This document shows positions 1 through 64,000 of a stretch of 64,000 nucleotides of DNA, one piece after another; the stretch's first letter is position 1; every line of letters starts with the position of its first letter. The translations under genes were made by a program, and so were the position numbers. The notes under the pieces are model-generated. The model made no database searches. It saw nothing but the letters and a program-made list of their open reading frames with translations, and was not told the DNA's origin. Source of the DNA: Roseomonas xinghualingensis (lineage in GTDB: Bacteria > Pseudomonadota > Alphaproteobacteria > Acetobacterales > Acetobacteraceae); contig NZ_JAOXLP010000001.1 of NCBI RefSeq assembly GCF_025791835.1, positions 458,534 through 522,533 of the forward strand. Reading direction: 5' to 3'.

Positions 1-279
1 ACGCGCGGCTATGGTCTGGTGTTCGGCCGCACGGAGCGGCGGGCCATGTCCATGGCGCTGGTGGATCGTGCCTTGCGCGCGGAGGAGCTGGGGGAGGAGG
101 TGGCGGCACCCGCCCAGGACGAGGAATTCGTCCTCTCCCATTCCGACAATGTGGAGGCGACGGGCTTCCTCGAGCATCTGAAGCTGCCGCATTACGTGGA
201 CTTCCAGAGCGAGTTGGAAACCGTGCGTGCCATGCGCGCCGCCGCGATGCATGAAACCATGCGGGAGGCCGCGGAATGA
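1..279 (+). CDS. phnI: C-P lyase core subunit PhnI, C-terminal part (5' end outside window)
   Basis: The reading frame is open from base 1, so only the last 92 residues of PhnI are seen. PhnI belongs to the C-P lyase core complex (PhnGHIJ) and, with PhnG, H and L, joins alkylphosphonate to ATP by displacing adenine. The fragment includes the SHSDNVEATGFLEHLKLPHYVDFQSE stretch (residues about 46-71 of the fragment, not all quoted as motif) typical of the PhnI C-terminus. Its stop overlaps the start of phnJ by four bases, as expected for translational coupling in this operon. Identity rests on the C-terminal sequence and on phnJKLN following directly; phnG and phnH are presumably just upstream of the window. 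Confidence 0.9.
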   Translation, partial: TRGYGLVFGRTERRAMSMALVDRALRAEELGEEVAAPAQDEEFVLSHSDNVEATGFLEHLKLPHYVDFQSELETVRAMRAAAMHETMREAAE

Positions 280-1133
280 GCGCCGCGATGCAGGCCGAGG
301 GCTACAACTTCGCCTATCTCGACGAGGGCACGAAGCGGATGATCCGCCGCGCGCTGCTCAAGGCGGTGGCTGTGCCCGGTTGCCAGATCCCCTTCGGGTC
401 GCGTGAGATGCCGCTGCCCTATGGCTGGGGCACGGGCGGTATCCAGGTGACGGCGAGCGTGGTCGGGCCGGATGACGTGCTGAAGGTGATCGACCAGGGC
501 GCGGACGACACGACCAATGCCGTTTCCATCCGCCGCTTCTTCGCCCGCGTCGCGCCGGGGCTCCGTACGACGGAGCGCACGGCGGAGGCCAGCATCATCC
601 AGACCCGCCACCGCATTCCCGAGCTGCCGCTGCGCGAGGGGCAGGTGATGGTCTATCAGGTGCCGCAGCCCGAGCCGCTCTTCCGGCTGGAGCCCCGGCG
701 CGCCGAGACCAGGCGGCTTCATGCGCTGGCGGATTACGGGCTGATGCAGGTGAAGCTGTATGAGGATATCGCGCGGCATGGCCGCGTCGGCTCCTCCTAT
801 GACCATCCGGTGATGGTCGGCGGGCGCTACCTGATGTCGCCTTCGCCCATTCCCTCCTTTGACAATCCGAAGATGCACATGTCGCCCGCGCTGCAGCTCT
901 TCGGCGCGGGGCGCGAGCGGCGCCTCTATGCGGTGCCGCCCTATACCGATGTGCGGAGCCTGGATTTCGAGGACCATCCCTTCGTGCCGCTGCGCGCGAA
1001 CGGCACTTGCGCGTTGTGCGGCGCGCGGGACACCTATCTGGACGAGATGGTGACGGATGACCGGGGCGGGCGCCTCTTCGTCTGCTCCGACACCGATTAC
1101 TGCGGCACGCGGCAGGCGGAGGCAGTGGCATGA
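276..1133 (+). CDS. phnJ: Alpha-D-ribose 1-methylphosphonate 5-phosphate C-P lyase PhnJ
   Basis: PhnJ is the radical-SAM enzyme that breaks the carbon-phosphorus bond of ribose 1-alkylphosphonate 5-phosphate, releasing the alkane and a cyclic ribose phosphate. The 285-residue length is normal. Four cysteines at residues 245, 248, 270 and 276 have the same spacing (3, 22, 6) as the E. coli PhnJ cysteines 241, 244, 266 and 272, three of which hold the 4Fe-4S cluster. The glycine that carries the radical in E. coli (Gly32) is probably Gly35 here, in AVPGCQIPF. The start overlaps the phnI stop and the stop overlaps the phnK start, both by ATGA. Confidence 0.95.
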   Translation: MSAAMQAEGYNFAYLDEGTKRMIRRALLKAVAVPGCQIPFGSREMPLPYGWGTGGIQVTASVVGPDDVLKVIDQGADDTTNAVSIRRFFARVAPGLRTTERTAEASIIQTRHRIPELPLREGQVMVYQVPQPEPLFRLEPRRAETRRLHALADYGLMQVKLYEDIARHGRVGSSYDHPVMVGGRYLMSPSPIPSFDNPKMHMSPALQLFGAGRERRLYAVPPYTDVRSLDFEDHPFVPLRANGTCALCGARDTYLDEMVTDDRGGRLFVCSDTDYCGTRQAEAVA

Positions 1134-1909
1134 CGCCCGACGATCCCATTCTTTCGGCCCGCGGGCTGTCGCTGTCCTTCGGGGATGTGCGGGCGCTGGA
1201 CGAGGTTTCGATCGATCTCTGGCCGGGGGAGGTGCTGGCGATCGTCGGTGAATCCGGTTCCGGTAAATCCACCCTGCTGCGCGTGCTGGCGGGCGAGGCG
1301 CGGCCCGATGCCGGCGTGGTGACGCATCGCGATGCCGCCGGCAACGATCTGGACGTGCATGGCATGGGCGAGCCCGCGCAGCGCCGCTTGGCGCGCACCG
1401 AATGGGGCTTCGTGCGGCAGGATCCGCGCGACGGGCTTCGCATGGGCGTCTCGGCTGGCGGCAATGTCGGGGAGCGGCTGATGGCCGTGGGCGCGCGGCA
1501 TTACGGCGATATCCGCGCCGAGGCCTCGCGCTGGCTGGAGCGGGTGGAGATTGACCCCAATCGCATCGATGACCGGCCGGGGCATTTCTCGGGCGGCATG
1601 CGGCAGCGGTTGCAGATCGCGCGCACCCTCGTCACGCAGCCCCGGCTGGTGTTCATGGACGAGCCGACGGGCGGGCTGGATGTTTCCGTCCAGGCCCGTC
1701 TGCTGGATCTGATCCGGGGGCTGGTTAGTGACCTCGGCATCGCGGTGGTGCTGGTCACGCATGACATCGCCGCCGCGCGGCTTCTGGCGCATAGGCTGGT
1801 GGTGATGCGCCATGGCCGCGTGGTGGAGGAAGGGCTGACCGATCGCGTGCTGGACGACCCGCGCCATCCCTACACACAACTTCTCGTCTCCTCGGTGCTG
1901 GCGGCATGA
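1130..1909 (+). CDS. phnK: C-P lyase ABC-type subunit PhnK
   Basis: PhnK is an ATP-binding-cassette protein that docks on the C-P lyase core at PhnJ; it is not a transporter. The 259-residue protein has a Walker A motif (GESGSGKST, near residue 40), a signature region ([12 protein letters not shown]), Walker B ([12 protein letters not shown]) and the H-loop VTHD. It lies between phnJ and phnL with four-base overlaps on both sides. Similarity to oligopeptide-transport ATPases (DppD/OppD) is expected for PhnK; the operon position decides the call. Confidence 0.93.
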
Positions 1910-2625
1910 ATGACCCGATGATGGAAAGCTGGGTTCTGAAGGCCGAGGGCCTTTCCAAGGGCTTCACCCTGCACCTGCAGGGCGGTGTCCGCATCCCCGT
2001 GCTGCGCGATGCGAGGCTGGTGGTGGCGCCGGGGGAATGCGTGGCGCTGTCTGGCCCTTCCGGCGCGGGCAAGTCCACGCTGATGCGGCTGTTGCAGGGC
2101 AATTACGGCGCGGATTCCGGTGCCATCCTGATCCGTCGGGCGGATGGTGGCGTGTCGGACCTCGCCACCGCCTCCCCGCGTGAGGTGAATGCGCTGAGGC
2201 AGGACACGATCGGGCATGTCAGCCAGTTTCTGCGCGTCATTCCCCGCGTATCCGCGCTGGAGGTGGTGGCGGCGCCGCTGATGGCGCGTGGCGTGGCGCG
2301 AGAGGTGGCGCTGGCCCGGGCCCAGGCCCTGCTGCGCCGGCTGAACCTGCCCGACCGGCTGCACGGCCTGCCCCCGGCCACCTTCTCGGGCGGCGAGCAG
2401 CAGCGTGTGAATCTGGCGCGCGGCTTCGTGGCCGATTTCCCGCTGATGCTGCTGGACGAGCCGACCGCCAGCTTGGATGCCGCCAACCGCGAGGTTGTCA
2501 TCGCCCTGATCGGTGAGGCGAAGGCACGCGGCGCGGCGCTGGTGGGCATTTTCCACGATGTGGAGGTGCGGGACCGCGTGGCCGACCGCGTGGTGGAGGT
2601 CGCGCCGCTGCGCGAGGCGGCATGA
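1906..2625 (+). CDS. phnL: C-P lyase ABC-type subunit PhnL
   Basis: PhnL is the second ABC-type ATPase of the C-P lyase pathway and, with PhnGHI, is needed to form ribose 1-alkylphosphonate 5-triphosphate. The 239-residue protein shows Walker [10 protein letters not shown], the signature [14 protein letters not shown], Walker [13 protein letters not shown] and a C-terminal FHD switch region. It resembles LolD/MacB-type cassettes, as PhnL proteins do. The start overlaps phnK and the stop overlaps phnN by four bases, so phnIJKLN behaves as one translationally coupled unit. Confidence 0.93.
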
Positions 2626-3164
2626 CAGGGCGCCTCATCGCCGTCGTCGGTCCTTCCGGGGCCGGCAAGGACACGCTGATGGAGGCCGCGCGGGAGGAGT
2701 TGCGGGGCGATCCGGCTTTCGTCTTCCTGCGCCGCGTCATCACCCGCCCGGCCGGTGCGGGCGGGGAGGATCATATGGCCGTGACGGAGGAGGGCTTCGC
2801 CGCGATGCGAGATGCGGGCGGGCTTGCCCTCTGGTGGCAGGCGCATGGCCTGCTCTACGGCCTGCCGCGTGCGCCGCTGGAAGCGCCCCTGGCCGCGGGG
2901 CAGGTGGTGGTGGCCAATCTGTCGCGCCAGGCCTTATCCGAGGCTGCCTTGCGCTACCCGCTGCGGGTGCTGGAGATCACCGCTCCGCTGGAGCTTCGCG
3001 CCGCCCGCCTGGCCGCGCGGGGACGGGAGACGGTGGAGGATGTGATGCGGCGCCTGGGCCGGCAGGCGCCGCTGCCGCCGGGATTGGATGTGAGGCAGGT
3101 GACGAACGACGCCAGCCTTCCCGAAGGGGTCGCGCAGGTGCTGGCGGGGCTGCGGGCGGGCTGA
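2622..3164 (+). CDS. phnN: Ribose 1,5-bisphosphokinase PhnN
   Basis: PhnN phosphorylates ribose 1,5-bisphosphate to PRPP, the last step that returns the C-P lyase ribose product to nucleotide metabolism. The 180-residue protein has the guanylate-kinase-like P-loop [10 protein letters not shown] at the N-terminus and the following RRVITRP segment typical of PhnN. It is the last gene of the visible phn operon. phnM, which acts earlier in the pathway, does not follow it and must be encoded elsewhere, probably upstream of the window or at another locus. Confidence 0.9.
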
Positions 3165-3165
3165 A

Positions 3166-3183
3166 CCCGCTTTCGGGCTTTTC
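3166..3183 (+). terminator. Possible weak terminator after phnN
   Basis: Two bases after the phnN stop codon, CCCG (3166-3169) and CGGG (3174-3177) can form a short stem with a CTTT loop, followed by CTTTTCC. The stem is only four base pairs, so the call is tentative. The spot lies between the convergent phnN and permease genes. Confidence 0.3.
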
Positions 3184-3185
3184 CT

Positions 3186-4517
3186 TCAGGCGCGGTGGAT
3201 GATGTTGCGTGGCGGCATCACGACATAGAGCACCAGGATCGCCGCCAGGATCGCCCCGGCCAGGGCCGGTGCGTGCCAGTCGCCGGTCATCACCCGGTTG
3301 ACCAGCAGGATCAGGCAGACCACAGCCCCGGCCGCAGGCACGAAGGAGGGTACCTCGAAGCCGCCATGCGGTTCCCCCGGGCGGCGCTGCAGGATGAACA
3401 GCGCTCCGTTTACCAGGGTGAACACCGTCAGCAGCAGCAGCACCGTGGCGGCGGCGAGCTGGCTGATATCGCCGGCCAGGAGCAGCGCGACCAGTACGAC
3501 GAGCAGCACCTGGATCGAGATATGCGGCGTGCGCCGGCCCGGGTGCACCCGTGCCAGCACCTCGGGCAGAAAGCCGTCACGCGCCATGCCATAGGCGAGC
3601 CGTGAGGCGGTGACGTAGTTCAGCAGGGCGGTGTTCGCGACTGCGAAGAGGGTGATGGCGACATAGCCCCAGAGCGGGAACCAGGGGGCCGCGACGGCCG
3701 TCACCGCCGCGAGGGGGGATGGGGCCTGGGCCAGTTCCCTGAAGGGCACCACCGAAACCGCCGTAACCGCGATGGCCATGTAGAGCAGGGTGGCGGCCAG
3801 CATGGCCGTAACGATGCCGATCGGCACGGTGCGGGCGGGATGGTGGCATTCCTCGGCGACGTTCAGGCTGTCCTCGAAGCCGATGAAGGAGAAGAAGGTC
3901 AGGATCGCGCCAGACAGCAGCAGGGAGGCACTGATGCCCTCAGACGAGGGGGTTTCCAGTAGGTCCACGCTGCCCCAGAAGGGGATGCCGACCAGAATCA
4001 CGAAGGCCAGGCCGCTGAACTCCACGGCTGTGCAGACGATGTTAAAGGCCATGCTCTCGCGGATGCCGCGGAGCACCACGCCGGTCACGACCAGCAGGAA
4101 GCCCAGCGCCACCAGGAACGGTGGAGCTCCGATCGGGAAGAGGACGAGAAGGTTCAGCGCCACCACACGGGATTGCGTCGCAACCGATGTGAGGCCCGAG
4201 GCCATCACCGCCAGCCCGACCAGCCAGGTCAGCAGCTGCATGCCATAGGCGCGCTGAGTGATGTAGGCGGCACCGCCGGCACGGGGGTAGCGGGAACCGA
4301 GGGAGGCATAGCTCAGCCCAGTCAGCAGCGCCGCCACCATCGCCACGGCGAAGCCCAGCCAGACTGCATTGCCCAGCTCGCCGGCCGCACGCCCGACCAG
4401 GCCATAGATGCCGGCACCGAGCATTCCACCCAGCGTATAGGCGAAGAGCTGGAACGGGCCGATGCTCCGGTGCAGCTCCGGCTGGCTTGAGGGCGCCCGC
4501 TCTTCCGGTTCTGACAT
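3186..4517 (-). CDS. APC-superfamily amino acid permease
   Basis: This 443-residue protein is an inner-membrane permease with about twelve hydrophobic segments. The N-terminal FQLFAYTLGGMLGAGIYGL matches the first membrane helix of APC-superfamily transporters, where the GAGIYG glycine motif contacts the substrate backbone. A charged N-terminal tail precedes it. The gene lies 109 bases downstream of phnE on the same strand and could be the last gene of the PhoB-type phosphonate uptake operon, although the gap allows a separate promoter. The substrate cannot be told from sequence; aminophosphonate-derived amino acids are only a contextual guess. Confidence 0.85.
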   Translation of the reverse strand: MSEPEERAPSSQPELHRSIGPFQLFAYTLGGMLGAGIYGLVGRAAGELGNAVWLGFAVAMVAALLTGLSYASLGSRYPRAGGAAYITQRAYGMQLLTWLVGLAVMASGLTSVATQSRVVALNLLVLFPIGAPPFLVALGFLLVVTGVVLRGIRESMAFNIVCTAVEFSGLAFVILVGIPFWGSVDLLETPSSEGISASLLLSGAILTFFSFIGFEDSLNVAEECHHPARTVPIGIVTAMLAATLLYMAIAVTAVSVVPFRELAQAPSPLAAVTAVAAPWFPLWGYVAITLFAVANTALLNYVTASRLAYGMARDGFLPEVLARVHPGRRTPHISIQVLLVVLVALLLAGDISQLAAATVLLLLTVFTLVNGALFILQRRPGEPHGGFEVPSFVPAAGAVVCLILLVNRVMTGDWHAPALAGAILAAILVLYVVMPPRNIIHRA

Positions 4518-4626
4518 CGCGGCGTTCTTTCCGATGCTATGTGGCAGCGTTCATCCTGAAAGTGGAATTGTCCAGCACAACATCCTGGCTGGAGGCGGCC
4601 GCCTTTGGGGCCGGCCGGCATCCGAC

Positions 4627-5490
4627 CTAGCGGCGCCCGGCGAGCGCCGCCCGCAGGCGGCCCGAGATGACGTCGATCACCCCTACCGCCGCCAGGATCA
4701 GCAGCACGATGAAGGAGACGACGTCCCATTCCAGCATGCGGATCATCTCCGACAGCATCAGCCCGATGCCGCCCGCCCCCACGATGCCAATGATGGTGGA
4801 GGAGCGCGTGTTGGACTCGAGCATGTATAGGACATGCCCAGCCATTACCGGCAGCACCGCCGGCAGCACGCCGAAGCGGATGCCATGCAGCTTACCGCCG
4901 CCCGAGGCAGTGACGCCTTCCACGGGTTTGCGGTCCGCCGCTTCGATCGCTTCGGAGAAAAGCTTGCCGAAGGTGCCGATATCGCTGGTCAGGATCGCCA
5001 GCACACCCGCGAAGGGACCGAGGCCCACCACGCTCACCCAGATCAACGCCCAGATCAGGGAGTCGATGCCGCGCACTCCGTCCAGCACGCGGCGGGAGAG
5101 AAAGTGAACGACCCGGCTGATGGAGGTGTTGCGGGCTGCCAGGAAACCCAGCGGGAAGGCAATGATGGCGGCGCCCAAGGTGCCGAGGAAGGCGATGGCC
5201 AGGGTTTCTGCCAGACCCTGGAAGATGAGCAGGGTGCGGGACCAGGTGCCGGGAGCCGGCGGCAGCATCAGTCCGAGGAAATGGATGAGTTGCCCGACGC
5301 CATCGATCAGCCGGGAGGGCGCGAAATCCAGCCGCCATAGCCCGATGGTCAGCAACATGATGGCGGCGAGAGCCAAGGCGCCAGCCTTCACGCGTGTGGG
5401 AGGAAGGGCACGGAAGTGTTGCGGATGGCGCGCCGTGATCGCGGCCATTTCGGCCAGGGCGGCATCGCGCAGGGTTGGGGACCGGCTCAT
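4627..5490 (-). CDS. phnE: Phosphonate ABC transporter permease PhnE (second copy in operon)
   Basis: This 287-residue inner-membrane permease belongs to the binding-protein-dependent transporter family. It carries the EAA-loop region with KPVEGVTASGG and the GIVGAGGIG segment seen in PhnE proteins, with about six membrane helices. Its start overlaps the stop of the preceding phnE by ATGA. Two adjacent PhnE permeases are common in phosphonate and phosphite transporters and probably form a heterodimer with PhnC as the ATPase and PhnD as the receptor. Confidence 0.92.
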   Translation of the reverse strand: MSRSPTLRDAALAEMAAITARHPQHFRALPPTRVKAGALALAAIMLLTIGLWRLDFAPSRLIDGVGQLIHFLGLMLPPAPGTWSRTLLIFQGLAETLAIAFLGTLGAAIIAFPLGFLAARNTSISRVVHFLSRRVLDGVRGIDSLIWALIWVSVVGLGPFAGVLAILTSDIGTFGKLFSEAIEAADRKPVEGVTASGGGKLHGIRFGVLPAVLPVMAGHVLYMLESNTRSSTIIGIVGAGGIGLMLSEMIRMLEWDVVSFIVLLILAAVGVIDVISGRLRAALAGRR

Positions 5491-6377
5491 GCGCGGGACT
5501 CCATGGCGCCGATCAGCCGGTGGCGCAGGCGCTCCGTGCCAAGGTCGATGAGCATGACGGTGAGAATGATCAGCAGCAGGATGGCGGCGACGTCATTGTA
5601 ATAGAACTTGCGGATCGCCTCGATCAGGTCCTGGCCGATGCCGCCGGCACCGACGAAGCCCAGTACGGAGGCTTGGCGCACATTGATCTCGAAGCGCAGC
5701 AGCGTATAGCTGGCGTAGTTGGGCAGCACCTGCGGCAGTACCGCGAAGCGCAGCATGGCCAGCCAGGAGGCACCGGCGGCGGAGGCGCCTTCCACCGGCT
5801 TCATGTCAATGTTCTCGGCCACCTCGGAGAAGAGCTTGCCAAGCGTGCCCATGCTGTGGATCGCGATGGCCAGCACGCCCGGCACGGGGCCGAGGCCGAA
5901 GGCGATGACGAAGATCAGCGCGAAGACGATGTCCGGTACTGTCCGGCAGAGTTCCAGGAAGCGACGTGCCGTACCGCGCAGCCAGCGGTTCGTTGCCAGA
6001 TTCGATGCGGTGCAGAAGGAAAGCAGGAAGCCGCCCAGCGTGCCGAGCGCCGTGCCGACATAGGCGATGAGCAGCGTGTCGAGGAGCAGGAGCCCCCATT
6101 TGCGCCAGCCCCAGAACCATTCCGCCGGGTCGGTCCAGACGCGGCCGGCGCCGGATTCCAGCGTGGTGATGCGGTCGAAATAGCCGAAGAAGGCCCCGGA
6201 ATGCTCCCAGAGCCGGGGCAGGTCCAGTTCGGCTACACGGGCCGCCAGCAGTGAGAGGGCGGCGATGGAGAAGGCAAGGATCAGGGCGCGGCGGCGAGGG
6301 GCGCGCGCGGCGGCGTGGTAGCCGTGCAGCAGTTCGGCAAGCCGGTCATCCGGCAGGCGCGCAAGGGCAGTGGCCAA
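5487..6377 (-). CDS. phnE: Phosphonate ABC transporter permease PhnE (first copy in operon)
   Basis: The protein is a PhnE-type permease of about 296 residues with the KPVEGASAAGA loop and the GFVGAGGIGQDL segment near the C-terminus. The start is placed at a TTG at 6377 because AGGAG stands eight bases in front of it and because this avoids overlapping phnD. The frame stays open upstream to an ATG at 6473, but that form would overlap the end of phnD by 23 bases. It is longer than the second copy at its N-terminus, where one extra hydrophobic stretch (RALILAFSIAALSLLA) precedes the permease core. Confidence 0.88.
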   Translation of the reverse strand: MATALARLPDDRLAELLHGYHAAARAPRRRALILAFSIAALSLLAARVAELDLPRLWEHSGAFFGYFDRITTLESGAGRVWTDPAEWFWGWRKWGLLLLDTLLIAYVGTALGTLGGFLLSFCTASNLATNRWLRGTARRFLELCRTVPDIVFALIFVIAFGLGPVPGVLAIAIHSMGTLGKLFSEVAENIDMKPVEGASAAGASWLAMLRFAVLPQVLPNYASYTLLRFEINVRQASVLGFVGAGGIGQDLIEAIRKFYYNDVAAILLLIILTVMLIDLGTERLRHRLIGAMESRA

Positions 6378-6450
6378 GATCAGGCTCCTGGAAATGGAGA
6401 CACTGCCCCGGCAAGGGGCCGGAGCGGCGTTCCAGTAATGAAGGCGGCGC

Positions 6451-7341
6451 CTAAGAGCGGCGGCGCAGCCCATCCACGAAGCGATTCAGCTCGATGATGG
6501 GGTTGTATTCAGCGTTGGTCGTTGGTTGCCAGGGCGCGGACTTGCCCTCATTGATGCGGCGGAAGACATCCGGCCTGGCCGTGGGCAGTTCGAGCACCGC
6601 GGCGCGGATGCCGGCGCGCAGGTCCTCGGGCAGGCTGTCCAGATAGGCCAGGGGGGAGTTCACGATCTGGTCGGACTTGAAGATGATGCGGAAATCCTCC
6701 GCCTTCACCATGCCCTTGCGTGCCATGCGCAGCAGGTTGCTCTCGGTCTCGTCGTTCCACCAGTTGGCGCACATGTCGATCGTGCCCTGGTTGAGCGCGA
6801 TCACCGCGTTCTCATGGCTGCCGGTATAGATGACGCGGCCGAAGAAGCTCTCTGGCGTGATGCCCATCTTGTTCAGGGCGAAGCGCGGCACGTTGTTGCC
6901 CGAGGTGGAGTTCGGATCGACCAGACCAAGATTCTTTCCCTTCAGGTCCTCGACCTTCTGATAGGGGCTGTCCGTTTTTACGTAGAAGACGGAGTGGTAG
7001 CCCTTGGTGCCGTCCAGGTTTACCTCGATGGCAAAGGCAGTGATGCGGGCGCCTGTCATCAGCGCGCGCGCGAAGGAGGAGGGGCCGTAGGAGGCGATGT
7101 GGATGTTGCCGGCGCGCTGGCCCTCGATCACCGCGGCATAGTCACTGGCGATGCGCAGCGTCACCTTCCTGCCAAGGCGGTTGGAGAGGTACTCGGTGAA
7201 GGGGTTCCAGCGCTCGGTCACGCCCGAAGCGTTTTCGGCCGGAATGATGGCGAAGACCAGCTCGGGTTGCTGGGCATGCGCCACGGCAGGCATCGCCAGG
7301 AGGGCAGTGGCGCCTAGCAGAGTGCGGCGTTGAATGATCAT
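6451..7341 (-). CDS. phnD: Phosphonate/phosphate-analogue periplasmic binding protein PhnD
   Basis: PhnD is the periplasmic receptor that delivers phosphonates to the PhnCE transporter. The 296-residue precursor starts with a signal peptide (RRTLLGATALLAMPAVAHA) cleaved near residue 23. The sequence FAIIPAENASGVTERWNPF matches the start of mature PhnD-family receptors, whose anion site is built from serine and threonine backbone contacts; TSGNNVPRFALNKMG is the second typical segment. A good ribosome binding site, AAGGAATTCC, precedes the ATG. It lies between phnC and the two phnE genes. Confidence 0.93.
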   Translation of the reverse strand: MIIQRRTLLGATALLAMPAVAHAQQPELVFAIIPAENASGVTERWNPFTEYLSNRLGRKVTLRIASDYAAVIEGQRAGNIHIASYGPSSFARALMTGARITAFAIEVNLDGTKGYHSVFYVKTDSPYQKVEDLKGKNLGLVDPNSTSGNNVPRFALNKMGITPESFFGRVIYTGSHENAVIALNQGTIDMCANWWNDETESNLLRMARKGMVKAEDFRIIFKSDQIVNSPLAYLDSLPEDLRAGIRAAVLELPTARPDVFRRINEGKSAPWQPTTNAEYNPIIELNRFVDGLRRRS

Positions 7342-7377
7342 CGGAATTCCTTTGATGCGTCCTGTGGCCCGTGGCCG

Positions 7378-8175
7378 TCAGGCTGAAACAGCGAAGGGCA
7401 GGGCAACGGGCGCGCAGGGGGCGGCATCCACCACTTCGTCGGCCTCAGGCCCGTAGAGTTCGCGCGCGGCGGCGGCATCCAGCGCATCCGGCGGCCCATC
7501 GAAGACCAAGCGGCCGGCGGAAAGCCCGACCAGCCGGTCGCAATAGCTGCGCGCGATGTCGAGCGCGTGCAGGTTGCACAGAACGGTGATGCCGAAGTCG
7601 CGGTTGATGCGCGCCAGCGCATCCATGACGATTCGTGTATTACGTGGATCGAGCGAGGCGATCGGCTCGTCCGCCAGGATGATGTCGGGTTCCTGCACCA
7701 GGGCGCGGGCGATGGCGACGCGCTGCTGCTGTCCGCCCGAAAGATGCTCCGCGCGCTGCGGCGCCAGTTCCGCGATGTCGAAGCGTTCCAGGGCGGAAAG
7801 GGCGATGGCCCGGTCCTCGGCGGACCAGAGGCGCAGCAGGGAACGACGGGCGGGAACCTGGCTCAGCCGCCCGACCAGCACATTGGTCAGTACATCTAGC
7901 CGGCCGGAGAGGTTGAACTGCTGGAACACCATGGCGCAGCGCGCCCGCCATTCGCGCAGCTCCCGGCCACGCAGCGCGGTGACGTCGCGCCCGTTCCAGA
8001 GGATTCGCCCGGCTGTGGGATCGGACAGACGGTTGATCATCCGCAGCAGGGTGGACTTGCCTGCGCCGGAACGCCCAATGACGCCCACGAAGCTGCCGCG
8101 TGGCACTTCCAGGCAGATATCATCGACCGCAATGCGGTCACCAAAGCGGCGGGTGAGGCCTTCGACAATCAGCAT
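7378..8175 (-). CDS. phnC: Phosphonate ABC transporter ATP-binding protein PhnC
   Basis: PhnC powers phosphonate uptake. The protein has Walker [18 protein letters not shown], signature [16 protein letters not shown], Walker [14 protein letters not shown] and the NLHALD switch region typical of PhnC. The start is placed at ATG 8175 (265 residues), giving the usual PhnC beginning [12 protein letters not shown]. The frame is open to an ATG at 8259, but that version would carry an unrelated N-terminal tail and would place the Pho-box-like repeats at 8210-8238 inside the coding region. No strong Shine-Dalgarno sequence is visible for the chosen start, consistent with a short leader. Confidence 0.92.
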
Positions 8176-8209
8176 GGGCGGCGGCTTAAGGCTGCCCGCT
8201 GACTGCGGC

Positions 8210-8238
8210 GTGACGGTCCCGTGAAGGATCGGTGACGA
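8210..8238 (-). promoter_or_regulatory. Triple Pho-box-like direct repeat upstream of phnC
   Basis: Read on the minus strand, three 7-base units TCGTCAC, CCTTCAC and CCGTCAC are separated by exactly four bases each (CGAT and GGGA), giving an 11-base period. This is the architecture of PhoB sites, whose consensus unit is CTGTCAC/T. The element ends 34 bases upstream of the phnC ATG. The spacers are less AT-rich than in E. coli. The inferred role is activation of phnCDEE under phosphate limitation; binding has not been shown. Confidence 0.65.
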
Positions 8239-8443
8239 AGCTGGATGTGCCGGAGCCACGGCTTGGCGCTATGGCCGCAGCCATCGGCGATAAGGCAAAG
8301 ATCCTTGTGTCCGGCATGGCACCGGGGAGCAGCCACTCTGCGCGTCCAGTATAGCCATTTAAGGGTGACTTCCTGCGCAGGCGCCGCTTGCAACCCGTTG
8401 TCAAATTCAGTGTTGAGGCGGAATATTATCGTGGAGGGCAGGC

Positions 8444-9034
8444 ATGATGAAGGCGCATGGAATCGCCCTGGCGGGCCTGGTTCTCGCGGTACCGCTCCTG
8501 ATGGTGCCGGCGGTGGCGCAGCCGGCGCCGGGGCCGAGCCCGGGGCTTAGCTATGTGCAGCCGCTCGGTCAGGCGGCACTGATGCAGGTGCAGGAGCGGT
8601 TGAGGCAGGTCGGTGCCTATCCTGGCCGTCCGGACGGGGTATGGGGGCCTGACAGCCAGGCGGCGCTGGAGCGCTTTCAGCAACGGAACGGGCTTCAGGT
8701 CACCGGTCAGCTCAACCAGGCGACAGCGGCGACGCTGGGCCTCAATCCCGGTGACCTGCTGGCTGCGGGACCCGCCCCCTCTGCTGGTGCCCCGGCCGCT
8801 GATCCGGTGTCCGGCCCACTCAGCCGCGCGGCGGTGCGGAATGTGCAGGGAAGGCTGCGCGCGCTGGGCTTCTATCGCGGCGGCGTGGACGGCTTATGGG
8901 GTGCTGGCACCCAGGCCGCGATCGAACGCTTTCAGCAGGGGCGCGGGCTGCAGCCGACTGGACAACTCAACCCGGCCACGGCACAGGCCATGGGGCTTGA
9001 TCCCAACAATCTTGAGCTGCCCGTGCGCCAATAG
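8444..9034 (+). CDS. Secreted protein with two peptidoglycan-binding domains
   Basis: The 196-residue protein begins with a signal peptide (GIALAGLVLAVPLLMVPAVAQ) and then carries two PG_binding_1 repeats, about residues 38-95 and 123-185. Each repeat has the pattern VQxRLRxxGxYxGxxDGxWGxxTQAAxxRFQ followed by TGQLNxAT. This three-helix fold binds cell-wall peptidoglycan non-catalytically. No enzyme domain is attached, so it may be a periplasmic adaptor or a cell-wall tether. GGAGGGCAGGC in front of the start gives a good ribosome site. It is divergent from phnC and ends at a strong hairpin. Confidence 0.85.
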   Translation: MMKAHGIALAGLVLAVPLLMVPAVAQPAPGPSPGLSYVQPLGQAALMQVQERLRQVGAYPGRPDGVWGPDSQAALERFQQRNGLQVTGQLNQATAATLGLNPGDLLAAGPAPSAGAPAADPVSGPLSRAAVRNVQGRLRALGFYRGGVDGLWGAGTQAAIERFQQGRGLQPTGQLNPATAQAMGLDPNNLELPVRQ

Positions 9035-9042
9035 GCTGAGCG

Positions 9043-9074
9043 CGGCGCATCCGGCATGATTGCCGGATGCGCCG
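9043..9074. terminator. Bidirectional hairpin between convergent genes
   Basis: A perfect 13-base-pair stem (9043-9055 with 9062-9074) encloses the six-base loop ATGATT. It sits 8 bases after the stop of the peptidoglycan-binding protein and 9 bases before the stop of the convergent carbonic-anhydrase-like gene. There is no U-tract in either direction, so it may act with Rho or as an mRNA 3'-end barrier. Confidence 0.6.
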
Positions 9075-9083
9075 GGGACGCAT

Positions 9084-9614
9084 TCAGTCAATCCGGCGAA
9101 GGCCGCTGGCAAAGCGCCGCCAATTGGTGACGTAATTCGCCGCCGAGCGGCGCAGCTGATCCGCTGTGGCGGCATCCAGGGTGCGTGCCACCCGAGCCGG
9201 AGCACCGACGATTAGGGAGAAGTCGGGGAACTCCTTGCCCTCGGTTACCAGCGCATTGGCGCCGACGATGCAATGGGCGCCGATCTTCGCACGGTTCAGC
9301 ACCGTGGCGCCCATGCCGATCAGCGAGCCGTTGCCGACCGTGCAGCCATGCAGGATCGCATGGTGGCCGACCGTGACGTCATTCCCGATCGTGAGGGGCG
9401 CACCCGGATCGGAATGCAGCATCGCGCCTTCCTGGATGTTGGTGCGGGCACCGACCTGGATGGGCGTGTTGTCGCCGCGCAACACGGCGCCGAACCAGAT
9501 GCCGGCATCCTCGCCGAGGATGACGTCTCCGATGACATGCGCGTCCGGCGCTACCCAGAAATGGCCGGCATCCGGCAGGGTGGGCGTGACATCGCCGAGG
9601 GCGTAGATGGGCAA
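9084..9614 (-). CDS. Gamma-carbonic-anhydrase-like hexapeptide-repeat protein
   Basis: The 176-residue protein forms a left-handed beta-helix of hexapeptide repeats, visible as repeating I/V-G-x-x patterns (IGNDVTVGHHAILHGCTVG). The motifs LHSD and VGHHAILHGC supply the histidines that in gamma-class carbonic anhydrases (Cam/CaiE/YrdA family) bind the metal at trimer interfaces. Many bacterial members have unproven carbonic anhydrase activity. The closing IVGAPARVARTL is usual for the family. It stands alone, convergent with the gene before it. Confidence 0.85.
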   Translation of the reverse strand: MPIYALGDVTPTLPDAGHFWVAPDAHVIGDVILGEDAGIWFGAVLRGDNTPIQVGARTNIQEGAMLHSDPGAPLTIGNDVTVGHHAILHGCTVGNGSLIGMGATVLNRAKIGAHCIVGANALVTEGKEFPDFSLIVGAPARVARTLDAATADQLRRSAANYVTNWRRFASGLRRID

Positions 9615-9723
9615 GCGCTTCCTCCTTTGGAGCGGATTGCTGCAGGGTGGGACCCCTGGGCGGCTGAATCCGCTCTGTAATCAGTAAGACTGAGCATTTG
9701 ACGTGAAGGCGCGGGAACGGACA

Positions 9724-10020
9724 ATGCCCTGGTCCTTTGGGCCATGCGGTGGTGAACTCGTGCCCGGCCCATCCAATGATGCCTTTACCGAGGTGGAGGG
9801 CGAGTCAGGCGATCCGCGGCTGCGCCTGCCTGCGGCTACGCTTGCAAGATCCTGATGGCCCAAGGGGCCGAGCGCCGAAGGCGGGGGGCGCTTCTATCTC
9901 GCGGCAGGGCAACTGACTGAGGGGTTTGCCGTGGTCGCCTGGCCCGTGCGACCTGGCGAGACAGTGCATGTTCTGCGCGGGCATCCGCATCTGCCCACTC
10001 GGCTGGCGGCGGGTTTTCTT
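9724..10020 (+). pseudogene. Possible decayed reading frame with in-frame stop
   Basis: This 408-base gap between two minus-strand genes holds a plus-strand frame that looks protein-like on both sides of a TGA at 9853. The first part starts MPWSFGPCGG at 9724; the same frame resumes after the stop with GGRFYLAAGQLTEGFAVVAW and GETVHVLRGHPHLPTRLAAG. Same-frame continuation suggests a gene broken by a nonsense change. I do not recognise the family, and chance open reading in GC-rich DNA is the main alternative. Confidence 0.25.
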
Positions 10021-10022
10021 GC

Positions 10023-11048
10023 TCAGGCCTCCGAGAATGTGCCCCGGCCGGCGGCCGCGGCGACCTCCGCCAGCAACCGCTCCTCCTGCCCGGGATAGCG
10101 CGGCGAGAAGTGGAAGGCCTCAATACGCCGCACGCCTGCCTCGCGCGCGATCTCTCCCGCCGCGCGGGTTGTCAGGTGCCGGCGATCCAGGGCGATGGCG
10201 GCATCGGCGGCGGCGAAGGGCGCCTCAATGAAGAGGATGTCGGCGCCGCGGGCGAGCGTGATGGCGGCGGCACGGTTCGCCGGCAGATCGGCGAAATCCG
10301 TCAGATAGGCTATGCGCTGCCCGGGCGTCGCGACGATCAGGTCCCGCAATTCGCCCAGCTTCAGCCTGGGAGCGGTCTCCTCATCAGCCGGGCGGCCGAA
10401 GATGGAAATGGGGTGGTCATCCGGACAACCCGCCATCACGGCCGCCTTCAGCGAGGCGAGCCAGGGCCCCGTGGGCAGACCACGTTCCTCCAGCCTGCTT
10501 CGCCAGACATTGAGATGCAGCCCTTCTTCAAGGGCAAAGCCAAGGCATGGCGTGCCATGGTCCAGCAGGCCAGCACGCAGCCGTAGCGGGCCGAGCTGCA
10601 GGACGGTGCCATCCGGCGCCGCCGGCTGCGGTGGCAGCGTCTCCGGCTCGAAGCGGTTGTGCTGCCGCAGGCATGTACGCGGCCAGGCTTCGGCCGCGCT
10701 CACCTCCGTCACCTCGAAGATCAGGTCGGCGGGGATGCGGTGGGCTAGGTTCCAGGTATAGGCCTGGAGCCGGTGGAAGAGCCGCTGCGCGAAGCCTTCC
10801 GGCCCCACCACGGCCATGCGCTTCTCGCGCCCGATCAGCAGCCGGAGCAGCCGATCGAAGCCGGCCCAGTGATCCATATGGGCGTGCGACACCGCCAGGA
10901 CGCTCACCCGCAACAGATGGCGCGGGGAAAGGGCTGTCAGGTCCCCGCAGTCGAACAGCATCGTATCGGGCAGGTGGAGCGCTTCCACATAGACGCATGG
11001 ATCGCCGTTGCGCCCGTTCAGAAGGCGTGGATGCAGGGTTGGCCGCAT
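10023..11048 (-). CDS. Metallo-beta-lactamase-fold protein related to ribonuclease Z
   Basis: The 341-residue protein carries the zinc-binding motif SHAHMDHW near residue 54 and a C-terminal region with DILFIEAPF and FHFSPRY, the layout of RNase Z/ElaC-like MBL-fold proteins. True tRNase Z matures tRNA 3' ends. This protein is longer at places and lacks an obvious exosite arm, so a relative with another substrate is possible. A hairpin spans its start codon (see 11042-11069). It is a single gene flanked by a gap and by a Bug-receptor gene on the same strand. Confidence 0.75.
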   Translation of the reverse strand: MRPTLHPRLLNGRNGDPCVYVEALHLPDTMLFDCGDLTALSPRHLLRVSVLAVSHAHMDHWAGFDRLLRLLIGREKRMAVVGPEGFAQRLFHRLQAYTWNLAHRIPADLIFEVTEVSAAEAWPRTCLRQHNRFEPETLPPQPAAPDGTVLQLGPLRLRAGLLDHGTPCLGFALEEGLHLNVWRSRLEERGLPTGPWLASLKAAVMAGCPDDHPISIFGRPADEETAPRLKLGELRDLIVATPGQRIAYLTDFADLPANRAAAITLARGADILFIEAPFAAADAAIALDRRHLTTRAAGEIAREAGVRRIEAFHFSPRYPGQEERLLAEVAAAAGRGTFSEA

Positions 11049-11069
11049 GGCGGAGGAGTGCCATGCGGC
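11042..11069 (-). promoter_or_regulatory. Hairpin enclosing the start codon of the RNase Z-like gene
   Basis: A 10-base-pair stem (11042-11051 with 11060-11069) has an eight-base loop. In the mRNA the loop reads ACUCCUCC and the downstream arm contains the AUG at 11048-11046. The structure could hide the start codon. It may also be chance in GC-rich DNA. Confidence 0.3.
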
Positions 11070-11189
11070 GGAGCCGGGGTCGAGAAGGATCGCAGAACGG
11101 CGCGGACCGGCCGTGCCTGCCCGGTGCGCGAAACCGGAGTCCTCACGGCCATTGATGAGGATCGGAACTCATCCGCCGCGTCATTCGAG

Positions 11190-12179
11190 TCACTGCTTGA
11201 CGATCTGGCCTTCAGCTGCCGCGGCGGCCCAGCGGGCATCGTCGGAGCGCAGGAAAGCCGCTGTTTGCTCCGGATCGAGCAGGTTCGGCTCCAGGCCCAG
11301 CGTGCGGAACCGCTCCATCAGCGCCGGCTCTGCATAGGCACGGGCGATGGCGGCATGCACCTCACGCAGCAGCGCGGGTTGCATGCGCGGCGGCGCCAGG
11401 GCCGCGACCCAGCCGGAGACGTCGTAATCCGCAACGCCCCCCTCGCGCACCGTGGGCACATCGGGCATCAGCCGCGTGCGCTCGGCGGTAGAGACGGCCA
11501 GCACGCGCACCTGGTTGGTGGAGAGGTGGGGCAGGGCGCTCGCAGTGCTCGTCCAGCCGATCGGCAGGTGGCCCGCGACGATGTCGTTCATCAGCAGCCC
11601 GCCGCCGCGATACTGCACTTCTTCCGTCCGCACGCCCGCGCGGCGGTTGAACTCATGGCCGGCGAAAGCGGTCAGCGCCTCGGTGGCGCCGAAGCCGACC
11701 TTGCCGGGATTGGCGCGGGCATAGCGTACCAGCCCGGCTACATCCTCGAAGGGCTGGTTGCGCGCGGCGACCAGGACCAGGATCTGCCGTGACAGGATCG
11801 CGACCGGCGTGAAGTCCTTCACCGGATCATAGGGGATCTGGGCAAGCTGGTACTTGTTCAGGTTGTGGGTGGAGGTGACGACCGCGAAGGTGGAACCGTC
11901 CGGCTCCGCCCGCGCCACCGCTTCGGAGCCGATGACGCCCTGCGCGCCGGGGCGATTCTCGACGATGATGGGCTGCGCTAGGTTTGGCCGCATCGCCTCG
12001 ACCAATGCGCGGGCGAGGACATCCGTACCGCCGCCGGGTGGGTAGGGGAGGATGACGCGGACAGGGCGTTGCGGCCAGGTGGCCGCGGTGTTCTGGGCCT
12101 GGCCTTCCGTGGCCTGGGCCGTCAGGGCAAGGCTGGCGCCGGCCAGCATCGCCCGGCGCCCGATGTGATGTCGGATCAT
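11190..12179 (-). CDS. Bug-family tricarboxylate transport receptor
   Basis: This is a periplasmic solute receptor of the Bug (TctC) family, 329 residues from ATG 12179. It has a Tat-like signal start (MIRHHIGRRAMLAG) and then WPQRPVRVILPYPPGGGTDVLAR, the usual start of the mature family, with PGAQGVIGSEAVARAEPDG following. Bug receptors bind small carboxylates or amides between two lobes. No tctA or tctB permease gene is near, so it is an orphan receptor as often seen in Roseomonas and Bordetella. The frame stays open upstream, but the chosen start gives the expected signal peptide. Confidence 0.9.
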   Translation of the reverse strand: MIRHHIGRRAMLAGASLALTAQATEGQAQNTAATWPQRPVRVILPYPPGGGTDVLARALVEAMRPNLAQPIIVENRPGAQGVIGSEAVARAEPDGSTFAVVTSTHNLNKYQLAQIPYDPVKDFTPVAILSRQILVLVAARNQPFEDVAGLVRYARANPGKVGFGATEALTAFAGHEFNRRAGVRTEEVQYRGGGLLMNDIVAGHLPIGWTSTASALPHLSTNQVRVLAVSTAERTRLMPDVPTVREGGVADYDVSGWVAALAPPRMQPALLREVHAAIARAYAEPALMERFRTLGLEPNLLDPEQTAAFLRSDDARWAAAAAEGQIVKQ

Positions 12180-12325
12180 GTTTCCTCCTGCTTTTGCGGC
12201 AGTATTGGCCGGGGGGATGGGCTTGGAAAGCACCTGTGCCAGGGGCAGGGCAGAAACCGGCCCCTTGACCTCCCGCCCTGGCGAGGCTCGTGTCCCTCGG
12301 ACCAAGAATGCCGGAGAGAACGCCC

Positions 12326-13369
12326 GTGAAGCACCGACTTGCCGCCCTTGCGCTTTCGTTCGGCATCGGCGCCGCCCAGGCCCAGACACCTGCGCCGTCC
12401 CAGCCGCCGCTGCAGGTGAAGGAAATCGGGAGCTTCCATGTCGGCGGCCGGGTTGCCCAGCTGGAAGGGCTGCCGGTGCGGGAGATGGTTCCCTCCCCTG
12501 GCGCGCCGCCCATCCGCGTCGATCCCAACGGCCAGTTCCAGGTGGAAGGGATGTACGCGCAATACGTGAAGCTCGCGGAGCCACGCGCCCGCTATCCGCT
12601 TCTGCTCTGGCATGGCGGCGGGTTGACCGGCGTGACCTGGGAGACGACGCCCGATGGCCGCCCTGGCTGGCAGATGTATTTCCTTCGCCAGGGCCATGAC
12701 GTTTATGTCAGCGACGCGGTGGAGCGCGGCCGGGCCGGATGGGCCCGCTTCCCCGAGATCTTTCCGGGAGAGCCGGTCTTCCGCAGCATGGGCGAGGGTT
12801 GGGGCCTGTTCCGCGTGGGGCCGCAGGAGGGCTGGAACGCCAATCCCGCACGCCGAAAGGCCTTTCCGGATACGCTCTTTCCGGTAGCGGCCTGGGATGC
12901 CTTCACCCGCCAGGCCGTGCCGCGCTGGAGCACCACCGACAGCCAGATCCAGGCGGCCTACAACGCCTATGTCCAGCAGGTTTGCCCCTGCGTCATCATC
13001 GTGCACAGCCAGGGCGGCAACTTCGCCTTCAATGCCGCGCTGGCCGCGCCCGACAAGGTGCGCGCGATCATTGCCATCGAGCCCTCCGGCACCCCCTCAG
13101 CGGTGACGGACGCGGCGCCCCTGCGGAATGTGCCGCATCTGATCGTATGGGGCGACCATTTCGCGGAATCTCCTTTCTGGCAGCGGATCCGCGGCAATGT
13201 GGAGCGCTGGGCCGGTGCCATCCGGGAAGCCGGTGGTACGGCCGATATCCTGGATCTGCCGGCGGAGGGGGTGCGCGGAAACAGCCATATGCCGATGATG
13301 GACCGGAACAGCGACGAGGTTGCGGGCCGCATCCATGCCTGGATGGAGCGGCGCGGGCTGATGCGCTGA
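12326..13369 (+). CDS. Secreted alpha/beta-hydrolase (esterase-like)
   Basis: The 347-residue precursor starts with a signal peptide (KHRLAALALSFGIGAAQA). The start is set at GTG 12326 because GGAGAG lies seven bases before it; ATG 12308 in the same frame is the alternative. The alpha/beta-hydrolase core shows the oxyanion region LLWHGGGLTG and the nucleophile elbow VHSQGGN, with a likely acid in WGDHF and histidine in GNSHMPMMD near the C-terminus. Related secreted proteins are annotated as esterases; the substrate is unknown. It is divergent from the neighbouring Bug-receptor gene, whose ligand could be its product. Confidence 0.8.
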   Translation: MKHRLAALALSFGIGAAQAQTPAPSQPPLQVKEIGSFHVGGRVAQLEGLPVREMVPSPGAPPIRVDPNGQFQVEGMYAQYVKLAEPRARYPLLLWHGGGLTGVTWETTPDGRPGWQMYFLRQGHDVYVSDAVERGRAGWARFPEIFPGEPVFRSMGEGWGLFRVGPQEGWNANPARRKAFPDTLFPVAAWDAFTRQAVPRWSTTDSQIQAAYNAYVQQVCPCVIIVHSQGGNFAFNAALAAPDKVRAIIAIEPSGTPSAVTDAAPLRNVPHLIVWGDHFAESPFWQRIRGNVERWAGAIREAGGTADILDLPAEGVRGNSHMPMMDRNSDEVAGRIHAWMERRGLMR

Positions 13370-13426
13370 CCATCCGGGCCTGATACCACGGCACCACCAC
13401 GTCACGCGTCCGGGCAGGAAATGGGG

Positions 13427-14326
13427 ATGACCGAGATTCGCCCGCAGGTAACCGGTTTCTATCACGAAGACACCTGCAGCATCGCCTATGTGGTCGCGGA
13501 CCCGGTGACCGGGCGATGCGCGATCGTCGATCCCGTTCTTGACTTCGATCGCCCGAGCCGTGGCACCCATACCAGCTTTGCCGACCGGATGGCCGGCTTC
13601 GTGCGGGACAGGGGGCTGGCGGTGGAGTGGATTCTCGACACGCATCCGCATGCGGACCACTTCTCCGCCGCGCCCTATCTGAAGGAGGTGTTCGGCGCGC
13701 CGATGGCCATCGGCGAGCATGTCGTCACGGTCCAGCGCATCTGGCAGAAGATCTACAACCTGCCCGGCTTTCCGGCCGATGGCTCCCAGTGGGACCATCT
13801 GTTCAAGGACGGCGAAGGCTTCCGCATCGGGGAACTGACGGCGGAGGTCATCTTCTCCCCCGGCCATACGGCGGCTTCCATCACCTATGTCGTCGGCAAT
13901 GCCGCCTTCATCCATGATACGTTGTTCATGCCAGATGGCGGCACGGCGCGCGCTGATTTCCCCGGTGGCGATGCCCATGCGCTCTATCGCAGCATCCGCC
14001 GCATTCTGGAGCTTCCGTCGGAAACCCGCCTCTTCACAGGTCATGACTACAAGCCCGGCGGACGCCCGCCGAAATGGGAATCGACGGTTGCCGAGCAGCG
14101 CGCACATAACATCCATCTTCGGGGCGATATGGCCGAGGAGGATTTCGTGCGAATGCGCCAGGAGCGTGACCGCACCCTGCCCTTGCCCGGCCTGCTGCTG
14201 GAGGCGCTTCAGATCAATATCCGTGGCGGGCGGCTGCCTGAGCCGGAGGCCAATGGCGTTTCCTATCTGAAAATCCCGCTGAACTACTTCCGGGAAGCAG
14301 GGGCTGACCACGCCGCGAAGGACTGA
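13427..14326 (+). CDS. MBL-fold hydrolase of the persulfide dioxygenase/Blh type
   Basis: The protein of about 299 residues has the metal motif DTHPHADHFS (near residue 65), then SPGHTAASITYVV and the late TGHDY, matching the glyoxalase II-like group that includes persulfide dioxygenase (ETHE1) and Blh. These use a single iron to oxidise glutathione persulfide in sulfide detoxification. The start is placed at ATG 13427 because AGGAA is well spaced from it; ATG 13421 is too close. No rhodanese or sulfide:quinone reductase gene is adjacent, so the substrate is inferred from family only. Confidence 0.78.
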   Translation: MTEIRPQVTGFYHEDTCSIAYVVADPVTGRCAIVDPVLDFDRPSRGTHTSFADRMAGFVRDRGLAVEWILDTHPHADHFSAAPYLKEVFGAPMAIGEHVVTVQRIWQKIYNLPGFPADGSQWDHLFKDGEGFRIGELTAEVIFSPGHTAASITYVVGNAAFIHDTLFMPDGGTARADFPGGDAHALYRSIRRILELPSETRLFTGHDYKPGGRPPKWESTVAEQRAHNIHLRGDMAEEDFVRMRQERDRTLPLPGLLLEALQINIRGGRLPEPEANGVSYLKIPLNYFREAGADHAAKD

Positions 14327-14451
14327 CGTCCCGGGAGCCTCATCTCCTGGCCGGCCGCTCAGGATGGGCGCTCATCGCTTGCATGGGCGGCAGCATGGAA
14401 CCTGGGCTGCATCCTCGCGTTCGGCCCTCGCAAGCCATGCATGAAGCGAGG

Positions 14452-15276
14452 ATGCCGGTGGTGGCGAAGCAGAACCGCCTCGAAATGCTCGCGCGCCTTG
14501 GTTACGCGGCCCGTGGCCTCGTCAGCTTCCTTGTGGGCTTGATGGCGCTGCTGGCCGCGATCGGGCAGGGTGGGGAAGTGACGGGCTCCAAGGGCGCTCT
14601 GCAAACGCTCCTCTCCCAGCCATGGGGGAGTGCGCTGCTGGCCGTCGTGGCACTAGGACTGTTCGGCTTTGCCCTGTGGCGCGTCCTTCAGTCGCTGCTG
14701 GATGCAGATGGGCTCGGCAGGACGTGGCGCGCCATGGTCGCCCGTACTGGCCAGCTGATATCAGCCGCCACCTACGCCGCCCTTGGGGTCTTCGCCATCA
14801 ACCTTCTTGTCGGATCGGCTTCTGGTGGCGGGGAGGACCAGGCTGCCCGGGACTGGACCAGATGGCTCATGGCGCAGCCCCTCGGTCGCTGGCTCGTGGG
14901 GGCTGTCGGGCTTGGGGTGCTGGGGGCTGCCCTTGGGATGGCCGGCAAGGCATGGTCGGCCTCGTTCAGGAAGTATCTGGCATGCGGGCCTGATGCGGCC
15001 GCCTGGGTCATCCCACTGGGCCGTGCCGGTTTCGCGGCGCGGTCCGTCGTCTTCCTGATCGTTGGCGCCTTTCTCGTCATCGCGGCCTATCGCTCGGATC
15101 CCAGCGAGGCGCGTGGCCTTGGCGGCGCCTTGCTCGCGCTTCAGGATCAACCCTTCGGGCGGATTGCCTTCGGGCTGGTTGCCCTCGGCCTCGCCGCGTT
15201 CGGGGCCTTCGAATTCGCGGAGGCACGGTACCGGCGCATCGTCGCGCCGGATGAGCAGCGGATCCTCACGGCCTGA
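14452..15276 (+). CDS. DUF1206 membrane protein
   Basis: The protein of about 274 residues contains three repeated pairs of membrane helices, each starting with a GYAARGLVSFLVG, GQLISAATYAALG or GRAGFAARSVVFLIVG type segment, which is the DUF1206 pattern. Six transmembrane helices are expected. The function of the family is unknown. The start is uncertain: ATG 14452 is chosen because the family homology begins soon after; ATG 14383 and 14437 and GTG 14458 are in the same frame. The gene is convergent with a Bug-receptor gene with only 18 bases between the stops. Confidence 0.8.
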   Translation: MPVVAKQNRLEMLARLGYAARGLVSFLVGLMALLAAIGQGGEVTGSKGALQTLLSQPWGSALLAVVALGLFGFALWRVLQSLLDADGLGRTWRAMVARTGQLISAATYAALGVFAINLLVGSASGGGEDQAARDWTRWLMAQPLGRWLVGAVGLGVLGAALGMAGKAWSASFRKYLACGPDAAAWVIPLGRAGFAARSVVFLIVGAFLVIAAYRSDPSEARGLGGALLALQDQPFGRIAFGLVALGLAAFGAFEFAEARYRRIVAPDEQRILTA

Positions 15277-15294
15277 TCTTCGGCTGGCCTTACC

Positions 15295-16275
15295 TCAATC
15301 GGGCCGCATATTGGCGCGGCGGACCACCTCGGCCCAGCGGGAGCGTTCAGTCAGGATGAAGTCACGGAAGGCTTCGGGCGGGCCGGGGCTGGGCTCGGCA
15401 CCTTCGGCCTCCAGCCTTTGGCGGAGCCTCTCGCCACTCAGGATACGGGCGGATTCCGTGTTCAGGCGCTCCACGATGGCGCGCGGCGTTCCTGCCGGCG
15501 CTAGAAGCCCGTACCATTGCGTCGCGTCGAAGCCGTTGACGCCCTGCTCGGTGATGGTGGGGATGTCCGGTGCGCTGGCAAGACGACGGAGCGACGAGAC
15601 GCCGAGGGCGCGCAGCGTCCCGGCGCGCACGGGCGGCAGGGCGGGCGGTCCGCCAGTGAAGGTCAGGTCGATCGTGCCGCCGATCAGGTCGTTCAGCATG
15701 GGTGCCGTGCCGCGATACGGCACATGCTGCATGGTCGTGCCGGTGGCGAGGTTGAAGGCCACCATGGCGATATGCGCGGCTGAGCCATTGCCGCCGGAAC
15801 CATAGGTGAGCACGCCGGGCTGCCGCTTCGCGAGCGCGATCAACTCCGCGATGCCGTTGGCCGCCAGCTTCCGTGGGTTCACCACCATGATATTCGGAAC
15901 CACTGCCGCGAGCACGATGGGCGCGAAGGACTCCACCGTGTCGTAGGAGAGGTGTGGGTAGAGCGCCGGGTTCACAGCCAGCGTGCCGATATGGCCCATA
16001 AGAAGCGTATGGCCATCGGGTGCCGCATGGGCGACGAGCTCCGTCCCGATCGTGCCGCCGGCACCGCCGCGGTTCTCGACGACGAAAGGCTGTCCGAGCG
16101 CGGCCTGCAACTCGGCCGCCAGGGCGCGGGCGATGATGTCGGTGGAGCCGCCAGGGGTGAAGGGCACGATGACGCGGACGGGGCGGTTCGGCCAGGGACC
16201 CTGCGCACGCGCCAGGCTGGGAAGGAAAAGCGCACCGGCCAGGGCGGCACGGCGTGGCAGCGATGCCGGCATCAT
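15295..16275 (-). CDS. Bug-family tricarboxylate transport receptor
   Basis: This 326-residue periplasmic receptor has a signal sequence (RRAALAGALFLPSLARA) and the family start GPWPNRPVRVIVPFTPGGST, then NRGGAGGTIGTELVAHAAPDG. It is the second of three Bug receptors in the window and, like the others, has no membrane partner nearby. Ligand specificity cannot be read from the sequence. No operon partner lies directly upstream; the sulfhydrylase gene ends 220 bases further on. Confidence 0.9.
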   Translation of the reverse strand: MMPASLPRRAALAGALFLPSLARAQGPWPNRPVRVIVPFTPGGSTDIIARALAAELQAALGQPFVVENRGGAGGTIGTELVAHAAPDGHTLLMGHIGTLAVNPALYPHLSYDTVESFAPIVLAAVVPNIMVVNPRKLAANGIAELIALAKRQPGVLTYGSGGNGSAAHIAMVAFNLATGTTMQHVPYRGTAPMLNDLIGGTIDLTFTGGPPALPPVRAGTLRALGVSSLRRLASAPDIPTITEQGVNGFDATQWYGLLAPAGTPRAIVERLNTESARILSGERLRQRLEAEGAEPSPGPPEAFRDFILTERSRWAEVVRRANMRPD

Positions 16276-16494
16276 GGCGTGATCATGGGTCTGGGTCCGT
16301 GCATTCGCTTCCTCCTGCCCCTTCTCCGCCGGAGAGGAGAAAGGTAGGCGAGGGGATGCCTCGGCATGCCATCATTTCTTCCGGGTACGGTATAAGGCGG
16401 AGGAATACCCGCCTGATCCAGGCGACGCCGTGGATGGGATGGCAGGTACCGCGCGCCGCCATCAACGGGTGATGCAGGCGCGCGGCATGGCCCG

Positions 16495-17808
16495 CTACTC
16501 GGCGGCCAGCGGCTTCACATGGCCGCCCGATGCGTCGAGGGCCTGGGTCAGGTCGGCCAGGATGTCATCCGGATGCTCCAGCCCGATCGAGAGCCGGACA
16601 TAACCGGGGGACACCCCGGTCGCGAGCTGGTCCTCGGGCGAGAGCTGCGAATGCGTGGTGCTGGCCGGGTGGATGGCGAGGCTCCGCGCGTCGCCGATAT
16701 TGGCAACGTGATAGACGAGCTTCAGGGCATCGATGAAGCGGCGTCCCGCCTCCACGCCGCCGGCCAGTTCGAAGCCGACCAGCCCGCCATGGCCACGGTT
16801 GAGGTACTTGGCCACGCGTGCGGCGGCCTCCCCTGTCTGGTGCTTCGGATAGATCACCCGGCTGACCTCCGGGCGCCCGGCGAGGAAATCGGCCACGATT
16901 TCCGCGTTTCGGCTGTGCTCGCGCATCCGCAACGCCAGGGTTTCGATCCCTTGCAGGGTCAGGAAGGCGTTGAAGGGGGACATGGCGGCGCCGAGATCCC
17001 GCAGCAGCGTCACCCGTGCCTTCAGGATATAGGCGATAGGGCCCATGGGCTTGGCCGCCTCCGCCCAGACCGCGCCGTGATAGGAGGGGTCGGGCCGGTG
17101 CAGGGCTGGCTGGCGCTTCGGATGGGCCGCCCAGTCGAAATTGCCGCCATCGACGATGATCCCGCCGATGCTGGTGCCATGGCCACCAAGATATTTGGTG
17201 GTGGAGAGCACCACCACCGCCGCGCCGTGGTCGAAGGGGCGCACCAGGGTGGGGGCGGCGGTGTTGTCCATGATCAGCGGAATGCCGAGGGGGCGGCCGA
17301 GCGCCGCGACCTCGGCGATCGGGAAGACCTCCAGCTTCGGGTTCGGCAGGGTTTCGGCATACCAGGCGCGCGTGCGGTCATCGGAAGCGCGAAGGAAGGC
17401 CTCGGGGTCCGCCGGATCCACGAAGCGCACCTCGATGCCCTGGTCGCGGAAGGTGTTGGCGAAGAGGTTCCAGGTGCCGCCGTACAGGTTCGTCGAGGAA
17501 ACGATGTTGTCGCCGGCATGGGCCAGGTTCTGGACGGCCATGGCCGAGGCGGCCTGGCCGGATGCGCCGGCGAGCGCGGCCACCCCTCCCTCCAGCGCCG
17601 CGACGCGCTGCTCCAGCACATCCGTCGTGGGGTTCATGATGCGCGTGTAGATGTTGCCCAGCTCCTGCAGCCCGAAGAGGCGGGAGGCATGGGCGGCATC
17701 GTCGAACTGGTAGGAGGTGGTCTGGTAGATCGGCACCGCCACGGCCTTGGTGGTGGGATCGCGCCGCCAGCCGGCATGCAGGGCGATCGTTTCCGGGTGC
17801 TGGGACAT
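16495..17808 (-). CDS. metY: O-acetylhomoserine sulfhydrylase (aminocarboxypropyltransferase)
   Basis: This cytosolic PLP enzyme replaces the acetate of O-acetylhomoserine with sulfide (or methanethiol), giving homocysteine or methionine. The 437-residue length fits the MetY branch rather than the shorter cystathionine enzymes. The start HPETIALHAGWRRDPTTKA, the tract YTRIMNPTTDVLEQRVAALE and the PLP lysine Lys205 in STTKYLGGHGT are all present. The ATG at 17808 follows AAGGAGG at ideal spacing. The gene stands alone between a receptor gene and a small secreted protein gene. Confidence 0.93.
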   Translation of the reverse strand: MSQHPETIALHAGWRRDPTTKAVAVPIYQTTSYQFDDAAHASRLFGLQELGNIYTRIMNPTTDVLEQRVAALEGGVAALAGASGQAASAMAVQNLAHAGDNIVSSTNLYGGTWNLFANTFRDQGIEVRFVDPADPEAFLRASDDRTRAWYAETLPNPKLEVFPIAEVAALGRPLGIPLIMDNTAAPTLVRPFDHGAAVVVLSTTKYLGGHGTSIGGIIVDGGNFDWAAHPKRQPALHRPDPSYHGAVWAEAAKPMGPIAYILKARVTLLRDLGAAMSPFNAFLTLQGIETLALRMREHSRNAEIVADFLAGRPEVSRVIYPKHQTGEAAARVAKYLNRGHGGLVGFELAGGVEAGRRFIDALKLVYHVANIGDARSLAIHPASTTHSQLSPEDQLATGVSPGYVRLSIGLEHPDDILADLTQALDASGGHVKPLAAE

Positions 17809-17920
17809 TGTATCCTCCTTGGTGCGGGCCGTTGCCACGGCTAGCTGTCATCCTGCGGCGCGCGGCGGTCAAGGAGGGAGGGCTGCGCTGCCAGCCCGGA
17901 TGCTTCAAGGAAGCAGCGAT

Positions 17921-17946
17921 GCCCGGCCACCATCGGGTGGCCGGGC
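17921..17946 (-). terminator. Hairpin downstream of small secreted protein gene
   Basis: A perfect 11-base-pair stem (17921-17931 with 17936-17946) with the loop ATCG lies 20 bases beyond the stop of the minus-strand gene at 17967. No U-tract follows. Confidence 0.5.
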
Positions 17947-17966
17947 GCGGCTGAAGGCGGCGAGCT

Positions 17967-18272
17967 TCAGTTCCCCTGGGTCGAGAAGTCGAAATTGGTG
18001 AGAAGCGGCCCGGTGCTGGCGAGTGGCGAGCGGCTATCGCCCTGCTTCCAGGCCGGCGATGCGGTGGGGCCCGCGACGTACTGGTCGTCTCCCCCGGCAA
18101 GCTGCCGCTCTCCGCTGAAATGCGAGCCAGCGAGAAGCGTGCGGCTGTGAGGCTGCTTCCAGGCCTGTGATGCGGTGGGCCCCGCGACATAGTCGCCCTC
18201 AGCGAAGGACGGGTTGGCCAGGCCGCTGATGAAGACGGTGGCGAAGGCGGCAATGGTGAAGATCCTGTGCAT
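17967..18272 (-). CDS. Small secreted protein with two internal repeats
   Basis: The 101-residue precursor has a signal peptide (HRIFTIAAFATVFISGLANPSFA) and a mature part made of two repeats of about 37 residues, each starting YVAGPTASxAWKQ and continuing with an SR-L motif. It ends with FDFSTQGN. AGGAGAT stands seven bases before the ATG. I do not recognise a named family; the composition suggests an exported, non-enzymatic protein. A short frame just upstream (18316-18501) ends with a closely similar tail, suggesting local duplication. Confidence 0.7.
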   Translation of the reverse strand: MHRIFTIAAFATVFISGLANPSFAEGDYVAGPTASQAWKQPHSRTLLAGSHFSGERQLAGGDDQYVAGPTASPAWKQGDSRSPLASTGPLLTNFDFSTQGN

Positions 18273-18315
18273 GACATATCTCCTGTCTGGATGTGGATGG
18301 AATGTGTCTGTTGGC

Positions 18316-18501
18316 TCAATTGCCTTGGGTCGTGAGATCAGGGCCGGCGAAGGCTGGGCTGGGGAGCAGCGTTCGGGCGTGTGATGGTATGGGTTCGGCT
18401 TGGGGCGCTGACCTGGATACGCGGCGCTGCGGATCGTGATGCGTCTGCTGCCAGGAGCCGGGTGGGGCACCGAGCGCGAAGCCTGCGCTCATGGTCGTCA
18501 T
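18316..18501 (-). CDS. Short paralogue or remnant of the secreted repeat protein
   Basis: This 61-codon frame ends in ARTLLPSPAFAGPDLTTQGN, which parallels SRTLLAGSHFSG and the final STQGN of the secreted protein encoded directly downstream. An AAGGA sequence lies before the ATG at 18501. It has no signal peptide, so it is either a damaged duplicate or a separate small gene. Confidence 0.4.
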   Translation of the reverse strand: MTTMSAGFALGAPPGSWQQTHHDPQRRVSRSAPQAEPIPSHARTLLPSPAFAGPDLTTQGN

Positions 18502-18673
18502 CCGTCCTTATTATTGGTTCTTCTCCTTTCGTCCCATCTGATTGGTGGACGATGCGAGAATGCGGCTGAATGGTTTCCGGCGCTACCGCCTGAGTTTTCC
18601 AAAACTTTCCTGATGTTTCCGGATTGTCGGCTGCAGCGCTTACGAAGCTTCCATGAGGAAGATCGTGCGGCGG

Positions 18674-20128
18674 TCACTCGGGAACGCCTGCTTTCACAAG
18701 ACCTTCGACAAAGACGCCGCAATGCGCGAAGCCATCGAGATTCTTGCGAAGCACGCTGACACGGATGGGAGGTCCTATCTTGTTGCGGGCTTCGATGAAG
18801 GTCCGTGCCTCCTCCAGCAGCCCGAGATGACCGCAACAACTGATCAAGGTGTTGTAGTGCCCGGAATATTCGGTGAAGGACGCAACCGAGGCGCGACGAA
18901 AGGGCAGCGCCTCCAGGAAGCGCTGCGATCCGAGCAGGGCGAGGCCGTGGGTCGCGGTGTAGAGGCCGGAGAAGCTGTCGGTGGGACTCATGCGGACGGC
19001 TTGGCCGGTTTCGGCAACGGCCTCGTCGAAATGGCCCGCGCGGAGCAGGACCCATCCGAGGAATGTTCGCCCCAGCGCGAAGTTTGGGGTGAGTTCGAGC
19101 GCCGCGCGGAGTTCCGTGACGGCCCGCCCGTGGCGCCGTGCGTCGCTCAGGCAAAGGCCAAGGGTCATCCGGGCCCAGGGTTCGCTCGGATCGAGTGCGA
19201 CTGCTTCCTCGGCGTGCTGCGCGGCCTGGCGGTAGCCGGCCTGGGTATCGTGCCACCAGTAGCAGCGCGCCGCCCACCAGACGGCCCAGCCGAGGACGGC
19301 ATGGGCCCTTGCATAGCCCGGGTCGATCCAGATGGCCTCCTCAAGGAGGGCGCGTGCCTGCTCGTTCTGCCGCCGGTCGATGCGGTTGATCAGGCCCATG
19401 GCGCGAACGACGAGGCCCCAGGCGTCGATGCTCCCGGGGGGATGGCTGGCGGCACGGAATCCTTCCTCCGTGTAGAGATGGGGTTCGATGGCGGCGACGA
19501 CGTTGCGGGTGATTTCGTCCTGCACGGCGAAGATGTCATGCATCTCGCGGTCGTAGCGCTCGGCCCAGATGTGCTTTCCCGTCAGGGTCTCCACGAGCTG
19601 GCTGGTGACGCGGATGCGGGGGGCGGAGGTCCGGACGCTGCCCTCCAGCACGTAGCGGACCCCGAGTTCACCCGCGACCTGCCGTACGTCCACGGCGCGC
19701 CCCTTGTAGGTGAAGCTCGAATTCCGGGCGATGACGAAGAGCCAGCGCAGCCGGGAGAGCTCCGTGATGAGGTCTTCCGTGATTCCGTCGGCGAAGAAGT
19801 CCTGCCCCGGATCGGCGCTCATATTCGTGAAGGGTAGGACAGCGATGGAGGGCCTGTTCGGAGGGCGACGTGGTGCCCGGACCGGCTGCGGCTCCTCATG
19901 CCTGTCAGGCAGCAGGGTGGAGCGGCCTTCCTGCATGTCCGGTACGCGCAGGGGGAGGCCGGTATGGCCCTCCACGATGGCGAGCGTCTTGTCTGAGAAA
20001 AGGCCGACAAGCAGCTTGTCCACCGTGGACCTGCCCAATTTCGTCTTGAATGCGAACTGGTCGCGGGACATGTGTTCGCGCGCGATGTAGTCCCGAATGA
20101 TGTTCGCGACCCGCCTGTTCTCGTCCAT
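18674..20128 (-). CDS. HTH-TPR protein with an adenylate-cyclase-associated (FlgO/TolB-like) domain
   Basis: The 484-residue protein (from ATG 20128) starts with a helix-turn-helix-like region (MSRDQFAFKTKLGRSTVDKL), then a domain beginning IAVLPFTNMSADPGQDFFAD that commonly follows class III adenylate cyclases, and finally five or more TPR repeats (residues about 255-470) with the AxxxLGWxxxxxGxxDEA pattern. The cyclase catalytic domain itself is absent. Such proteins probably sense or bind a partner through the TPRs. The frame is open upstream to 20233, but the MDENRRVANIIRDY start fits the family better. It stands alone. Confidence 0.75.
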   Translation of the reverse strand: MDENRRVANIIRDYIAREHMSRDQFAFKTKLGRSTVDKLLVGLFSDKTLAIVEGHTGLPLRVPDMQEGRSTLLPDRHEEPQPVRAPRRPPNRPSIAVLPFTNMSADPGQDFFADGITEDLITELSRLRWLFVIARNSSFTYKGRAVDVRQVAGELGVRYVLEGSVRTSAPRIRVTSQLVETLTGKHIWAERYDREMHDIFAVQDEITRNVVAAIEPHLYTEEGFRAASHPPGSIDAWGLVVRAMGLINRIDRRQNEQARALLEEAIWIDPGYARAHAVLGWAVWWAARCYWWHDTQAGYRQAAQHAEEAVALDPSEPWARMTLGLCLSDARRHGRAVTELRAALELTPNFALGRTFLGWVLLRAGHFDEAVAETGQAVRMSPTDSFSGLYTATHGLALLGSQRFLEALPFRRASVASFTEYSGHYNTLISCCGHLGLLEEARTFIEARNKIGPPIRVSVLRKNLDGFAHCGVFVEGLVKAGVPE

Positions 20129-20331
20129 CTGCGCCTGAGGCTCCTCGATGGAGATGCAGTTTTGCCGGAAAAAGGAGCGGGAATGCACGCATAGATCGTA
20201 TGGCGCCCATATCCGCGAACGGCGGCATGGCATGTTGGTGGCAGCGCTGAACGATTTTTAGGGCGTTTCTCGATTCTGTCCCGTTTGGTTCTGGACCCGG
20301 CAGCGCTCGGCATCATTCGCCGGAAGGAAGA

Positions 20332-22275
20332 TTAACGGCCTCGCATTTCCGCCAGATGGTTGAACTGGTGTCCATAGGTACCTAGGCCTTGAGTCTGCGA
20401 TCGTAACTCGATGATGAAGTCGCCAAGCTCAGAAGCTGGCACCAGCGCCTGCACCTCGTCCCAGCCCTCCCAGCCAGCCTTCGCGGTGAAGCTGAGGATC
20501 TGCCCTCGCCGGCCTGTCAGCAGGCGCTGGACCGTGGAGGTGAACTCAGCGGGAGCCGTGACCGTCACCTCGTCAACCGGCTCCAACTGCACCGGGTCGG
20601 CCTTTGCCAGCCCTTCCTGCATGGCCATGCGGGTGGCTGTCGCGAAGGCCATGTCACTGCTGTCCACTGCATGGAAGCCGCCATCCAGCAATGTTACCGC
20701 GACATCCACGACGGGATGGCCGAGAGGCCCCTTCCGGGCCGCCTCTTCCGCCGCCTGGCTCACAGCCGGGATGAAACGCTTCGGGACGGCACCGCCGACC
20801 ACCTTCTCGTCGAAGTGAAAGCCTGCCCCGCGCGGGCGCGGCGCGATCTGCAGCTTCACATCCGCGAATTGCCCATGCCCGCCGGTTTGCCGCTTCAGCC
20901 GTGCCTGTTGGACAACGGCATGGCGGATCGTCTCCCGATAGGCGACCGGCGGACGCGCTGTGCGCAGTTTTACTCCCGCCGAAGAGGACAGCCTGTCCAA
21001 CGCGGCACGCAAATGAATTTCACCCTGGCCTGCGAGGATGGTGGCGCCGCTCTCTGCATCCTGGCTGACCGTCAGGGCGGGGTCCTCCTCCGTCAGCCGC
21101 TGCAGGGCCGTGGACAGGCGCACCTCGTCCTTGCGCTCCTCCGGCGCGATGGTCATGGCGAAGACCGGGGGAGGGGGCTCGGGGAAAGGAAGCGCCGGAC
21201 CACCCAGGGTCGCGCCCGTCCTGGCACCTTCCAGCCTTCCCAGGGCAGCGATGTCCCCTGCTTCGGCCTGGCGTACCTTCTCGGTTTCGCCGCCGGGAAA
21301 GCGGTAGATGCCGCCAACGCGCTGTCCATCAAGGGCTGCTCCGTCCTCCAGTTTTCCCCGCCAGAGCCGTACGAAGGAAAGCCGGCCGGCATGGCCTGCC
21401 TGAAGCGTGCGGAAGACCAGCGCGAGCGGTGGGCCGCCAAGCGTGATTCCATGCCTCGCCGCGGTATCGGATACGGAGGGAACGTCGTGGCGAAGCGCCT
21501 TCCACAGGCGCTGGATGCCATTGCAATGCTCGGCCGCACCGAGAAGCACGCTGACCACGGCGCCATTGCCTTCACCATGGTGCAATGGGCGGTAGATCTC
21601 GGCCGGTTCAGGCTCAAGGTCCTCAAGAACCTTTTCCAGCAAGGCGTCGTCATGGTCGGCCAGCAGCTCCAGAAGCGCGCCGCGAGCCTCGTTCTTTCGG
21701 ACCTGCATGGATTCCGGCAGGGCGATGCGTTCGGAAGGCTCGCCCCGGCGGTAGCGATAGGATCGCTCGCTCACGAGATCGACATAGCCCGTGACCATTT
21801 CTCCCTCACGGATCGGGACCTGCCGGAGCACCAGCTTTCGCCGCGTGTGTGCCTGCAGTGCGGCGAGAGCTTCGCGGACCGTTCCTGTCAGCGCATCGAT
21901 CTTGTTCAGGAAAACGAGCGCAGGCGTTCCCGTTTCCTCGATCCGGCGGAGGAGCGGCCCGAGGCTTCCGGCACGCGCCGGTGCTGCTTCACAGACCACC
22001 ACGGCCAGATCGACCACGGCAAGGGCGCATTCGACATCGTAAGAGAACTCAATGGAACCGGGACAATCGAGGATGGCCCAACTGCCGTCCTGCATCCCAC
22101 GATGGCCTATCCTCAATTCATTGCCCATCGGGCGAGACGCGGAGCGGCGGGCCTGGCTGGATGAAGCTGCCAGAAGGGCGTCGAACAAGGCCGATTTGCC
22201 GGATCCTTGCGGGCCTATCAGTGCGATGGAGCGGGGCGATGGCAAGCTGGCCCCTCTGCCTTGAGGATCTGCCAT
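20332..22275 (-). CDS. EF-G-like translational GTPase paralogue
   Basis: The 647-residue protein has the EF-G domain order: GTPase, beta-barrel domain II, and domains III-V. The P-loop is GPQGSGKSALFDALL rather than the AHIDAGKTT form of housekeeping EF-G; DCPGS gives the G3 motif and NKID the G4 motif. Domain IV is recognisable in YRETIRHAVVQQARLKRQTG and GHGQFADVKLQI, and domain V near GRRGQILSFTA. It is shorter than EF-G (about 700) and resembles the FusA2-type paralogues, whose role is not established. It is not next to rpsL/rpsG/tuf, so it is not the main fusA. Confidence 0.8.
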   Translation of the reverse strand: MADPQGRGASLPSPRSIALIGPQGSGKSALFDALLAASSSQARRSASRPMGNELRIGHRGMQDGSWAILDCPGSIEFSYDVECALAVVDLAVVVCEAAPARAGSLGPLLRRIEETGTPALVFLNKIDALTGTVREALAALQAHTRRKLVLRQVPIREGEMVTGYVDLVSERSYRYRRGEPSERIALPESMQVRKNEARGALLELLADHDDALLEKVLEDLEPEPAEIYRPLHHGEGNGAVVSVLLGAAEHCNGIQRLWKALRHDVPSVSDTAARHGITLGGPPLALVFRTLQAGHAGRLSFVRLWRGKLEDGAALDGQRVGGIYRFPGGETEKVRQAEAGDIAALGRLEGARTGATLGGPALPFPEPPPPVFAMTIAPEERKDEVRLSTALQRLTEEDPALTVSQDAESGATILAGQGEIHLRAALDRLSSSAGVKLRTARPPVAYRETIRHAVVQQARLKRQTGGHGQFADVKLQIAPRPRGAGFHFDEKVVGGAVPKRFIPAVSQAAEEAARKGPLGHPVVDVAVTLLDGGFHAVDSSDMAFATATRMAMQEGLAKADPVQLEPVDEVTVTAPAEFTSTVQRLLTGRRGQILSFTAKAGWEGWDEVQALVPASELGDFIIELRSQTQGLGTYGHQFNHLAEMRGR

Positions 22276-22449
22276 CGGACTCTCCTCCCGAACTGGATCC
22301 GGTTCTGTTGAGGCGGACGGGCTCTATTGGCGCAGCACTGCTCTGAGAAAGGAAAATTGGAGCAGGAAAAGGAACCTGGGGCAAATACTCTCTCTCACTG
22401 GACCTCGCTCGCCAAGCGCTGTCTGAGCCTCGGCCGAGGCTATGGCAGC

Positions 22450-22660
22450 GCCTGCTTCTGCCAGGCTTTGAGCTGTCGCGGCATTGATCCCTGGATGCCA
22501 TCAACAGGCAGCCGGAGGGCACGGCTTCCTTGCGGCCCTCCCCTCTGCCTGCAACGTTGATGTGTCGAGAGTATGCTTGGCCGCCTCAAGGACTGGCGCT
22601 GCATCTCCAGCCGCTATGGCCGCTGCAACCATCACCTTCTGGCTGCCGTAGCCGTGAAGG
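22450..22660 (+). pseudogene. Relic of an IS5-type transposase C-terminal region
   Basis: In one plus-strand frame, the pieces RGIDPWMPSTGSRR (before an in-frame stop at about 22558) and VESMLGRLKDWRCISSRYGR (after it) match the end of IS5-family transposases, which typically read GIDP-IPSTASRR followed by ERMFGRLKDWRRIHTRYDR. The rest of the element is gone and a frameshift follows. It lies in the gap upstream of prkA. Confidence 0.65.
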
Positions 22661-22661
22661 A

Positions 22662-23125
22662 CCTTGACCCTGGCCAACAAGGCACAAAGTCGTCGCTCTC
22701 TCGGCTTGTCCTGCTACCAAATTTCGACGTTACTTGTATGAAATTAATATGCGTTAACAGGCCGCGGTGCGCATCCTGTGAGCGGTACATGTTGCTGGAA
22801 AGACTGCCCCTCGCGGGTCCTGCTGCCGCCTCTGATTGGTCCTCTTGGATGATTGAGGCTGCTGCCGCTTCAAAGGCCACCCGGGTGGCGGTGTCTGGCT
22901 CGGAAAGGCGAGCATGAAGGCAGCGCTCGTCTTGAGGTGGAAGGCGCCAAATATAAAGTTGATAGTGAATCCAGGAGGAGTGTTGCGTTAGACTTTCGAG
23001 TCCACGCAGCCGTACTGGGAGTAGAGAACACAGAAAAGAGAGGGCGATCAACTGTAACGGCAGAAGTTAAGGTGCCAACATCGGTTGAGCTGGCGGCTTG
23101 GCCGACATGAAAGGAGAGTGTTCTG
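22662..23125. other. Gene-free stretch upstream of prkA
   Basis: No convincing gene is seen. The region is visibly richer in A and T than the surroundings (for example around 22741 and 22951) and must hold the prkA promoter. I could not find a clear GGAAC-N16-CGTT (EcfG) element. AAGGAGAG at 23110-23117 serves as the prkA ribosome site. Confidence 0.4.
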
Positions 23126-25072
23126 GTGGATCTACCGGACGACATCTTTTTGTTACATGCCAGTCTTCGGGACCGGAAACGCGAGGTGGAAATGAGCCTC
23201 GCCGACTACCTGAAGGCATGCCAGGCCGACCCGCAATGCTATGCAAGTCCGGCCGAACGGATGCTTCGCGCAATCGGCGAACCGGAGCTTGTTGACACTT
23301 CCCGTGACCCCAGGCTGGGACGGATATTCCTTAACCGTACTGTACGTGTGTACCCTGCTTTCTCCGAGTTCCATGGGATGGAGGAGACGATCGAGCGGAT
23401 CGTCGCTTTCTTCCGGCATGCTGCGCAGGGATTGGAGGAGCGTAAGCAGGTGCTGTACCTGCTCGGCCCGGTTGGCGGCGGCAAATCCTCCCTGAGCGAA
23501 AGGCTGAAGGCTCTGATGGAGCAAGAGCCGATCTATGTCCTTAAGGCTGGCGACGAGGTCAGTCCCGTCTTTGAGAGTCCGCTTGGATTGTTCGATCCGG
23601 AGACGATGGGCGACATGTTGTGGGAGCGCTACGGCATTCCACGGCGCGTGCTGACGGGGATTGCCAGCCCTTGGGCGCTCAGGCGGCTGGATGATGCAGG
23701 GGGCAACATCGAGAGCTTCCGTGTCGTCAAGATGTATCCTTCCCGCCGCAAGCAGATCGCAATTGCCAAGACAGAGCCTGGTGACGACAACAACCAGGAT
23801 ATTTCTGCCCTTGTCGGAAAAGTCGATATCCGCAAGCTTGAGATCTTTAGCCAGAACGATCCGGATGCCTATGGATTTTCCGGCGGGTTGAACCGCGCCA
23901 ACCAAGGCATTCTTGAGTTCGTGGAGATGTTCAAGGCACCGATCAAGATGTTGCACCCGCTGCTGACGGCGACACAGGAGGGGAATTATCTTGGGACGGA
24001 GAATATCGGCGCCATTCCGTTTCAGGGCATCCTGCTAGCGCACTCGAACGAGGCGGAGTGGCAGAGCTTCCGGAACAATCGCACGAATGAGGCATTTCTG
24101 GATCGTGTGAGTGTTGTGAAGGTTCCGTACTGTCTCAGGGTTACTGAGGAGAGCCGAATCTACGAGAAGCTCATTGCGAATTCCGCGCTCGCCGAGGCTC
24201 CATGTGCACCTCATACGCTTGAGATGCTCGCACGCTTTGCTGTCCTCTCACGCCTCAAGCCACACCTTAACTCGCGTCCCTTTGCCAAGATGCGGGTCTA
24301 TGACGGAGAGAACATCAGGGAGACCGACCCGAAGGTTAAGACGATGCAGGAGTACCGTGACGCCGCAGGAATCGATGAAGGCATGGACGGCGTTTCCACC
24401 CGTTTTGCGTTCAAGGTGCTGTCCGCGACGTTCAACTACTCCTCAAGCGAGGTGGCGGCTGACCCCGTTCATCTCATGTATGTTCTGGAGCAAGCCATCC
24501 GGCGTGAGCAGTTTCCGGCGGATACCGAGGCAGCCTATCTTGCTACCATCAAGAATGAGCTTGCTTCCCGCTACGCGGAGTTCATCGGTAACGAGATTCA
24601 GAAGGCATATCTGGAGAGCTACGGCGACTACGGGCAGAACCTGTTCGACCGCTACCTGGACTATGCCGACGCGTGGATCGAAGACCAGGATTTCAAGGAT
24701 CCCGATACCGGCCAGATGCTTGATCGGGAACTCCTCAATGCTGAGCTAACCAAGATCGAGAAGCCGGCCGGAATTGCCAATCCCAAGGATTTCCGGAATG
24801 AGGTGGTCAAGTTCGCGCTTCGTATTCGTGCATCCAATGCCGGGCGGAATCCTTCCTGGACCAGCTATGAGAAAATTCGCGAGGTGATCGAGAAGCGGAT
24901 GTTCAGCCAGGTTGAGGATCTTCTTCCGGTGATCAGCTTTGGAACGAAGAAGGACCACGAGGCCGAGAAAAAGCACAACGACTTTGTCAACCGCATGGTC
25001 GCGCGCGGCTACACCGAGCGCCAGGTGCGCCGCTTGGTGGAGTGGTACATGCGCGTCAAGCAATCCGCCTGA
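23126..25072 (+). CDS. prkA: PrkA-type serine protein kinase/AAA+ protein
   Basis: The 648-residue protein matches YeaG/PrkA in length and layout. An N-terminal AAA+ module carries the P-loop GPVGGGKSS (residues 114-122), and the C-terminal part is the kinase-like PrkA region. In enteric bacteria YeaG with YeaH acts during nitrogen starvation and stationary phase; in Bacillus, PrkA affects sporulation genes and has been described as an AAA+ protease. The start is GTG 23126, which follows AAGGAGAG and gives MDLPDDIFLLHASLRDRKRE, the normal family start. yeaH and spoVR follow. Confidence 0.94.
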   Translation: MDLPDDIFLLHASLRDRKREVEMSLADYLKACQADPQCYASPAERMLRAIGEPELVDTSRDPRLGRIFLNRTVRVYPAFSEFHGMEETIERIVAFFRHAAQGLEERKQVLYLLGPVGGGKSSLSERLKALMEQEPIYVLKAGDEVSPVFESPLGLFDPETMGDMLWERYGIPRRVLTGIASPWALRRLDDAGGNIESFRVVKMYPSRRKQIAIAKTEPGDDNNQDISALVGKVDIRKLEIFSQNDPDAYGFSGGLNRANQGILEFVEMFKAPIKMLHPLLTATQEGNYLGTENIGAIPFQGILLAHSNEAEWQSFRNNRTNEAFLDRVSVVKVPYCLRVTEESRIYEKLIANSALAEAPCAPHTLEMLARFAVLSRLKPHLNSRPFAKMRVYDGENIRETDPKVKTMQEYRDAAGIDEGMDGVSTRFAFKVLSATFNYSSSEVAADPVHLMYVLEQAIRREQFPADTEAAYLATIKNELASRYAEFIGNEIQKAYLESYGDYGQNLFDRYLDYADAWIEDQDFKDPDTGQMLDRELLNAELTKIEKPAGIANPKDFRNEVVKFALRIRASNAGRNPSWTSYEKIREVIEKRMFSQVEDLLPVISFGTKKDHEAEKKHNDFVNRMVARGYTERQVRRLVEWYMRVKQSA

Positions 25073-25081
25073 GCAGCAGCA

Positions 25082-26368
25082 TTGGACATCATTGACCGCC
25101 GCCCCAACCCCCACGGCAAGAATCTAGAGAACCGTCAACGGGTGCTAAGACGTGCCCGCGCTGCGGTGGCTCAAGCAACACGCGCTGCCATCAACCAGGG
25201 AACATTGCGCGAGGTTGGGCGCGGCCAGGCAGTGACGATCCCGGCAGACTCGCTGCATGAGCCAAGCTTCCACACCGTCTTTTCCTCGGGTCAACGCCAT
25301 CTCGTGCTTTCGGGAAACCGCGAGTTTTCGACGGGTGATCGGCTGGCGCGTCCTTCCGGCGGCAGTGGCGGTGGCGGCGGAGGTAGCGGGACGGGGCAAG
25401 GCGATGGCGAAGGTGAGGATGGGTTTCGTTTCGTTCTCACGCGGGATGAGTTCCTCGATCTTTTCTTTGAAGATCTTGAGTTGCCGGATTTGGTCAAGAA
25501 CCAGATCCTTTCCACCGAGGTGACGACGCCGGTACGCTCGGGCATCAGCCTTGATGGCTCGCCATCGCAGATCGACATGGCGCGGACCATGCGGCATTCG
25601 ATGGCGCGCCGGGTCGCCTTGGGGCGCCCGAAGTCAACGCAGTTGCGCGCAATGGAGGAGGAAATTGCCGCTCTGGAGCGGAACGGGGACGATCCGGAGA
25701 AACTAGGCAGGTTGCGCGCTGAACTGGTGACGGCGCTGCGGCGCATGGCAAGGGTGCCCTGGATCGACCCGGTGGACCTGCGTTACCGGCGTTATACACC
25801 AATGCCGAAGCCATCGGCGCGCGCGGTAATGTTCTGCCTCATGGACGTCTCCGGCTCCATGACGGAGCAGATGAAGGATCTGGCCAAGCGGTTCTTTCTG
25901 CTGCTGCATGTTTTTCTTGAGCGTCGCTATAAGCATGTTGATCTGGTTTTCATCAGGCACACCGAGAGTGCGGAGGAGGTTGACGAAGAAGCCTTCTTCA
26001 CTGACCCAAAGACCGGTGGAACCATCGTCTCCACAGCGCTGATTGAGTTCTCTCGTATTCAGAGGGATCGCTACCCGCAGGATTCCTGGAACATCTACGT
26101 GGCGCAGGTCTCGGATGGCGATAACTTCAGCGGTGATACAAAGAAAGCGGTTGAAATCCTGGAGCAGGATATCCTGCCGGTTGTCCGGTATTTTGCTTAT
26201 GTGGAGGTGGGGGCATCTGCGGCCATGTTCCATGGCGAAACAGATTTGTGGCGCGGATATAAGTTCCTGGCTGACCGTATGCCACGCTTGGTGATGCGGC
26301 GCGTTGCGGAGCGGCGTGACATCTTTCCCGTGTTTGAAGACTTGTTTGGGCGCAAGGCTGCTGATTGA
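25082..26368 (+). CDS. yeaH: YeaH/DUF444 family von Willebrand-type protein
   Basis: This 428-residue protein is the partner of PrkA. It begins IDRRPNPHGKNLENRQRVLR, the standard YeaH start, has a glycine-rich linker (residues about 92-110) and a VWA domain with the MIDAS residues Asp255, Ser257 and Ser259 in LMDVSGSM. The start appears to be a TTG at 25082, nine bases after the prkA stop, with only a weak ribosome site, so translation is probably coupled to prkA. VWA domains paired with AAA+ proteins usually bind partners through a metal; the partner here is unknown. Confidence 0.92.
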   Translation: MDIIDRRPNPHGKNLENRQRVLRRARAAVAQATRAAINQGTLREVGRGQAVTIPADSLHEPSFHTVFSSGQRHLVLSGNREFSTGDRLARPSGGSGGGGGGSGTGQGDGEGEDGFRFVLTRDEFLDLFFEDLELPDLVKNQILSTEVTTPVRSGISLDGSPSQIDMARTMRHSMARRVALGRPKSTQLRAMEEEIAALERNGDDPEKLGRLRAELVTALRRMARVPWIDPVDLRYRRYTPMPKPSARAVMFCLMDVSGSMTEQMKDLAKRFFLLLHVFLERRYKHVDLVFIRHTESAEEVDEEAFFTDPKTGGTIVSTALIEFSRIQRDRYPQDSWNIYVAQVSDGDNFSGDTKKAVEILEQDILPVVRYFAYVEVGASAAMFHGETDLWRGYKFLADRMPRLVMRRVAERRDIFPVFEDLFGRKAAD

Positions 26369-26379
26369 AAGGGGCACCT

Positions 26380-27906
26380 ATGCAATTGTCCTTGCTGTAT
26401 GAAGGGAATGATTGGGACTTCCATACCCTGCGGCGCAGCTATGAAGCGATCGAGCGGATTGCCTGTGACGAGCTCGGACTTGAGGTGTATCCGAACCGGA
26501 TCGAGGTAATTACCGCCGAGCAGATGCTCGACGTGTACACGGCGCATGGAATGCCGATAACCTACCGGCACTGGTCCTATGGCAAACGCTTCCTGCAGCA
26601 TGAGGCCAGCTACCGCCGGGGGATTACCAGCCTTGCCTATGAGGTGGTCATCAACTCAAATCCTTGCATCAGTTACCTGATGGAAGAAAACACTGCGACC
26701 ATGCAGGCCATGGTGATTGCGCATGCCGCGTTCGGGCATAACCATTTCTTCCGAAGCAATCATCTGTTCCGCCAATGGACAGATGCCTCAGCGATCCTTG
26801 ATTACCTGGAATTTGCGCGATCCTATATCGCCACTTGCGAAGACCGGCATGGTACCGCTGCGGTCGAACGCGTGCTCGACGCCGCGCATGCGCTGTCACG
26901 CAATGGCGTGCACCGGGACGATGGCGTCCGCCCGCTGAACCTGAAGGGAGACCAGAAGCGGGAGCGCGAGAGGCGCGAATATGATGAGCGGCTGTTCAAT
27001 GACCTTTGGCGCACGGTGCCTGGCACTCGCCCGGTGGCTGGAGCAGATGTGGCGAGCGAACGCCGGCGCAAGCTGGGCCTGCCTGAAGAGAATCTGCTCT
27101 ACTTTCTTGAGAAGGTCTCACCAAGGCTGCAGCCCTGGGAGCGAGAGGTTATCCGCATTGTGCGGCTCATTGCCCAGTATTTCTACCCGCAGCCACAAGT
27201 GAAGTTAATGAATGAGGGGTGTGCGACCTGGGTTCATCAACGCATCATGACCCGTTTGCATGAGACCGGGCAGATCAACGACGCTGCCTTTCTGGAGGTC
27301 ATTCACTCGACCAGCAACGTCATCACCCAGCTTGGATTCGATCACCCGTTCAGCTCGGGTGGCTTCAATCCCTATGCCCTCGGTTACGCGATGATGGGGG
27401 ATATCGAGCGCATTTGCACGAATCCTGCCGAGGAGGATCGCCGGTGGTTTCCAGAGATCGCCGGCAATGGCGACCCGCTCGGCACTTTGCGTTATGCCTG
27501 GGAAAATTTCCGGGACGAAAGCTTCGTGCTCCAGTTCCTTTCGCCTGCCCTGATTCGGCGGTTCCGCATGTTCCGCCTACTTGACGATACGGCCGAGGCA
27601 ACGCTGCTGGTCGATGCCATCCACGACGACGCGGGTTATCGCGCTATCCGGCGCAGCTTGGCCAGGAGCTACGATCCTGCCGAGAGCGATGCCGACGTGC
27701 AAGTGGTGGACGTAGATTTGGCTGGTGACCGGCGCCTGATGCTGCAGCATCGTACCCGATCCGGGCGGCGGCTGGAAAAGCGCGATGCCGAAGCCACCTT
27801 GTCTCACACCGCCGCACTTTGGGGCTATGATGTGAGGCTGGAGGAGGTCGAAGCCGATACTGGTGCGGTGTTGGCGATTCATACGGCACGCCCGCCTGCT
27901 TCGTGA
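26380..27906 (+). CDS. spoVR: SpoVR family protein (YcgB)
   Basis: This 508-residue protein is the third member of the conserved prkA-yeaH-spoVR set. The opening region LYEGNDWDFHTLRRSYEAIE, HWSYGKRF and the internal NEGCATWVHQRIM (a HEXXH-like helix seen in the family) support the call. In Bacillus SpoVR is needed for spore cortex; in non-sporulating bacteria its function is unknown. The start is ATG 26380 with GAAAGGGG ahead of it, overlapping nothing and 11 bases after yeaH. The gene ends inside a strong hairpin. Confidence 0.92.
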   Translation: MQLSLLYEGNDWDFHTLRRSYEAIERIACDELGLEVYPNRIEVITAEQMLDVYTAHGMPITYRHWSYGKRFLQHEASYRRGITSLAYEVVINSNPCISYLMEENTATMQAMVIAHAAFGHNHFFRSNHLFRQWTDASAILDYLEFARSYIATCEDRHGTAAVERVLDAAHALSRNGVHRDDGVRPLNLKGDQKRERERREYDERLFNDLWRTVPGTRPVAGADVASERRRKLGLPEENLLYFLEKVSPRLQPWEREVIRIVRLIAQYFYPQPQVKLMNEGCATWVHQRIMTRLHETGQINDAAFLEVIHSTSNVITQLGFDHPFSSGGFNPYALGYAMMGDIERICTNPAEEDRRWFPEIAGNGDPLGTLRYAWENFRDESFVLQFLSPALIRRFRMFRLLDDTAEATLLVDAIHDDAGYRAIRRSLARSYDPAESDADVQVVDVDLAGDRRLMLQHRTRSGRRLEKRDAEATLSHTAALWGYDVRLEEVEADTGAVLAIHTARPPAS

Positions 27907-27915
27907 GGCGGGCGT
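27888..27915. terminator. Hairpin covering the spoVR stop codon
   Basis: A perfect 10-base-pair stem (27888-27897 with 27906-27915) with an eight-base loop encloses the spoVR stop codon and ends nine bases before the stop of the convergent DUF6489 gene. No U-tract is present on either strand. Confidence 0.5.
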
Positions 27916-27924
27916 AGCTCCTGC

Positions 27925-28182
27925 TCAGGGAGCTTTTCGTGATCTCGTGCCAGGTGTCGCCTTGAAAATGTTCGACATGACTTCCTGCATCTGGGCTGGC
28001 GTCCATGGTGCGAGAGGAAGCCAGGTTTTGAGCAGCGCCTCGGGTGTCAGGTTCGCGACGGCATCCGTCATCTGCTGGCTGATCTTCGCCATGGCAGCAT
28101 CCTGCATCGGCTTGACGTCGGGGAGGCCAAAGAACTGGCGTGCTTCCTCTGCCGTGCAATCGATCTCTATGGTGAACTTCAT
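27925..28182 (-). CDS. DUF6489 family small protein
   Basis: The 85-residue acidic-to-neutral protein starts MKFTIEIDCTAEEARQFFGL and contains MQDAAMAKISQQM, matching the small DUF6489 family common in Acetobacteraceae and Rhodospirillales. It has no signal peptide or membrane segment. It follows the PHA synthase gene by 18 bases on the same strand. The arrangement suggests a helper of PHA granules; the helix with regularly spaced hydrophobic residues resembles small phasin-like proteins, but that is an inference. Confidence 0.75.
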   Translation of the reverse strand: MKFTIEIDCTAEEARQFFGLPDVKPMQDAAMAKISQQMTDAVANLTPEALLKTWLPLAPWTPAQMQEVMSNIFKATPGTRSRKAP

Positions 28183-28200
28183 CGCTTCCGTTCCTTTGGC

Positions 28201-30201
28201 CTATTTCTCCAGCACGTATCGGCCGGGTGCGTCGTCGAGGGGGGGATGAGCTGCGCTTCCCATCGATGGCGGGGGAATCATGGGGCCGGAGTGTTTGCCA
28301 AGCCACGTATTCCAGTCCGTCCACCAGCTGTCGTCATGCCGCTCCGCGTTCCGCAGCCATTCCTCGGCGCTGGAGGCAGTGGGTGCTTCTTCTGCCTGGG
28401 TCCAATAGGTTCCCTTGCCGCCCGGCGGGTTGATAATGCCCGCGATATGGCCGCTGGACGCAAGGACGTAGCGTACTTTGCCACCTACAAGCTGCGTGAT
28501 GCGCCAGGCTGCATCCCATGGGACGATGTGGTCTCTCTCCGCCCCTACGGCATAGATGTCCTGCTTGATGCGGCCGAGATCAATTGCTTCCCCATGCAGC
28601 TTGATCCGCTCTGGAACAACCAGATTGTTCTCTCGATACATGTTGCGAAGATACCAGCTGTGCGCCGCCCGGCACATCCGCGTCCCATCGCTGTTCCAGT
28701 ACAGAAGATCGAAGGCTGGGGGCTTCTCCCCCATGAGATAGTTGTTGACGACATTTGACCAGATCAGGTCGTTGGAGCGTAGCAGATTGAACATGTTGGA
28801 CATCTCGCGGCTATCCAGATAGCCACGCTCCATCATCTGCTGTTCGATGAGGTCGAGTGAATCGTCTCCCATGAAGACGGCGGTGTCGCCGACGCGTGAG
28901 AAATCCTGCAAGGACACCATGAAGGTGGCAGAGTTGAAGCGGTCGTCGCCTTGCGCTGCAAGCCGGGCGAGCGTCATCGCCAGCAATGTGCCACCGATGC
29001 AGTATCCCATGACATTGACTGACGGGCTTCCGGTGATATCCCGAATCACATCACTGGCTGCGAGCGGCCCGAGGTTCATGTAATCCTCGATGGTGGTGCC
29101 ATCCATGGATGCATCCGGATTTTTCCAGGACACCATGAACACTGTGAAGCCCTGTTCCGCCAGGTACCGCACCATGCTGTTCCGGGGCTGCAGGTCGAGG
29201 ATATAGTACTTGTTGATCCAGGGTGGCAGGATGAGCAGCGGTGTCTTGTGCACATCCTCACGCACGGGTGCGTATTGAATCAGCTCGATAAGTTTATTGC
29301 GGTGAACGACCTTGCCCGGGGAGAGAGCAAGATTACGCCCCGGGGCAAAGGCTTCCGTATCAACGAGGCTCAGGCGGCCAGCTTGCAGATCGTTGAGGAG
29401 ATTGCGCGCTCCGTCGGCCAGGCTCGCTCCGCCGGTTTCCATGGCTCGGCGAAGGGCGGCTGGATTGGAGAAGAGCAACAGGGAGGGGCTCATCGCATCG
29501 ACGAACTGGCGGAGATGAAAGGTGAGCCACTGCTGTTCCGCTTCATCCAGATCGTCCGCCTTGCTCTGCTGGAGGAGCCAATCCGAAGCAAGCAGGTAAG
29601 CTTCCTTCACGCTGCGGTAGATTGGATTGCTGTTCCATTCGGGAGCGGTGAAGCGCTTGTCCGAGGAGCGGTTCGCTGAGCCCGCCGCGGAAGAATGGGA
29701 TGTTCCCAGCCAATGTTGTCCCGCTTGGCTCCAGGTCTCGAAGGCTGAGTGCCACAAGTTGGTATTGAGCCTGGTGGCTGACATCAACGTGTCGGCCGGG
29801 CGGTGCAGGTTACGCAGCCAGACCACCCGCAAAGCGCGGGCGACTTCCGCCCAGTCGACCGGAACAATGTCGCGTAGCGGATTTGCATTCCACATACGGT
29901 CAATGGAACGCAGAACCGGATCCCTGGCGATCTGGTTGGTAATCTCTCCGCCGGTGTCGCCAAGCAAGCCTCCGGCCAGACCACCCGGTATCATCGGTGG
30001 CCATATTCCCGTGGTTGCACCGTACTGGCTTGGGCTCGGCAGGGCCTTTGCCCAGGACGCCCAAAGATCACGCAGGGCATTCGGGCCCGATGATGCGGGG
30101 TCCTCATGGGGCGGAGCTGCTCTCGCTTTCCCCTCGCCAAGCCCGCGATGGGCGGGTGCTTCAGGACCTGCCTTTTCCCGGGGTGCTTTTTCATCCGACA
30201 T
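28201..30201 (-). CDS. phaC: Class I poly(3-hydroxyalkanoate) synthase
   Basis: PhaC polymerises (R)-3-hydroxyacyl-CoA into PHA on cytoplasmic granules. The 666-residue protein is in the class I size range, slightly long because of a variable N-terminus. The lipase-like box is GYCIGGT with Cys401 as nucleophile, and the other catalytic residues are Asp557 (GAERDHIVPW) and His585 (SSGHIAGI). The start at ATG 30201 has AGGGAGAA before it; the frame is open further upstream without family similarity. No phaA, phaB or phaR gene is adjacent. Confidence 0.94.
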   Translation of the reverse strand: MSDEKAPREKAGPEAPAHRGLGEGKARAAPPHEDPASSGPNALRDLWASWAKALPSPSQYGATTGIWPPMIPGGLAGGLLGDTGGEITNQIARDPVLRSIDRMWNANPLRDIVPVDWAEVARALRVVWLRNLHRPADTLMSATRLNTNLWHSAFETWSQAGQHWLGTSHSSAAGSANRSSDKRFTAPEWNSNPIYRSVKEAYLLASDWLLQQSKADDLDEAEQQWLTFHLRQFVDAMSPSLLLFSNPAALRRAMETGGASLADGARNLLNDLQAGRLSLVDTEAFAPGRNLALSPGKVVHRNKLIELIQYAPVREDVHKTPLLILPPWINKYYILDLQPRNSMVRYLAEQGFTVFMVSWKNPDASMDGTTIEDYMNLGPLAASDVIRDITGSPSVNVMGYCIGGTLLAMTLARLAAQGDDRFNSATFMVSLQDFSRVGDTAVFMGDDSLDLIEQQMMERGYLDSREMSNMFNLLRSNDLIWSNVVNNYLMGEKPPAFDLLYWNSDGTRMCRAAHSWYLRNMYRENNLVVPERIKLHGEAIDLGRIKQDIYAVGAERDHIVPWDAAWRITQLVGGKVRYVLASSGHIAGIINPPGGKGTYWTQAEEAPTASSAEEWLRNAERHDDSWWTDWNTWLGKHSGPMIPPPSMGSAAHPPLDDAPGRYVLEK

Positions 30202-30558
30202 GGCGCTTCTCCCTGGGTGCAGTCCTAAGCGGGCGGCCCAGGACTGTGTCTTGCTTTTCAATGGGCATCCTGGGCCGTCGGGGGCAGGAAGCGGCCAAAG
30301 GGCTCGATTGCTGCAACGCATTCGGGCAAGGATGCTCGTCTTGCCAAACGCAACTTGACCTCTCTTGGTTCGGGCCGAATTGTGTTGCCGGTCAGCCAGC
30401 GGAGACTTCGATTTGGCCGGTCAGAACGGGCCTGCCAGCAAGCAGCGCTTGCTGGCGCTCCAGGGGCGCCGCAGGCAGGGTATCGGGCCAGGCGGATCGG
30501 CCCCCTATATCCGTAGGCGATCCTGGCCGGAGGTCCGTGCCAAGGGGGAGGGCCAGCC
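30202..30558. other. Divergent promoter region of phaC and the DUF2934 gene
   Basis: No gene is seen in these 357 bases. A nine-base-pair inverted repeat GCCAGCAAG (30434-30442) and CTTGCTGGC (30448-30456) with a five-base spacer could be an operator or a hairpin. No recognisable -35/-10 pair stands out. Confidence 0.35.
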
Positions 30559-31047
30559 ATGATGCGTATCGTTACTGGACTTTTCGACGAGCACCGCACG
30601 GTGGATCTGGTTGTGGAGCATCTGGTTCAGGAGTTCGGCATCCCGCGGGAGAGGGTCCAGGTCCACGCGATGGAACCCAGCAGCGGGGAGGAGGCGCGCT
30701 CCACGCAGGATTGCGACCAGGAGACGTCGCTGCCTGATCTGGGCCTGCCGCAGGAGGCGGTCCAGGTATATGGCGAGGGCATGCGCCATGGCGGCATCCT
30801 GCTCGCGACATGGGTGGATGACGCCTGGGTCGACCGCGCCCTGGCCACCTATGGTGAGTATGGTGCGACAAGTCCCAAGGCATACGAGATGCGGGAACCC
30901 GGTGCGGCCGATGATTGGGAGCAAAGGGTCCGGGTCCGGGCCTATCACCTGTGGGAGCAGGAGGGGCGTCCTGAAGGCCGCGCCCTTGAGTTTTGGGATC
31001 GGGCCTGCGCCGCCGAAGATGCACCTGGCCAATCAGCCAGGAGGTAA
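30559..31047 (+). CDS. Stress-type protein with C-terminal DUF2934 domain
   Basis: The 162-residue protein has an N-terminal alpha/beta region (IVTGLFDEHRTVDLVVEHL) like that of YflT/general stress protein 17M relatives, in which one strand-helix-strand unit is followed by a charged tract. The C-terminus (RVRAYHLWEQEGRPEGRALE, residues about 129-149) is a DUF2934 domain. The function is unknown. A second protein with a similar N-terminal unit is encoded at 60852. The gene is divergent from phaC. Confidence 0.65.
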   Translation: MMRIVTGLFDEHRTVDLVVEHLVQEFGIPRERVQVHAMEPSSGEEARSTQDCDQETSLPDLGLPQEAVQVYGEGMRHGGILLATWVDDAWVDRALATYGEYGATSPKAYEMREPGAADDWEQRVRVRAYHLWEQEGRPEGRALEFWDRACAAEDAPGQSARR

Positions 31048-31352
31048 GCGGGGGCGCAGGAGGCTTCGGCGGCGATTTTTATGTCCACTCGGCCATGCGG
31101 ATGCATTCGCACCATGCGCAAGCGCAAAGCTGCGGAGCGGTGCGATTTCAATCCCGCAAGGGGGCGGATTTTCCGGAAGCGAACTGGCGCAGCATAAGCC
31201 TGCAGGCAAACCGTTCCTGGCGAGGCATGCTGCATGGTCGCTTCCCTGACCATGATCTCCGCTATCGCCGGTATGTGAGGCGCGGCAGGGCGACCGAATG
31301 CATGGTCATGGTGAGCACCATGACCATGCATTCGGATCGAGTTGTCCGATCG
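31048..31352. other. Gap between convergent genes, holding a long palindrome
   Basis: No gene is supported in these 305 bases. The only clear structure is the 20-base-pair inverted repeat at 31294-31335. Confidence 0.4.
31294..31335. repeat. Perfect 20-bp inverted repeat with a two-base centre
   Basis: CCGAATGCATGGTCATGGTG at 31294-31313 is followed by AG and then by its exact reverse complement at 31316-31335. The outer flanks (CGA and ATCG) extend the symmetry with one bulged base. It lies 17 bases beyond the amidase stop. Unlike other hairpins in the window it is not GC-rich. It may be a terminator, a protein-binding palindrome or the trace of a mobile element end. Confidence 0.7.
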
Positions 31353-32732
31353 TCAGCGGATGACGGGTTTCGCTGTGGCTGCAAGCCAGCGCCCCATGGC
31401 CGTGATAGCCTCATCCTCATTGGGCTGGCCAACTAGTTGTACGCCGACCGGCATGCCTTCCACGCCCAGTAGCGGCAAGGTCAGTGCCGGGCAGCCCAGT
31501 AGCGAGGTCCAGGCATTGAAGGCCGTGTTCCCCGTGCGTCCGGTTGGGCGGTTGACGATGGTCTCCAGTAGAGGTGCCGGGCCGGTACATGACAATGTGA
31601 TGATCCCGTCAGCCAGCGGCGCAATGGTTACCTGGCGCAGCCGGGCCTCGGCGCGGCGTGCCAGCAGGTCCCGGTAGCCAGCCACCGTCATTGCCGCGGC
31701 CTGCTCGATCTGCGCCATCGTCGTGTCGCTCAAGCTGCCGGAGAAGAGCCGCAGCAGGTTCGCGTGGCCCCAGCGGTTCTCGAAGGCTACCAGCTCTGAA
31801 CTGATTGATACGGCATCGGCGATGCTCCGCTCGAAGACTTCGATCAGCGGGTTGTCGTCGCGGCGCAGCAGCAACACCCCTTCGTCCGTGAGTTGTTCCA
31901 GCAGCGCTGCGAAGGCCTCCTGTGTCGGCTTCTCCGTGGCGGCCCACCCCTCGCTCTCCAGCACGATCAGCCGGTTTGGCCGGCGCGGGGCCGGCGGCAT
32001 CAGCGTCCCGCCCAGGCCGGGGTAACCGGGATCGCCGCCTGCCCGCGCCGCGATCTCGGCCGCCACATGCCACATGTCCTCGATGGCCCCGGCATGCACG
32101 CCCAGGCAACTCTGGCTTAGTCCCTGTCGCTCTCCTCGGTTCAGGGCGCCGAAACTGGGCTTGATCGCGACATTGGCGCTGAAGGCGGCCGGGCGGATGA
32201 TGGAGCCCACTACCTGCGTCCCAAGGGCGGCTGGGACCATGCCTGCCCCCACGGCCGCCCCTGAGCCGCTGGAAGAGCCGCCGGCGGTACGACGCATATC
32301 GAAGGGATTGCGCGACTTGCTGGGATGGGCGCCTCCAAGCTCGGTGGTTACCGTCTTGCCCAGGATGACTGCGCCCGCCTGGCGCAGGGCCCAGACGGAG
32401 GCGCTGTCCTGCCGCGTATTCGCGTTTTCGTTCCCTGCGATGCCGAGGCTGGTGGGCATGTCATGCGTCTGCAGGATGTCCTTGACGCCGATAGGCATGC
32501 CGTCCACGGGGCCCAGCGGCCGGGCGTCCCGGTAGCGGGCTGTGGACTCGTCGGCGGCCCGGCGCGCCCCGTCCAGATTCAGGGCCATCCAGGCCTGAAC
32601 CTCCGGTTCGCGCATCTCAATGGTGGCGAGGCAGCGCTCAAGATAGGCGCGCGGCGTATCCTTGCCGCTCAGGAAGCTAGGTACCGCGTCGTAATAGGTG
32701 AGCGCCCGGTGCGTCATGGGGTTGTAAGCCAT
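31353..32732 (-). CDS. Amidase signature family enzyme
   Basis: The 459-residue protein belongs to the amidase signature family, which hydrolyses amides with a Ser-cisSer-Lys triad. The lysine lies in GVKDILQT, and the glycine/serine-rich signature is seen in RRTAGGSSSGSGAAVGAGMV. The start at ATG 32732 follows GGAGGAAA. The substrate is unknown; it is not linked to gatB/gatC, so it is not the tRNA amidotransferase subunit. The following sequence GTQVVGSIIRPAAF replaces the more usual GTDTGGSIRIPA and thus has a slightly unusual serine region. Confidence 0.87.
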   Translation of the reverse strand: MAYNPMTHRALTYYDAVPSFLSGKDTPRAYLERCLATIEMREPEVQAWMALNLDGARRAADESTARYRDARPLGPVDGMPIGVKDILQTHDMPTSLGIAGNENANTRQDSASVWALRQAGAVILGKTVTTELGGAHPSKSRNPFDMRRTAGGSSSGSGAAVGAGMVPAALGTQVVGSIIRPAAFSANVAIKPSFGALNRGERQGLSQSCLGVHAGAIEDMWHVAAEIAARAGGDPGYPGLGGTLMPPAPRRPNRLIVLESEGWAATEKPTQEAFAALLEQLTDEGVLLLRRDDNPLIEVFERSIADAVSISSELVAFENRWGHANLLRLFSGSLSDTTMAQIEQAAAMTVAGYRDLLARRAEARLRQVTIAPLADGIITLSCTGPAPLLETIVNRPTGRTGNTAFNAWTSLLGCPALTLPLLGVEGMPVGVQLVGQPNEDEAITAMGRWLAATAKPVIR

Positions 32733-33012
32733 TCGTTTCCTCCGGATGATCCACAGGGTTATGCCGCCGAAGCGGTGCAACCGATGCGGGCGTGAGCAGG
32801 CAGTCTGCAGGGAACTTGGTAGCCCGTGCAGTCCCGCCACTCAGCATTTCGCCGGAGCCTCTTGGCCCGCGCCCAAGGTGGGGTGGCAGCCCGGGCACCA
32901 AGATGCGGTATGCGTTGGCCCAGGAGAAACTCCACCCCGCGCCAACCCTGTTGGAAACAGATGAGCGCAAAGCTCGAGAGCGGCGATGAAGCCGAGCCAC
33001 TAGCGTGAACCC
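32733..33012. other. Gap between amidase and cold-shock genes
   Basis: No gene is supported. The stretch holds the amidase promoter and ends at the cold-shock gene terminator. Confidence 0.35.
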
Positions 33013-33014
33013 AT

Positions 33015-33048
33015 AAAAAAGCCCCGGCTGGAAATCTCCAGCCGGGGC
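33015..33048 (-). terminator. Intrinsic terminator of the cold-shock gene
   Basis: A perfect 12-base-pair stem GCCCCGGCTGGA (33021-33032) pairs with 33037-33048 around a four-base loop. On the minus strand it is followed by a run of six T (33020-33015). This is the clearest intrinsic terminator in the window, 64 bases past the cold-shock stop codon. Confidence 0.9.
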
Positions 33049-33112
33049 TCAAGGCCCATCGCAGCGATGCGATGACTATTGGGGGAGCGGCAGGGCTGCC
33101 GCTCGACCCGTA

Positions 33113-33319
33113 TTAGGCCTGGCGCAGATTGCCGGCCGAGAACTTGCCCTGCTGACCGCTGAGGACATCGTACTCAAGACGGTCGCCTTCACGGGGCTCC
33201 TGCAGGCCGGCGCGCTGGACATCAGAGATGTGCAGGAAGACGTCCTTGGAGCCGTCCTCAGGCTGAATGAAGCCGAAGCCCTTGGTCGCGTTGAACCACT
33301 TAACGGTGCCGATAGCCAT
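33113..33319 (-). CDS. cspA: CspA-family cold-shock protein
   Basis: The 68-residue protein is a single cold-shock domain that binds single-stranded RNA and DNA. It begins MAIGTVKWFNATKGFGFIQP with RNP1 KGFGFIQ and RNP2 VFLHIS. The start is ATG 33319; an ATG at 33337 would add six residues outside the family. Upstream, 33320-33470 has no gene and could form the long structured leader usual in cspA genes. A strong intrinsic terminator follows. Confidence 0.93.
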   Translation of the reverse strand: MAIGTVKWFNATKGFGFIQPEDGSKDVFLHISDVQRAGLQEPREGDRLEYDVLSGQQGKFSAGNLRQA

Positions 33320-33579
33320 GATTTGATTCCGATCCAAAAAACGGAAAACCGCCGAGCAGTATTGCGCGGCAGATCATCTTCACTTTGAGACGGAAACAAA
33401 CCAGGGTCCCAAATGAATGGGCCTGAGAGGCACACCGAAACAACGAACCTGACGAGCCCTATATACGGGGCGATGTTTGGTTTTTCAAGTTTATTCGGTA
33501 GCCGCTGTTTTGGGGCGCGAATTCAGATCCTTGCTTGGTGGAAAGGGGGCTTCTTGGCCCGTGTCCCTGGTTCCCGCCA

Positions 33580-34419
33580 TCACTCCTCCGCCGCATTTGC
33601 TTCCACCTGCGTCCTTGCCATGGCCGGGCGCCGGTCGTTCAGATCGAAGCAGTCGCCGTGGCAGAGCACATGAAGGCACACATCATGGATGGAGAGCGCG
33701 CGATCCGCCTCTGCCTCCGCGATGTTGGAATGTGTGACGCTGCCGCCATCCACCACATAGACACCGCCGCTGCCGATCACCTCGAACTTACGACCTCGGA
33801 GGACGATGGCGGTGTCTTCGTCAATCCCAATGCCCAGTTCCCGGGGGTTCTGGGCCACGGCACCGAGCAGGCGCCCGATCCGGCCTCGTTCGGCAAAATG
33901 CTGGTCGATGATGACATCCCGTACCAAGCCCAGCCCGGCTGCGAGGTGTAGATCGCCGATGCGGTGCGTCTCCTGGCTGCTGCCCTTTACCAGCATGGTG
34001 TCGCTCATGGCCGATGCGCCCGCGGAGGTGCCGGCGATCACGCCGCCGGCCTCGTGGATTTCGCGCACGCGCTGCTCCACCGGCGTATCCCCAAGCTGAC
34101 TGCTGATGCGCAGTTGATCTCCGCCGGAGAAGAACACGCCTGCTGCACCCTCGAAGACACGCAGCTTCTCCTCGTCTCGCGCCTCGGAGCGTTCCTCGAC
34201 ATAAAGCTCGACCAAATCCGTCACGCCAAGGTCGGAGAAGGCCTTCTTATAGGATTCGAAGTATCCCTCCGGCTGGTGCGACGCGACGGTGGCGAGAACA
34301 AGGTGCCCACCCTTCAGGTGGCGGGCTACCTCACGCAGGATGATGCGCTCGCCTTCCTTGTCTTCATGCCCGCCGATAATGACCAGCGGCCCCTTTCCCA
34401 TCTTGCTCCGGTCAGGCAT
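33580..34419 (-). CDS. cphB: Cyanophycinase
   Basis: Cyanophycinase is a serine exopeptidase (S51 family) that cuts cyanophycin into beta-Asp-Arg dipeptides. The protein of 279 residues has the nucleophile elbow GTSAGASAM, and GPLVIIGGHEDKEG near the start and SGGDQLRIS before the elbow, all typical of cyanophycinase. The start ATG 34419 has GAGGAAG in front and overlaps the end of the isoaspartyl peptidase gene by eight bases; ATG 34434 is also possible. It has no signal peptide, so it acts on intracellular granules. It is the last gene of the cph operon. Confidence 0.92.
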   Translation of the reverse strand: MPDRSKMGKGPLVIIGGHEDKEGERIILREVARHLKGGHLVLATVASHQPEGYFESYKKAFSDLGVTDLVELYVEERSEARDEEKLRVFEGAAGVFFSGGDQLRISSQLGDTPVEQRVREIHEAGGVIAGTSAGASAMSDTMLVKGSSQETHRIGDLHLAAGLGLVRDVIIDQHFAERGRIGRLLGAVAQNPRELGIGIDEDTAIVLRGRKFEVIGSGGVYVVDGGSVTHSNIAEAEADRALSIHDVCLHVLCHGDCFDLNDRRPAMARTQVEANAAEE

Positions 34420-35281
34420 GGGCGGCTTCCTCATCCTTGCGCAGATAGGCGCGCAGCATCTCGTCCTCGCTCGTCACCATGGCCACTGCAAAATGAGTGC
34501 TGTTATGGGCCCAGCCGATCCGCCCGGCACGGTCCAGCACGATCCCGCCGGCCTCGCCACCAGTGCGGCCGAGCCGTGCAAGCGCCGCCTCGATGGCCGC
34601 CTGGGGCGGTTGGGCTTCAAGGGATTGCATGACGCGCGCGGCCAGCATGCCGCGGGTGATGCTTTCCCCGTCACCCGAGAACGCCACGGCGCCGAGGGCA
34701 TTCTCGGCATAGAGGCCGCAGCCGGGGAGGGGGGAATCCCCCACCCGTCCGGGAAGGCTTCCTTCCAGCCCACCTGTGGAGGTCCCCGCCGCCAGGTTGC
34801 CGCGCATGTCGAGCGCGATGCAGCCCACCGTGTCGTGGCCGGATTCCCCTGCTGATTCAGCGAGATGCGCCGGATCCCAGGTTTCCGCCCCATGCGCCGC
34901 GGCAAAGCGGCGCGCACCTTCCGCAACCAGCAGTGTCGGTGTCTCCCGCAGCATCAGCCGCGCAACGGAAATGGGGTGCCGCACCTCTCGGATGGCAGCG
35001 ACGCCGCCCACATCCAACGTCGCCCCATCCATGATGGCAGCGTCCATCTCCACCTCACCATCGGTGTTGCGGACGGAGCCGCGCCCTGCATTGAAGGTCG
35101 GGTCGTCTTCCAGCACCCGGATCGCGGCTTCCACCGCATCCAGCGCGCTGCCGCCAGAGCGGAGCAGCGCGGCACCAGCCGCCAGCGCATCCAGGCAGCC
35201 GGCGCGGTTCGCCTGCTCCTTCTCAGGCGCGATTTCCTTCGCCCCGCCATGCAGGACAAGCGCCCAGATTGCTGCCTCCAT
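34412..35281 (-). CDS. iaaA: Isoaspartyl peptidase/beta-aspartyl dipeptidase (Ntn hydrolase)
   Basis: This 289-residue precursor belongs to the plant-type asparaginase family. It cleaves itself to expose Thr151 in GHDTVGCIALD, the nucleophile. The N-terminal WALVLHGGA, the tract NAGRGSV and the glycine-rich GTSTGG region after the nucleophile fit the family. Placed between cyanophycin synthetase and cyanophycinase, it most likely splits beta-Asp-Arg dipeptides into aspartate and arginine, the second step of cyanophycin breakdown. Its start lies two bases after the synthetase stop. Confidence 0.92.
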   Translation of the reverse strand: MEAAIWALVLHGGAKEIAPEKEQANRAGCLDALAAGAALLRSGGSALDAVEAAIRVLEDDPTFNAGRGSVRNTDGEVEMDAAIMDGATLDVGGVAAIREVRHPISVARLMLRETPTLLVAEGARRFAAAHGAETWDPAHLAESAGESGHDTVGCIALDMRGNLAAGTSTGGLEGSLPGRVGDSPLPGCGLYAENALGAVAFSGDGESITRGMLAARVMQSLEAQPPQAAIEAALARLGRTGGEAGGIVLDRAGRIGWAHNSTHFAVAMVTSEDEMLRAYLRKDEEAAHA

Positions 35282-35283
35282 GC

Positions 35284-37998
35284 TTAAGCCAGCTCCTTCA
35301 CCATGGAGAATTCTTCTGCAGGCTTGAAATCGAGAACTTGAGCCCAGACCTCCTCAACAGAGGTGGGCGTCAGCACCACCAGATCGCCCGGGCGCGCCAT
35401 GCGGAGGCAAAGATCCGCAGCTTCATGCTCGTCCAGCACACGATGCAAGCGATCCTCCGGAAAGCCGGTGCCGAGAACTCCCTCGGCCATCAGGCGGATC
35501 ACCTCGCCGGAGAGGCGTCCACGGCCATCCGGCCGCTCCCGCAGGACCACATCATCGAAATGACCCGCGGCGATGCGACCCATCTCACGTAGGTCTTCGT
35601 CGCGTCGGTCGCCCGGGGTGCTGATCATGCCGATCAGGCGTCCATGGCTTGGGCGGAGTTTGGCAACGAGATCGCAGAGGGCCGCAAGACCTGCCGGGTT
35701 GTGGGCGTAATCGACAATCACCCGGAAGCCGTGGGCGTCATGCACATTCAGCCGCCCTGGGCTCTGCTCGAAGGAGGTGGAGAAGTTCTGCAGTGCCGCA
35801 CGGATGACGGGCAGGGAAACGCCCTGTGCATAGGTCATCGCGACCGCCGCAAGCGCATTCTGGATGTTGAAGCCAGCCATGCCACCCAGGGCTGCCGGGA
35901 TCTCGGCCGCGCTCATCAGCGGCAGTCGGCGCCGGTCGTCATGCACCACGATATCGCCACCATCCTGGCCATCCTCGCACACCACGGCCAGCCCGCCCCG
36001 GTTGACATGCTCACGCAGGGGGGCGGGCATGGCATCCCCGCCCCGCATGGAGAAGAAGGCGATCCGCCCGCCGGCATGGCGCTCCATGGCCAGCGTCAGC
36101 GGGTCATCGGCATTGAGCACGCTGCAGCCATCGCGCCGGACGGATTCGACGACGACGGACTTCACCGCCGCCAGATCCTCCAGCGTATTCACCTCCTTCA
36201 GCCCGAGATGATCGGCCTGGATATTCAGGACGGCGCCGACATCGCATTCCTCGAAGCCCAGCCCTTCGCGCAGGATTCCGCCGCGCGCCGTCTCCAGCAC
36301 CGCCGCCTCCACGCTCGGGTCACGCAGCACCATGCGCGCGCTGCGTGGGCCACTGGCGTCGTCGTCCGTTATCTTGTCGCCGTTGATCCAGATGCCGCTG
36401 GTATTGGTCATGCCAACCGTCAGGCCGGAATGGCGCAGGATATGGGCCACCATGCGGGTCGTGGTGGACTTTCCGTTGGTGCCAGTGATGGCAAAGATCG
36501 GAATGCGACCCGTTTCCCCATTGGGGAAGAGCATGTCGATAACAGGGCGGGCGATGTCGCGTGCCCAGCCTTCGAAAGGCTCCAGATGCATGCGGAAGCC
36601 AGGCGCCGCATTCACCTCCACGATGCCGCCCCCCGTCTCGCGGACGGAACGGCGGATGTCTGGCGCAATGAAGTCAATGCCAGCGACGTCCAATCCCACC
36701 GCCATGGCGGCTCGGCGGGCGATGCAGGCATTGTCGGGGTGAATGTCATCCGTGCGGTCAATGGCGGTGCCGCCGGTGGAGAGATTGGCGGTGTCGCGCA
36801 GTGCCACGCAGCGGCCCTTTTCCGGCACGCTCTCAAGCGTCATCCCGCCCTTGGCGAGAAGGTCGAGAACATGCGCATCCACCTTGATGCGGGTGAGGGT
36901 TTTCTCATGCCCGTCACCACGGCGGGGGTCGCGATTCACCTCATCGATCAGGGCCGCGATGGTCTGCTCGCCGTCACCGACGACGTGGGCCGGAACGCGC
37001 TGCGCGACTGCGCGCACCTCTCCGCCGATGACGAGGATGCGGTGGTCATGGCCCACATACTGCTGCTCGACAATCACATCGCGGCTACGTTGCGCGGCAT
37101 GCTCGAAGCCGCGGCGCACGTCATCGGGCGTACGCAGGTCCAGGCTGACACCACGCCCGTGATTGCCGTCCAGTGGTTTGGTCACAACGGGATAGCCGAT
37201 CCGCTCGGCCGCGCGCACAGCATCCTCCGCCGTGTCCACCACGGATCCTTTCGGAACGGGAAGGCCGGCTTCGGAGAGAATCGTCTTGGTGAGGTCCTTG
37301 TCGCCCGCGATTTCCACTGCGATGTTCGAGGTGCGGCCCGTGATGCTGGCGCGCAGGCGCTGCTGCTTCTTGCCGTGGCCCAACTGCACCAGGCTGTGCT
37401 CATCCATCCGCATCACCGGAATGCCGCGCCGCTCCGCCTCCTGCACGATCGAGCGGGTGGTGGGACCCAGGGCGCGGCGGCCGACCAGTCGGGTCAGCAC
37501 TTTCAGCCCCGCCTCAACGCCCCCGCCATCCTCAAGCGGGTCGCGCCGGTGAAGCTCTTCCAGCCCCGCGATGCCACGCAGCTCCGGCGGCAGCAGGGAT
37601 TCCACCAGTTGCAGTGCGAGCCGCCCGGCGAGAAGCCCCACCTCTTCCTCTCGATACGCGAAGAGCACATTGTAAACGCCGGGTTGGCCGCGAACGGAGC
37701 GCGTCTTGCCACGTGTCACGCGCGAACCGGCGCGGGTCTGCAGTTCCAGCGCCACATGCTCCGTGACATGGCCAAGCCAGGTGCCCTCCTGCAAGCGGCG
37801 CACGAAGCCTCCTGGCTCACCGTAAGAGCAGCCATGCTCCTGCAGTCCTGGCAGCATGGAGAGCAGGCCTTCGGTGAAGCCAGGCAACCGATTCGAGGGG
37901 AAATCCTCCAGCGAGCCAAGGTCGAGGCGGATGCGAATCATGGGGGTGTGGCTGAAGAGATGCGGGCCACGATAGACCGCCGAATGGAGCACGCGCAT
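35284..37998 (-). CDS. cphA: Cyanophycin synthetase
   Basis: CphA builds the arginine-aspartate polymer cyanophycin, using an ATP-grasp domain to add aspartate and a Mur-ligase-like domain to add arginine. The protein of 904 residues shows the N-terminal CphA domain (LHSAVYRGPHLFSHTP), the ATP-grasp part (PVVTKPLDGNHGRGVSLDL), the Mur ligase P-loop GTNGKSTTTRMVAHIL and DYAHNPAGLAAL. The start is set at ATG 37998, where family similarity begins; ATG 38034 adds 12 residues. It is a CphA1-type enzyme with normal length. It is the first gene of the cphA-iaaA-cphB operon. Confidence 0.93.
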   Translation of the reverse strand: MRVLHSAVYRGPHLFSHTPMIRIRLDLGSLEDFPSNRLPGFTEGLLSMLPGLQEHGCSYGEPGGFVRRLQEGTWLGHVTEHVALELQTRAGSRVTRGKTRSVRGQPGVYNVLFAYREEEVGLLAGRLALQLVESLLPPELRGIAGLEELHRRDPLEDGGGVEAGLKVLTRLVGRRALGPTTRSIVQEAERRGIPVMRMDEHSLVQLGHGKKQQRLRASITGRTSNIAVEIAGDKDLTKTILSEAGLPVPKGSVVDTAEDAVRAAERIGYPVVTKPLDGNHGRGVSLDLRTPDDVRRGFEHAAQRSRDVIVEQQYVGHDHRILVIGGEVRAVAQRVPAHVVGDGEQTIAALIDEVNRDPRRGDGHEKTLTRIKVDAHVLDLLAKGGMTLESVPEKGRCVALRDTANLSTGGTAIDRTDDIHPDNACIARRAAMAVGLDVAGIDFIAPDIRRSVRETGGGIVEVNAAPGFRMHLEPFEGWARDIARPVIDMLFPNGETGRIPIFAITGTNGKSTTTRMVAHILRHSGLTVGMTNTSGIWINGDKITDDDASGPRSARMVLRDPSVEAAVLETARGGILREGLGFEECDVGAVLNIQADHLGLKEVNTLEDLAAVKSVVVESVRRDGCSVLNADDPLTLAMERHAGGRIAFFSMRGGDAMPAPLREHVNRGGLAVVCEDGQDGGDIVVHDDRRRLPLMSAAEIPAALGGMAGFNIQNALAAVAMTYAQGVSLPVIRAALQNFSTSFEQSPGRLNVHDAHGFRVIVDYAHNPAGLAALCDLVAKLRPSHGRLIGMISTPGDRRDEDLREMGRIAAGHFDDVVLRERPDGRGRLSGEVIRLMAEGVLGTGFPEDRLHRVLDEHEAADLCLRMARPGDLVVLTPTSVEEVWAQVLDFKPAEEFSMVKELA

Positions 37999-38188
37999 CG
38001 ACACCTTGTCGGGCGTTGTGGGTTCGATACCCATGGACTGGCTTTCTCGCTCTTATGTCTTTTGTTGGTGTTGGCTGGCCGATGTGGCGAACGGCTGCTC
38101 ATCGTGGAGGAAGAGTGACGTCGCTGTTCCGCTCTGCCGAACGTAATGGACTATTCCTGGTTACATGCCCGTGCAGCATTAAGTGCTT

Positions 38189-38974
38189 TCAGGCCGAGAC
38201 ACGTGTCCAGGTAAGGCAGCCGCCGGTCACGGCCGAACGCCCGACCAGCAGCGCGCCACGGCGGTAGAGTTCCCAGACCGAGCCCCCGTCGCCCAGATCC
38301 ACGGCTAGCAGCCCGCCGGATGGATCGCTCCATGCCACACGCCCACCAGCCGCGATCGCGGCTGCGAAGCTTGCATCTGGATCGAGATCGGCACGGAACA
38401 GCACCAGCACCGGGCCTGCTTCCGAGGATGGAAGTGCAGCGGCCGGGGCCGATGCCAGAACCAGCGCCGTGAGCGAGGCTGCGACGGCAGCGCCATGGCG
38501 CCTGCCTCCTGACGGGGGTGCGGCGCGGCGCACCAGCCACCATCCAAGGACCAAAGGCGGAATGCCTGTGGAGACGAGCCAGCCGATGTCCCAAAGCAGC
38601 GGGTCCGGAACATCAACGCGCACGCGGTGGATGCCAACGATCCAGTGGAAGACCACAACATCCACCACCTGCCAGGCTGCGAAGCCGAGCAGTGCTCCTC
38701 CGAGCAGGTGCCTTCCCGCTCCCAGCTGCGACCGCGTGCGCCAGAGCAGCCACAGGCCGATCATGGCGATCAGATACACGGCGACATGGAACATTCCGTC
38801 GGCAAGGATCTGCATCCGGATGTCCCGCAACGCTTCGCCTGGCACGAGGGAAAGAAAATGGTGCCATTGCAGGATCTGGTGCAGCAGAATTCCGTCGAAG
38901 AAGCCGCCCAGCGCGAAACCAAGCACGCCAGAGGCCAAAAGGGCGCGACGCGCCGGGGTGCGGATCTGTGTCAT
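38189..38974 (-). CDS. DUF2243 membrane protein
   Basis: The 261-residue inner-membrane protein has at least four hydrophobic segments (ALLASGVLGFALGGFFDGIL, VAVYLIAMIGLWLLW, LLGGALLGFAAWQVVDVVVF and others) and the histidine-rich LHQILQWHHFLS, diagnostic of DUF2243. The function of the family is unknown; conserved histidines in the membrane suggest metal or heme binding, but this is a guess. The C-terminal part (about 190-261) is soluble and rich in Ala and Asp, unusual for the family. It stands alone, upstream of nothing on its strand but the cph operon 190 bases on. Confidence 0.75.
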   Translation of the reverse strand: MTQIRTPARRALLASGVLGFALGGFFDGILLHQILQWHHFLSLVPGEALRDIRMQILADGMFHVAVYLIAMIGLWLLWRTRSQLGAGRHLLGGALLGFAAWQVVDVVVFHWIVGIHRVRVDVPDPLLWDIGWLVSTGIPPLVLGWWLVRRAAPPSGGRRHGAAVAASLTALVLASAPAAALPSSEAGPVLVLFRADLDPDASFAAAIAAGGRVAWSDPSGGLLAVDLGDGGSVWELYRRGALLVGRSAVTGGCLTWTRVSA

Positions 38975-39491
38975 CAGGGGCAGCTGGTCTGCGGCGTTGC
39001 CGTATCCAACATTGCTGGGGCGGCGCCCCAGATGTGCATCCTGGGCGTATTGGTCAGGAGCCAGAGATCAGATTCCGCCAGAATCCGCCGTGTTGCCGTG
39101 CGGCTGCTTGCCTCGAAGGGCTCTTTCGTCACGCGCTTTGAAACAAAGGACGCCAGCACTCCACGGGGGCACGCAGCTTCAACGCCGGATTGGAAGTTGG
39201 GGGTGGCGATTGGCCTTGCGGTCATGGGGCGCTGGGAAGATCGTGGGGCGATTCCATTCCTTCTCTCTTGCCCAGCGGCAATGACTCACCTCTAACCTTT
39301 GTTATGCCTCTAGGCGAATTGCCGGAGGTTCCCGAATGAGTGATCCTGCTGACCTTGCGTGGCCTGCTTCAGGGCGCGGTTTTGTCCCAAACTGTCAGCC
39401 AGGCCACCTGAACGCGGGATGGTGTCAGTGCCGATTGGTATCGCCTTGCAGACTGCGCATGTGCGAGCTTCTCATCTGATCGCATTTGCGC
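38975..39491. other. Gap without a clear gene
   Basis: Nothing convincing is seen in this stretch. An 83-codon minus-strand frame (38974-39225) ends in a TGATG overlap with the DUF2243 start, but it has no ribosome site, mixed third-base usage and no recognised family. Confidence 0.3.
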
Positions 39492-39522
39492 GCCATTGGC
39501 GGGGGCCTCCGCCGCCAATGGC
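39492..39522 (-). terminator. Hairpin downstream of hybrid histidine kinase
   Basis: A perfect 11-base-pair stem (39492-39502 with 39512-39522) with a nine-base loop starts 30 bases past the stop codon of the hybrid kinase gene. No U-tract follows. It probably ends the chemosensory transcription unit. Confidence 0.5.
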
Positions 39523-39551
39523 CTCGTCCGGCACATCCCCTCAAGGCGCCA

Positions 39552-42365
39552 TCAGGTTCCGGAGATCATCTCCCTGATCCGGCTGGCCAGGAGATCCATC
39601 TGGAACGGCTTGCTGAGGACGTGCATGCCGGGTTCCAGGTGGCCGTCCCCAAGGACGGCGCTCTCGGCATAGCCTGTGATGAACAACACTTTCAGGTCGG
39701 GCCGGAGCATCCGCCCCGCATCAGCCAACTGACGGCCATTCATCCCGCTGGGCAGCCCGACATCGGTAACAAGAAGATCGATGCGCGTATCGGATTGCAG
39801 CACCTGCAACCCGGCCGGACCATCCGCCACCTCGATCGCGGTGTAGCCCAGATCCTCCAGAACCTCGGTCACCAGCATTCGGACGGTGGGCTCGTCATCC
39901 ACGACCAGAACGGTTTCGCCTCGTTCGGCGCGTGGCACTGGCACCAAGTCGGCCTGGGTGTTCTCGCTTTCCACCTCGCCCTGGTACCGCGGCAGGTACA
40001 GGCGCATCGTGGTGCCCTGGTTTTCCTCGGAGTAGATGCGGATCTGTCCGCCGGACTGCTTCGCGAAACCGTAGATCATGGACAGGCCGAGGCCGGTGCC
40101 CTGCCCGATCGGCTTGGTGGTGAAGAAGGGATCGAAGGCGCGCGCCATCACCTCCGGCGTCATGCCAGTGCCTGTGTCAGTGACCGAAATCGAAACATAT
40201 AGGCCGGGCGCCATGCCCCGCTGCCGCGAGCCCCGCTCGTCTATCCGTATATTCGCGGTCTCGATGATCAACCGGCCGCCGTCTGGCATGGCGTCCCGGG
40301 CGTTGATGCAAAGGTTGAGCAGCGCATTCTCGAGCTGGTTCGGATCGCACAACGTGGCCCACAGGCCGGCGGCCAGGGCCGTCTCAACCTGGATCCCGGG
40401 CCCCATAGTGCGTTGGATCAACTCCGCCATACTGTCGATCAGCCGGTTCGGATGCGTCGGCTTCGGGGCGAGCGTCTGGCGGCGAGAAAAGGCCAGGAGC
40501 CGATGCGTCAGCGCGGCGGCACGGTTCGCGGCACCCTGGGCGGCCGTTATGTATCGGTCTGCCTGGGAGAGCCTTCCCTGGGCCATCCGTGTCTTCAGCA
40601 ACTCCAGGCTTCCGATAATGCCGGTAAGCAGGTTGTTGAAGTCATGTGCCAACCCGCCTGTCAGCTGCCCGACCGCCTCCATCTTCTGGGATTGGCGAAG
40701 CTGCTCCTCCGCCTGCCGCAGGGCCTCGGCCTGCTCCTTCTCCGCCGTCACGTCGCGGCCCACGGCGTTGATCAGTCCCTCGCCCGATGCCGCGGACCAG
40801 CTGATCCACCGGTAGGTCCCCTCCCGGCTGCGACAGCGGCTGTCGAACCGCATCAGGCTCTCCTGCCGGGAAAGTGCCGAGATCCCTTCCCGCACATGGC
40901 CGATATCGTCCTGGTGGATCAGGGCAAAGAAGTCGTGGCCGAGGAGATCGATCTCCGACCAGCCCAGGACCGCTTTCCAGGCTGGATTGATGGCCGTGAT
41001 CGTACCGTCGAAATGCGCCACCAGCATGATCTCGGCCGAGAGGCGCCAAAGCCGGTTGCGGTCCGCCGTCCGCTCCGCGACGCTCGCCTCAAGCCTTCCA
41101 TTGAGGCGGCGCAGTTCCGCCTCGCTCCGCTTGGCGTCGGTGACGTCGTAGATGACACCGCTGAAGCGGATGTCGGATGTTTCCATGTCCTGTTGGAACT
41201 CGCCGCGCCGCATCAGCCAGCGCGTCTCCCCCGTATCGGGGCGCGTGATGCGGAACTCGGCCTGACTGATGCTCCCGACCTGTGGCCGGGTCAGCACGTC
41301 GATGATCGGCGTATCCTGCGGATGGACCACCGCATTGATGGTCCGCAGCGGAAGATCCTGCGCCTGCTGAAGGCCCAGGAGATGACAGAACTCCGCGGAA
41401 ACCGAGGCCGTGCCAAAGCCGTGGACATATTCGAAGGTGCCGATGCCGCCGGCGGTCTGGGCAACCCGCAGCCGCTCCTCGGCCCGCTTCTGGTCGGTTA
41501 CGTCCACCAGGGTGCCCACGAAGCGGCCCCCGGGGTCGTTCTCATCCTCGCGATAGCAGCGTCCGCGCGCATGCACCCAGCGGGTCGCGCCGTCGGGGAG
41601 GAGAATCCTGTATTCCTTCGAGAACACCTCCGCCCCGCGCAGCATCCCGCCCACGGCGAGCCGGATGCGCATCTGATCCTGTGGATGGATGATGGAGAAG
41701 AAAGCCCCGGGGGTGACGCCGCGCGCCGCCTCCTCCTCTCCCAGGCGGTAGAGGGCTGCGAAGCGCGCATCCCCGACGACCCGGCGCTCCGCGATGTGCC
41801 AGTCCCAGGAGGCCATGATGCCGCAGGTGGACAGGGTGGCGCGCAACCGGTCACTTGCGTCGTCCAACGCCTGCCTGTTCGTGCGTGCCTCGTTCGGCAC
41901 GCCAGACGTCTTCTGTATGGCGGTGGTATCTGCCCGCATTGCCAGGAAGAAGGCCGGCCGCCCGGCCTCGTCCATCAGCGGCGTGATGACGAGGCTGTTC
42001 CAGAACCGGCTTCCATCCTTGCGCCGGCTCAGCAGCTCGGTCTCGAAGGGCTGCCCGTTCCGGAGGGTTGCGGCCAACGCATCCAGGGTGCCGGAGTCGG
42101 CCTCGGGCGCCTGGAGCAGGCGGCAGGCACGGCCGATGACCTCCTCTGGCGCGTAGCCGGTTAGCCGTGTGAAGGCAGCATTGACGAAGACAACCGGGCT
42201 GCCGGGCTGCCGGGGATCGCTGACGACAACGGAAAGGTCGGATCGGGCCAGGGCGCCGAAGAGCGGACCAGCCAGGCGCCGCAGCTCCTCGGGAGCTGCG
42301 GGCTCGCTTTCACCGTTGGTCATTGCGGGTGGGGGATCCTGCCGCCGGCCTGCCGGCTCCGTCAT
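39552..42365 (-). CDS. LOV/PAS hybrid histidine kinase with C-terminal receiver
   Basis: The 937-residue cytosolic protein contains an N-terminal LOV-like PAS domain (about 33-150), three more PAS domains (about 175-290, 300-415, 430-545), a histidine kinase core with phospho-acceptor in GLAHDFNNLLTGI, an HATPase domain, and a receiver (about 815-935) with the phospho-acceptor Asp in LLVTDVGLP. In the first domain GRACRLLQ aligns with the LOV motif GxNCRFLQ, keeping photoactive-type Cys81, and FWN is kept. The flavin-contacting Asn and the late Gln are replaced by Ala80 and Arg144. It follows the cheC gene after 105 bases and is the last gene on that strand. Confidence 0.88.
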   Translation of the reverse strand: MTEPAGRRQDPPPAMTNGESEPAAPEELRRLAGPLFGALARSDLSVVVSDPRQPGSPVVFVNAAFTRLTGYAPEEVIGRACRLLQAPEADSGTLDALAATLRNGQPFETELLSRRKDGSRFWNSLVITPLMDEAGRPAFFLAMRADTTAIQKTSGVPNEARTNRQALDDASDRLRATLSTCGIMASWDWHIAERRVVGDARFAALYRLGEEEAARGVTPGAFFSIIHPQDQMRIRLAVGGMLRGAEVFSKEYRILLPDGATRWVHARGRCYREDENDPGGRFVGTLVDVTDQKRAEERLRVAQTAGGIGTFEYVHGFGTASVSAEFCHLLGLQQAQDLPLRTINAVVHPQDTPIIDVLTRPQVGSISQAEFRITRPDTGETRWLMRRGEFQQDMETSDIRFSGVIYDVTDAKRSEAELRRLNGRLEASVAERTADRNRLWRLSAEIMLVAHFDGTITAINPAWKAVLGWSEIDLLGHDFFALIHQDDIGHVREGISALSRQESLMRFDSRCRSREGTYRWISWSAASGEGLINAVGRDVTAEKEQAEALRQAEEQLRQSQKMEAVGQLTGGLAHDFNNLLTGIIGSLELLKTRMAQGRLSQADRYITAAQGAANRAAALTHRLLAFSRRQTLAPKPTHPNRLIDSMAELIQRTMGPGIQVETALAAGLWATLCDPNQLENALLNLCINARDAMPDGGRLIIETANIRIDERGSRQRGMAPGLYVSISVTDTGTGMTPEVMARAFDPFFTTKPIGQGTGLGLSMIYGFAKQSGGQIRIYSEENQGTTMRLYLPRYQGEVESENTQADLVPVPRAERGETVLVVDDEPTVRMLVTEVLEDLGYTAIEVADGPAGLQVLQSDTRIDLLVTDVGLPSGMNGRQLADAGRMLRPDLKVLFITGYAESAVLGDGHLEPGMHVLSKPFQMDLLASRIREMISGT

Positions 42366-42470
42366 GGCCTCGGCCCTTTACCGAGGGGCATAGGCGCGGG
42401 GGCGTGGAAGGTGCCCTCCACCATGCCTTTCAGCGCCCTGCTCACGGCCGCCGCGAAGCTGCCGCGGGCC

Positions 42471-43109
42471 TCAAGCCTCATCTTGCATAACCCGGTCGAT
42501 GAAGTCGTTCACCAGCAACTGCAGGGCGCCAAGGGAGTGAAGGTCCATTACCATGGCGATGTAGCCACGGATGCTCCGGTCCCGGACGGAGAAGTTGATG
42601 TAGAGGAAAAGGACGAGCCCTTCCTCTCCCCCGCCGTCCTCAGACTGCAACAGCTCCCCGCCCTTGCCGTGCAGCACCTGCGGCAACGACATGGTGAGAG
42701 GGCGCTGCAGCATGTTCGCCATGGTGGCCAGGCAGCTGTTGAGAATAATATTGCCGGTCTCAGCCAGCGCCTCCTGCTCCATCCCGGCGACTTCCTCGGC
42801 CGGTACCGCCGCGCCCACCACGGCACGCACCAGCTCCATACTGGTCACCTGGGGGAAAATCAGCAGCGCGCGGCCCCGGAAGGCCCCGGCGAAGTCCTGC
42901 CACACCGCTACCAGGTCGCCGCCCTCGCGCTCCTGGATGAGGGTAGCGGCCCGGCGATGGCCGATCACCTCGATGGAGGGAACGGAGAGCAGGACCTCCC
43001 CGCCCACCATCTTGCGAAGACTGGCGGCGGCCCGGCTGACGCCGATATTCACCAGCTCCGTAAGGGCGTCGCGCTCCAGATCGCTCAGCACGATCCCGGG
43101 CTGGGTCAA
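42471..43109 (-). CDS. cheC: CheC-type phosphatase
   Basis: CheC-family proteins dephosphorylate CheY-P. The 212-residue protein has two copies of the active-site pattern [D/S/E]-x3-E-x2-N-x22-P: DALTELVNIG with the proline in SVPSIEV, and EALAETGNIILN with the proline in SLPQV. Both are intact in spacing, though the first residue of the second is Glu. The start overlaps the response regulator stop by four bases, so the substrate is likely that regulator. CheC is uncommon in alphaproteobacterial clusters, which usually rely on CheY sinks. Confidence 0.88.
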   Translation of the reverse strand: MTQPGIVLSDLERDALTELVNIGVSRAAASLRKMVGGEVLLSVPSIEVIGHRRAATLIQEREGGDLVAVWQDFAGAFRGRALLIFPQVTSMELVRAVVGAAVPAEEVAGMEQEALAETGNIILNSCLATMANMLQRPLTMSLPQVLHGKGGELLQSEDGGGEEGLVLFLYINFSVRDRSIRGYIAMVMDLHSLGALQLLVNDFIDRVMQDEA

Positions 43110-43489
43110 CGCACGCCCGCGCGCAGACGCAGGCTCGCGCCGGATACGAAGCCTCGTAATCCTTCTTCCGTCACCGGCTTGGCCACGAAGGTCGCGTTGA
43201 CGGCGCGGGCCCGGGCGATCACCTCGTCCTGCACATTGGCGGTGATGACGGCAAGCGGCATGGTCGGGTGCAGCGCGCGCAGTTCGGCTGCCAGGGTCAG
43301 CCCATCCTTGCCCGGCATGTTGTAGTCGAGCAGGGCGAGGTCGATCCCTCCCGCGGTGATGCGTGCCATGGCTTCCTCGGCATTGCCGGCCTCCACGCGC
43401 TCCCAGCTCGGCTCCAGCGCATTGATCGCCTTGCCGGCCACGATCCGGGCAAGCTTGCTATCATCGACAATCAGGACAGTGGTGGCCAT
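43106..43489 (-). CDS. CheY-like single-domain response regulator
   Basis: The 127-residue protein is a lone receiver domain. It keeps the acidic pair Asp9-Asp10, the phospho-acceptor Asp55 (LLDYNMPGKDG), Thr83 (VITAN) and Lys104 (VAKPVTE). It has no output domain, as in CheY. The start is set at ATG 43489; an upstream ATG at 43534 adds residues outside the receiver fold. It lies 65 bases after the STAS gene and overlaps cheC, its probable phosphatase. Confidence 0.88.
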   Translation of the reverse strand: MATTVLIVDDSKLARIVAGKAINALEPSWERVEAGNAEEAMARITAGGIDLALLDYNMPGKDGLTLAAELRALHPTMPLAVITANVQDEVIARARAVNATFVAKPVTEEGLRGFVSGASLRLRAGVR

Positions 43490-43554
43490 GCAGTGCTCCC
43501 AGGAAGGCCGCGCCTGGGGCGAGCCCGTCCTCAACGCCTATGTTCGTTCCCAGT

Positions 43555-43803
43555 CTAGCCCGGAGGCGTGGCCGCCAAAAGCGGGGCCAGCCAGCGGGCC
43601 AGGAAGGGGTCGCCGGCGGGGCCGGCCAGCGGGGGGCGCAGCGCCAGCAGCACCTGGATCACCGCTGTGTGCAGCCGGACGGCCGAGGTCAGGTCCACCA
43701 CCCGCCCGGCTTCCTCCTGCAGCAGGGAAAGCAGGGGCTCTGCATCCTCCGCCCGGCACTCGCCCTCCAGCCGGATGACCGATCCCTCCAGCCGGACGCT
43801 CAT
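43555..43803 (-). CDS. STAS-domain protein
   Basis: The 82-residue protein begins MSVRLEGSVIRLEGECRAED and contains VVDLTSAVRLHTAVIQVLLA, the strand-helix pattern of STAS domains (anti-sigma-factor antagonist family). The serine normally phosphorylated is at the DLTSAVRLHT turn, at Thr or Ser. The start overlaps the cheA stop by four bases, so it is expressed with CheA. A lone STAS protein inside a che operon is unusual and may act as a scaffold or as an output. Confidence 0.75.
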   Translation of the reverse strand: MSVRLEGSVIRLEGECRAEDAEPLLSLLQEEAGRVVDLTSAVRLHTAVIQVLLALRPPLAGPAGDPFLARWLAPLLAATPPG

Positions 43804-45767
43804 CCGATGAGCTCCGGAAGATCGAGCACCATGAGCACCTGCCCATCCCCCAGGAGTGCCGTGCCGAGAAGCCCAGGCATTCCTGACAGCAGCCCGGCCA
43901 GGGGCCGCAGCAGCACGTCCGTCCGCCCTGCGAAGCCGTCCACCTCCACGCCGATCCGCTCGGCTCCGGCGCCGATCACCAGCACCTGGGCGATGTCGCC
44001 GCGGGGCCCGGCGGGGCGATCCAGCAGCGCCGGAAGACGGACCAATGGCACCGTCCGGTCCCGCAGCACGAAGGCCTCGCCCTGGCGGAGGGGCAGGATG
44101 CCGGCTGCCGGGATGCGGGCGGTTTCCGCGATCGCCTCCATCGGCACGCCGAAGACCTCCGTTCCCATGCGCACCAGCAGCACGGTGGTGACCGATGCCC
44201 CCTGCGGCAGCAGCAGGCGGACGGTGGATCCGGCGCCGGGCCGGCTGGCCAGGGATACCTTGCCGCCCAGCCCCTCCACGGCCGTTCGCACCGCATCCAT
44301 CCCAACCCCGCGCCCCGACAGGGCCGTGACGGCCGAGGCGGTGGAGAAGCCGGGCTGGAAGATCAGCTGAATGGCCGCAGCGTCATCCAGGGCGTCGATC
44401 GCCGCCTCGGGCATCAGGCGCCGCTCCTTCGCGGCGCGGCGGATCCGCGCCGGATCGATGCCGCGGCCGTCATCCGTCACCTCCACCGCAACCCCCCCGC
44501 CCTCGCTCCGCGCCTCCAGGGTGATGCGCCCCGTCACCGGCTTGCCCGCCTCCGTCCGCGCCGCCGGGGCCTCGATCCCATGGTCCAGGGCATTGCGCAG
44601 CAGGTGGAGTAGCGGATCGAACAAACCGTCCACGATCGCCTTGTCGGCCTCCACCGCCTCGCCCCGGATGTCCAGCGCCGCCGCCTTGCCCAGCCCGGAG
44701 GCCGCCTCCCTCACCAGCCGCGGCAGGCGGCGGAAGGTTCGGGCGAGCGGCGTCATGCGGACACCGAGCACGGTGCGGTGCATCGCCTCCGCCAGGGCCC
44801 CGATCTCGGCCTGGCTTTCGCCAAGGGCGCGGGCCAGGCGCGGTTCGGCCTCACCCATCTGCGCGATCAGGTGGCCCAGGCCGTTCTTGGCGACGATCAG
44901 CTCACCCACGAGGTCCAGCAACGCGTCGATCCGCACCGTGTCCACCCGGAGGCTCCGTCCGGTGGTGCCTACCGGATCGCCTCTGGCCGGCTCCTCGGGC
45001 GGAACCGGAAGGACGGGGGATGGCGTGGTCAGCGTGGTGGTATCGACCTGATCGGAGACGAAGCGGAAGACCTGCCGGACCGCCTCTTCCTCTGCGGTGC
45101 TCAGCAGTTCGATGACAAGGTTGCAGGTAAAGGGATCGATCATCCCTTCAGGCCACGGCTCCCGCTGTCGCAGGCGCAGGGCGATCAGTTCCGGGACGGA
45201 GCGAATGAGCGCCATCGGGTCGTCGCCAAGGAAGAAGCAGTCCGGCACCGGCACATAGCGCAGCGCGGTGACGCGCCGCCCGGCGGCCTGCGCCTTCGCA
45301 ATCGCCGGGGCCTCCGCCATGGCCAGATCGGGCAGCCATGCGGGATCGGGCGCGGCGGGGCGGGTGGGGGAAGAAGCAGCATCCACCCCCAGGGGCACCT
45401 GCAGCGCTTCCTCCAGCCTGCGCCCGCACGCCGGTGCATCATCGGGCAGGCGCCCGGTGTGGGCGATCGCCTCGATCCAGGCCTCGCTGGTGCCGATGCA
45501 GTCGAGCAGGGGGTTGATGACCTCGCGTCCTACGGCGAGATGCCCGGCGCGGATGGCATCCAGCAGGTCCTCGGCCGCATGCAGCGTGCGTTCCATTGGC
45601 TGGAAGCCGAATACCGCCACCGATCCCTTCAACGTGTGTACGGCCCGGAAGGCGCCAGCCAGGCGCGCCTCATCCGCCGGGTCATGCTCCAGCGCCAGCA
45701 GGTCCTCGGTGGCCTGCTGCGCCAGCTCGCGGCCCTCGATCAGGAACTGCTCCAGCAGGTCGCTCAT
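43800..45767 (-). CDS. cheA: Chemotaxis histidine kinase CheA
   Basis: CheA phosphorylates the response regulator and CheB. The 655-residue protein has an N-terminal Hpt domain with phospho-acceptor His44 in AVHTLKGS, an unusual middle region (VPDCFFLGDDPMALIRSVPE, about 190-260) instead of a standard CheY-binding P2, the dimerisation helices, an HATPase domain (LLRNALDHGIE, VEVTDDGRGIDPARI, GRGVGMDAVR) and a C-terminal CheW-like domain. No receiver is fused. Four-base overlaps tie it to cheR upstream and to the STAS gene downstream. Confidence 0.94.
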   Translation of the reverse strand: MSDLLEQFLIEGRELAQQATEDLLALEHDPADEARLAGAFRAVHTLKGSVAVFGFQPMERTLHAAEDLLDAIRAGHLAVGREVINPLLDCIGTSEAWIEAIAHTGRLPDDAPACGRRLEEALQVPLGVDAASSPTRPAAPDPAWLPDLAMAEAPAIAKAQAAGRRVTALRYVPVPDCFFLGDDPMALIRSVPELIALRLRQREPWPEGMIDPFTCNLVIELLSTAEEEAVRQVFRFVSDQVDTTTLTTPSPVLPVPPEEPARGDPVGTTGRSLRVDTVRIDALLDLVGELIVAKNGLGHLIAQMGEAEPRLARALGESQAEIGALAEAMHRTVLGVRMTPLARTFRRLPRLVREAASGLGKAAALDIRGEAVEADKAIVDGLFDPLLHLLRNALDHGIEAPAARTEAGKPVTGRITLEARSEGGGVAVEVTDDGRGIDPARIRRAAKERRLMPEAAIDALDDAAAIQLIFQPGFSTASAVTALSGRGVGMDAVRTAVEGLGGKVSLASRPGAGSTVRLLLPQGASVTTVLLVRMGTEVFGVPMEAIAETARIPAAGILPLRQGEAFVLRDRTVPLVRLPALLDRPAGPRGDIAQVLVIGAGAERIGVEVDGFAGRTDVLLRPLAGLLSGMPGLLGTALLGDGQVLMVLDLPELIG

Positions 45768-46618
45768 ATGGCCGCCGGACGTTGATAGACGATGGCATCC
45801 TCGAAGCGGCGGGCGGTGAAGCGGTCTGAGATCCTGGCCATGGACTCCGAATGGCCCAGGCAGAGGAACCCGCCTGGATTCAGCGAATTGAAGAGGTTCC
45901 GGGACGCCGCCAAGCGCGAATCATCATCGAAATAGATCAGCACGTTCCGGCAGAACACCACGTCGAACTGGCCTTGCGTGGCCATGCTGGCGGCATCCAC
46001 CAGGTTCGCAGTCGTGAAACGCACGGATTCCCGGAGGTCCTGGATGATCCGCCGCTGCCTTCCATGCGGTGCCTCGAAATAGCGGCCGAGGAGATCGGCG
46101 GGCAGCCGCGACAGGGCCCGCTCGCCATAAAGGCCTTCCGCCGCGGCGGCCAGCACGGCGGTATCGAGGTCGGAGCCAACGATCTCGATGTTGTAGGCGT
46201 CCACCAGCGGCCAGTTCTCCAGCAGCCAGATGGCGATGGAATAGGGTTCCTCCCCGGTGGAGCAGGGCATGGACCACAGCCGCACGAGGTCGCCCGGGCC
46301 GCGCCGCGACACGATCTCCGGCAACAGGGAACGGCCAAGGCAGCGAAGCTGGTGCTCCTCGCGGAAGAAGTAGGTCTCGTTGACGGTGATGCTGTTGATG
46401 AGCTGCTCGGCCTCGGGCGGACTGGCCCGCAGCAGGGCCATATAGGCCTGGAATGAATGGGTGCCGGACCGCTCCATTCCCTGCGCCAGCCGGCGTTCGA
46501 TGTAGTAGCGCTTGCTCTCACCATAGAAGATGCCGGTGCGGCGATAAATGAAGTCGCAGAGGCGCTGAAGGTCCTCGGCGCTCAGCGGCACCGTCAGCGG
46601 AACCCCCACGCCGCTCAT
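45764..46618 (-). CDS. cheR: Chemoreceptor glutamate methyltransferase CheR
   Basis: CheR methylates receptor glutamates using S-adenosylmethionine. The 284-residue protein has the N-terminal alpha domain, then the SAM-binding motif LWSMPCSTGEEPYSIAIWLL and the FCRNVLIYFD segment that closes the site. Length and layout are standard. No TPR or pentapeptide-binding extension is present. The start overlaps the cheB stop by four bases. Confidence 0.94.
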   Translation of the reverse strand: MSGVGVPLTVPLSAEDLQRLCDFIYRRTGIFYGESKRYYIERRLAQGMERSGTHSFQAYMALLRASPPEAEQLINSITVNETYFFREEHQLRCLGRSLLPEIVSRRGPGDLVRLWSMPCSTGEEPYSIAIWLLENWPLVDAYNIEIVGSDLDTAVLAAAAEGLYGERALSRLPADLLGRYFEAPHGRQRRIIQDLRESVRFTTANLVDAASMATQGQFDVVFCRNVLIYFDDDSRLAASRNLFNSLNPGGFLCLGHSESMARISDRFTARRFEDAIVYQRPAAI

Positions 46619-47700
46619 GCCGCCCAGCCCATGAGCATGCCGGCGATCGCCTCAAGCGGCAGCACGGCCTCCGCGCCGCCAGCCCGCACCAGCTCGCCCG
46701 GCATTCCCCAGACAACGGCGGTTTCCTCCGCCTCCGCGATCGTGCGGCCTCCCTCGGCCCGCAGCCGCGCCATCGCGGCGGCGCCGTCATCGCCCATGCC
46801 CGTCATCAGCACGCCGACAAGGCACTCGGCCGGGAGGTGCTGCATCGCGCTCGACACCATCCGGTCCACACTGGGGTGCCAGCGGTGCTCCGGCAGGGCA
46901 GGCGCCGCCATGGCCACCAGCCCGCCGGTCCGTCGGCCCAGGATGATGTCCGCATCGCCCCGCCCGACATAGACCTGGCCAGGCCGGATCGGCACCGGCC
47001 GCGTCACCTCCATCACATCCAGGGCGCAGAGCTTGTCCAGCCGGCGGGCCAAGGGTCCGGTGAAGGCCGCGGGCATGTGCTGGGCGACCAGGATCGGCCA
47101 GGGGAAATCGGCGGGAAGCGGCCCGAGCAGTCTGTCCAGCGCCGGAGGGCCACCGGTGGAGCAGCCGACCAGCACCACCCGTTCCGCCGGGCCGGAAGCC
47201 GGGAGGATGCGGGGTGGGACGGGGCGCGGCGGGGGCTCTCGTGTAACAGCGGGTGGCAGGCCGGCGCGTAGGCGGACGCGCTCCACCAGGCGAAGGCTCC
47301 GGCGCAGCCGGGCGCCGGCTGCGGCCCGTACCTTCTCCACCAGCCGCGGAGCCAGCTCGTCCATGGCCAGCGACACGGCGCCGCGCGGCTTCGGGATGAA
47401 GTCCACGGCGCCCAGCTCCAGCGCCTTCAGCGTTTCCGCCGCCCCGGCCTCGGTGAGGGAGGACAGCATGACCACAGGGCAGGGCTGCTCCAGCATGATG
47501 CGGTCCAGGCAGGCCAGGCCGTCCATGCGCGGCATCTGAATATCGAGCGTCACCACATCCGGCCGGAAGGCGGAGAGGGCCTCCAGCGCCTCGGCACCGT
47601 CACGCGCGAAGGCAACCTCGAAGTCGCCCTCTGCCTTAAAGACTTCCCCCAGCAGGCGGCGCATCAGGGCGGAATCATCGACGATGAGAAGTCGAATCAC
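46615..47700 (-). CDS. cheB: Chemoreceptor methylesterase/deamidase CheB
   Basis: CheB removes methyl groups from receptors when phosphorylated by CheA. The 361-residue protein has an N-terminal receiver (phospho-acceptor Asp53 in TLDIQMPRMDG) and a methylesterase domain with the catalytic serine in GCSTGGPPAL, histidine in AQHMPAAFTGPL and aspartate in GMGDDGAAAM. The start overlaps the end of the CheW gene by four bases. Confidence 0.94.
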   Translation of the reverse strand: MIRLLIVDDSALMRRLLGEVFKAEGDFEVAFARDGAEALEALSAFRPDVVTLDIQMPRMDGLACLDRIMLEQPCPVVMLSSLTEAGAAETLKALELGAVDFIPKPRGAVSLAMDELAPRLVEKVRAAAGARLRRSLRLVERVRLRAGLPPAVTREPPPRPVPPRILPASGPAERVVLVGCSTGGPPALDRLLGPLPADFPWPILVAQHMPAAFTGPLARRLDKLCALDVMEVTRPVPIRPGQVYVGRGDADIILGRRTGGLVAMAAPALPEHRWHPSVDRMVSSAMQHLPAECLVGVLMTGMGDDGAAAMARLRAEGGRTIAEAEETAVVWGMPGELVRAGGAEAVLPLEAIAGMLMGWAA

Positions 47701-49151
47701 GGGGCGGATGCGGCTCCACTTCCGGCCGGCTTCGCCGCCTTCGCGGCCATGGCAGCCAGCAGGTCACGCTCGGCGCCGCTCAGCAGTGCTCCGGGATCGA
47801 TCAGCAGGATCATGCGCCCATCCCGCTCCAGGGTCGCGATCCGGTCGATCACGGCGGTATCGCCGACCGTAAGCTCCGGGGCGGGAGCCAGGGACGAGGC
47901 TGGGACGGAGAGGATTTCCGTCACGGCATCCACAGCGAAGCCGGCCCGGAATCCCTCGATCGTGACCACGAGGACGCGCCGCCTGCGCTCATCGGCCTCG
48001 CCGTCCGCGGAGAAGCGGCGGCGCTGGTCGATCACCGGAAGGACACCGCCGCGGAGATTCATCACCCCCTCCACGAAGGAAGGCGCGCGCGGAAGCCGGG
48101 TCAGGTTGTCCGGCCGGCGCGCCACCTCCTCCACCGAGGCGATCGGCAGGCCGTAATGCTCATCCCCCAGGCGGAACACGACGAACTGTTCGGCCGCCTC
48201 GGCCACGGTCCCAGCCATGTCGGCTGCCTCCTTCGCGTCGGCGAGGATCCGCGACGCCGTCTCGTCATCGAAGAGCTTCGCCAGGGACAGGATGGAGACG
48301 AGCCGCCTTCCCCCATCGAACCTGCCGATCGCCTCCACCCGTGCCTCGCCCACGCCGCGCGTGAGCACCGGCGGCACAGGATCGATTGCCTCCTCGGGCA
48401 GGCGCAGGATTGCTGAGATACGGTCCACGACCAGCCCGACAAGAGCTGGTCCCAGGCGCACCACGAGGATGCGTGCCCGGTCTTGCCCGCCTTCCCCCGC
48501 CGGCAGGCCGAGCAGGGCATGCGGCGAGACAAGCGGCAGCAGCCCGCCCCGGAAGGTGGCGACACCCAGCATCGCCTGATCGGTGCGTGGCACCGCCGTC
48601 ACCTCCGACGGCACGCGCGCCGCAGCCACCACCCGGTCAAGCGCCAGGGCATAGTCCTGGCCCGCCACCACGAAGGCCATCAGCGCCAGCTTCTCCGCCA
48701 GGGCGCCCCTGGCCTCGGCCTCCGGGCCAGCCATTGCGGGCGCAATCCCGCGCACCGCGCCGCGCCGGGCCAGGGTGCCGAAGCCCCGTGCCAGCAGCGC
48801 ATCCAGTTCCACCGGCCGCGCATCGCCGACGCTGCCGAGGGCCGAGACGGAATCCACCAGAAGGCCCGCCTGCGCCGTCCCATTCACCACCACGATGCGC
48901 GCGCTGGGGGAGGGGGCAGCCTCCTCCAGCCCCACCAGCCGCGCCAGGGACACCACCGGCACCACCGCGCCGCGCAGGTTGATCAGGCCGAGCAGGCCGG
49001 GCGGCGCGTGGGGCACGCGGGTCACCGGGCGCGGGCGCAGCACCTCCTGCACCGCTCCGGCGGGGAGGGCGAGGGTCTGGCCGGCGACCGTCACCGTCAG
49101 GGCCTGGCCGCTGCCGACAGGCGCCCCGGTCACGCGCGCCGCCGATGCCAC
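47697..49151 (-). CDS. cheW: Triple-domain CheW scaffold protein
   Basis: CheW couples receptors to CheA. This protein is 484 residues, about three times the usual size, and consists of three CheW domains. Each has its own core motif: GLINLRGAVVPVVSL, GVATFRGGLLPLVSP and GVMNLRGGVLPVIDQ (roughly residues 55-70, 200-215 and 380-395). The start is GTG 49151, with GGAGGG eight bases before it and four bases after the receptor gene; a more upstream start would overlap the receptor. Most alphaproteobacteria use single CheW domains, so multivalent binding is likely. Confidence 0.9.
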   Translation of the reverse strand: MASAARVTGAPVGSGQALTVTVAGQTLALPAGAVQEVLRPRPVTRVPHAPPGLLGLINLRGAVVPVVSLARLVGLEEAAPSPSARIVVVNGTAQAGLLVDSVSALGSVGDARPVELDALLARGFGTLARRGAVRGIAPAMAGPEAEARGALAEKLALMAFVVAGQDYALALDRVVAAARVPSEVTAVPRTDQAMLGVATFRGGLLPLVSPHALLGLPAGEGGQDRARILVVRLGPALVGLVVDRISAILRLPEEAIDPVPPVLTRGVGEARVEAIGRFDGGRRLVSILSLAKLFDDETASRILADAKEAADMAGTVAEAAEQFVVFRLGDEHYGLPIASVEEVARRPDNLTRLPRAPSFVEGVMNLRGGVLPVIDQRRRFSADGEADERRRRVLVVTIEGFRAGFAVDAVTEILSVPASSLAPAPELTVGDTAVIDRIATLERDGRMILLIDPGALLSGAERDLLAAMAAKAAKPAGSGAASAP

Positions 49152-49155
49152 GGGA

Positions 49156-51093
49156 TCAGCCCTCCATCCGGAGCTCGTCGGCGAGGCTCGCGATCTCCTC
49201 AATGGCGGCCGCTAGCTCTTCCACGCCCTTGGCCTGCTGACGGGCCGCGACGGAGGCTTCGGCGGCGGCGCCGCTGGCCTCCTCGGCCGCCGCCGCGATC
49301 TGCTGCGTGCCGACGAGCACCTCGCGCACCGCGCCAAGCACCGTTTCGGCACTGCCCAGGATTTCATCCGTGCCAAGGCGGAGCGATGTCAGATCGGCCT
49401 CCGCCGTGCCGAGCCGCTCGGCGACACTGCGGAGCTTGCCGACCTCCCCCAGCGAGGCCGCGGCCACGGCGTCGAGGTCACGGCGCACGACCTCCACCTG
49501 ATCGCGGATGTCATGCACCACGTCCTTCATCCGGTCAGCATTGCCGGAGGCATCCCGGGCCAGTTCGCGGATGTCGGAGGACACCACGGCGAAGCCGCGG
49601 CCGGCTTCGCCGACCCGTGCCGCCTCGACCGAGCCGCTGACCGCCAGCATGTTCGTCTGCACGGCCACGAGGGCAATGGCGTCCACGATCTTCTCGATCC
49701 GCCGCCGGGCGGCTTCCAGGGAGCCGACGAGACCGGTAACCGCCTCCCCCTCCCGCAGCGCGCCTTCCAGGTTGCGGCTGAGCTCGGCAGCCGCCCTGGC
49801 TCCCTCCGCAAGGCCGGGGGCCAGGGCCCCGATGTGCCGCACCGCCTCGGACGCGGCGTCACGCGTTGCGAGAGCCGCGCGCTCGATCTGGCTCATGGCG
49901 GAGGAGGATTGATGGGTGGCGGCGGCCTGGGCCTGCGCGCCTCGGGCGATCTGGCCCAAGGCCGTCATGATCTGGCCGGCGGCCCCGGACAGTTCCTGCA
50001 CGGTGGCGGACAACTCCTCGGCGGCGGAGGCAACCTGCTCGGCGCCGGAGGAGCCGGTTCCATCGGCCTGCAGGGTTTCGGCCATGGCCGCCAGGGCCTG
50101 GGCGGTTTGCTGGCTCGCGTCAAGGGCCACGGTCTGCTGCTGCACCGCGCGCTGCGCCTCCGCGGCGGCCGCGGACTGCTCCTCGGCCGCGCTGGCCACC
50201 TGCTCGGCGCCGCGCTGCGCCTCGCGCGCACCGCCATCGGCCTCGGTGGCGGCGAGCAGGACGGCCTGGGCCCTCTCCGTGATGACGCTCATGCCTTCCC
50301 GGACGGTATCGAGGGTAACCACCACGGCGCGCCCGTTCCGGCTTTCGGCCTCTGCGGTCTCGGCCGCCATGCGGATGCGGTCGGTGATGGTGCGCACCTC
50401 GTCGCGGATGGTCGCCACCAGGCCCTGCACCTCTCGCGCGCTTGCCTCGGATACTTCGGCGAGGGCACGGACCTCATCGGCCACCACGGCGAAGCCGCGT
50501 CCATGGTCGCCGGCGCGGGCGGCCTCGATGGCCGCATTGAGCGCGAGAAGATTCGTTTGGTCAGAAATGTCCCCGACGACCGCCGTGATCTCGCCGATCC
50601 GGGTCGCCTGCCCTTCCAGCGTTGTCACGATCTCCACGGAACGGCGCTGGCGCGCGGCGCGGTCCTGCACGAAGCCTGCCGAGCTTTCGACCTGTGCGCC
50701 CACTTCGGTCAGCAGGGCCTGGAGCGCCGCGGTAATGCGACGTGACTCGTCGGCCCGGCCCCGGGCCTGTGCGAAGGCCGAGCCCAGGCTGCTGATGGTG
50801 CCGTGGCTCTCCTGCGTGGCGCCTGCCGCCTCCTCCGAGGCGGAGGCGATCTGCTCCAGCGCGCGGCGCAACTCCTCGGCCGCCGCCGAGGCCTCGCTGA
50901 CGCCGGCCGCCAGTTGCTCCGACGCGGCGCCGATCCGCTCGGCCGCCTTCTGACGGCGGGCGCGAGAGCGGTCCATGGCCCGGCGAGTCGCCGCTCCGGC
51001 AGCGGGGTGCTGCGGGACGTCTGGGGGGCTGTCATGCGGGACCGCCGGCGCTCTGCTGCTGCGGGTAAGTGCAGATGTCTTGACCAGCGCCAT
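49156..51093 (-). CDS. Soluble methyl-accepting protein with two tandem signalling domains
   Basis: The 645-residue protein has no signal peptide, no membrane segment and no recognisable ligand-binding domain. It holds two complete receptor signalling modules. The first hairpin tip (about 172-215) reads [20 protein letters not shown] and [16 protein letters not shown]; the second (about 472-515) reads [20 protein letters not shown] and [16 protein letters not shown]. The tips are exactly 300 residues apart. Long heptad-rich helices with paired Glu/Gln candidates for methylation link them. The start at ATG 51093 follows GGAGGAT. The gene heads the che operon, four bases before cheW. Confidence 0.92.
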
Positions 51094-51340
51094 AAATCCT
51101 CCAGCGAGGGCGGCTCCGCCGCTGCTGCTCCCAGCATACCCGCCCTGGGGGGAAAGGCACATAGACCGGCGTTATGGCGAAGATTGCCTGGATGAGAGGC
51201 CATGGGCGATGACGCGGCTGTGTTCGGGGTGCTGGCAGGGGAGCGGGCCGCCTGCCCTCCTCGCCCTGCCAATCCTGGCTTGTCGCCCCTCATCGGGTCC
51301 AACGCTTGACAGGCCCCGGCCGTCCCCTAACAAACGTCTC
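51094..51340. other. Divergent leader between receptor gene and riboswitch
   Basis: No gene is supported here. It must carry the promoters for the che operon and for the riboswitch transcript. No clear -35/-10 or sigma-54 element was recognised. Confidence 0.3.
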
Positions 51341-51533
51341 GTTCTGCGGGAGAGAGGGGCGGCTTCAGCCCCCGCCGAAGGCGCAAACTCCCATAATCGC
51401 TCAGGCAAGCCGAACCGCAGAAAAGTGTTGCCGTCTGGAGAGAGGCCGAGGTGCCGCGTTCGCACCGTCTTCGGCCCACCGAAGGGGCAGGTTCCGTATG
51501 GAGCCGAATCTCTCAGGTAAAAGGACAGAGGGA
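51341..51533 (+). ncRNA. Tandem glycine riboswitch
   Basis: Two glycine aptamers follow each other. Aptamer I (about 51341-51423) contains GCGGGAGAGA, GCCGAAGGCGCAAACTCCC and CGCTCAGGCAA, then CCGAACCGCAG. Aptamer II (about 51431-51533) contains CTGGAGAGAGGCC, CACCGAAGGGGCAGG, CTCTCAGGTAAAAGGACAG. These are the conserved blocks of the tandem glycine riboswitch. The segment GGGAGAG (51530-51536), which borders the P1 stem of aptamer II, can pair with CTCTCCC (51583-51589) just before the downstream start codon, a plausible expression switch. Confidence 0.92.
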
Positions 51534-51590
51534 GAGGCAATCCAGGATCCGCAGGGCTGCGCGCCAGGCCTCCGTTCGGAGTCTCTCCCG

Positions 51591-52232
51591 ATGTATTCGT
51601 TCCTCCCTTCGGTGCCTATGCTGACGGTCATCTACGTGGTCGCCATCACCGCCGAGGCAATGTCTGGCGCACTCGCGGCAGGGCGCCGGAATATGGACAT
51701 CTTCGGCGTTGCCGTTATTGCCTTCGTTACTGCGTTGGGTGGGGGCACGATCCGCGACATCTTGCTCGGGCGCTTTCCTGTCGGATGGACCCAGCATCCG
51801 GAATATGTTTACCTCGTCGTATTCGCCGGCCTGCTTACCATTGTGGGCGCATCCTATATGCGGCGCCTCAAGCATGTGTTTCTGGTGCTCGATGCGATGG
51901 GGCTGATTGCCTTCTCTCTCATTGGCTGCAATGCCGCGCTGGAGATGGATTACCCGATCGTCGTGGCCATCATGTCGGGCATGATCACCGGCATTTCTGG
52001 CGGTATCCTGCGTGATGTGCTCTGCAATCAGGTGCCGGTGGTGTTTCGGCGTGAACTTTATGCGAGCGTTTCGCTTTTCGCCTGCATTCTCTTCCTAAGC
52101 TTGCGCGAGCTTGGCGTGGAAGCCGACATCAATACAGCAGTTACCTTTGCCAGTGGTCTGGTATTGCGCTTGATGGCGATCTGGGGTGGTTGGAAATTGC
52201 CGACCTTTTCCTACCAGCAGCGTTGGGATTAG
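51591..52232 (+). CDS. TRIC-type (UPF0126/YicG) membrane channel protein
   Basis: The 213-residue inner-membrane protein has about seven hydrophobic helices and the two repeated signatures of the bacterial TRIC family: ALGGGTIRDILLG and GISGGILRDVLC. Archaeal and bacterial members form trimeric cation channels; in glycine-riboswitch genes the family is thought to serve glycine or ion export. The start is ATG 51591 with GGAG nine bases before it; upstream codons lie inside the riboswitch. Regulation by glycine is inferred from the leader. Confidence 0.88.
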   Translation: MYSFLPSVPMLTVIYVVAITAEAMSGALAAGRRNMDIFGVAVIAFVTALGGGTIRDILLGRFPVGWTQHPEYVYLVVFAGLLTIVGASYMRRLKHVFLVLDAMGLIAFSLIGCNAALEMDYPIVVAIMSGMITGISGGILRDVLCNQVPVVFRRELYASVSLFACILFLSLRELGVEADINTAVTFASGLVLRLMAIWGGWKLPTFSYQQRWD

Positions 52233-52285
52233 CGCGTACTGGGTGGAGATCGTCACCGCTTCCAGAAGTCAGGATGCGGACATCG

Positions 52286-52684
52286 TTAAGGCAAGGCACT
52301 GGTTCCCGGCTCCTTGCCAAGTTCGGGCGCATCTGGCGATTGCGGCGGCATATGGACTGCGAGCCAAAGCGTCTCTCTGTCGGGGTCCGTCCAGGCGACC
52401 CGGTGGCGGTAGAAGGCGGGCAGAATGGCGTAGTCGCCGGCCTCCATCCGTCGTTCGGTGCCGTCGGGGAATGCCAGTACGGCAGCGCCTGAAAGGATCA
52501 GCACGAACTCGTCCCAATCCTGTTCGTACCAGAAGCCCGGAGGGCTTGCGCTGCCACGCGAGACAATCCGCTCGATCCGTGTGCCGCCGGGTGCCGTGAG
52601 AAGGTCGTGGAAGCACTCCTCGCCCAGGCCGGGCCGACGTCCATCACCGGCCAGCCTGCCAAAGCAAGGCTCAGATGGATGCAT
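52286..52684 (-). CDS. Cupin-domain protein
   Basis: The 132-residue protein is a single small beta-barrel. The first cupin motif (WDEFVLILSGAAVLAFPDG) and the second (AGDYAILPAFYRHRVAWT) are present, though the usual HxH is replaced by YEQDW. Metal binding is therefore uncertain. The start at ATG 52684 has GGAGAT before it; the frame is open to 52744. The function is unknown. It is convergent with the TRIC gene. Confidence 0.75.
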   Translation of the reverse strand: MHPSEPCFGRLAGDGRRPGLGEECFHDLLTAPGGTRIERIVSRGSASPPGFWYEQDWDEFVLILSGAAVLAFPDGTERRMEAGDYAILPAFYRHRVAWTDPDRETLWLAVHMPPQSPDAPELGKEPGTSALP

Positions 52685-52819
52685 CGCGCTTATCTCCTCT
52701 TCGGTCCCCGGCCAGGCGGACTTCAAGCAAGCCTTATCAGGCAAGGAGAAGAGGGAGGAGGCGGCCCTTCTGGCCCGCCTCCTCCGAGGCGTCTACCTCT
52801 TCGGTGCTCCGCCGCCGGA

Positions 52820-52845
52820 CAAGATCACCTCGAAAGGTGATCTTG
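52820..52845. terminator. Hairpin between Bug-receptor and cupin genes
   Basis: A perfect 11-base-pair stem (52820-52830 with 52835-52845) carries the stable tetraloop CGAA. It lies 77 bases beyond the stop of the minus-strand receptor gene. There is no U-tract on that strand. It may end the receptor transcript. Confidence 0.5.
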
Positions 52846-52922
52846 ATGGCCTGCGACTGCGATGACGAGCTGGCTGTGACGCGAGTGATATCACCGCCCC
52901 GAAGCAGCTTGCGCCCCAATCC

Positions 52923-53900
52923 CTATTCCAACCGCGCGCCGGAAATCCGCACCACCTCCTGCCACATGGGGCGCTCGCGCTCGACGCGGGCCGTCACGTC
53001 GGCGGGGGTGCTCCAGACGCAGCGTGCGCCGGTGCGCAGGAACCGTTCCTGCATCGCCGGGTCCTGGCCGATCTCGCGCATTGTCGCCGCTGCGCGCTCC
53101 ACGATCGGAGCCGGGGTGCCCGCGGGGAAAGCCATGGCGCACCAGCTGGTGACCACGAAATCAGGCACACCCACCTCCGCCATAACCGGAACGTCGGGCA
53201 GGGTCGGCCAGCGTTCAGCGCCGGTGATCGCGAAAGCCTTCATGCGGCCTTCCTGGATGACGGGCACATAGCTTGCGAGATTATCCATTGCGCAGGTCAG
53301 GTCGCCGGCCAGCATCGCGGGGATGATCTGTGCCGCACCGCGGAACGGCACATGCGTGCCGTCGAGGCCGAGGCGGTTCACGAACAGCGCCCCGCTGAGA
53401 TGCGCGGTGGTGCCGACGCCCGGGGAACCATAACTGATGCCCCCGCGCTGCGCCTTGGCCCAGGCGACGAACTCCTGGAAATTATTGGCCGGATTGTGCT
53501 GGGCCGAGACGACCAGGACGTTCGGCAACTCCCAGTGCATGGAGATCGGCTGGAAGTCGCGCTGCGGGTCGTAGGGAAGCTTGCTGTAGAGGAACTGGTT
53601 AATGTGCCAGGCGCCGAGCGTCAGCGGTCCCATGGCATAGCCGTTGGCTGGAGCCTTGGCCAAGGCGTCCGCGCCGATATTGCCGCCTGCGCCTGGCCGG
53701 TTTTCCAGCACAAAGGACTGGCCGAGCTTCTGCTGCATCTGCTCGCAAAGCAGCCGGCAAAGCACATCGGTCGATCCCCCGGGGGGCCAAGGCACGATCA
53801 CGCGGACAGGACGGTTCGGCCAAGCCTCCTGCGACGCGGCGGGGCGTATGAATGGCGCAGCGATCGTCGTGGACAGTGCCAGGCGGCGGGTTATTTGCAT
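52923..53900 (-). CDS. Bug-family tricarboxylate transport receptor
   Basis: This is the third Bug receptor in the window, 325 residues. The N-terminal signal peptide (RRLALSTTIAAPFIRPAAS) precedes WPNRPVRVIVPWPPGGSTDV, and NRPGAGGNIGADALAKAPANG is the usual second family segment. It has no transporter partner. Downstream on the same strand is the small cupin gene, 240 bases away. Confidence 0.9.
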   Translation of the reverse strand: MQITRRLALSTTIAAPFIRPAASQEAWPNRPVRVIVPWPPGGSTDVLCRLLCEQMQQKLGQSFVLENRPGAGGNIGADALAKAPANGYAMGPLTLGAWHINQFLYSKLPYDPQRDFQPISMHWELPNVLVVSAQHNPANNFQEFVAWAKAQRGGISYGSPGVGTTAHLSGALFVNRLGLDGTHVPFRGAAQIIPAMLAGDLTCAMDNLASYVPVIQEGRMKAFAITGAERWPTLPDVPVMAEVGVPDFVVTSWCAMAFPAGTPAPIVERAAATMREIGQDPAMQERFLRTGARCVWSTPADVTARVERERPMWQEVVRISGARLE

Positions 53901-54147
53901 CTGCTTCCTCCCAGTGAATGGAGAAACGATACGCAGGTTGGTCGCGCAGGGCCACGATTCTGTTGCCTGCCGCTACGTTCGGCTGTGCGCTTCGAGTCTA
54001 CTTGCCGAGATCAGACCGATATTATGGTGCAGAGACCACAAGAGGCAGCGCGAGGGCCTGAATGTCCTGCTTGGCCCGCTACCCGCCAAGTCGGCGTTTG
54101 CCCATCCTGCCAACCAGCCTCAGCCCACGCCGCAGGAGAACGCTCAA
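53901..54147. other. Gap between receptor and phosphotransferase genes
   Basis: The DNA carries no clear gene. It holds the divergent promoters. AGGAGAA at 54134-54140 is the ribosome site of the phosphotransferase gene. Confidence 0.3.
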
Positions 54148-55065
54148 GTGACCGCTGTGTCCAAATCCATGATCACCCCCACCGCCCAATCCATCGCCGA
54201 CCTCGCCGCTCGCAATGGCCTCGTCATCGATCCATCCTCGGTCGCGCTCAATGAGATGGGCCTCGATTTCCGGGTCGGCTTCGCCACTGCCAAAAATGGG
54301 CAGCGCTGGTTGCTGCGCCTGCCCCGCCGTCCCGATGTGATGGTGCGCGCCAGGTCAGAAGCCGCCGCGCTCGCAATGCTGCGCTGCCACCTGCCGATCG
54401 CCGTGCCCGATTGGCTAATTTTCAGCCACGACCTCATTGCTTACCCGGTCCTGCCGGGGCTTCCTGGCCTCACCTTTGACCCCACAACCTATGAGGTCAC
54501 TTGGCACTTCGACAAAGATTCGCCGCTTTTTGTTAAAACCCTTGGCGCTGCCATCGCCGCACTCCACGCTATTCCGCGTGCCGCGGCTATTGAATCTGGC
54601 ATGGCACCTAACACTGCCGTTGACGTTCGACAGAAGCTACGTGCCGATCTTGATCGTGTGAAAGGAGAGTTCGAAATTCCCGCCAGCAAGTGGGAGGATT
54701 GGCAAGCATGGCTGGCCGATGACAGCTACTGGCCCTTGGAAACCACCGTTGTTCACGGCGATCTCTATGCCGGTCACGTTATGGTCGAGCCTGATGGCCG
54801 CGTTACCGGCATGATTGACTGGACTGAGGCGCGCTTAGGCGACCCAACGATCGATTTCATCGGCCACATCAAGGGCTTCGGCATCGAAGCTCTGCCTGCC
54901 CTCATAGAAGCCTATCTCACCGCCGGCGGCCATGTCTGGCCGCGCTTCACCGAGCACTGCCTTAAGCTCCACTCTGCCGCCGCCATCACCTACGCCCTGT
55001 TCGCTCTGACGCCCGGGGCTGAAGACCATCGGGATGCTGCCCAGGCGCAACTCCTCAATGCCTGA
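54148..55065 (+). CDS. mph: Macrolide 2'-phosphotransferase (Mph family)
   Basis: Mph enzymes inactivate 14- and 15-membered macrolides by phosphorylating the 2'-OH of desosamine. The 305-residue protein matches the family length. The catalytic loop is [13 protein letters not shown] with Asp205, and the metal-binding motif is [16 protein letters not shown] with Asp224; the start region [10 protein letters not shown] and LLRLPRR fit the Mph N-lobe. The start is GTG 54148 with AGGAGAA before it. The base composition is lower in G+C than its neighbours (54481-54540 is about 47%), and a decayed transposase follows, so acquisition by transfer is likely. Activity is untested. Confidence 0.88.
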
Positions 55066-55099
55066 CAGTATTGGCGGGTATGGAACGATCCGATGCAGA

Positions 55100-55630
55100 A
55101 GAGGGCAGCCCAGGCGAAGCTCTGTTCAACCACCCACCTGCGCGGCAGAAGGACAAAACCGCGCTTGGCCTCCGGGGTGCGGACGACATGCAGGGCCATG
55201 CCGCAGGCCCTGGCAGCCTTGGCCGGTTCTTCTCCCGTGTAGCTCTGGTCGACATAGGCGAGGTTGACCATCCCGCCGGTGGCTTCCTGGATAGCCGCAG
55301 CGAGTTGGCCAACCTGGGCACGGTCCTGCTGGTCGGCCGCGGTGACGTGTAGCGCCAGCAGATGGCCCAGGGTGTCGACGGCCGAGTGGAGCCCTTCTGC
55401 CGCTTGGCGCCGTCATACCTGGCCCGGGCGCCGCTCTCGGGCGTGAACCGCAGCGTCCGGCTGTCGGGGATGACAGCACTTGGCGCGGTGGCGCGCCACT
55501 CGGCCAGCCGCAGCAAGCCTCGCAGATCGTGCGCCATGGCCTCGAAGCAGCCCGCCGCCAGCCACCGCCGCGCCTGACCGTAGACCGCGTGCCAGGGCGG
55601 GAAGTCGCCGGCAGCATCTTTTCCTGGCCA
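55100..55630 (-). pseudogene. Truncated, frameshifted IS5-type transposase
   Basis: On the minus strand, [40 protein letters not shown] and KRQKGS occur in one frame; after a frameshift at about 55395 the frame with [54 protein letters not shown] follows. This is an IS5-family transposase lacking its N-terminal domain and cut after the conserved E-x-SFAWA. One small deletion explains the shift. Its 3' end lies about 35 bases from the macrolide phosphotransferase stop. Terminal inverted repeats were not found. Confidence 0.85.
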
Positions 55631-55753
55631 GCCACCAAGAGCGGGGGATCCGCCCTTGGTGTTTAAGCCGTGGCGGTCGGATGCCCGCGATGCGCGAAGC
55701 AGTTCTCGCTCTGCGAGCCTCCGGAAACCGTTCTCGGGCTAAACGCCAGCTTC

Positions 55754-57268
55754 TCAGGGGACGGCGGCAGGAGACGTCATGGCGCCGACGACGAAGGCCA
55801 AGTTCGCCGCCCCGATGATGGCGGCGGCATGCGCATCCGCCTGGGCCTGCCGCGCGTCGAGCAAGCCGGTATCCGCGGCCGTTGCGGCCGTGACCGTGCC
55901 GACGCCATTCTTATAGGCTGCGAGCGCTGCGTCGTAAGTAACCCTGGACGCGGCGGTGAGAGCGCTTGCGGCGCGATGTGATTCGAGCGCCGTGCGCAGC
56001 GTGTTGCTTGCCGTGACGATCTCGCTCACCGCGACGTTCTGCGTGCGCTGGAAGGTGCTTTCAGCCGCCGATGCGCTTGCTTCCGCCTGCCTCAACCGTG
56101 CGATGCGCAGGCCGGAATCATAGAGCGGTAGCGTCGCGCCGAGCAGCACGCCAGTCCCTGTCGCCTGCTGACCGATGGTCGGCAGGCCACCGGCCTCGAA
56201 GTTGTTCTGTCCGCCCGCGAGCGCGCCAGCGACGAAAACATTGGGGAAGAATTCCGCGCGTGCCGCCGCGATGCTGGCCCTGCTCGCCCGCATCGCCTGG
56301 TAACTTGCCATCACATCAGGCCGGCGCGCCAGGGCGGCGCTGATCATGTCATCGATCGGCGTTTCCGGCGCATCAGGGAGGCGGCGCTGGCCGTCATCAT
56401 CGATCCTCAGCCGAAGCGTGGGATTGATGCCCATGGCAAGGAGCAGTGCCTGGTAGGAATTGCGCTCCTGGCCATCGGCCTGCACACGCCGCAGCTCGGA
56501 TTGCGCAACCTGCTGGCGGGCCTGCGCGACTTCCACAGTGGTCGCAAGACCATTCGCGAACTGGGCCTCAGCCGCGGCACGGATGGCAATGCTATTACGC
56601 AGCGCCTCGCGCGCGATGCGCGCCCGTTCCACGGAAGCGGCATGGACGTAGTAAGTGCGGGTGACGTCGAAGATCAGTCTCTGGTGCTCGCCGTTGAACA
56701 GGACGTTTGCCGCCAGGGCTCCATGCCGGGCGGCATCGGCAAGCGCCGCTCGGCGCCCGAAATCGAAGAGCAGCCATTGCAGCGCGACGGAAGGAGAAAT
56801 GCCGTCCACCGTCGTCTCGAAATAGCGCCGGGACCCGATCGGCAGCGGCAGAGGCGTGGAGGTGGTCTGCCGGCCAGCAATGACATTGGCGGTGATCACG
56901 GGCAGGAACGTCGCTTCCACCATCCCGACCGTAAGCGCGGCCTCGCGAGCACGCTGCCAGGCAGTGCGCGTGGCGGGGTTGTTGCGCTGCGCAATGTCGA
57001 TCAACTCAGGAAGGCGGTAGGAGCGATTCAGGTCGATATCCGGTCTCGCCGGCAAAGTCGCGAGACTGGGGTCGGGCGGAATGCCGAAATCCCTTCGTCC
57101 CTCCTGCGAGGTGGGAGACCTTTTGGCCTGCAGGCTCCAGACCTGGTTCTCATTGCCTGTGGGCCGCCATGGTGTCTCGGGACTGGGCGAGGTCATGTTC
57201 ACGGCGTCCTGCGCGCAAGCCGCAAGTACCAGGGCCATGCAGAGGAAGGTACCGCAGCGCCACATCAA
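55754..57268 (-). CDS. mdtP: Outer-membrane efflux lipoprotein (TolC/NodT family, MdtP-like)
   Basis: The 504-residue protein is the outer-membrane exit duct of the efflux operon. It has a lipoprotein signal with lipobox LVLAAC (Cys at residue 18) and two long helical repeats with the pattern seen in NodT proteins (VTANVIAGRQ, RFDVTRTYY and AYKNGVGTVT among them). It overlaps the stop of the FUSC gene by four bases and is the last gene of the operon. The order matches E. coli ytcA-mdtN-mdtO-mdtP. Confidence 0.88.
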   Translation of the reverse strand: MMWRCGTFLCMALVLAACAQDAVNMTSPSPETPWRPTGNENQVWSLQAKRSPTSQEGRRDFGIPPDPSLATLPARPDIDLNRSYRLPELIDIAQRNNPATRTAWQRAREAALTVGMVEATFLPVITANVIAGRQTTSTPLPLPIGSRRYFETTVDGISPSVALQWLLFDFGRRAALADAARHGALAANVLFNGEHQRLIFDVTRTYYVHAASVERARIAREALRNSIAIRAAAEAQFANGLATTVEVAQARQQVAQSELRRVQADGQERNSYQALLLAMGINPTLRLRIDDDGQRRLPDAPETPIDDMISAALARRPDVMASYQAMRASRASIAAARAEFFPNVFVAGALAGGQNNFEAGGLPTIGQQATGTGVLLGATLPLYDSGLRIARLRQAEASASAAESTFQRTQNVAVSEIVTASNTLRTALESHRAASALTAASRVTYDAALAAYKNGVGTVTAATAADTGLLDARQAQADAHAAAIIGAANLAFVVGAMTSPAAVP

Positions 57269-59136
57269 GCCGCCACCGCTGCTTGAAGCCGGTCCAGCCG
57301 GCGATGGAGGGCATCCGTCGCGCCTGTCTCGCCCACAACATGGCCACCCTCCCCACTGCCGATCCGCGTGCTGAGCTGCTCGAGACGGGCTGAGGTCCCG
57401 GTCAGTGCCTCACGGCTGAAATAGATGTCGTGGGTGAGCGCGGCGATCTCCGCGCTGGCAGTCCGTAAGCTGGCCTGTGAGGAGGATGCCGTGCGTATGG
57501 CGATCGCCTCAGCGGGCATCAGGTTGAGCAGGTCGCCCGCCTTGCCGACTTCCTTCATCACCAGCGCGGCATCGGGAATCGCGCCTGGGCGGCGTTCCGG
57601 CGCCTGCGCCGCAAGGCGCGCGAGGCCGGCCAGCGCGGCCTTGAGATGGGAGCGCACGGCGCCTTCGACGGAGACGGGCCAGATGCGGGTAGAGATGAGG
57701 TAGACAACGAGATTTCCGAGAAGGATCCCCACGATGCGGTCCCAGCCGGCATCGAGGCTGGTGCCCGGGCGGAAGCCCTGCAACACGGTGAGCAGGAAGG
57801 CGAGCGCGATCTGCATGCCGCCATATGCAATGCGCTCATGACCCGTCGAGACCCAGGCACTGATCAGCACGCCAGCGAAGATCAAGGCCATCAGCCCGCC
57901 GATGGTATCCAGGCGCGGCACGACGAACAGCACCGCACCCATGCCCATCGCCGCGCCGATCAGGCAGCCGACGATGCGCAGGACGAGCTTGTGCACCGTC
58001 TCCCCCGTGGTCCCGAGCGCGGCGACGTAGCAGGTGATCATCGCGGTGTGGATGCCTTGCCAGTCAAGGCCCGTGTAGATGATGTAGCAAAGGATCGCCG
58101 CCGCCGTCGTCTTGAGCGCGAAACGCTGATACTCAGGATTGGAAAAGGCATCCGGTGCGAGGAAGGGCTCTTTCGGCGCTGCTACCATCTCCGGCTCCGG
58201 GTTTCCGGCGATGGTGTCAAGCGCGGCCAGCAGAGCGCGCTCGGGTTCGCTTGCCGGATCGAAGGCGGGGCAGGGGCGTGGGGGCATCTCGCCCGCGTCC
58301 AGCGCTTTCATGGCGCGGCGGATTGCAGCGATCAGGGCATTACGGCGGGTGGTGTCGAGGTCTTCCGGCAGGGCTGATGCTGCGAGCATGAGGCGCCAGG
58401 AAGCGCGGACATCGCGCGCGATCTGCGCTGCCTGAGGCCTGCCGGTCAGCGCAAGCATCTTGATGAAGCCGGCCATCTGCTCCAGCGCGGCGTTATCCGC
58501 ACGCAGCATCTCGCCGAGCGCCTCATGCCTGCCTAGTGCGCCAGTTGCTATGGCCTCCGCTGCCGTGGCGAGGCGCTGGTGAAGCTTGTCACGCAGCAGC
58601 CGCACCGGCGACAGGCCGAGAAACAGGTTGAACACCACCATCAGCGCCATTGGCATCGCGGCGAGGTACCAGGCTGAGCGCAATGCGTAGGTCACCACGT
58701 CACCAGCCGGCGCCATGCTGAGCAGCGTGAGGATGAAGGCGACGATCAGCGCGATGACGCCACCAATCTCGCCGAACTGGCTCGCCGCTCCCAGGAACAG
58801 GAAGGCAAAGGAGACGACCGCGATGGCAAGCATCCGCAGCAGTGGCGAATCGATGGTGGCGTTGATCAGTGGCACGGTGCAGACTAGGACGACGGTCGCG
58901 AGACCGATGAGGCCGAAGGCGACGCCGATGCTCTCGATCGCATTGGGCTTCATCAGGAAGATGATCAGGTAGCAGCTGAGCGCCGCTTCCGGGATCTCAT
59001 ACATCATCGCGGTCGCAGCAACGATCGAGCACAGCAGCGCGATACGCCAGGTGAGCGCCGCTCGCCCCGGAAACGGCGCGAGGTCGGCAATCGCCTGCGC
59101 AACCAGAGAGCGCCGGATGGGATCCGTGTCACCCAT
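57265..59136 (-). CDS. mdtO: FUSC-family inner-membrane efflux protein (MdtO-like)
   Basis: This 623-residue protein is the inner-membrane component of a FUSC/AaeB-type exporter of aromatic acids, fusaric acid or sulfa-type compounds. Two sets of membrane helices (about residues 35-170 and 340-480) surround a cytosolic part. The N-terminal set includes ALLCSIVAATAMMYEI, and the second AAILCYIIYTGLDWQGIHTA. The start is ATG 59136, which directly follows the stop of the HlyD gene, so translation is coupled. The frame is open upstream but without family similarity. Confidence 0.88.
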   Translation of the reverse strand: MGDTDPIRRSLVAQAIADLAPFPGRAALTWRIALLCSIVAATAMMYEIPEAALSCYLIIFLMKPNAIESIGVAFGLIGLATVVLVCTVPLINATIDSPLLRMLAIAVVSFAFLFLGAASQFGEIGGVIALIVAFILTLLSMAPAGDVVTYALRSAWYLAAMPMALMVVFNLFLGLSPVRLLRDKLHQRLATAAEAIATGALGRHEALGEMLRADNAALEQMAGFIKMLALTGRPQAAQIARDVRASWRLMLAASALPEDLDTTRRNALIAAIRRAMKALDAGEMPPRPCPAFDPASEPERALLAALDTIAGNPEPEMVAAPKEPFLAPDAFSNPEYQRFALKTTAAAILCYIIYTGLDWQGIHTAMITCYVAALGTTGETVHKLVLRIVGCLIGAAMGMGAVLFVVPRLDTIGGLMALIFAGVLISAWVSTGHERIAYGGMQIALAFLLTVLQGFRPGTSLDAGWDRIVGILLGNLVVYLISTRIWPVSVEGAVRSHLKAALAGLARLAAQAPERRPGAIPDAALVMKEVGKAGDLLNLMPAEAIAIRTASSSQASLRTASAEIAALTHDIYFSREALTGTSARLEQLSTRIGSGEGGHVVGETGATDALHRRLDRLQAAVAA

Positions 59137-59138
59137 TG

Positions 59139-60188
59139 TCAGCAACGCTCGCCACGATGGACCACGGCAACTGCCGATGCGCCGATTCTCATCAAACCCT
59201 CCGGCGGATCGATGAGCCGGATACGCACCGGAAAGCGTTGGATGATGCGCACCCAGTTGAGCGATTTTGGCACATAGGGAAGGCCCCGTGGAAGGTTCAC
59301 CACATCCTCGGAGATGACGCCCCAGCCGATGCCCGCCACCGTTCCGGCAATATGCACCGAGCGGTCGGCAAGCACGACGACGCGTGCACAATCCTCCATT
59401 GTGATGCCCGTTAGTTCAGTCTCGAGAAAGGCGGCGTTGGCGTACCAGGTTCCGGTATCGATCAGCGTGAAGACCGATTGGCCAGGCGCCACGATCTCAC
59501 CGGTGGACACCGTGAGCCCTACCACCCGGCCGTCATGGGGAGCACGGATGACGGTATTGGCAAGGCTGCGTTCGGCGAGGGCGAGCGCGGCACGGCGTGC
59601 GTCCACCAGCGCTTCCGATTCATCGAGCGTGCTGACCAGGCTGGTAGCGGCGTCGGCCTGGCGTATCGCCTGGGCAAGGCTGGTGCGGGCATCGTCGCGG
59701 GCAGTGCGGGCATCATCGACCTGCTGTGCTGTGACATAGCCGTTACGCAGCAAGGGAGTAAGCCGCGCGAGCGATTGCTCGGCGAGAGCAAGATTGGTCC
59801 GTGCACGAACCACCTGCTCCGTCGCGATGGCGGCGTTGGATTCCTCGGCGCTGATCGTGCGCTGCTGTGCATTGCGAGCAGCTTCGGCCATTCGAAGATC
59901 GGCGCGCGCCTGGTCAACGGCAAGGCGGAATGGAACCGATTCGATCTCGAACAGCAGATCGCCCTTCGCGACCTTCTGGTCCTCTTTCACGGGGAGGGTA
60001 GCGATGCGGCCCGGCACGCTGGAAGCGATGTTCACGATGCTGGCGGTCAGCACCGCATCCTCGGAAAGCGGATTGTTGTCGGCTTGTCGGGAGTAGAACC
60101 ACCAAGCCGTGACAGCTCCGGCGATGACCAACCCCGCAACGATGGAACCGAGAAAGCTCCGGCGCCGGGAATAGGCTGATGGTGCCAT
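59139..60188 (-). CDS. mdtN: Membrane-fusion (HlyD-type) periplasmic adaptor (MdtN-like)
   Basis: The 349-residue adaptor has one N-terminal membrane segment (FLGSIVAGLVIAGAVTAWWF), a lipoyl-like half (ASSVPGRIATLPVKEDQKVAKGD, split by a helical hairpin with coiled-coil pattern, about 105-205) and the second half IRAPHDGRVVGLTVSTGE. It links the inner-membrane pump to the outer-membrane duct. It starts three bases after the ytcA-like gene stop. Confidence 0.9.
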   Translation of the reverse strand: MAPSAYSRRRSFLGSIVAGLVIAGAVTAWWFYSRQADNNPLSEDAVLTASIVNIASSVPGRIATLPVKEDQKVAKGDLLFEIESVPFRLAVDQARADLRMAEAARNAQQRTISAEESNAAIATEQVVRARTNLALAEQSLARLTPLLRNGYVTAQQVDDARTARDDARTSLAQAIRQADAATSLVSTLDESEALVDARRAALALAERSLANTVIRAPHDGRVVGLTVSTGEIVAPGQSVFTLIDTGTWYANAAFLETELTGITMEDCARVVVLADRSVHIAGTVAGIGWGVISEDVVNLPRGLPYVPKSLNWVRIIQRFPVRIRLIDPPEGLMRIGASAVAVVHRGERC

Positions 60189-60191
60189 CTG

Positions 60192-60512
60192 TCAGCGCCC
60201 GTACAGGGTAAGCGCCAGCACAAGCCCCATGATGGCCGCGATGCATGTGTAGACGAGAAGCCGTAGAGGCAGGAGTTCATCAAGGCCGATCTTCACGAAG
60301 ATGACGCGCAGCAGCACGGCGCCAAGAACGCCGGCGGCGGCGCAGATGAGCCAGGACGGGAAATAGGCGCCAAGGAGCGGGATTGACGGGCTGAGTGGGG
60401 CACCACAACTGACCAGGCTCAGCGCGGCAAGACCGAGGTAGGCTCCTGCCGGCACCAGCACTGGTGGCCAGGCCGGACCTCCGGGCCGCGCTTCATATGC
60501 ATTGGCCAGCAT
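60192..60512 (-). CDS. ytcA: YtcA-like small membrane lipoprotein
   Basis: The 106-residue protein has a likely lipobox (LSLVSCG), followed by PLSPSIPLLGAYFPSWLICA, which matches E. coli YtcA, and two membrane helices near the C-terminus. It is the first gene of the efflux operon, as ytcA is in E. coli (ytcA-mdtNOP). Its role in the pump is unknown. Confidence 0.8.
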   Translation of the reverse strand: MLANAYEARPGGPAWPPVLVPAGAYLGLAALSLVSCGAPLSPSIPLLGAYFPSWLICAAAGVLGAVLLRVIFVKIGLDELLPLRLLVYTCIAAIMGLVLALTLYGR

Positions 60513-60642
60513 CTGCTCGCACGCACTCCTCGTGGCGCTTGCCTCGCATCAAAGGCCATCTGGCATGGCAGGAAGCTTCAACCCTCCGTGATGCCACTCA
60601 TGGCATTCCCCAATGGTAATGACTTCCAGGGCGGCGGAACGT

Positions 60643-60828
60643 TCAAGGGCATCGGCGGGCGCTGACGGAGTAGGGCGCGTCGGTGCGCATCACGGTTGCG
60701 CGGCGGAAGGACGAATGCTGCTGGCGGGGGCCTGAAACTCCGTAGTGGGGTAGCACCTCTGCGGCCGTCGCCTCCGGCTGCCATGCGCTGCAAGTGATTG
60801 CCAATGTGAAAATCGCCGCAGCCAGCAA
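60643..60828 (-). CDS. Possible small secreted peptide (61 codons)
   Basis: A minus-strand frame starting at TTG 60828 gives a signal-like start (LAAAIFTLAITCSAWQPEA) and then a short tail with PHYGVSGPRQQHSSFRR. An AGGAG lies 12 bases before the start. The start is unusual and the region overlaps the promoter space of the divergent gene at 60852, so the call is tentative. The rest of 60513-60642 holds nothing visible. Confidence 0.25.
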   Translation of the reverse strand: MLAAAIFTLAITCSAWQPEATAAEVLPHYGVSGPRQQHSSFRRATVMRTDAPYSVSARRCP

Positions 60829-60851
60829 GGAAGATATGGAGCTCCTGAAAG

Positions 60852-61433
60852 ATGAAGGTGCATACTCCGTCGCCAGACCAAGGAAGCGCCTCGATCCGGG
60901 AGGCAGTCGGCGTGTTCGCGACCGCCGACGCACTGCAGGAGGCGATCGACGAGCTGATGAGTTCGGGCTTTGACCGGGCCGAGCTTTCCCTCCTCGCGTC
61001 CGAGCGGACAGTGGAGGAGAAGCTCGGTCACAAGTACCGAAGGATTGCCGAGTTAGAGGACAGCGCCACCATCCCCCGCCATTGTTATGTCTCGACAGAG
61101 TCCATCGGTGACGCCGAAGGAGGGCTGATCGGCGGCCTTCTATATGTGGGTGCCGTTGCCGCGGCCGGCGTGATCGTCGCCTCCGGCGGCACCCTGGCCG
61201 CGGCAGTCGCCGGGGCGGTGGCGGCGGGTGGGACCGGTGGCGTCGTTGGGTCGGTCCTCGCTCGCCTTGTTGGCCACCACCACTCGGAGTTTCTGCAGGA
61301 GCAGTTAAGGCATGGAGGCCTGCTGCTCTGGGTGCGGACCCGGGATGCAGAGCACGAGCGTCGTGCTGTCGGCATTCTGCGGAAGCATTCCGGGCGTGAC
61401 GTACACGTGCACGCACTGCCGGCATCGTCCTAG
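60852..61433 (+). CDS. Stress-type protein with glycine-rich hydrophobic segment
   Basis: The 193-residue protein has an N-terminal alpha/beta unit (VGVFATADALQEAIDELMSS) similar to that of general-stress/YflT-like proteins, then a glycine-alanine-rich membrane-like region (about 108-145; GGTLAAAVAGAVAAGGTGG) resembling a glycine zipper, then a C-terminal unit ending in LLLWVRTRDAEHERRAVGIL. Proteins of this layout are induced by stress in some bacteria; no function is established. It is divergent from the mdt operon. Confidence 0.65.
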   Translation: MKVHTPSPDQGSASIREAVGVFATADALQEAIDELMSSGFDRAELSLLASERTVEEKLGHKYRRIAELEDSATIPRHCYVSTESIGDAEGGLIGGLLYVGAVAAAGVIVASGGTLAAAVAGAVAAGGTGGVVGSVLARLVGHHHSEFLQEQLRHGGLLLWVRTRDAEHERRAVGILRKHSGRDVHVHALPASS

Positions 61434-61706
61434 GAGTTGGCTAGGCCCTGGCTCGGCCATCCAGTCCATCGGATTGGCCCGGCGCCATGGTTCGACGCTT
61501 ACCCTGAACCACGCGGGCTTCAGGCGAAGCCTGCTGCTTCGGAGGTCATGGGAAGGTGCGGTGGTGACGATGCAAACAGGTGAGCAGTCGAGAATTCAGC
61601 GGCAATGATGCGGGCCCCTGATCCCATGCTCCCCCTGCACGTGCTGGCGCATCAGGGACCGGTCATCCTCTTTGAGACAGGGCGGGTGCGTTAAATCGGG
61701 GCAGCC
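61434..61706. other. Gap between convergent genes
   Basis: No gene is supported. A seven-base repeat CCCTGAT with distant ATCAGGG may pair across a 26-base loop, but it is weak. Confidence 0.3.
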
Positions 61707-63026
61707 CTACACGGCGCGATGCAGACCGGCCATGACGTTGCCGGCACCTGAGAGCTTCGTCGCGAGGACCTTGTCGATCCGGTTGTGATCGAGGTCGACG
61801 ACCTCGAAGCGCCAGCCGTCGATCACGATCTGCTCGCCTGTTTTCGGCAGGTGCCCCAGCGCGGCGAGGATATGACCCGCCACGGTCTGATAGTCGCGCT
61901 CGAGAGGGAGACGCACACCGAGGTGCTCAGCCATCTCGTCCGCAGGCAACCAGCCCGCGAGCAGCCAGGAGCCGTCATGGCGCTGCACGGCGCCTGCATC
62001 GTCGCCGGCGTCCAGGTCCGTACGGAAAACGCCAGCGATCGTCTCGAGCAGGTCAGCCGGTGTCACCAGCCCCTCGAAGTGGCCGTATTCGTCGTGGACG
62101 AGCACCACGGGCACCTCCGCGGCCTGGAGCAGCGCCATGGCGTCCAGCGCATCGGCGGTGTCAGGAATGACCTGAACCGGGCGCACGAGCGCACGCACGT
62201 CGAGCGGCTGACCCGCCAGGGAGCGGGCCAGCAGTTCGCGGGTCTGGATGACGCCGATCAGCGCCTCGGTCGAGCCCTCGCCGACGGGAAGACGGGAGTG
62301 GTGTGTCCTGGACAGGATTTCACGGATGCGCGCTTCGTCGGCCGTGATGTCCACCCACTCGACCTCCGTGCGCGGCGTCATGATGCCGCGCACCGGCCGA
62401 TCGCCGAGCCGCATGACGCCGGAGATGAGATGTCGTTCGGCGCTCGCGATGGTGCCCGAGCTCTCGGCATCGGCGACAAGGGAGCGGATTTCCTCATCCG
62501 TCACCTTGCTTTCCTCCTCCGGGCCGACCCCCAGGACGCGGAAGACGAGCCCCGTGGATGCGTCCAGCAGCCAGACGACCGGCAGCGCGGCACGCGACAG
62601 GAGGGACATGAGGGGGGCAATGAAGCTGGCAAAACCCTCAGGGTTCCGAAGGGCGAAGCGCTTGGGGACGAGTTCGCCGATGACGATGGAGAGGTAGGTC
62701 ACCACCGCGATGACGAGGCCGAATCCGAGCGGATTGGCGATCCCCGCCCGCAGGCCCACCGTCTGGAGCCAGGCCGAAAGCCGCCCGCCCAGGGTCTCTC
62801 CGGAGAAAGCGCCGGCGAGGATGCCGACGAGAGTGATGCCGATCTGGACTGTCGAGAGGAAGCGGCCAGGGTCCTCGCGCAAGGCAAGGGCGGTCCGGGC
62901 GCCATTGCTTCCGGCGTCTGCCAAAGCCTGCAGCCGCCGGGGGCGGGACGACACCACGGCCAGTTCTGAGCAGGAAAAAATGCCGTTAATTAGGACAAGG
63001 CCAAGGACCACGGCGATTTCGATCAT
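61707..63026 (-). CDS. CNNM/CBS-domain membrane transporter (HlyC/CorC family)
   Basis: The 439-residue protein has an N-terminal CNNM (DUF21) transmembrane domain (about residues 1-200) starting MIEIAVVLGLVLINGIFSCS with the EL-rich SELAVVSSRPRRLQALAD segment, then a CBS-domain pair (about 210-330) with GVIQTRELL, and a C-terminal CorC_HlyC domain with AGWLPADEMAEHLGV. Members transport or sense magnesium or cobalt. The name haemolysin is historical. It is preceded by a small plus-strand gene on the other strand. Confidence 0.88.
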   Translation of the reverse strand: MIEIAVVLGLVLINGIFSCSELAVVSSRPRRLQALADAGSNGARTALALREDPGRFLSTVQIGITLVGILAGAFSGETLGGRLSAWLQTVGLRAGIANPLGFGLVIAVVTYLSIVIGELVPKRFALRNPEGFASFIAPLMSLLSRAALPVVWLLDASTGLVFRVLGVGPEEESKVTDEEIRSLVADAESSGTIASAERHLISGVMRLGDRPVRGIMTPRTEVEWVDITADEARIREILSRTHHSRLPVGEGSTEALIGVIQTRELLARSLAGQPLDVRALVRPVQVIPDTADALDAMALLQAAEVPVVLVHDEYGHFEGLVTPADLLETIAGVFRTDLDAGDDAGAVQRHDGSWLLAGWLPADEMAEHLGVRLPLERDYQTVAGHILAALGHLPKTGEQIVIDGWRFEVVDLDHNRIDKVLATKLSGAGNVMAGLHRAV

Positions 63027-63147
63027 GGAAGACCTAAATCACGGCGGGGGCCTTGGCTGCAAGTCGGTCGGTCTGCCGATGAGGGGCCTCGCTCAGAGAT
63101 TCCCTGCCGTGGTTTCCCTGAGGCCTTCCCTTCAGTAGAAGGCGGCC

Positions 63148-63567
63148 ATGGACAACAGCACGGCAGCCAAGCCCTACAGCAAGCTTAAGGGTGACCCCTA
63201 CCGGGCGTATGAGGAACTGCCGGTTGAGGTGCGCCGAGCCTTGCAGGAAGCCTTGGTGGACTGGTGTCCCCTGCGCGCCCGCGAATGGCATCTTCACCTG
63301 ATGCGCCGGCAGCGGCTGCGGCCGGCGCAGGCGGCGTCCGTCCTCGTCCAGACCATTCGCGGACACGATCACGCCGAAGTGGCCGCCTTCGCGAGGACAT
63401 GGCCGAAGGGCGCCCAGGCCTATCCGCACCTCGCCGCCGGCGCGACGCTACAGCGTTATGTTGGGACGGACGGCATCCCCGCAGCCAAGCCCATTCCCAT
63501 CGCCCCGAAGGAAACGCAGTCCAAGGCACGGGCGAAGCGCCCAGCAGGCCGCCGCTTCCGGCGCTGA
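63148..63567 (+). CDS. Small basic protein, possible DUF6525 relative
   Basis: The 139-residue basic protein begins KPYSKLKGDPYRAYEELPVE and has a conserved-looking core EVRRALQEALVDWCPLRARE followed by a lysine/arginine-rich C-terminus. The core resembles DUF6525-type proteins, but I am not sure of the family. The basic tail suggests nucleic-acid contact. It is divergent from the CNNM gene. Confidence 0.55.
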   Translation: MDNSTAAKPYSKLKGDPYRAYEELPVEVRRALQEALVDWCPLRAREWHLHLMRRQRLRPAQAASVLVQTIRGHDHAEVAAFARTWPKGAQAYPHLAAGATLQRYVGTDGIPAAKPIPIAPKETQSKARAKRPAGRRFRR

Positions 63568-63659
63568 GGGCGGGACGGCAGCGACCCGATCCTCATGCGC
63601 CTTCACCGTGGCGCGTCTCCTGCCTCGCCCATCGGCGATGGGAGGCCGGCCTCCGTGCC

Positions 63660-63899
63660 TCAGGCAGCGTGAGGCTTCTGACCCTTCGCTTCCATCTCGG
63701 AGCGTTCCTTCCAGAAGGTCATGTCAGCTTCCTTGCTGAACATGACCCGAACGCCCGTGGCGCCCTTGCTCACCCGGAGCTTCCCGCCATTCCGGGCTTT
63801 GTGGTCGGCGAGCCACTGCTTGAATATCGGGTCCTCACTGGAGCGTCCCTCGAATTCGAGAACCCCCACGGCGTCTTCCTGTTTGCGTCGCTTGACCAT
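63660..63899 (-). CDS. Small hypothetical protein
   Basis: The 79-residue protein starts MVKRRKQEDAVGVLEFEGRS and has a high content of charged residues (DPIFKQWLADHKARNGGKLR). I do not recognise a family. It has a GGAGGAG ahead of the ATG (63913-63919 on the minus-strand side), giving a good ribosome site in reverse orientation only if read on the minus strand, which is not certain. Third-base usage is GC-rich as in real genes here. It lies convergent with the small basic protein. Confidence 0.5.
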   Translation of the reverse strand: MVKRRKQEDAVGVLEFEGRSSEDPIFKQWLADHKARNGGKLRVSKGATGVRVMFSKEADMTFWKERSEMEAKGQKPHAA

Positions 63900-64000
63900 T
63901 CTTCAGAACCTTACCGTTGGAGGAGAGCGCTGGCGCAGCGTCGCTCAGCGATCTCCCGTCTTACGATTGCTCTGAGTGGCGCTGCTCACGCCACCCTGCT

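Follow-up and report, generated by a model that had tools for sequence, protein, structure and literature searches.

A sensorless double-tip chemoreceptor of the DosM type at the head of a CheC-bearing F9 operon in Roseomonas xinghualingensis

The genes of the locus

The window, i.e. the whole stretch of 64,000 nucleotides of Roseomonas xinghualingensis DNA that was analysed, carries a chemosensory operon of the F9 class on its minus strand, headed by the gene of a chemoreceptor with two signalling modules and continuing with CheW3, CheB, CheR and CheA, in this order. The cluster holds its own CheA, CheB, CheR and CheY, i.e. the full F9 set, as found by Pfam. The genes, with the evidence for each, are the following.

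51097..51102, minus strand: ribosome-binding-like GGAGGA before the ATG of the receptor gene (read from the sequence)
49156..51093, minus strand: DosM-type double-tip chemoreceptor, 645 residues (Pfam, genome profile search, internal repeat, homologues)
47697..49202, minus strand: CheW3 with three CheW domains (PF01584, three stretches); longest open reading frame, start codon provisional
46615..47700, minus strand: CheB, receiver and methylesterase (Pfam)
45764..46618, minus strand: CheR methyltransferase (Pfam)
43800..45767, minus strand: CheA with HPt, H-kinase_dim, HATPase_c and CheW (Pfam)
43555..43803, minus strand: STAS-like protein, 82 residues (weak Pfam match to STAS_2, E 0.008, below the cut-off)
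43106..43534, minus strand: CheY-like single receiver (PF00072, synteny)
42471..43109, minus strand: CheC/CheX-type phosphatase with two E-x2-N-x22-P centres (PF13690 and PF04509 above the cut-off, motif)
39552..42365, minus strand: soluble multi-PAS hybrid histidine kinase with receiver, 937 residues (Pfam, synteny)

The product of 43555-43803 scores 16.8 bits against a curated Pfam cut-off of 29.2 and is hence called STAS-like only; a relative of it is present in 68 of the 71 F9 loci typed below (37/40 with CheC, 30/30 with a second receiver, 1/1 with both). In the PAS hybrid kinase, no membrane segment was found. Between HPt and H-kinase_dim of the CheA, at the usual position of P2, lies the stretch PDCFFLGDDPMALIRSVPEL, which has no Pfam match, and a similar stretch was spotted by eye in the CheA of another F9 locus (L022).

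The open reading frame of the receptor starts with ATG, and a longer ATG frame from position 51162, of 668 residues, is also open. The shorter start is supported, because GGAGGA lies just upstream of it and because this N-terminus is common to the relatives (M1 in 78, L3 in 81 and K5 in 78 of 86 DosM sequences). PF00015 is the sole Pfam domain of the protein and covers two stretches, which score separately in the whole-genome search (E 7.1e-31 for profile positions 22-170 of 172, and E 1.3e-18 for positions 11-166). The sequence-only reading, made from the letters of this DNA, had claimed two signalling modules in one chain that lacks a membrane helix and a sensor domain, and the profile search bears this out: Pfam detects no sensor domain, and a search for membrane segments gave none, the highest 19-residue Kyte-Doolittle mean being 1.58. 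A truncated sensor-bearing receptor was considered and ruled out. All 120 homologues listed (of 7,941 passing) have PF00015 only, with no sensor-bearing, membrane-bound or single-domain orthologue among them, and 102 of the 120 are 639-648 residues long; the sensorless form belongs to the family as a whole.

Both termini of the protein are conserved. A MALVK-like motif at residues 1-9 (51067-51093, minus strand) is kept, with L3 and K5, and is followed by residues 8-31, which are predicted to be disordered and look variable; the motif may serve for docking, held on a flexible tether. At the other end, the last helix closes with residues 623-641, which are nearly invariant (E632, E633 and A635 in 86/86).

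Two modules with different tips

Within the receptor, the following parts are discerned.

50059..50943, minus strand: signalling module 1, residues 51-345 (internal repeat, hairpin in the model)
50509..50559, minus strand: tip 1, residues 179-195 (tip motif, conservation)
50050..50061, minus strand: break between the hairpins, residues 345-348, of lower confidence and variable (DSSP break, pLDDT dip, column make-up)
49159..50043, minus strand: signalling module 2, residues 351-645 (internal repeat, model)
49609..49659, minus strand: tip 2, residues 479-495, of a divergent type (tip motif, conservation)

Residues 51-345 align with residues 351-645 as one internal repeat, and the tips start at residues 179 and 479, exactly the 300 residues apart that the sequence-only reading had given. 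Both tip patterns were matched in 93 of the 120 listed homologues, the other 27 falling outside the regular expression at one tip or at both, and the spacing is exactly 300 in 85 of these 93; among DosM relatives the length between the tips is nearly invariant at about 300 residues. In the structure model, each module is predicted to form the helical hairpin of a methyl-accepting chemotaxis protein (MCP), and a short break joins the two. The fold alone is weak evidence for the MCP family, since the Foldseek E-values to crystal structures of MCPs are weak (1.1e-3 for 2ch7_A) and many unrelated long-helix proteins rank above MCPs in VIA-align.

That both modules keep the hairpin-tip sequence had also been claimed, and this holds for tip 1; tip 2 is instead a conserved variant of its own, with MLAV[S/N]G where tip 1 has LLALNA. 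The comparison covers 86 DosM sequences, namely those of the window, of eight loci from the G-numbered genomes and of 77 of the 80 named loci described below (L150, L167 and L169 were dropped as split or cut, and L021, L090, L091, L092 and L095 were not put in). Tip 1 has L185, N186 and A187 in all 86. Tip 2 has V485, G487, D507 and I508 in all 86, an invariance that is partly due to selection, as the patterns used to fetch 77 of the 86 hold part of the tip-2 signature; among 93 homologues that were not chosen by this signature, the G is present in all and L stands in place of V485 in three. Residue 486, which like residue 186 presumably corresponds to Asn381 of E. coli Tsr, is S in 49 sequences and N in 37. 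Furthermore, tip 2 retains E490 and R493 in 86/86, which I take to be contact residues for the trimer and for CheA/CheW. Two ordinary, identical tips are ruled out by these conserved differences (n = 86).

In a tree of the separate modules of 25 DosM proteins, which includes Actinomycetota and Thermodesulfobacteriota and in which the long outgroup rows are unreliable, all first modules lie on one side of a branch and all second modules on the other (support 68 and 98, respectively). As this separation extends across phyla, the duplication is old, with the two ends having stayed distinct since. A recent local duplication or an assembly artefact was rejected on the same grounds, the modules grouping apart in 25 of the 25 DosM proteins sampled across phyla, if with a support of only 68% for the first module. 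By their sequences, the tips of DosM are non-equivalent and trace to one old duplication.

F9 membership and operon types

By their published signature, F9 chemosensory systems combine DosM with CheW3, a triple CheW; a survey found full sets in 64 of 2,781 species, patchily spread, and no sensor domain in 98% of the DosM homologues (PMC9321776). Judged from its sequence, the product of 49156-51093 is DosM, the double-signalling-domain receptor type of these systems, and this class assignment rests on DosM and CheW3. The earlier suggestion of an undescribed receptor class is therefore dropped, and the F9 question narrows to how a signal enters an array with a sensorless scaffold. According to its published description, the DosM of Vibrio cholerae (VC1403, cluster I, F9) is likewise a cytosolic, sensorless protein with two signalling domains, encoded beside a triple CheW and an F9 CheA.

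The DosM family is rare and patchy. It was observed in at least 6 of 120 genomes of the host's family and in at least 9 of 398 of its phylum, the host's own genome being counted in both; these are lower bounds, as few best candidates were scored per genome. Among 72,556 plasmid records, 25 carry DosM, 6 of which are predicted to be conjugative.

To compare operons, I used 80 named loci from one scan, which were taken in the order of their similarity to the query, with many Alphaproteobacteria among them. The two-tip reading frame is present in 78 and a CheW3 relative in 79 of these. The 71 loci with at least 8.5 kb downstream were typed on both strands, the 9 with less being left untyped: 40 have CheC only, 30 have a second receiver only, and one, L126 from Azospirillum halopraeferens, has both, by which a strict mutual exclusion of the two is ruled out. 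CheW3, CheB, CheR and CheA accompany CheC in 40/40 of the CheC-type loci, 31 of which lack the HEAT gene and the first receiver, with 9 having them. The gene order of the window from DosM to the PAS hybrid kinase is repeated in four loci (L017, L018, L020 and L021), and L089 shares the same operon end but retains HEAT and the extra receiver. In L022, L088, L093 and L094 the order is DosM-CheW3-CheB-HEAT-CheR-receiver-CheA-STAS-receiver, followed by a single-tip MCP.

With one query, such a single-tip MCP was recognised in 16 of the 30 receiver-type loci and not in the other 14. It could have been a soluble partner of DosM that was lost by the CheC type, but the sequences speak against this: 15 of the 17 reading frames in question have a hydrophobic segment of at least 1.8, one reaches 1.78 and one is clearly soluble, and VC1394 of V. 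cholerae has a membrane region too. As these single-tip MCPs are mostly membrane-anchored, they do not represent the soluble partner of DosM, and little about partners can be read from their lack in the CheC type. A PAS-kinase-like match lies near 38 of the 40 CheC-type loci versus 7 of the 30 receiver-type loci, these being phmmer matches rather than domain scans, which may include other kinases. A hydrophobic segment (1.87-1.89) is present in 5 of 37 such kinases, all five from Methylobacterium.

A FastTree of the 86 DosM sequences, 11 of which are unlabelled, splits 45 CheC-type from 30 receiver-type proteins by one branch with a local support of 100, the split being a bipartition and not a rooted clade. 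Residue 486 tracks the operon type, with S in 44 of the 45 CheC-type and N in 26 of the 30 receiver-type sequences, an agreement that is one shared history and not many independent events. The CheC operon type is, as far as gene content and sequence tell, coherent as a group and new relative to the literature found. The available text of the F9 survey describes full and partial sets and no CheC-bearing subtype beside them (PMC9321776), and a search under such a description gave none in the literature found, where part of the subtype is visible as che2 of Azospirillum brasilense, which has a CheC.

In A. brasilense Sp7, the annotation of plasmid ABSP7_p2 gives receiver-CheC-DosM-CheW3-CheB-HEAT-CheR-receiver-CheA-STAS-like, with a divergent receiver-PAS-CheC. 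Its double-tip MCP is 48% identical to the DosM of the window, the downstream CheC is 57.5% identical, the CheW aligns over 495 residues of the window's triple CheW, and a STAS-like gene is present in both. The Sp7 locus departs from that of the window in retaining HEAT and the extra receiver, in a further CheC gene that lies upstream, and in the divergent orientation of its receiver-PAS-CheC block. I infer it to be the published che2, which includes CheA2, CheW2 and CheC; mass spectrometry detected 6 of the 10 che2 proteins, and the function of the operon is reported as unknown in the accessible part of that report (PMC8561660). In the accessible text of an imaging study, no array could so far be assigned to che2 in cryo-images (PMC6759762).

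In another genome (G088), two near-identical F9 operons lie at two places on one contig (L018 and L019). The CheA matches are split over several reading frames in both, and the CheW3 match is short in one, perhaps through sequencing indels or a duplicated stretch of the assembly.

A probable scaffold without a sensor and the proposed entry of its signal

In V. cholerae, as described in the available part of the cryo-tomography report, DosM is a long rod with a signalling domain at either end. It reaches across two baseplates, which consist of CheA and triple CheW, in an array that is entirely cytosolic and 35 nm high between the baseplates; it sits in alternate trimers and presumably requires a further cytosolic receptor (PMC7534058). 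The window's protein is, very probably, the DosM of such an array, a scaffold receptor that bridges two layers and senses nothing itself. A chain bridging two CheA-CheW layers had been proposed in the sequence-only reading, and the V. cholerae structure agrees with it by analogy. For this host the array is predicted from the genes. Its bridging is taken over from V. cholerae, and for the window's system the input, the output and a polar sheet are inferred.

By this analogy, the chain would lie as a stretched rod between two opposed CheA/CheW3 baseplates, each of which would hold one of its tips, and would set the spacing of the layers and tie both together. Going by the gene content, DosM itself would sense nothing, CheR and CheB would set its methylation, and CheA would hand phosphate to the CheY of the operon, from which CheC would remove it. 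The input would be supplied by another protein, most likely either the soluble PAS hybrid kinase of the operon or a component that was not recognised here. With a helix rise of 0.15 nm per residue, a straight helical contour of 300 residues measures about 45 nm, compared with the published 35 nm, so that the rods would overlap or tilt, or the distance differs in this host. The break between the hairpins would allow other geometries too.

Tip 1 and tip 2 likely sit in baseplates of different make-up. Their differences could go further, with tip 1 alone engaging CheA and tip 2 being a structural end that binds CheW3 only, which would give the sheet a signalling face and a passive face. The invariant L185-N186-A187 of tip 1 as against V485, G487, D507 and I508 of tip 2, with S or N at 486, and the two separate groups of the module tree point this way; however, tip 2 need not be passive, as the trimer and CheA/CheW contacts E490 and R493 are kept in 86/86, and its invariance owes something to the selection of 77 of the 86 sequences, with L for V485 in three of 93 unselected homologues. 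I regard a passive tip 2 as rather unlikely.

Much less probable is that DosM joins the membrane arrays of the cell or its other Che systems instead of a cytosolic sheet of its own. The genome does hold other CheA and CheW genes and four membrane MCPs, and the single-tip MCP of the receiver-type F9 loci is mostly membrane-anchored, but the operon is self-sufficient with CheA, CheW3, CheB, CheR, CheY and CheC, its order recurs in the four loci named above, and its core accompanies CheC in every CheC-type locus. Slightly less probable still, a tethered receptor pair with both tips pointing the same way into one baseplate, favouring trimers of dimers and forming no bridge, could be accommodated by the variable, lower-confidence break of four residues between the hairpins, but it is at odds with the rod fitted across two baseplates in V. 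cholerae (PMC7534058, in its available part) and with a tip spacing that is nearly invariant, as for a ruler.

The bridging scaffold thus remains the preferred reading, and two differences from V. cholerae concern its input. The operon of the window ends in CheY-CheC-PAS hybrid kinase, whereas the V. cholerae cluster, in its published description, holds the membrane MCP VC1394; and in contrast to V. cholerae, where a cytosolic partner is thought to be needed, the genome of the window (4.88 Mb in 132 contigs, 99.24% complete) shows no soluble partner among its PF00015 genes. There are four such genes besides DosM, all with membrane segments, including an MCP on contig C52 with one strong (2.19) and one marginal (1.63) segment in its full reading frame; a partner without PF00015 is possible. 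Likewise, no soluble MCP is found among the three other MCPs of G088, of which L053 was read only to the edge of the locus. Soluble PAS-MCPs or a protoglobin-MCP do exist in two other genomes of the CheC type (G003 and G053), so an array of DosM alone is possible in the host and is not a rule of the CheC type. The cytosolic array of Rhodobacter sphaeroides is made of single-tip receptors, not DosM, and shares with the system proposed here a cytosolic cluster of receptors. That cluster is the subject of two reports (PMC6829392, PMC3964821).

A wider proposal, which I consider unlikely as a whole, would be that the CheC-type F9 systems of the Alphaproteobacteria are a distinct type of single origin, whose operons carry CheY-CheC and a soluble PAS hybrid kinase in place of the end receiver, which in 16 of 30 receiver-type loci comes with a mostly membrane-anchored single-tip MCP. 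In hosts like R. xinghualingensis the sandwich would consist of DosM only, polar through the difference of its tips, and would take its signal from the hybrid kinase and not from the sensor of a chemoreceptor. The conserved operon subtype with CheC and such a kinase at its end provides a concrete candidate for the input, in a genome without a visible soluble partner MCP. The input of the CheC type could be tested in A. brasilense Sp7, which could serve as a model, and in relatives of Roseomonas. Relative to the literature found, what is new is the CheC operon type, the persistent divergence between the tips and the lack of a visible soluble partner in the host genome.

Some further genes were noted along the way. 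The host genome has two H-kinase_dim genes, 12 CheW-domain matches and FliG, and a further CheA-like protein was recognised by eye in contig C37. On this contig, L026 (G000:C37:8000-27900) holds CheW domains, an MCP whose tip is odd and genes that, by eye, resemble CheR and a CheA with receiver; L023 (G000:C109:88000-107900) in the same genome has a CheA frame with two CheW-like matches. Within the window, the reading frame at 35284-38034 on the minus strand, of 916 residues, was recognised by eye as cyanophycin synthetase-like.
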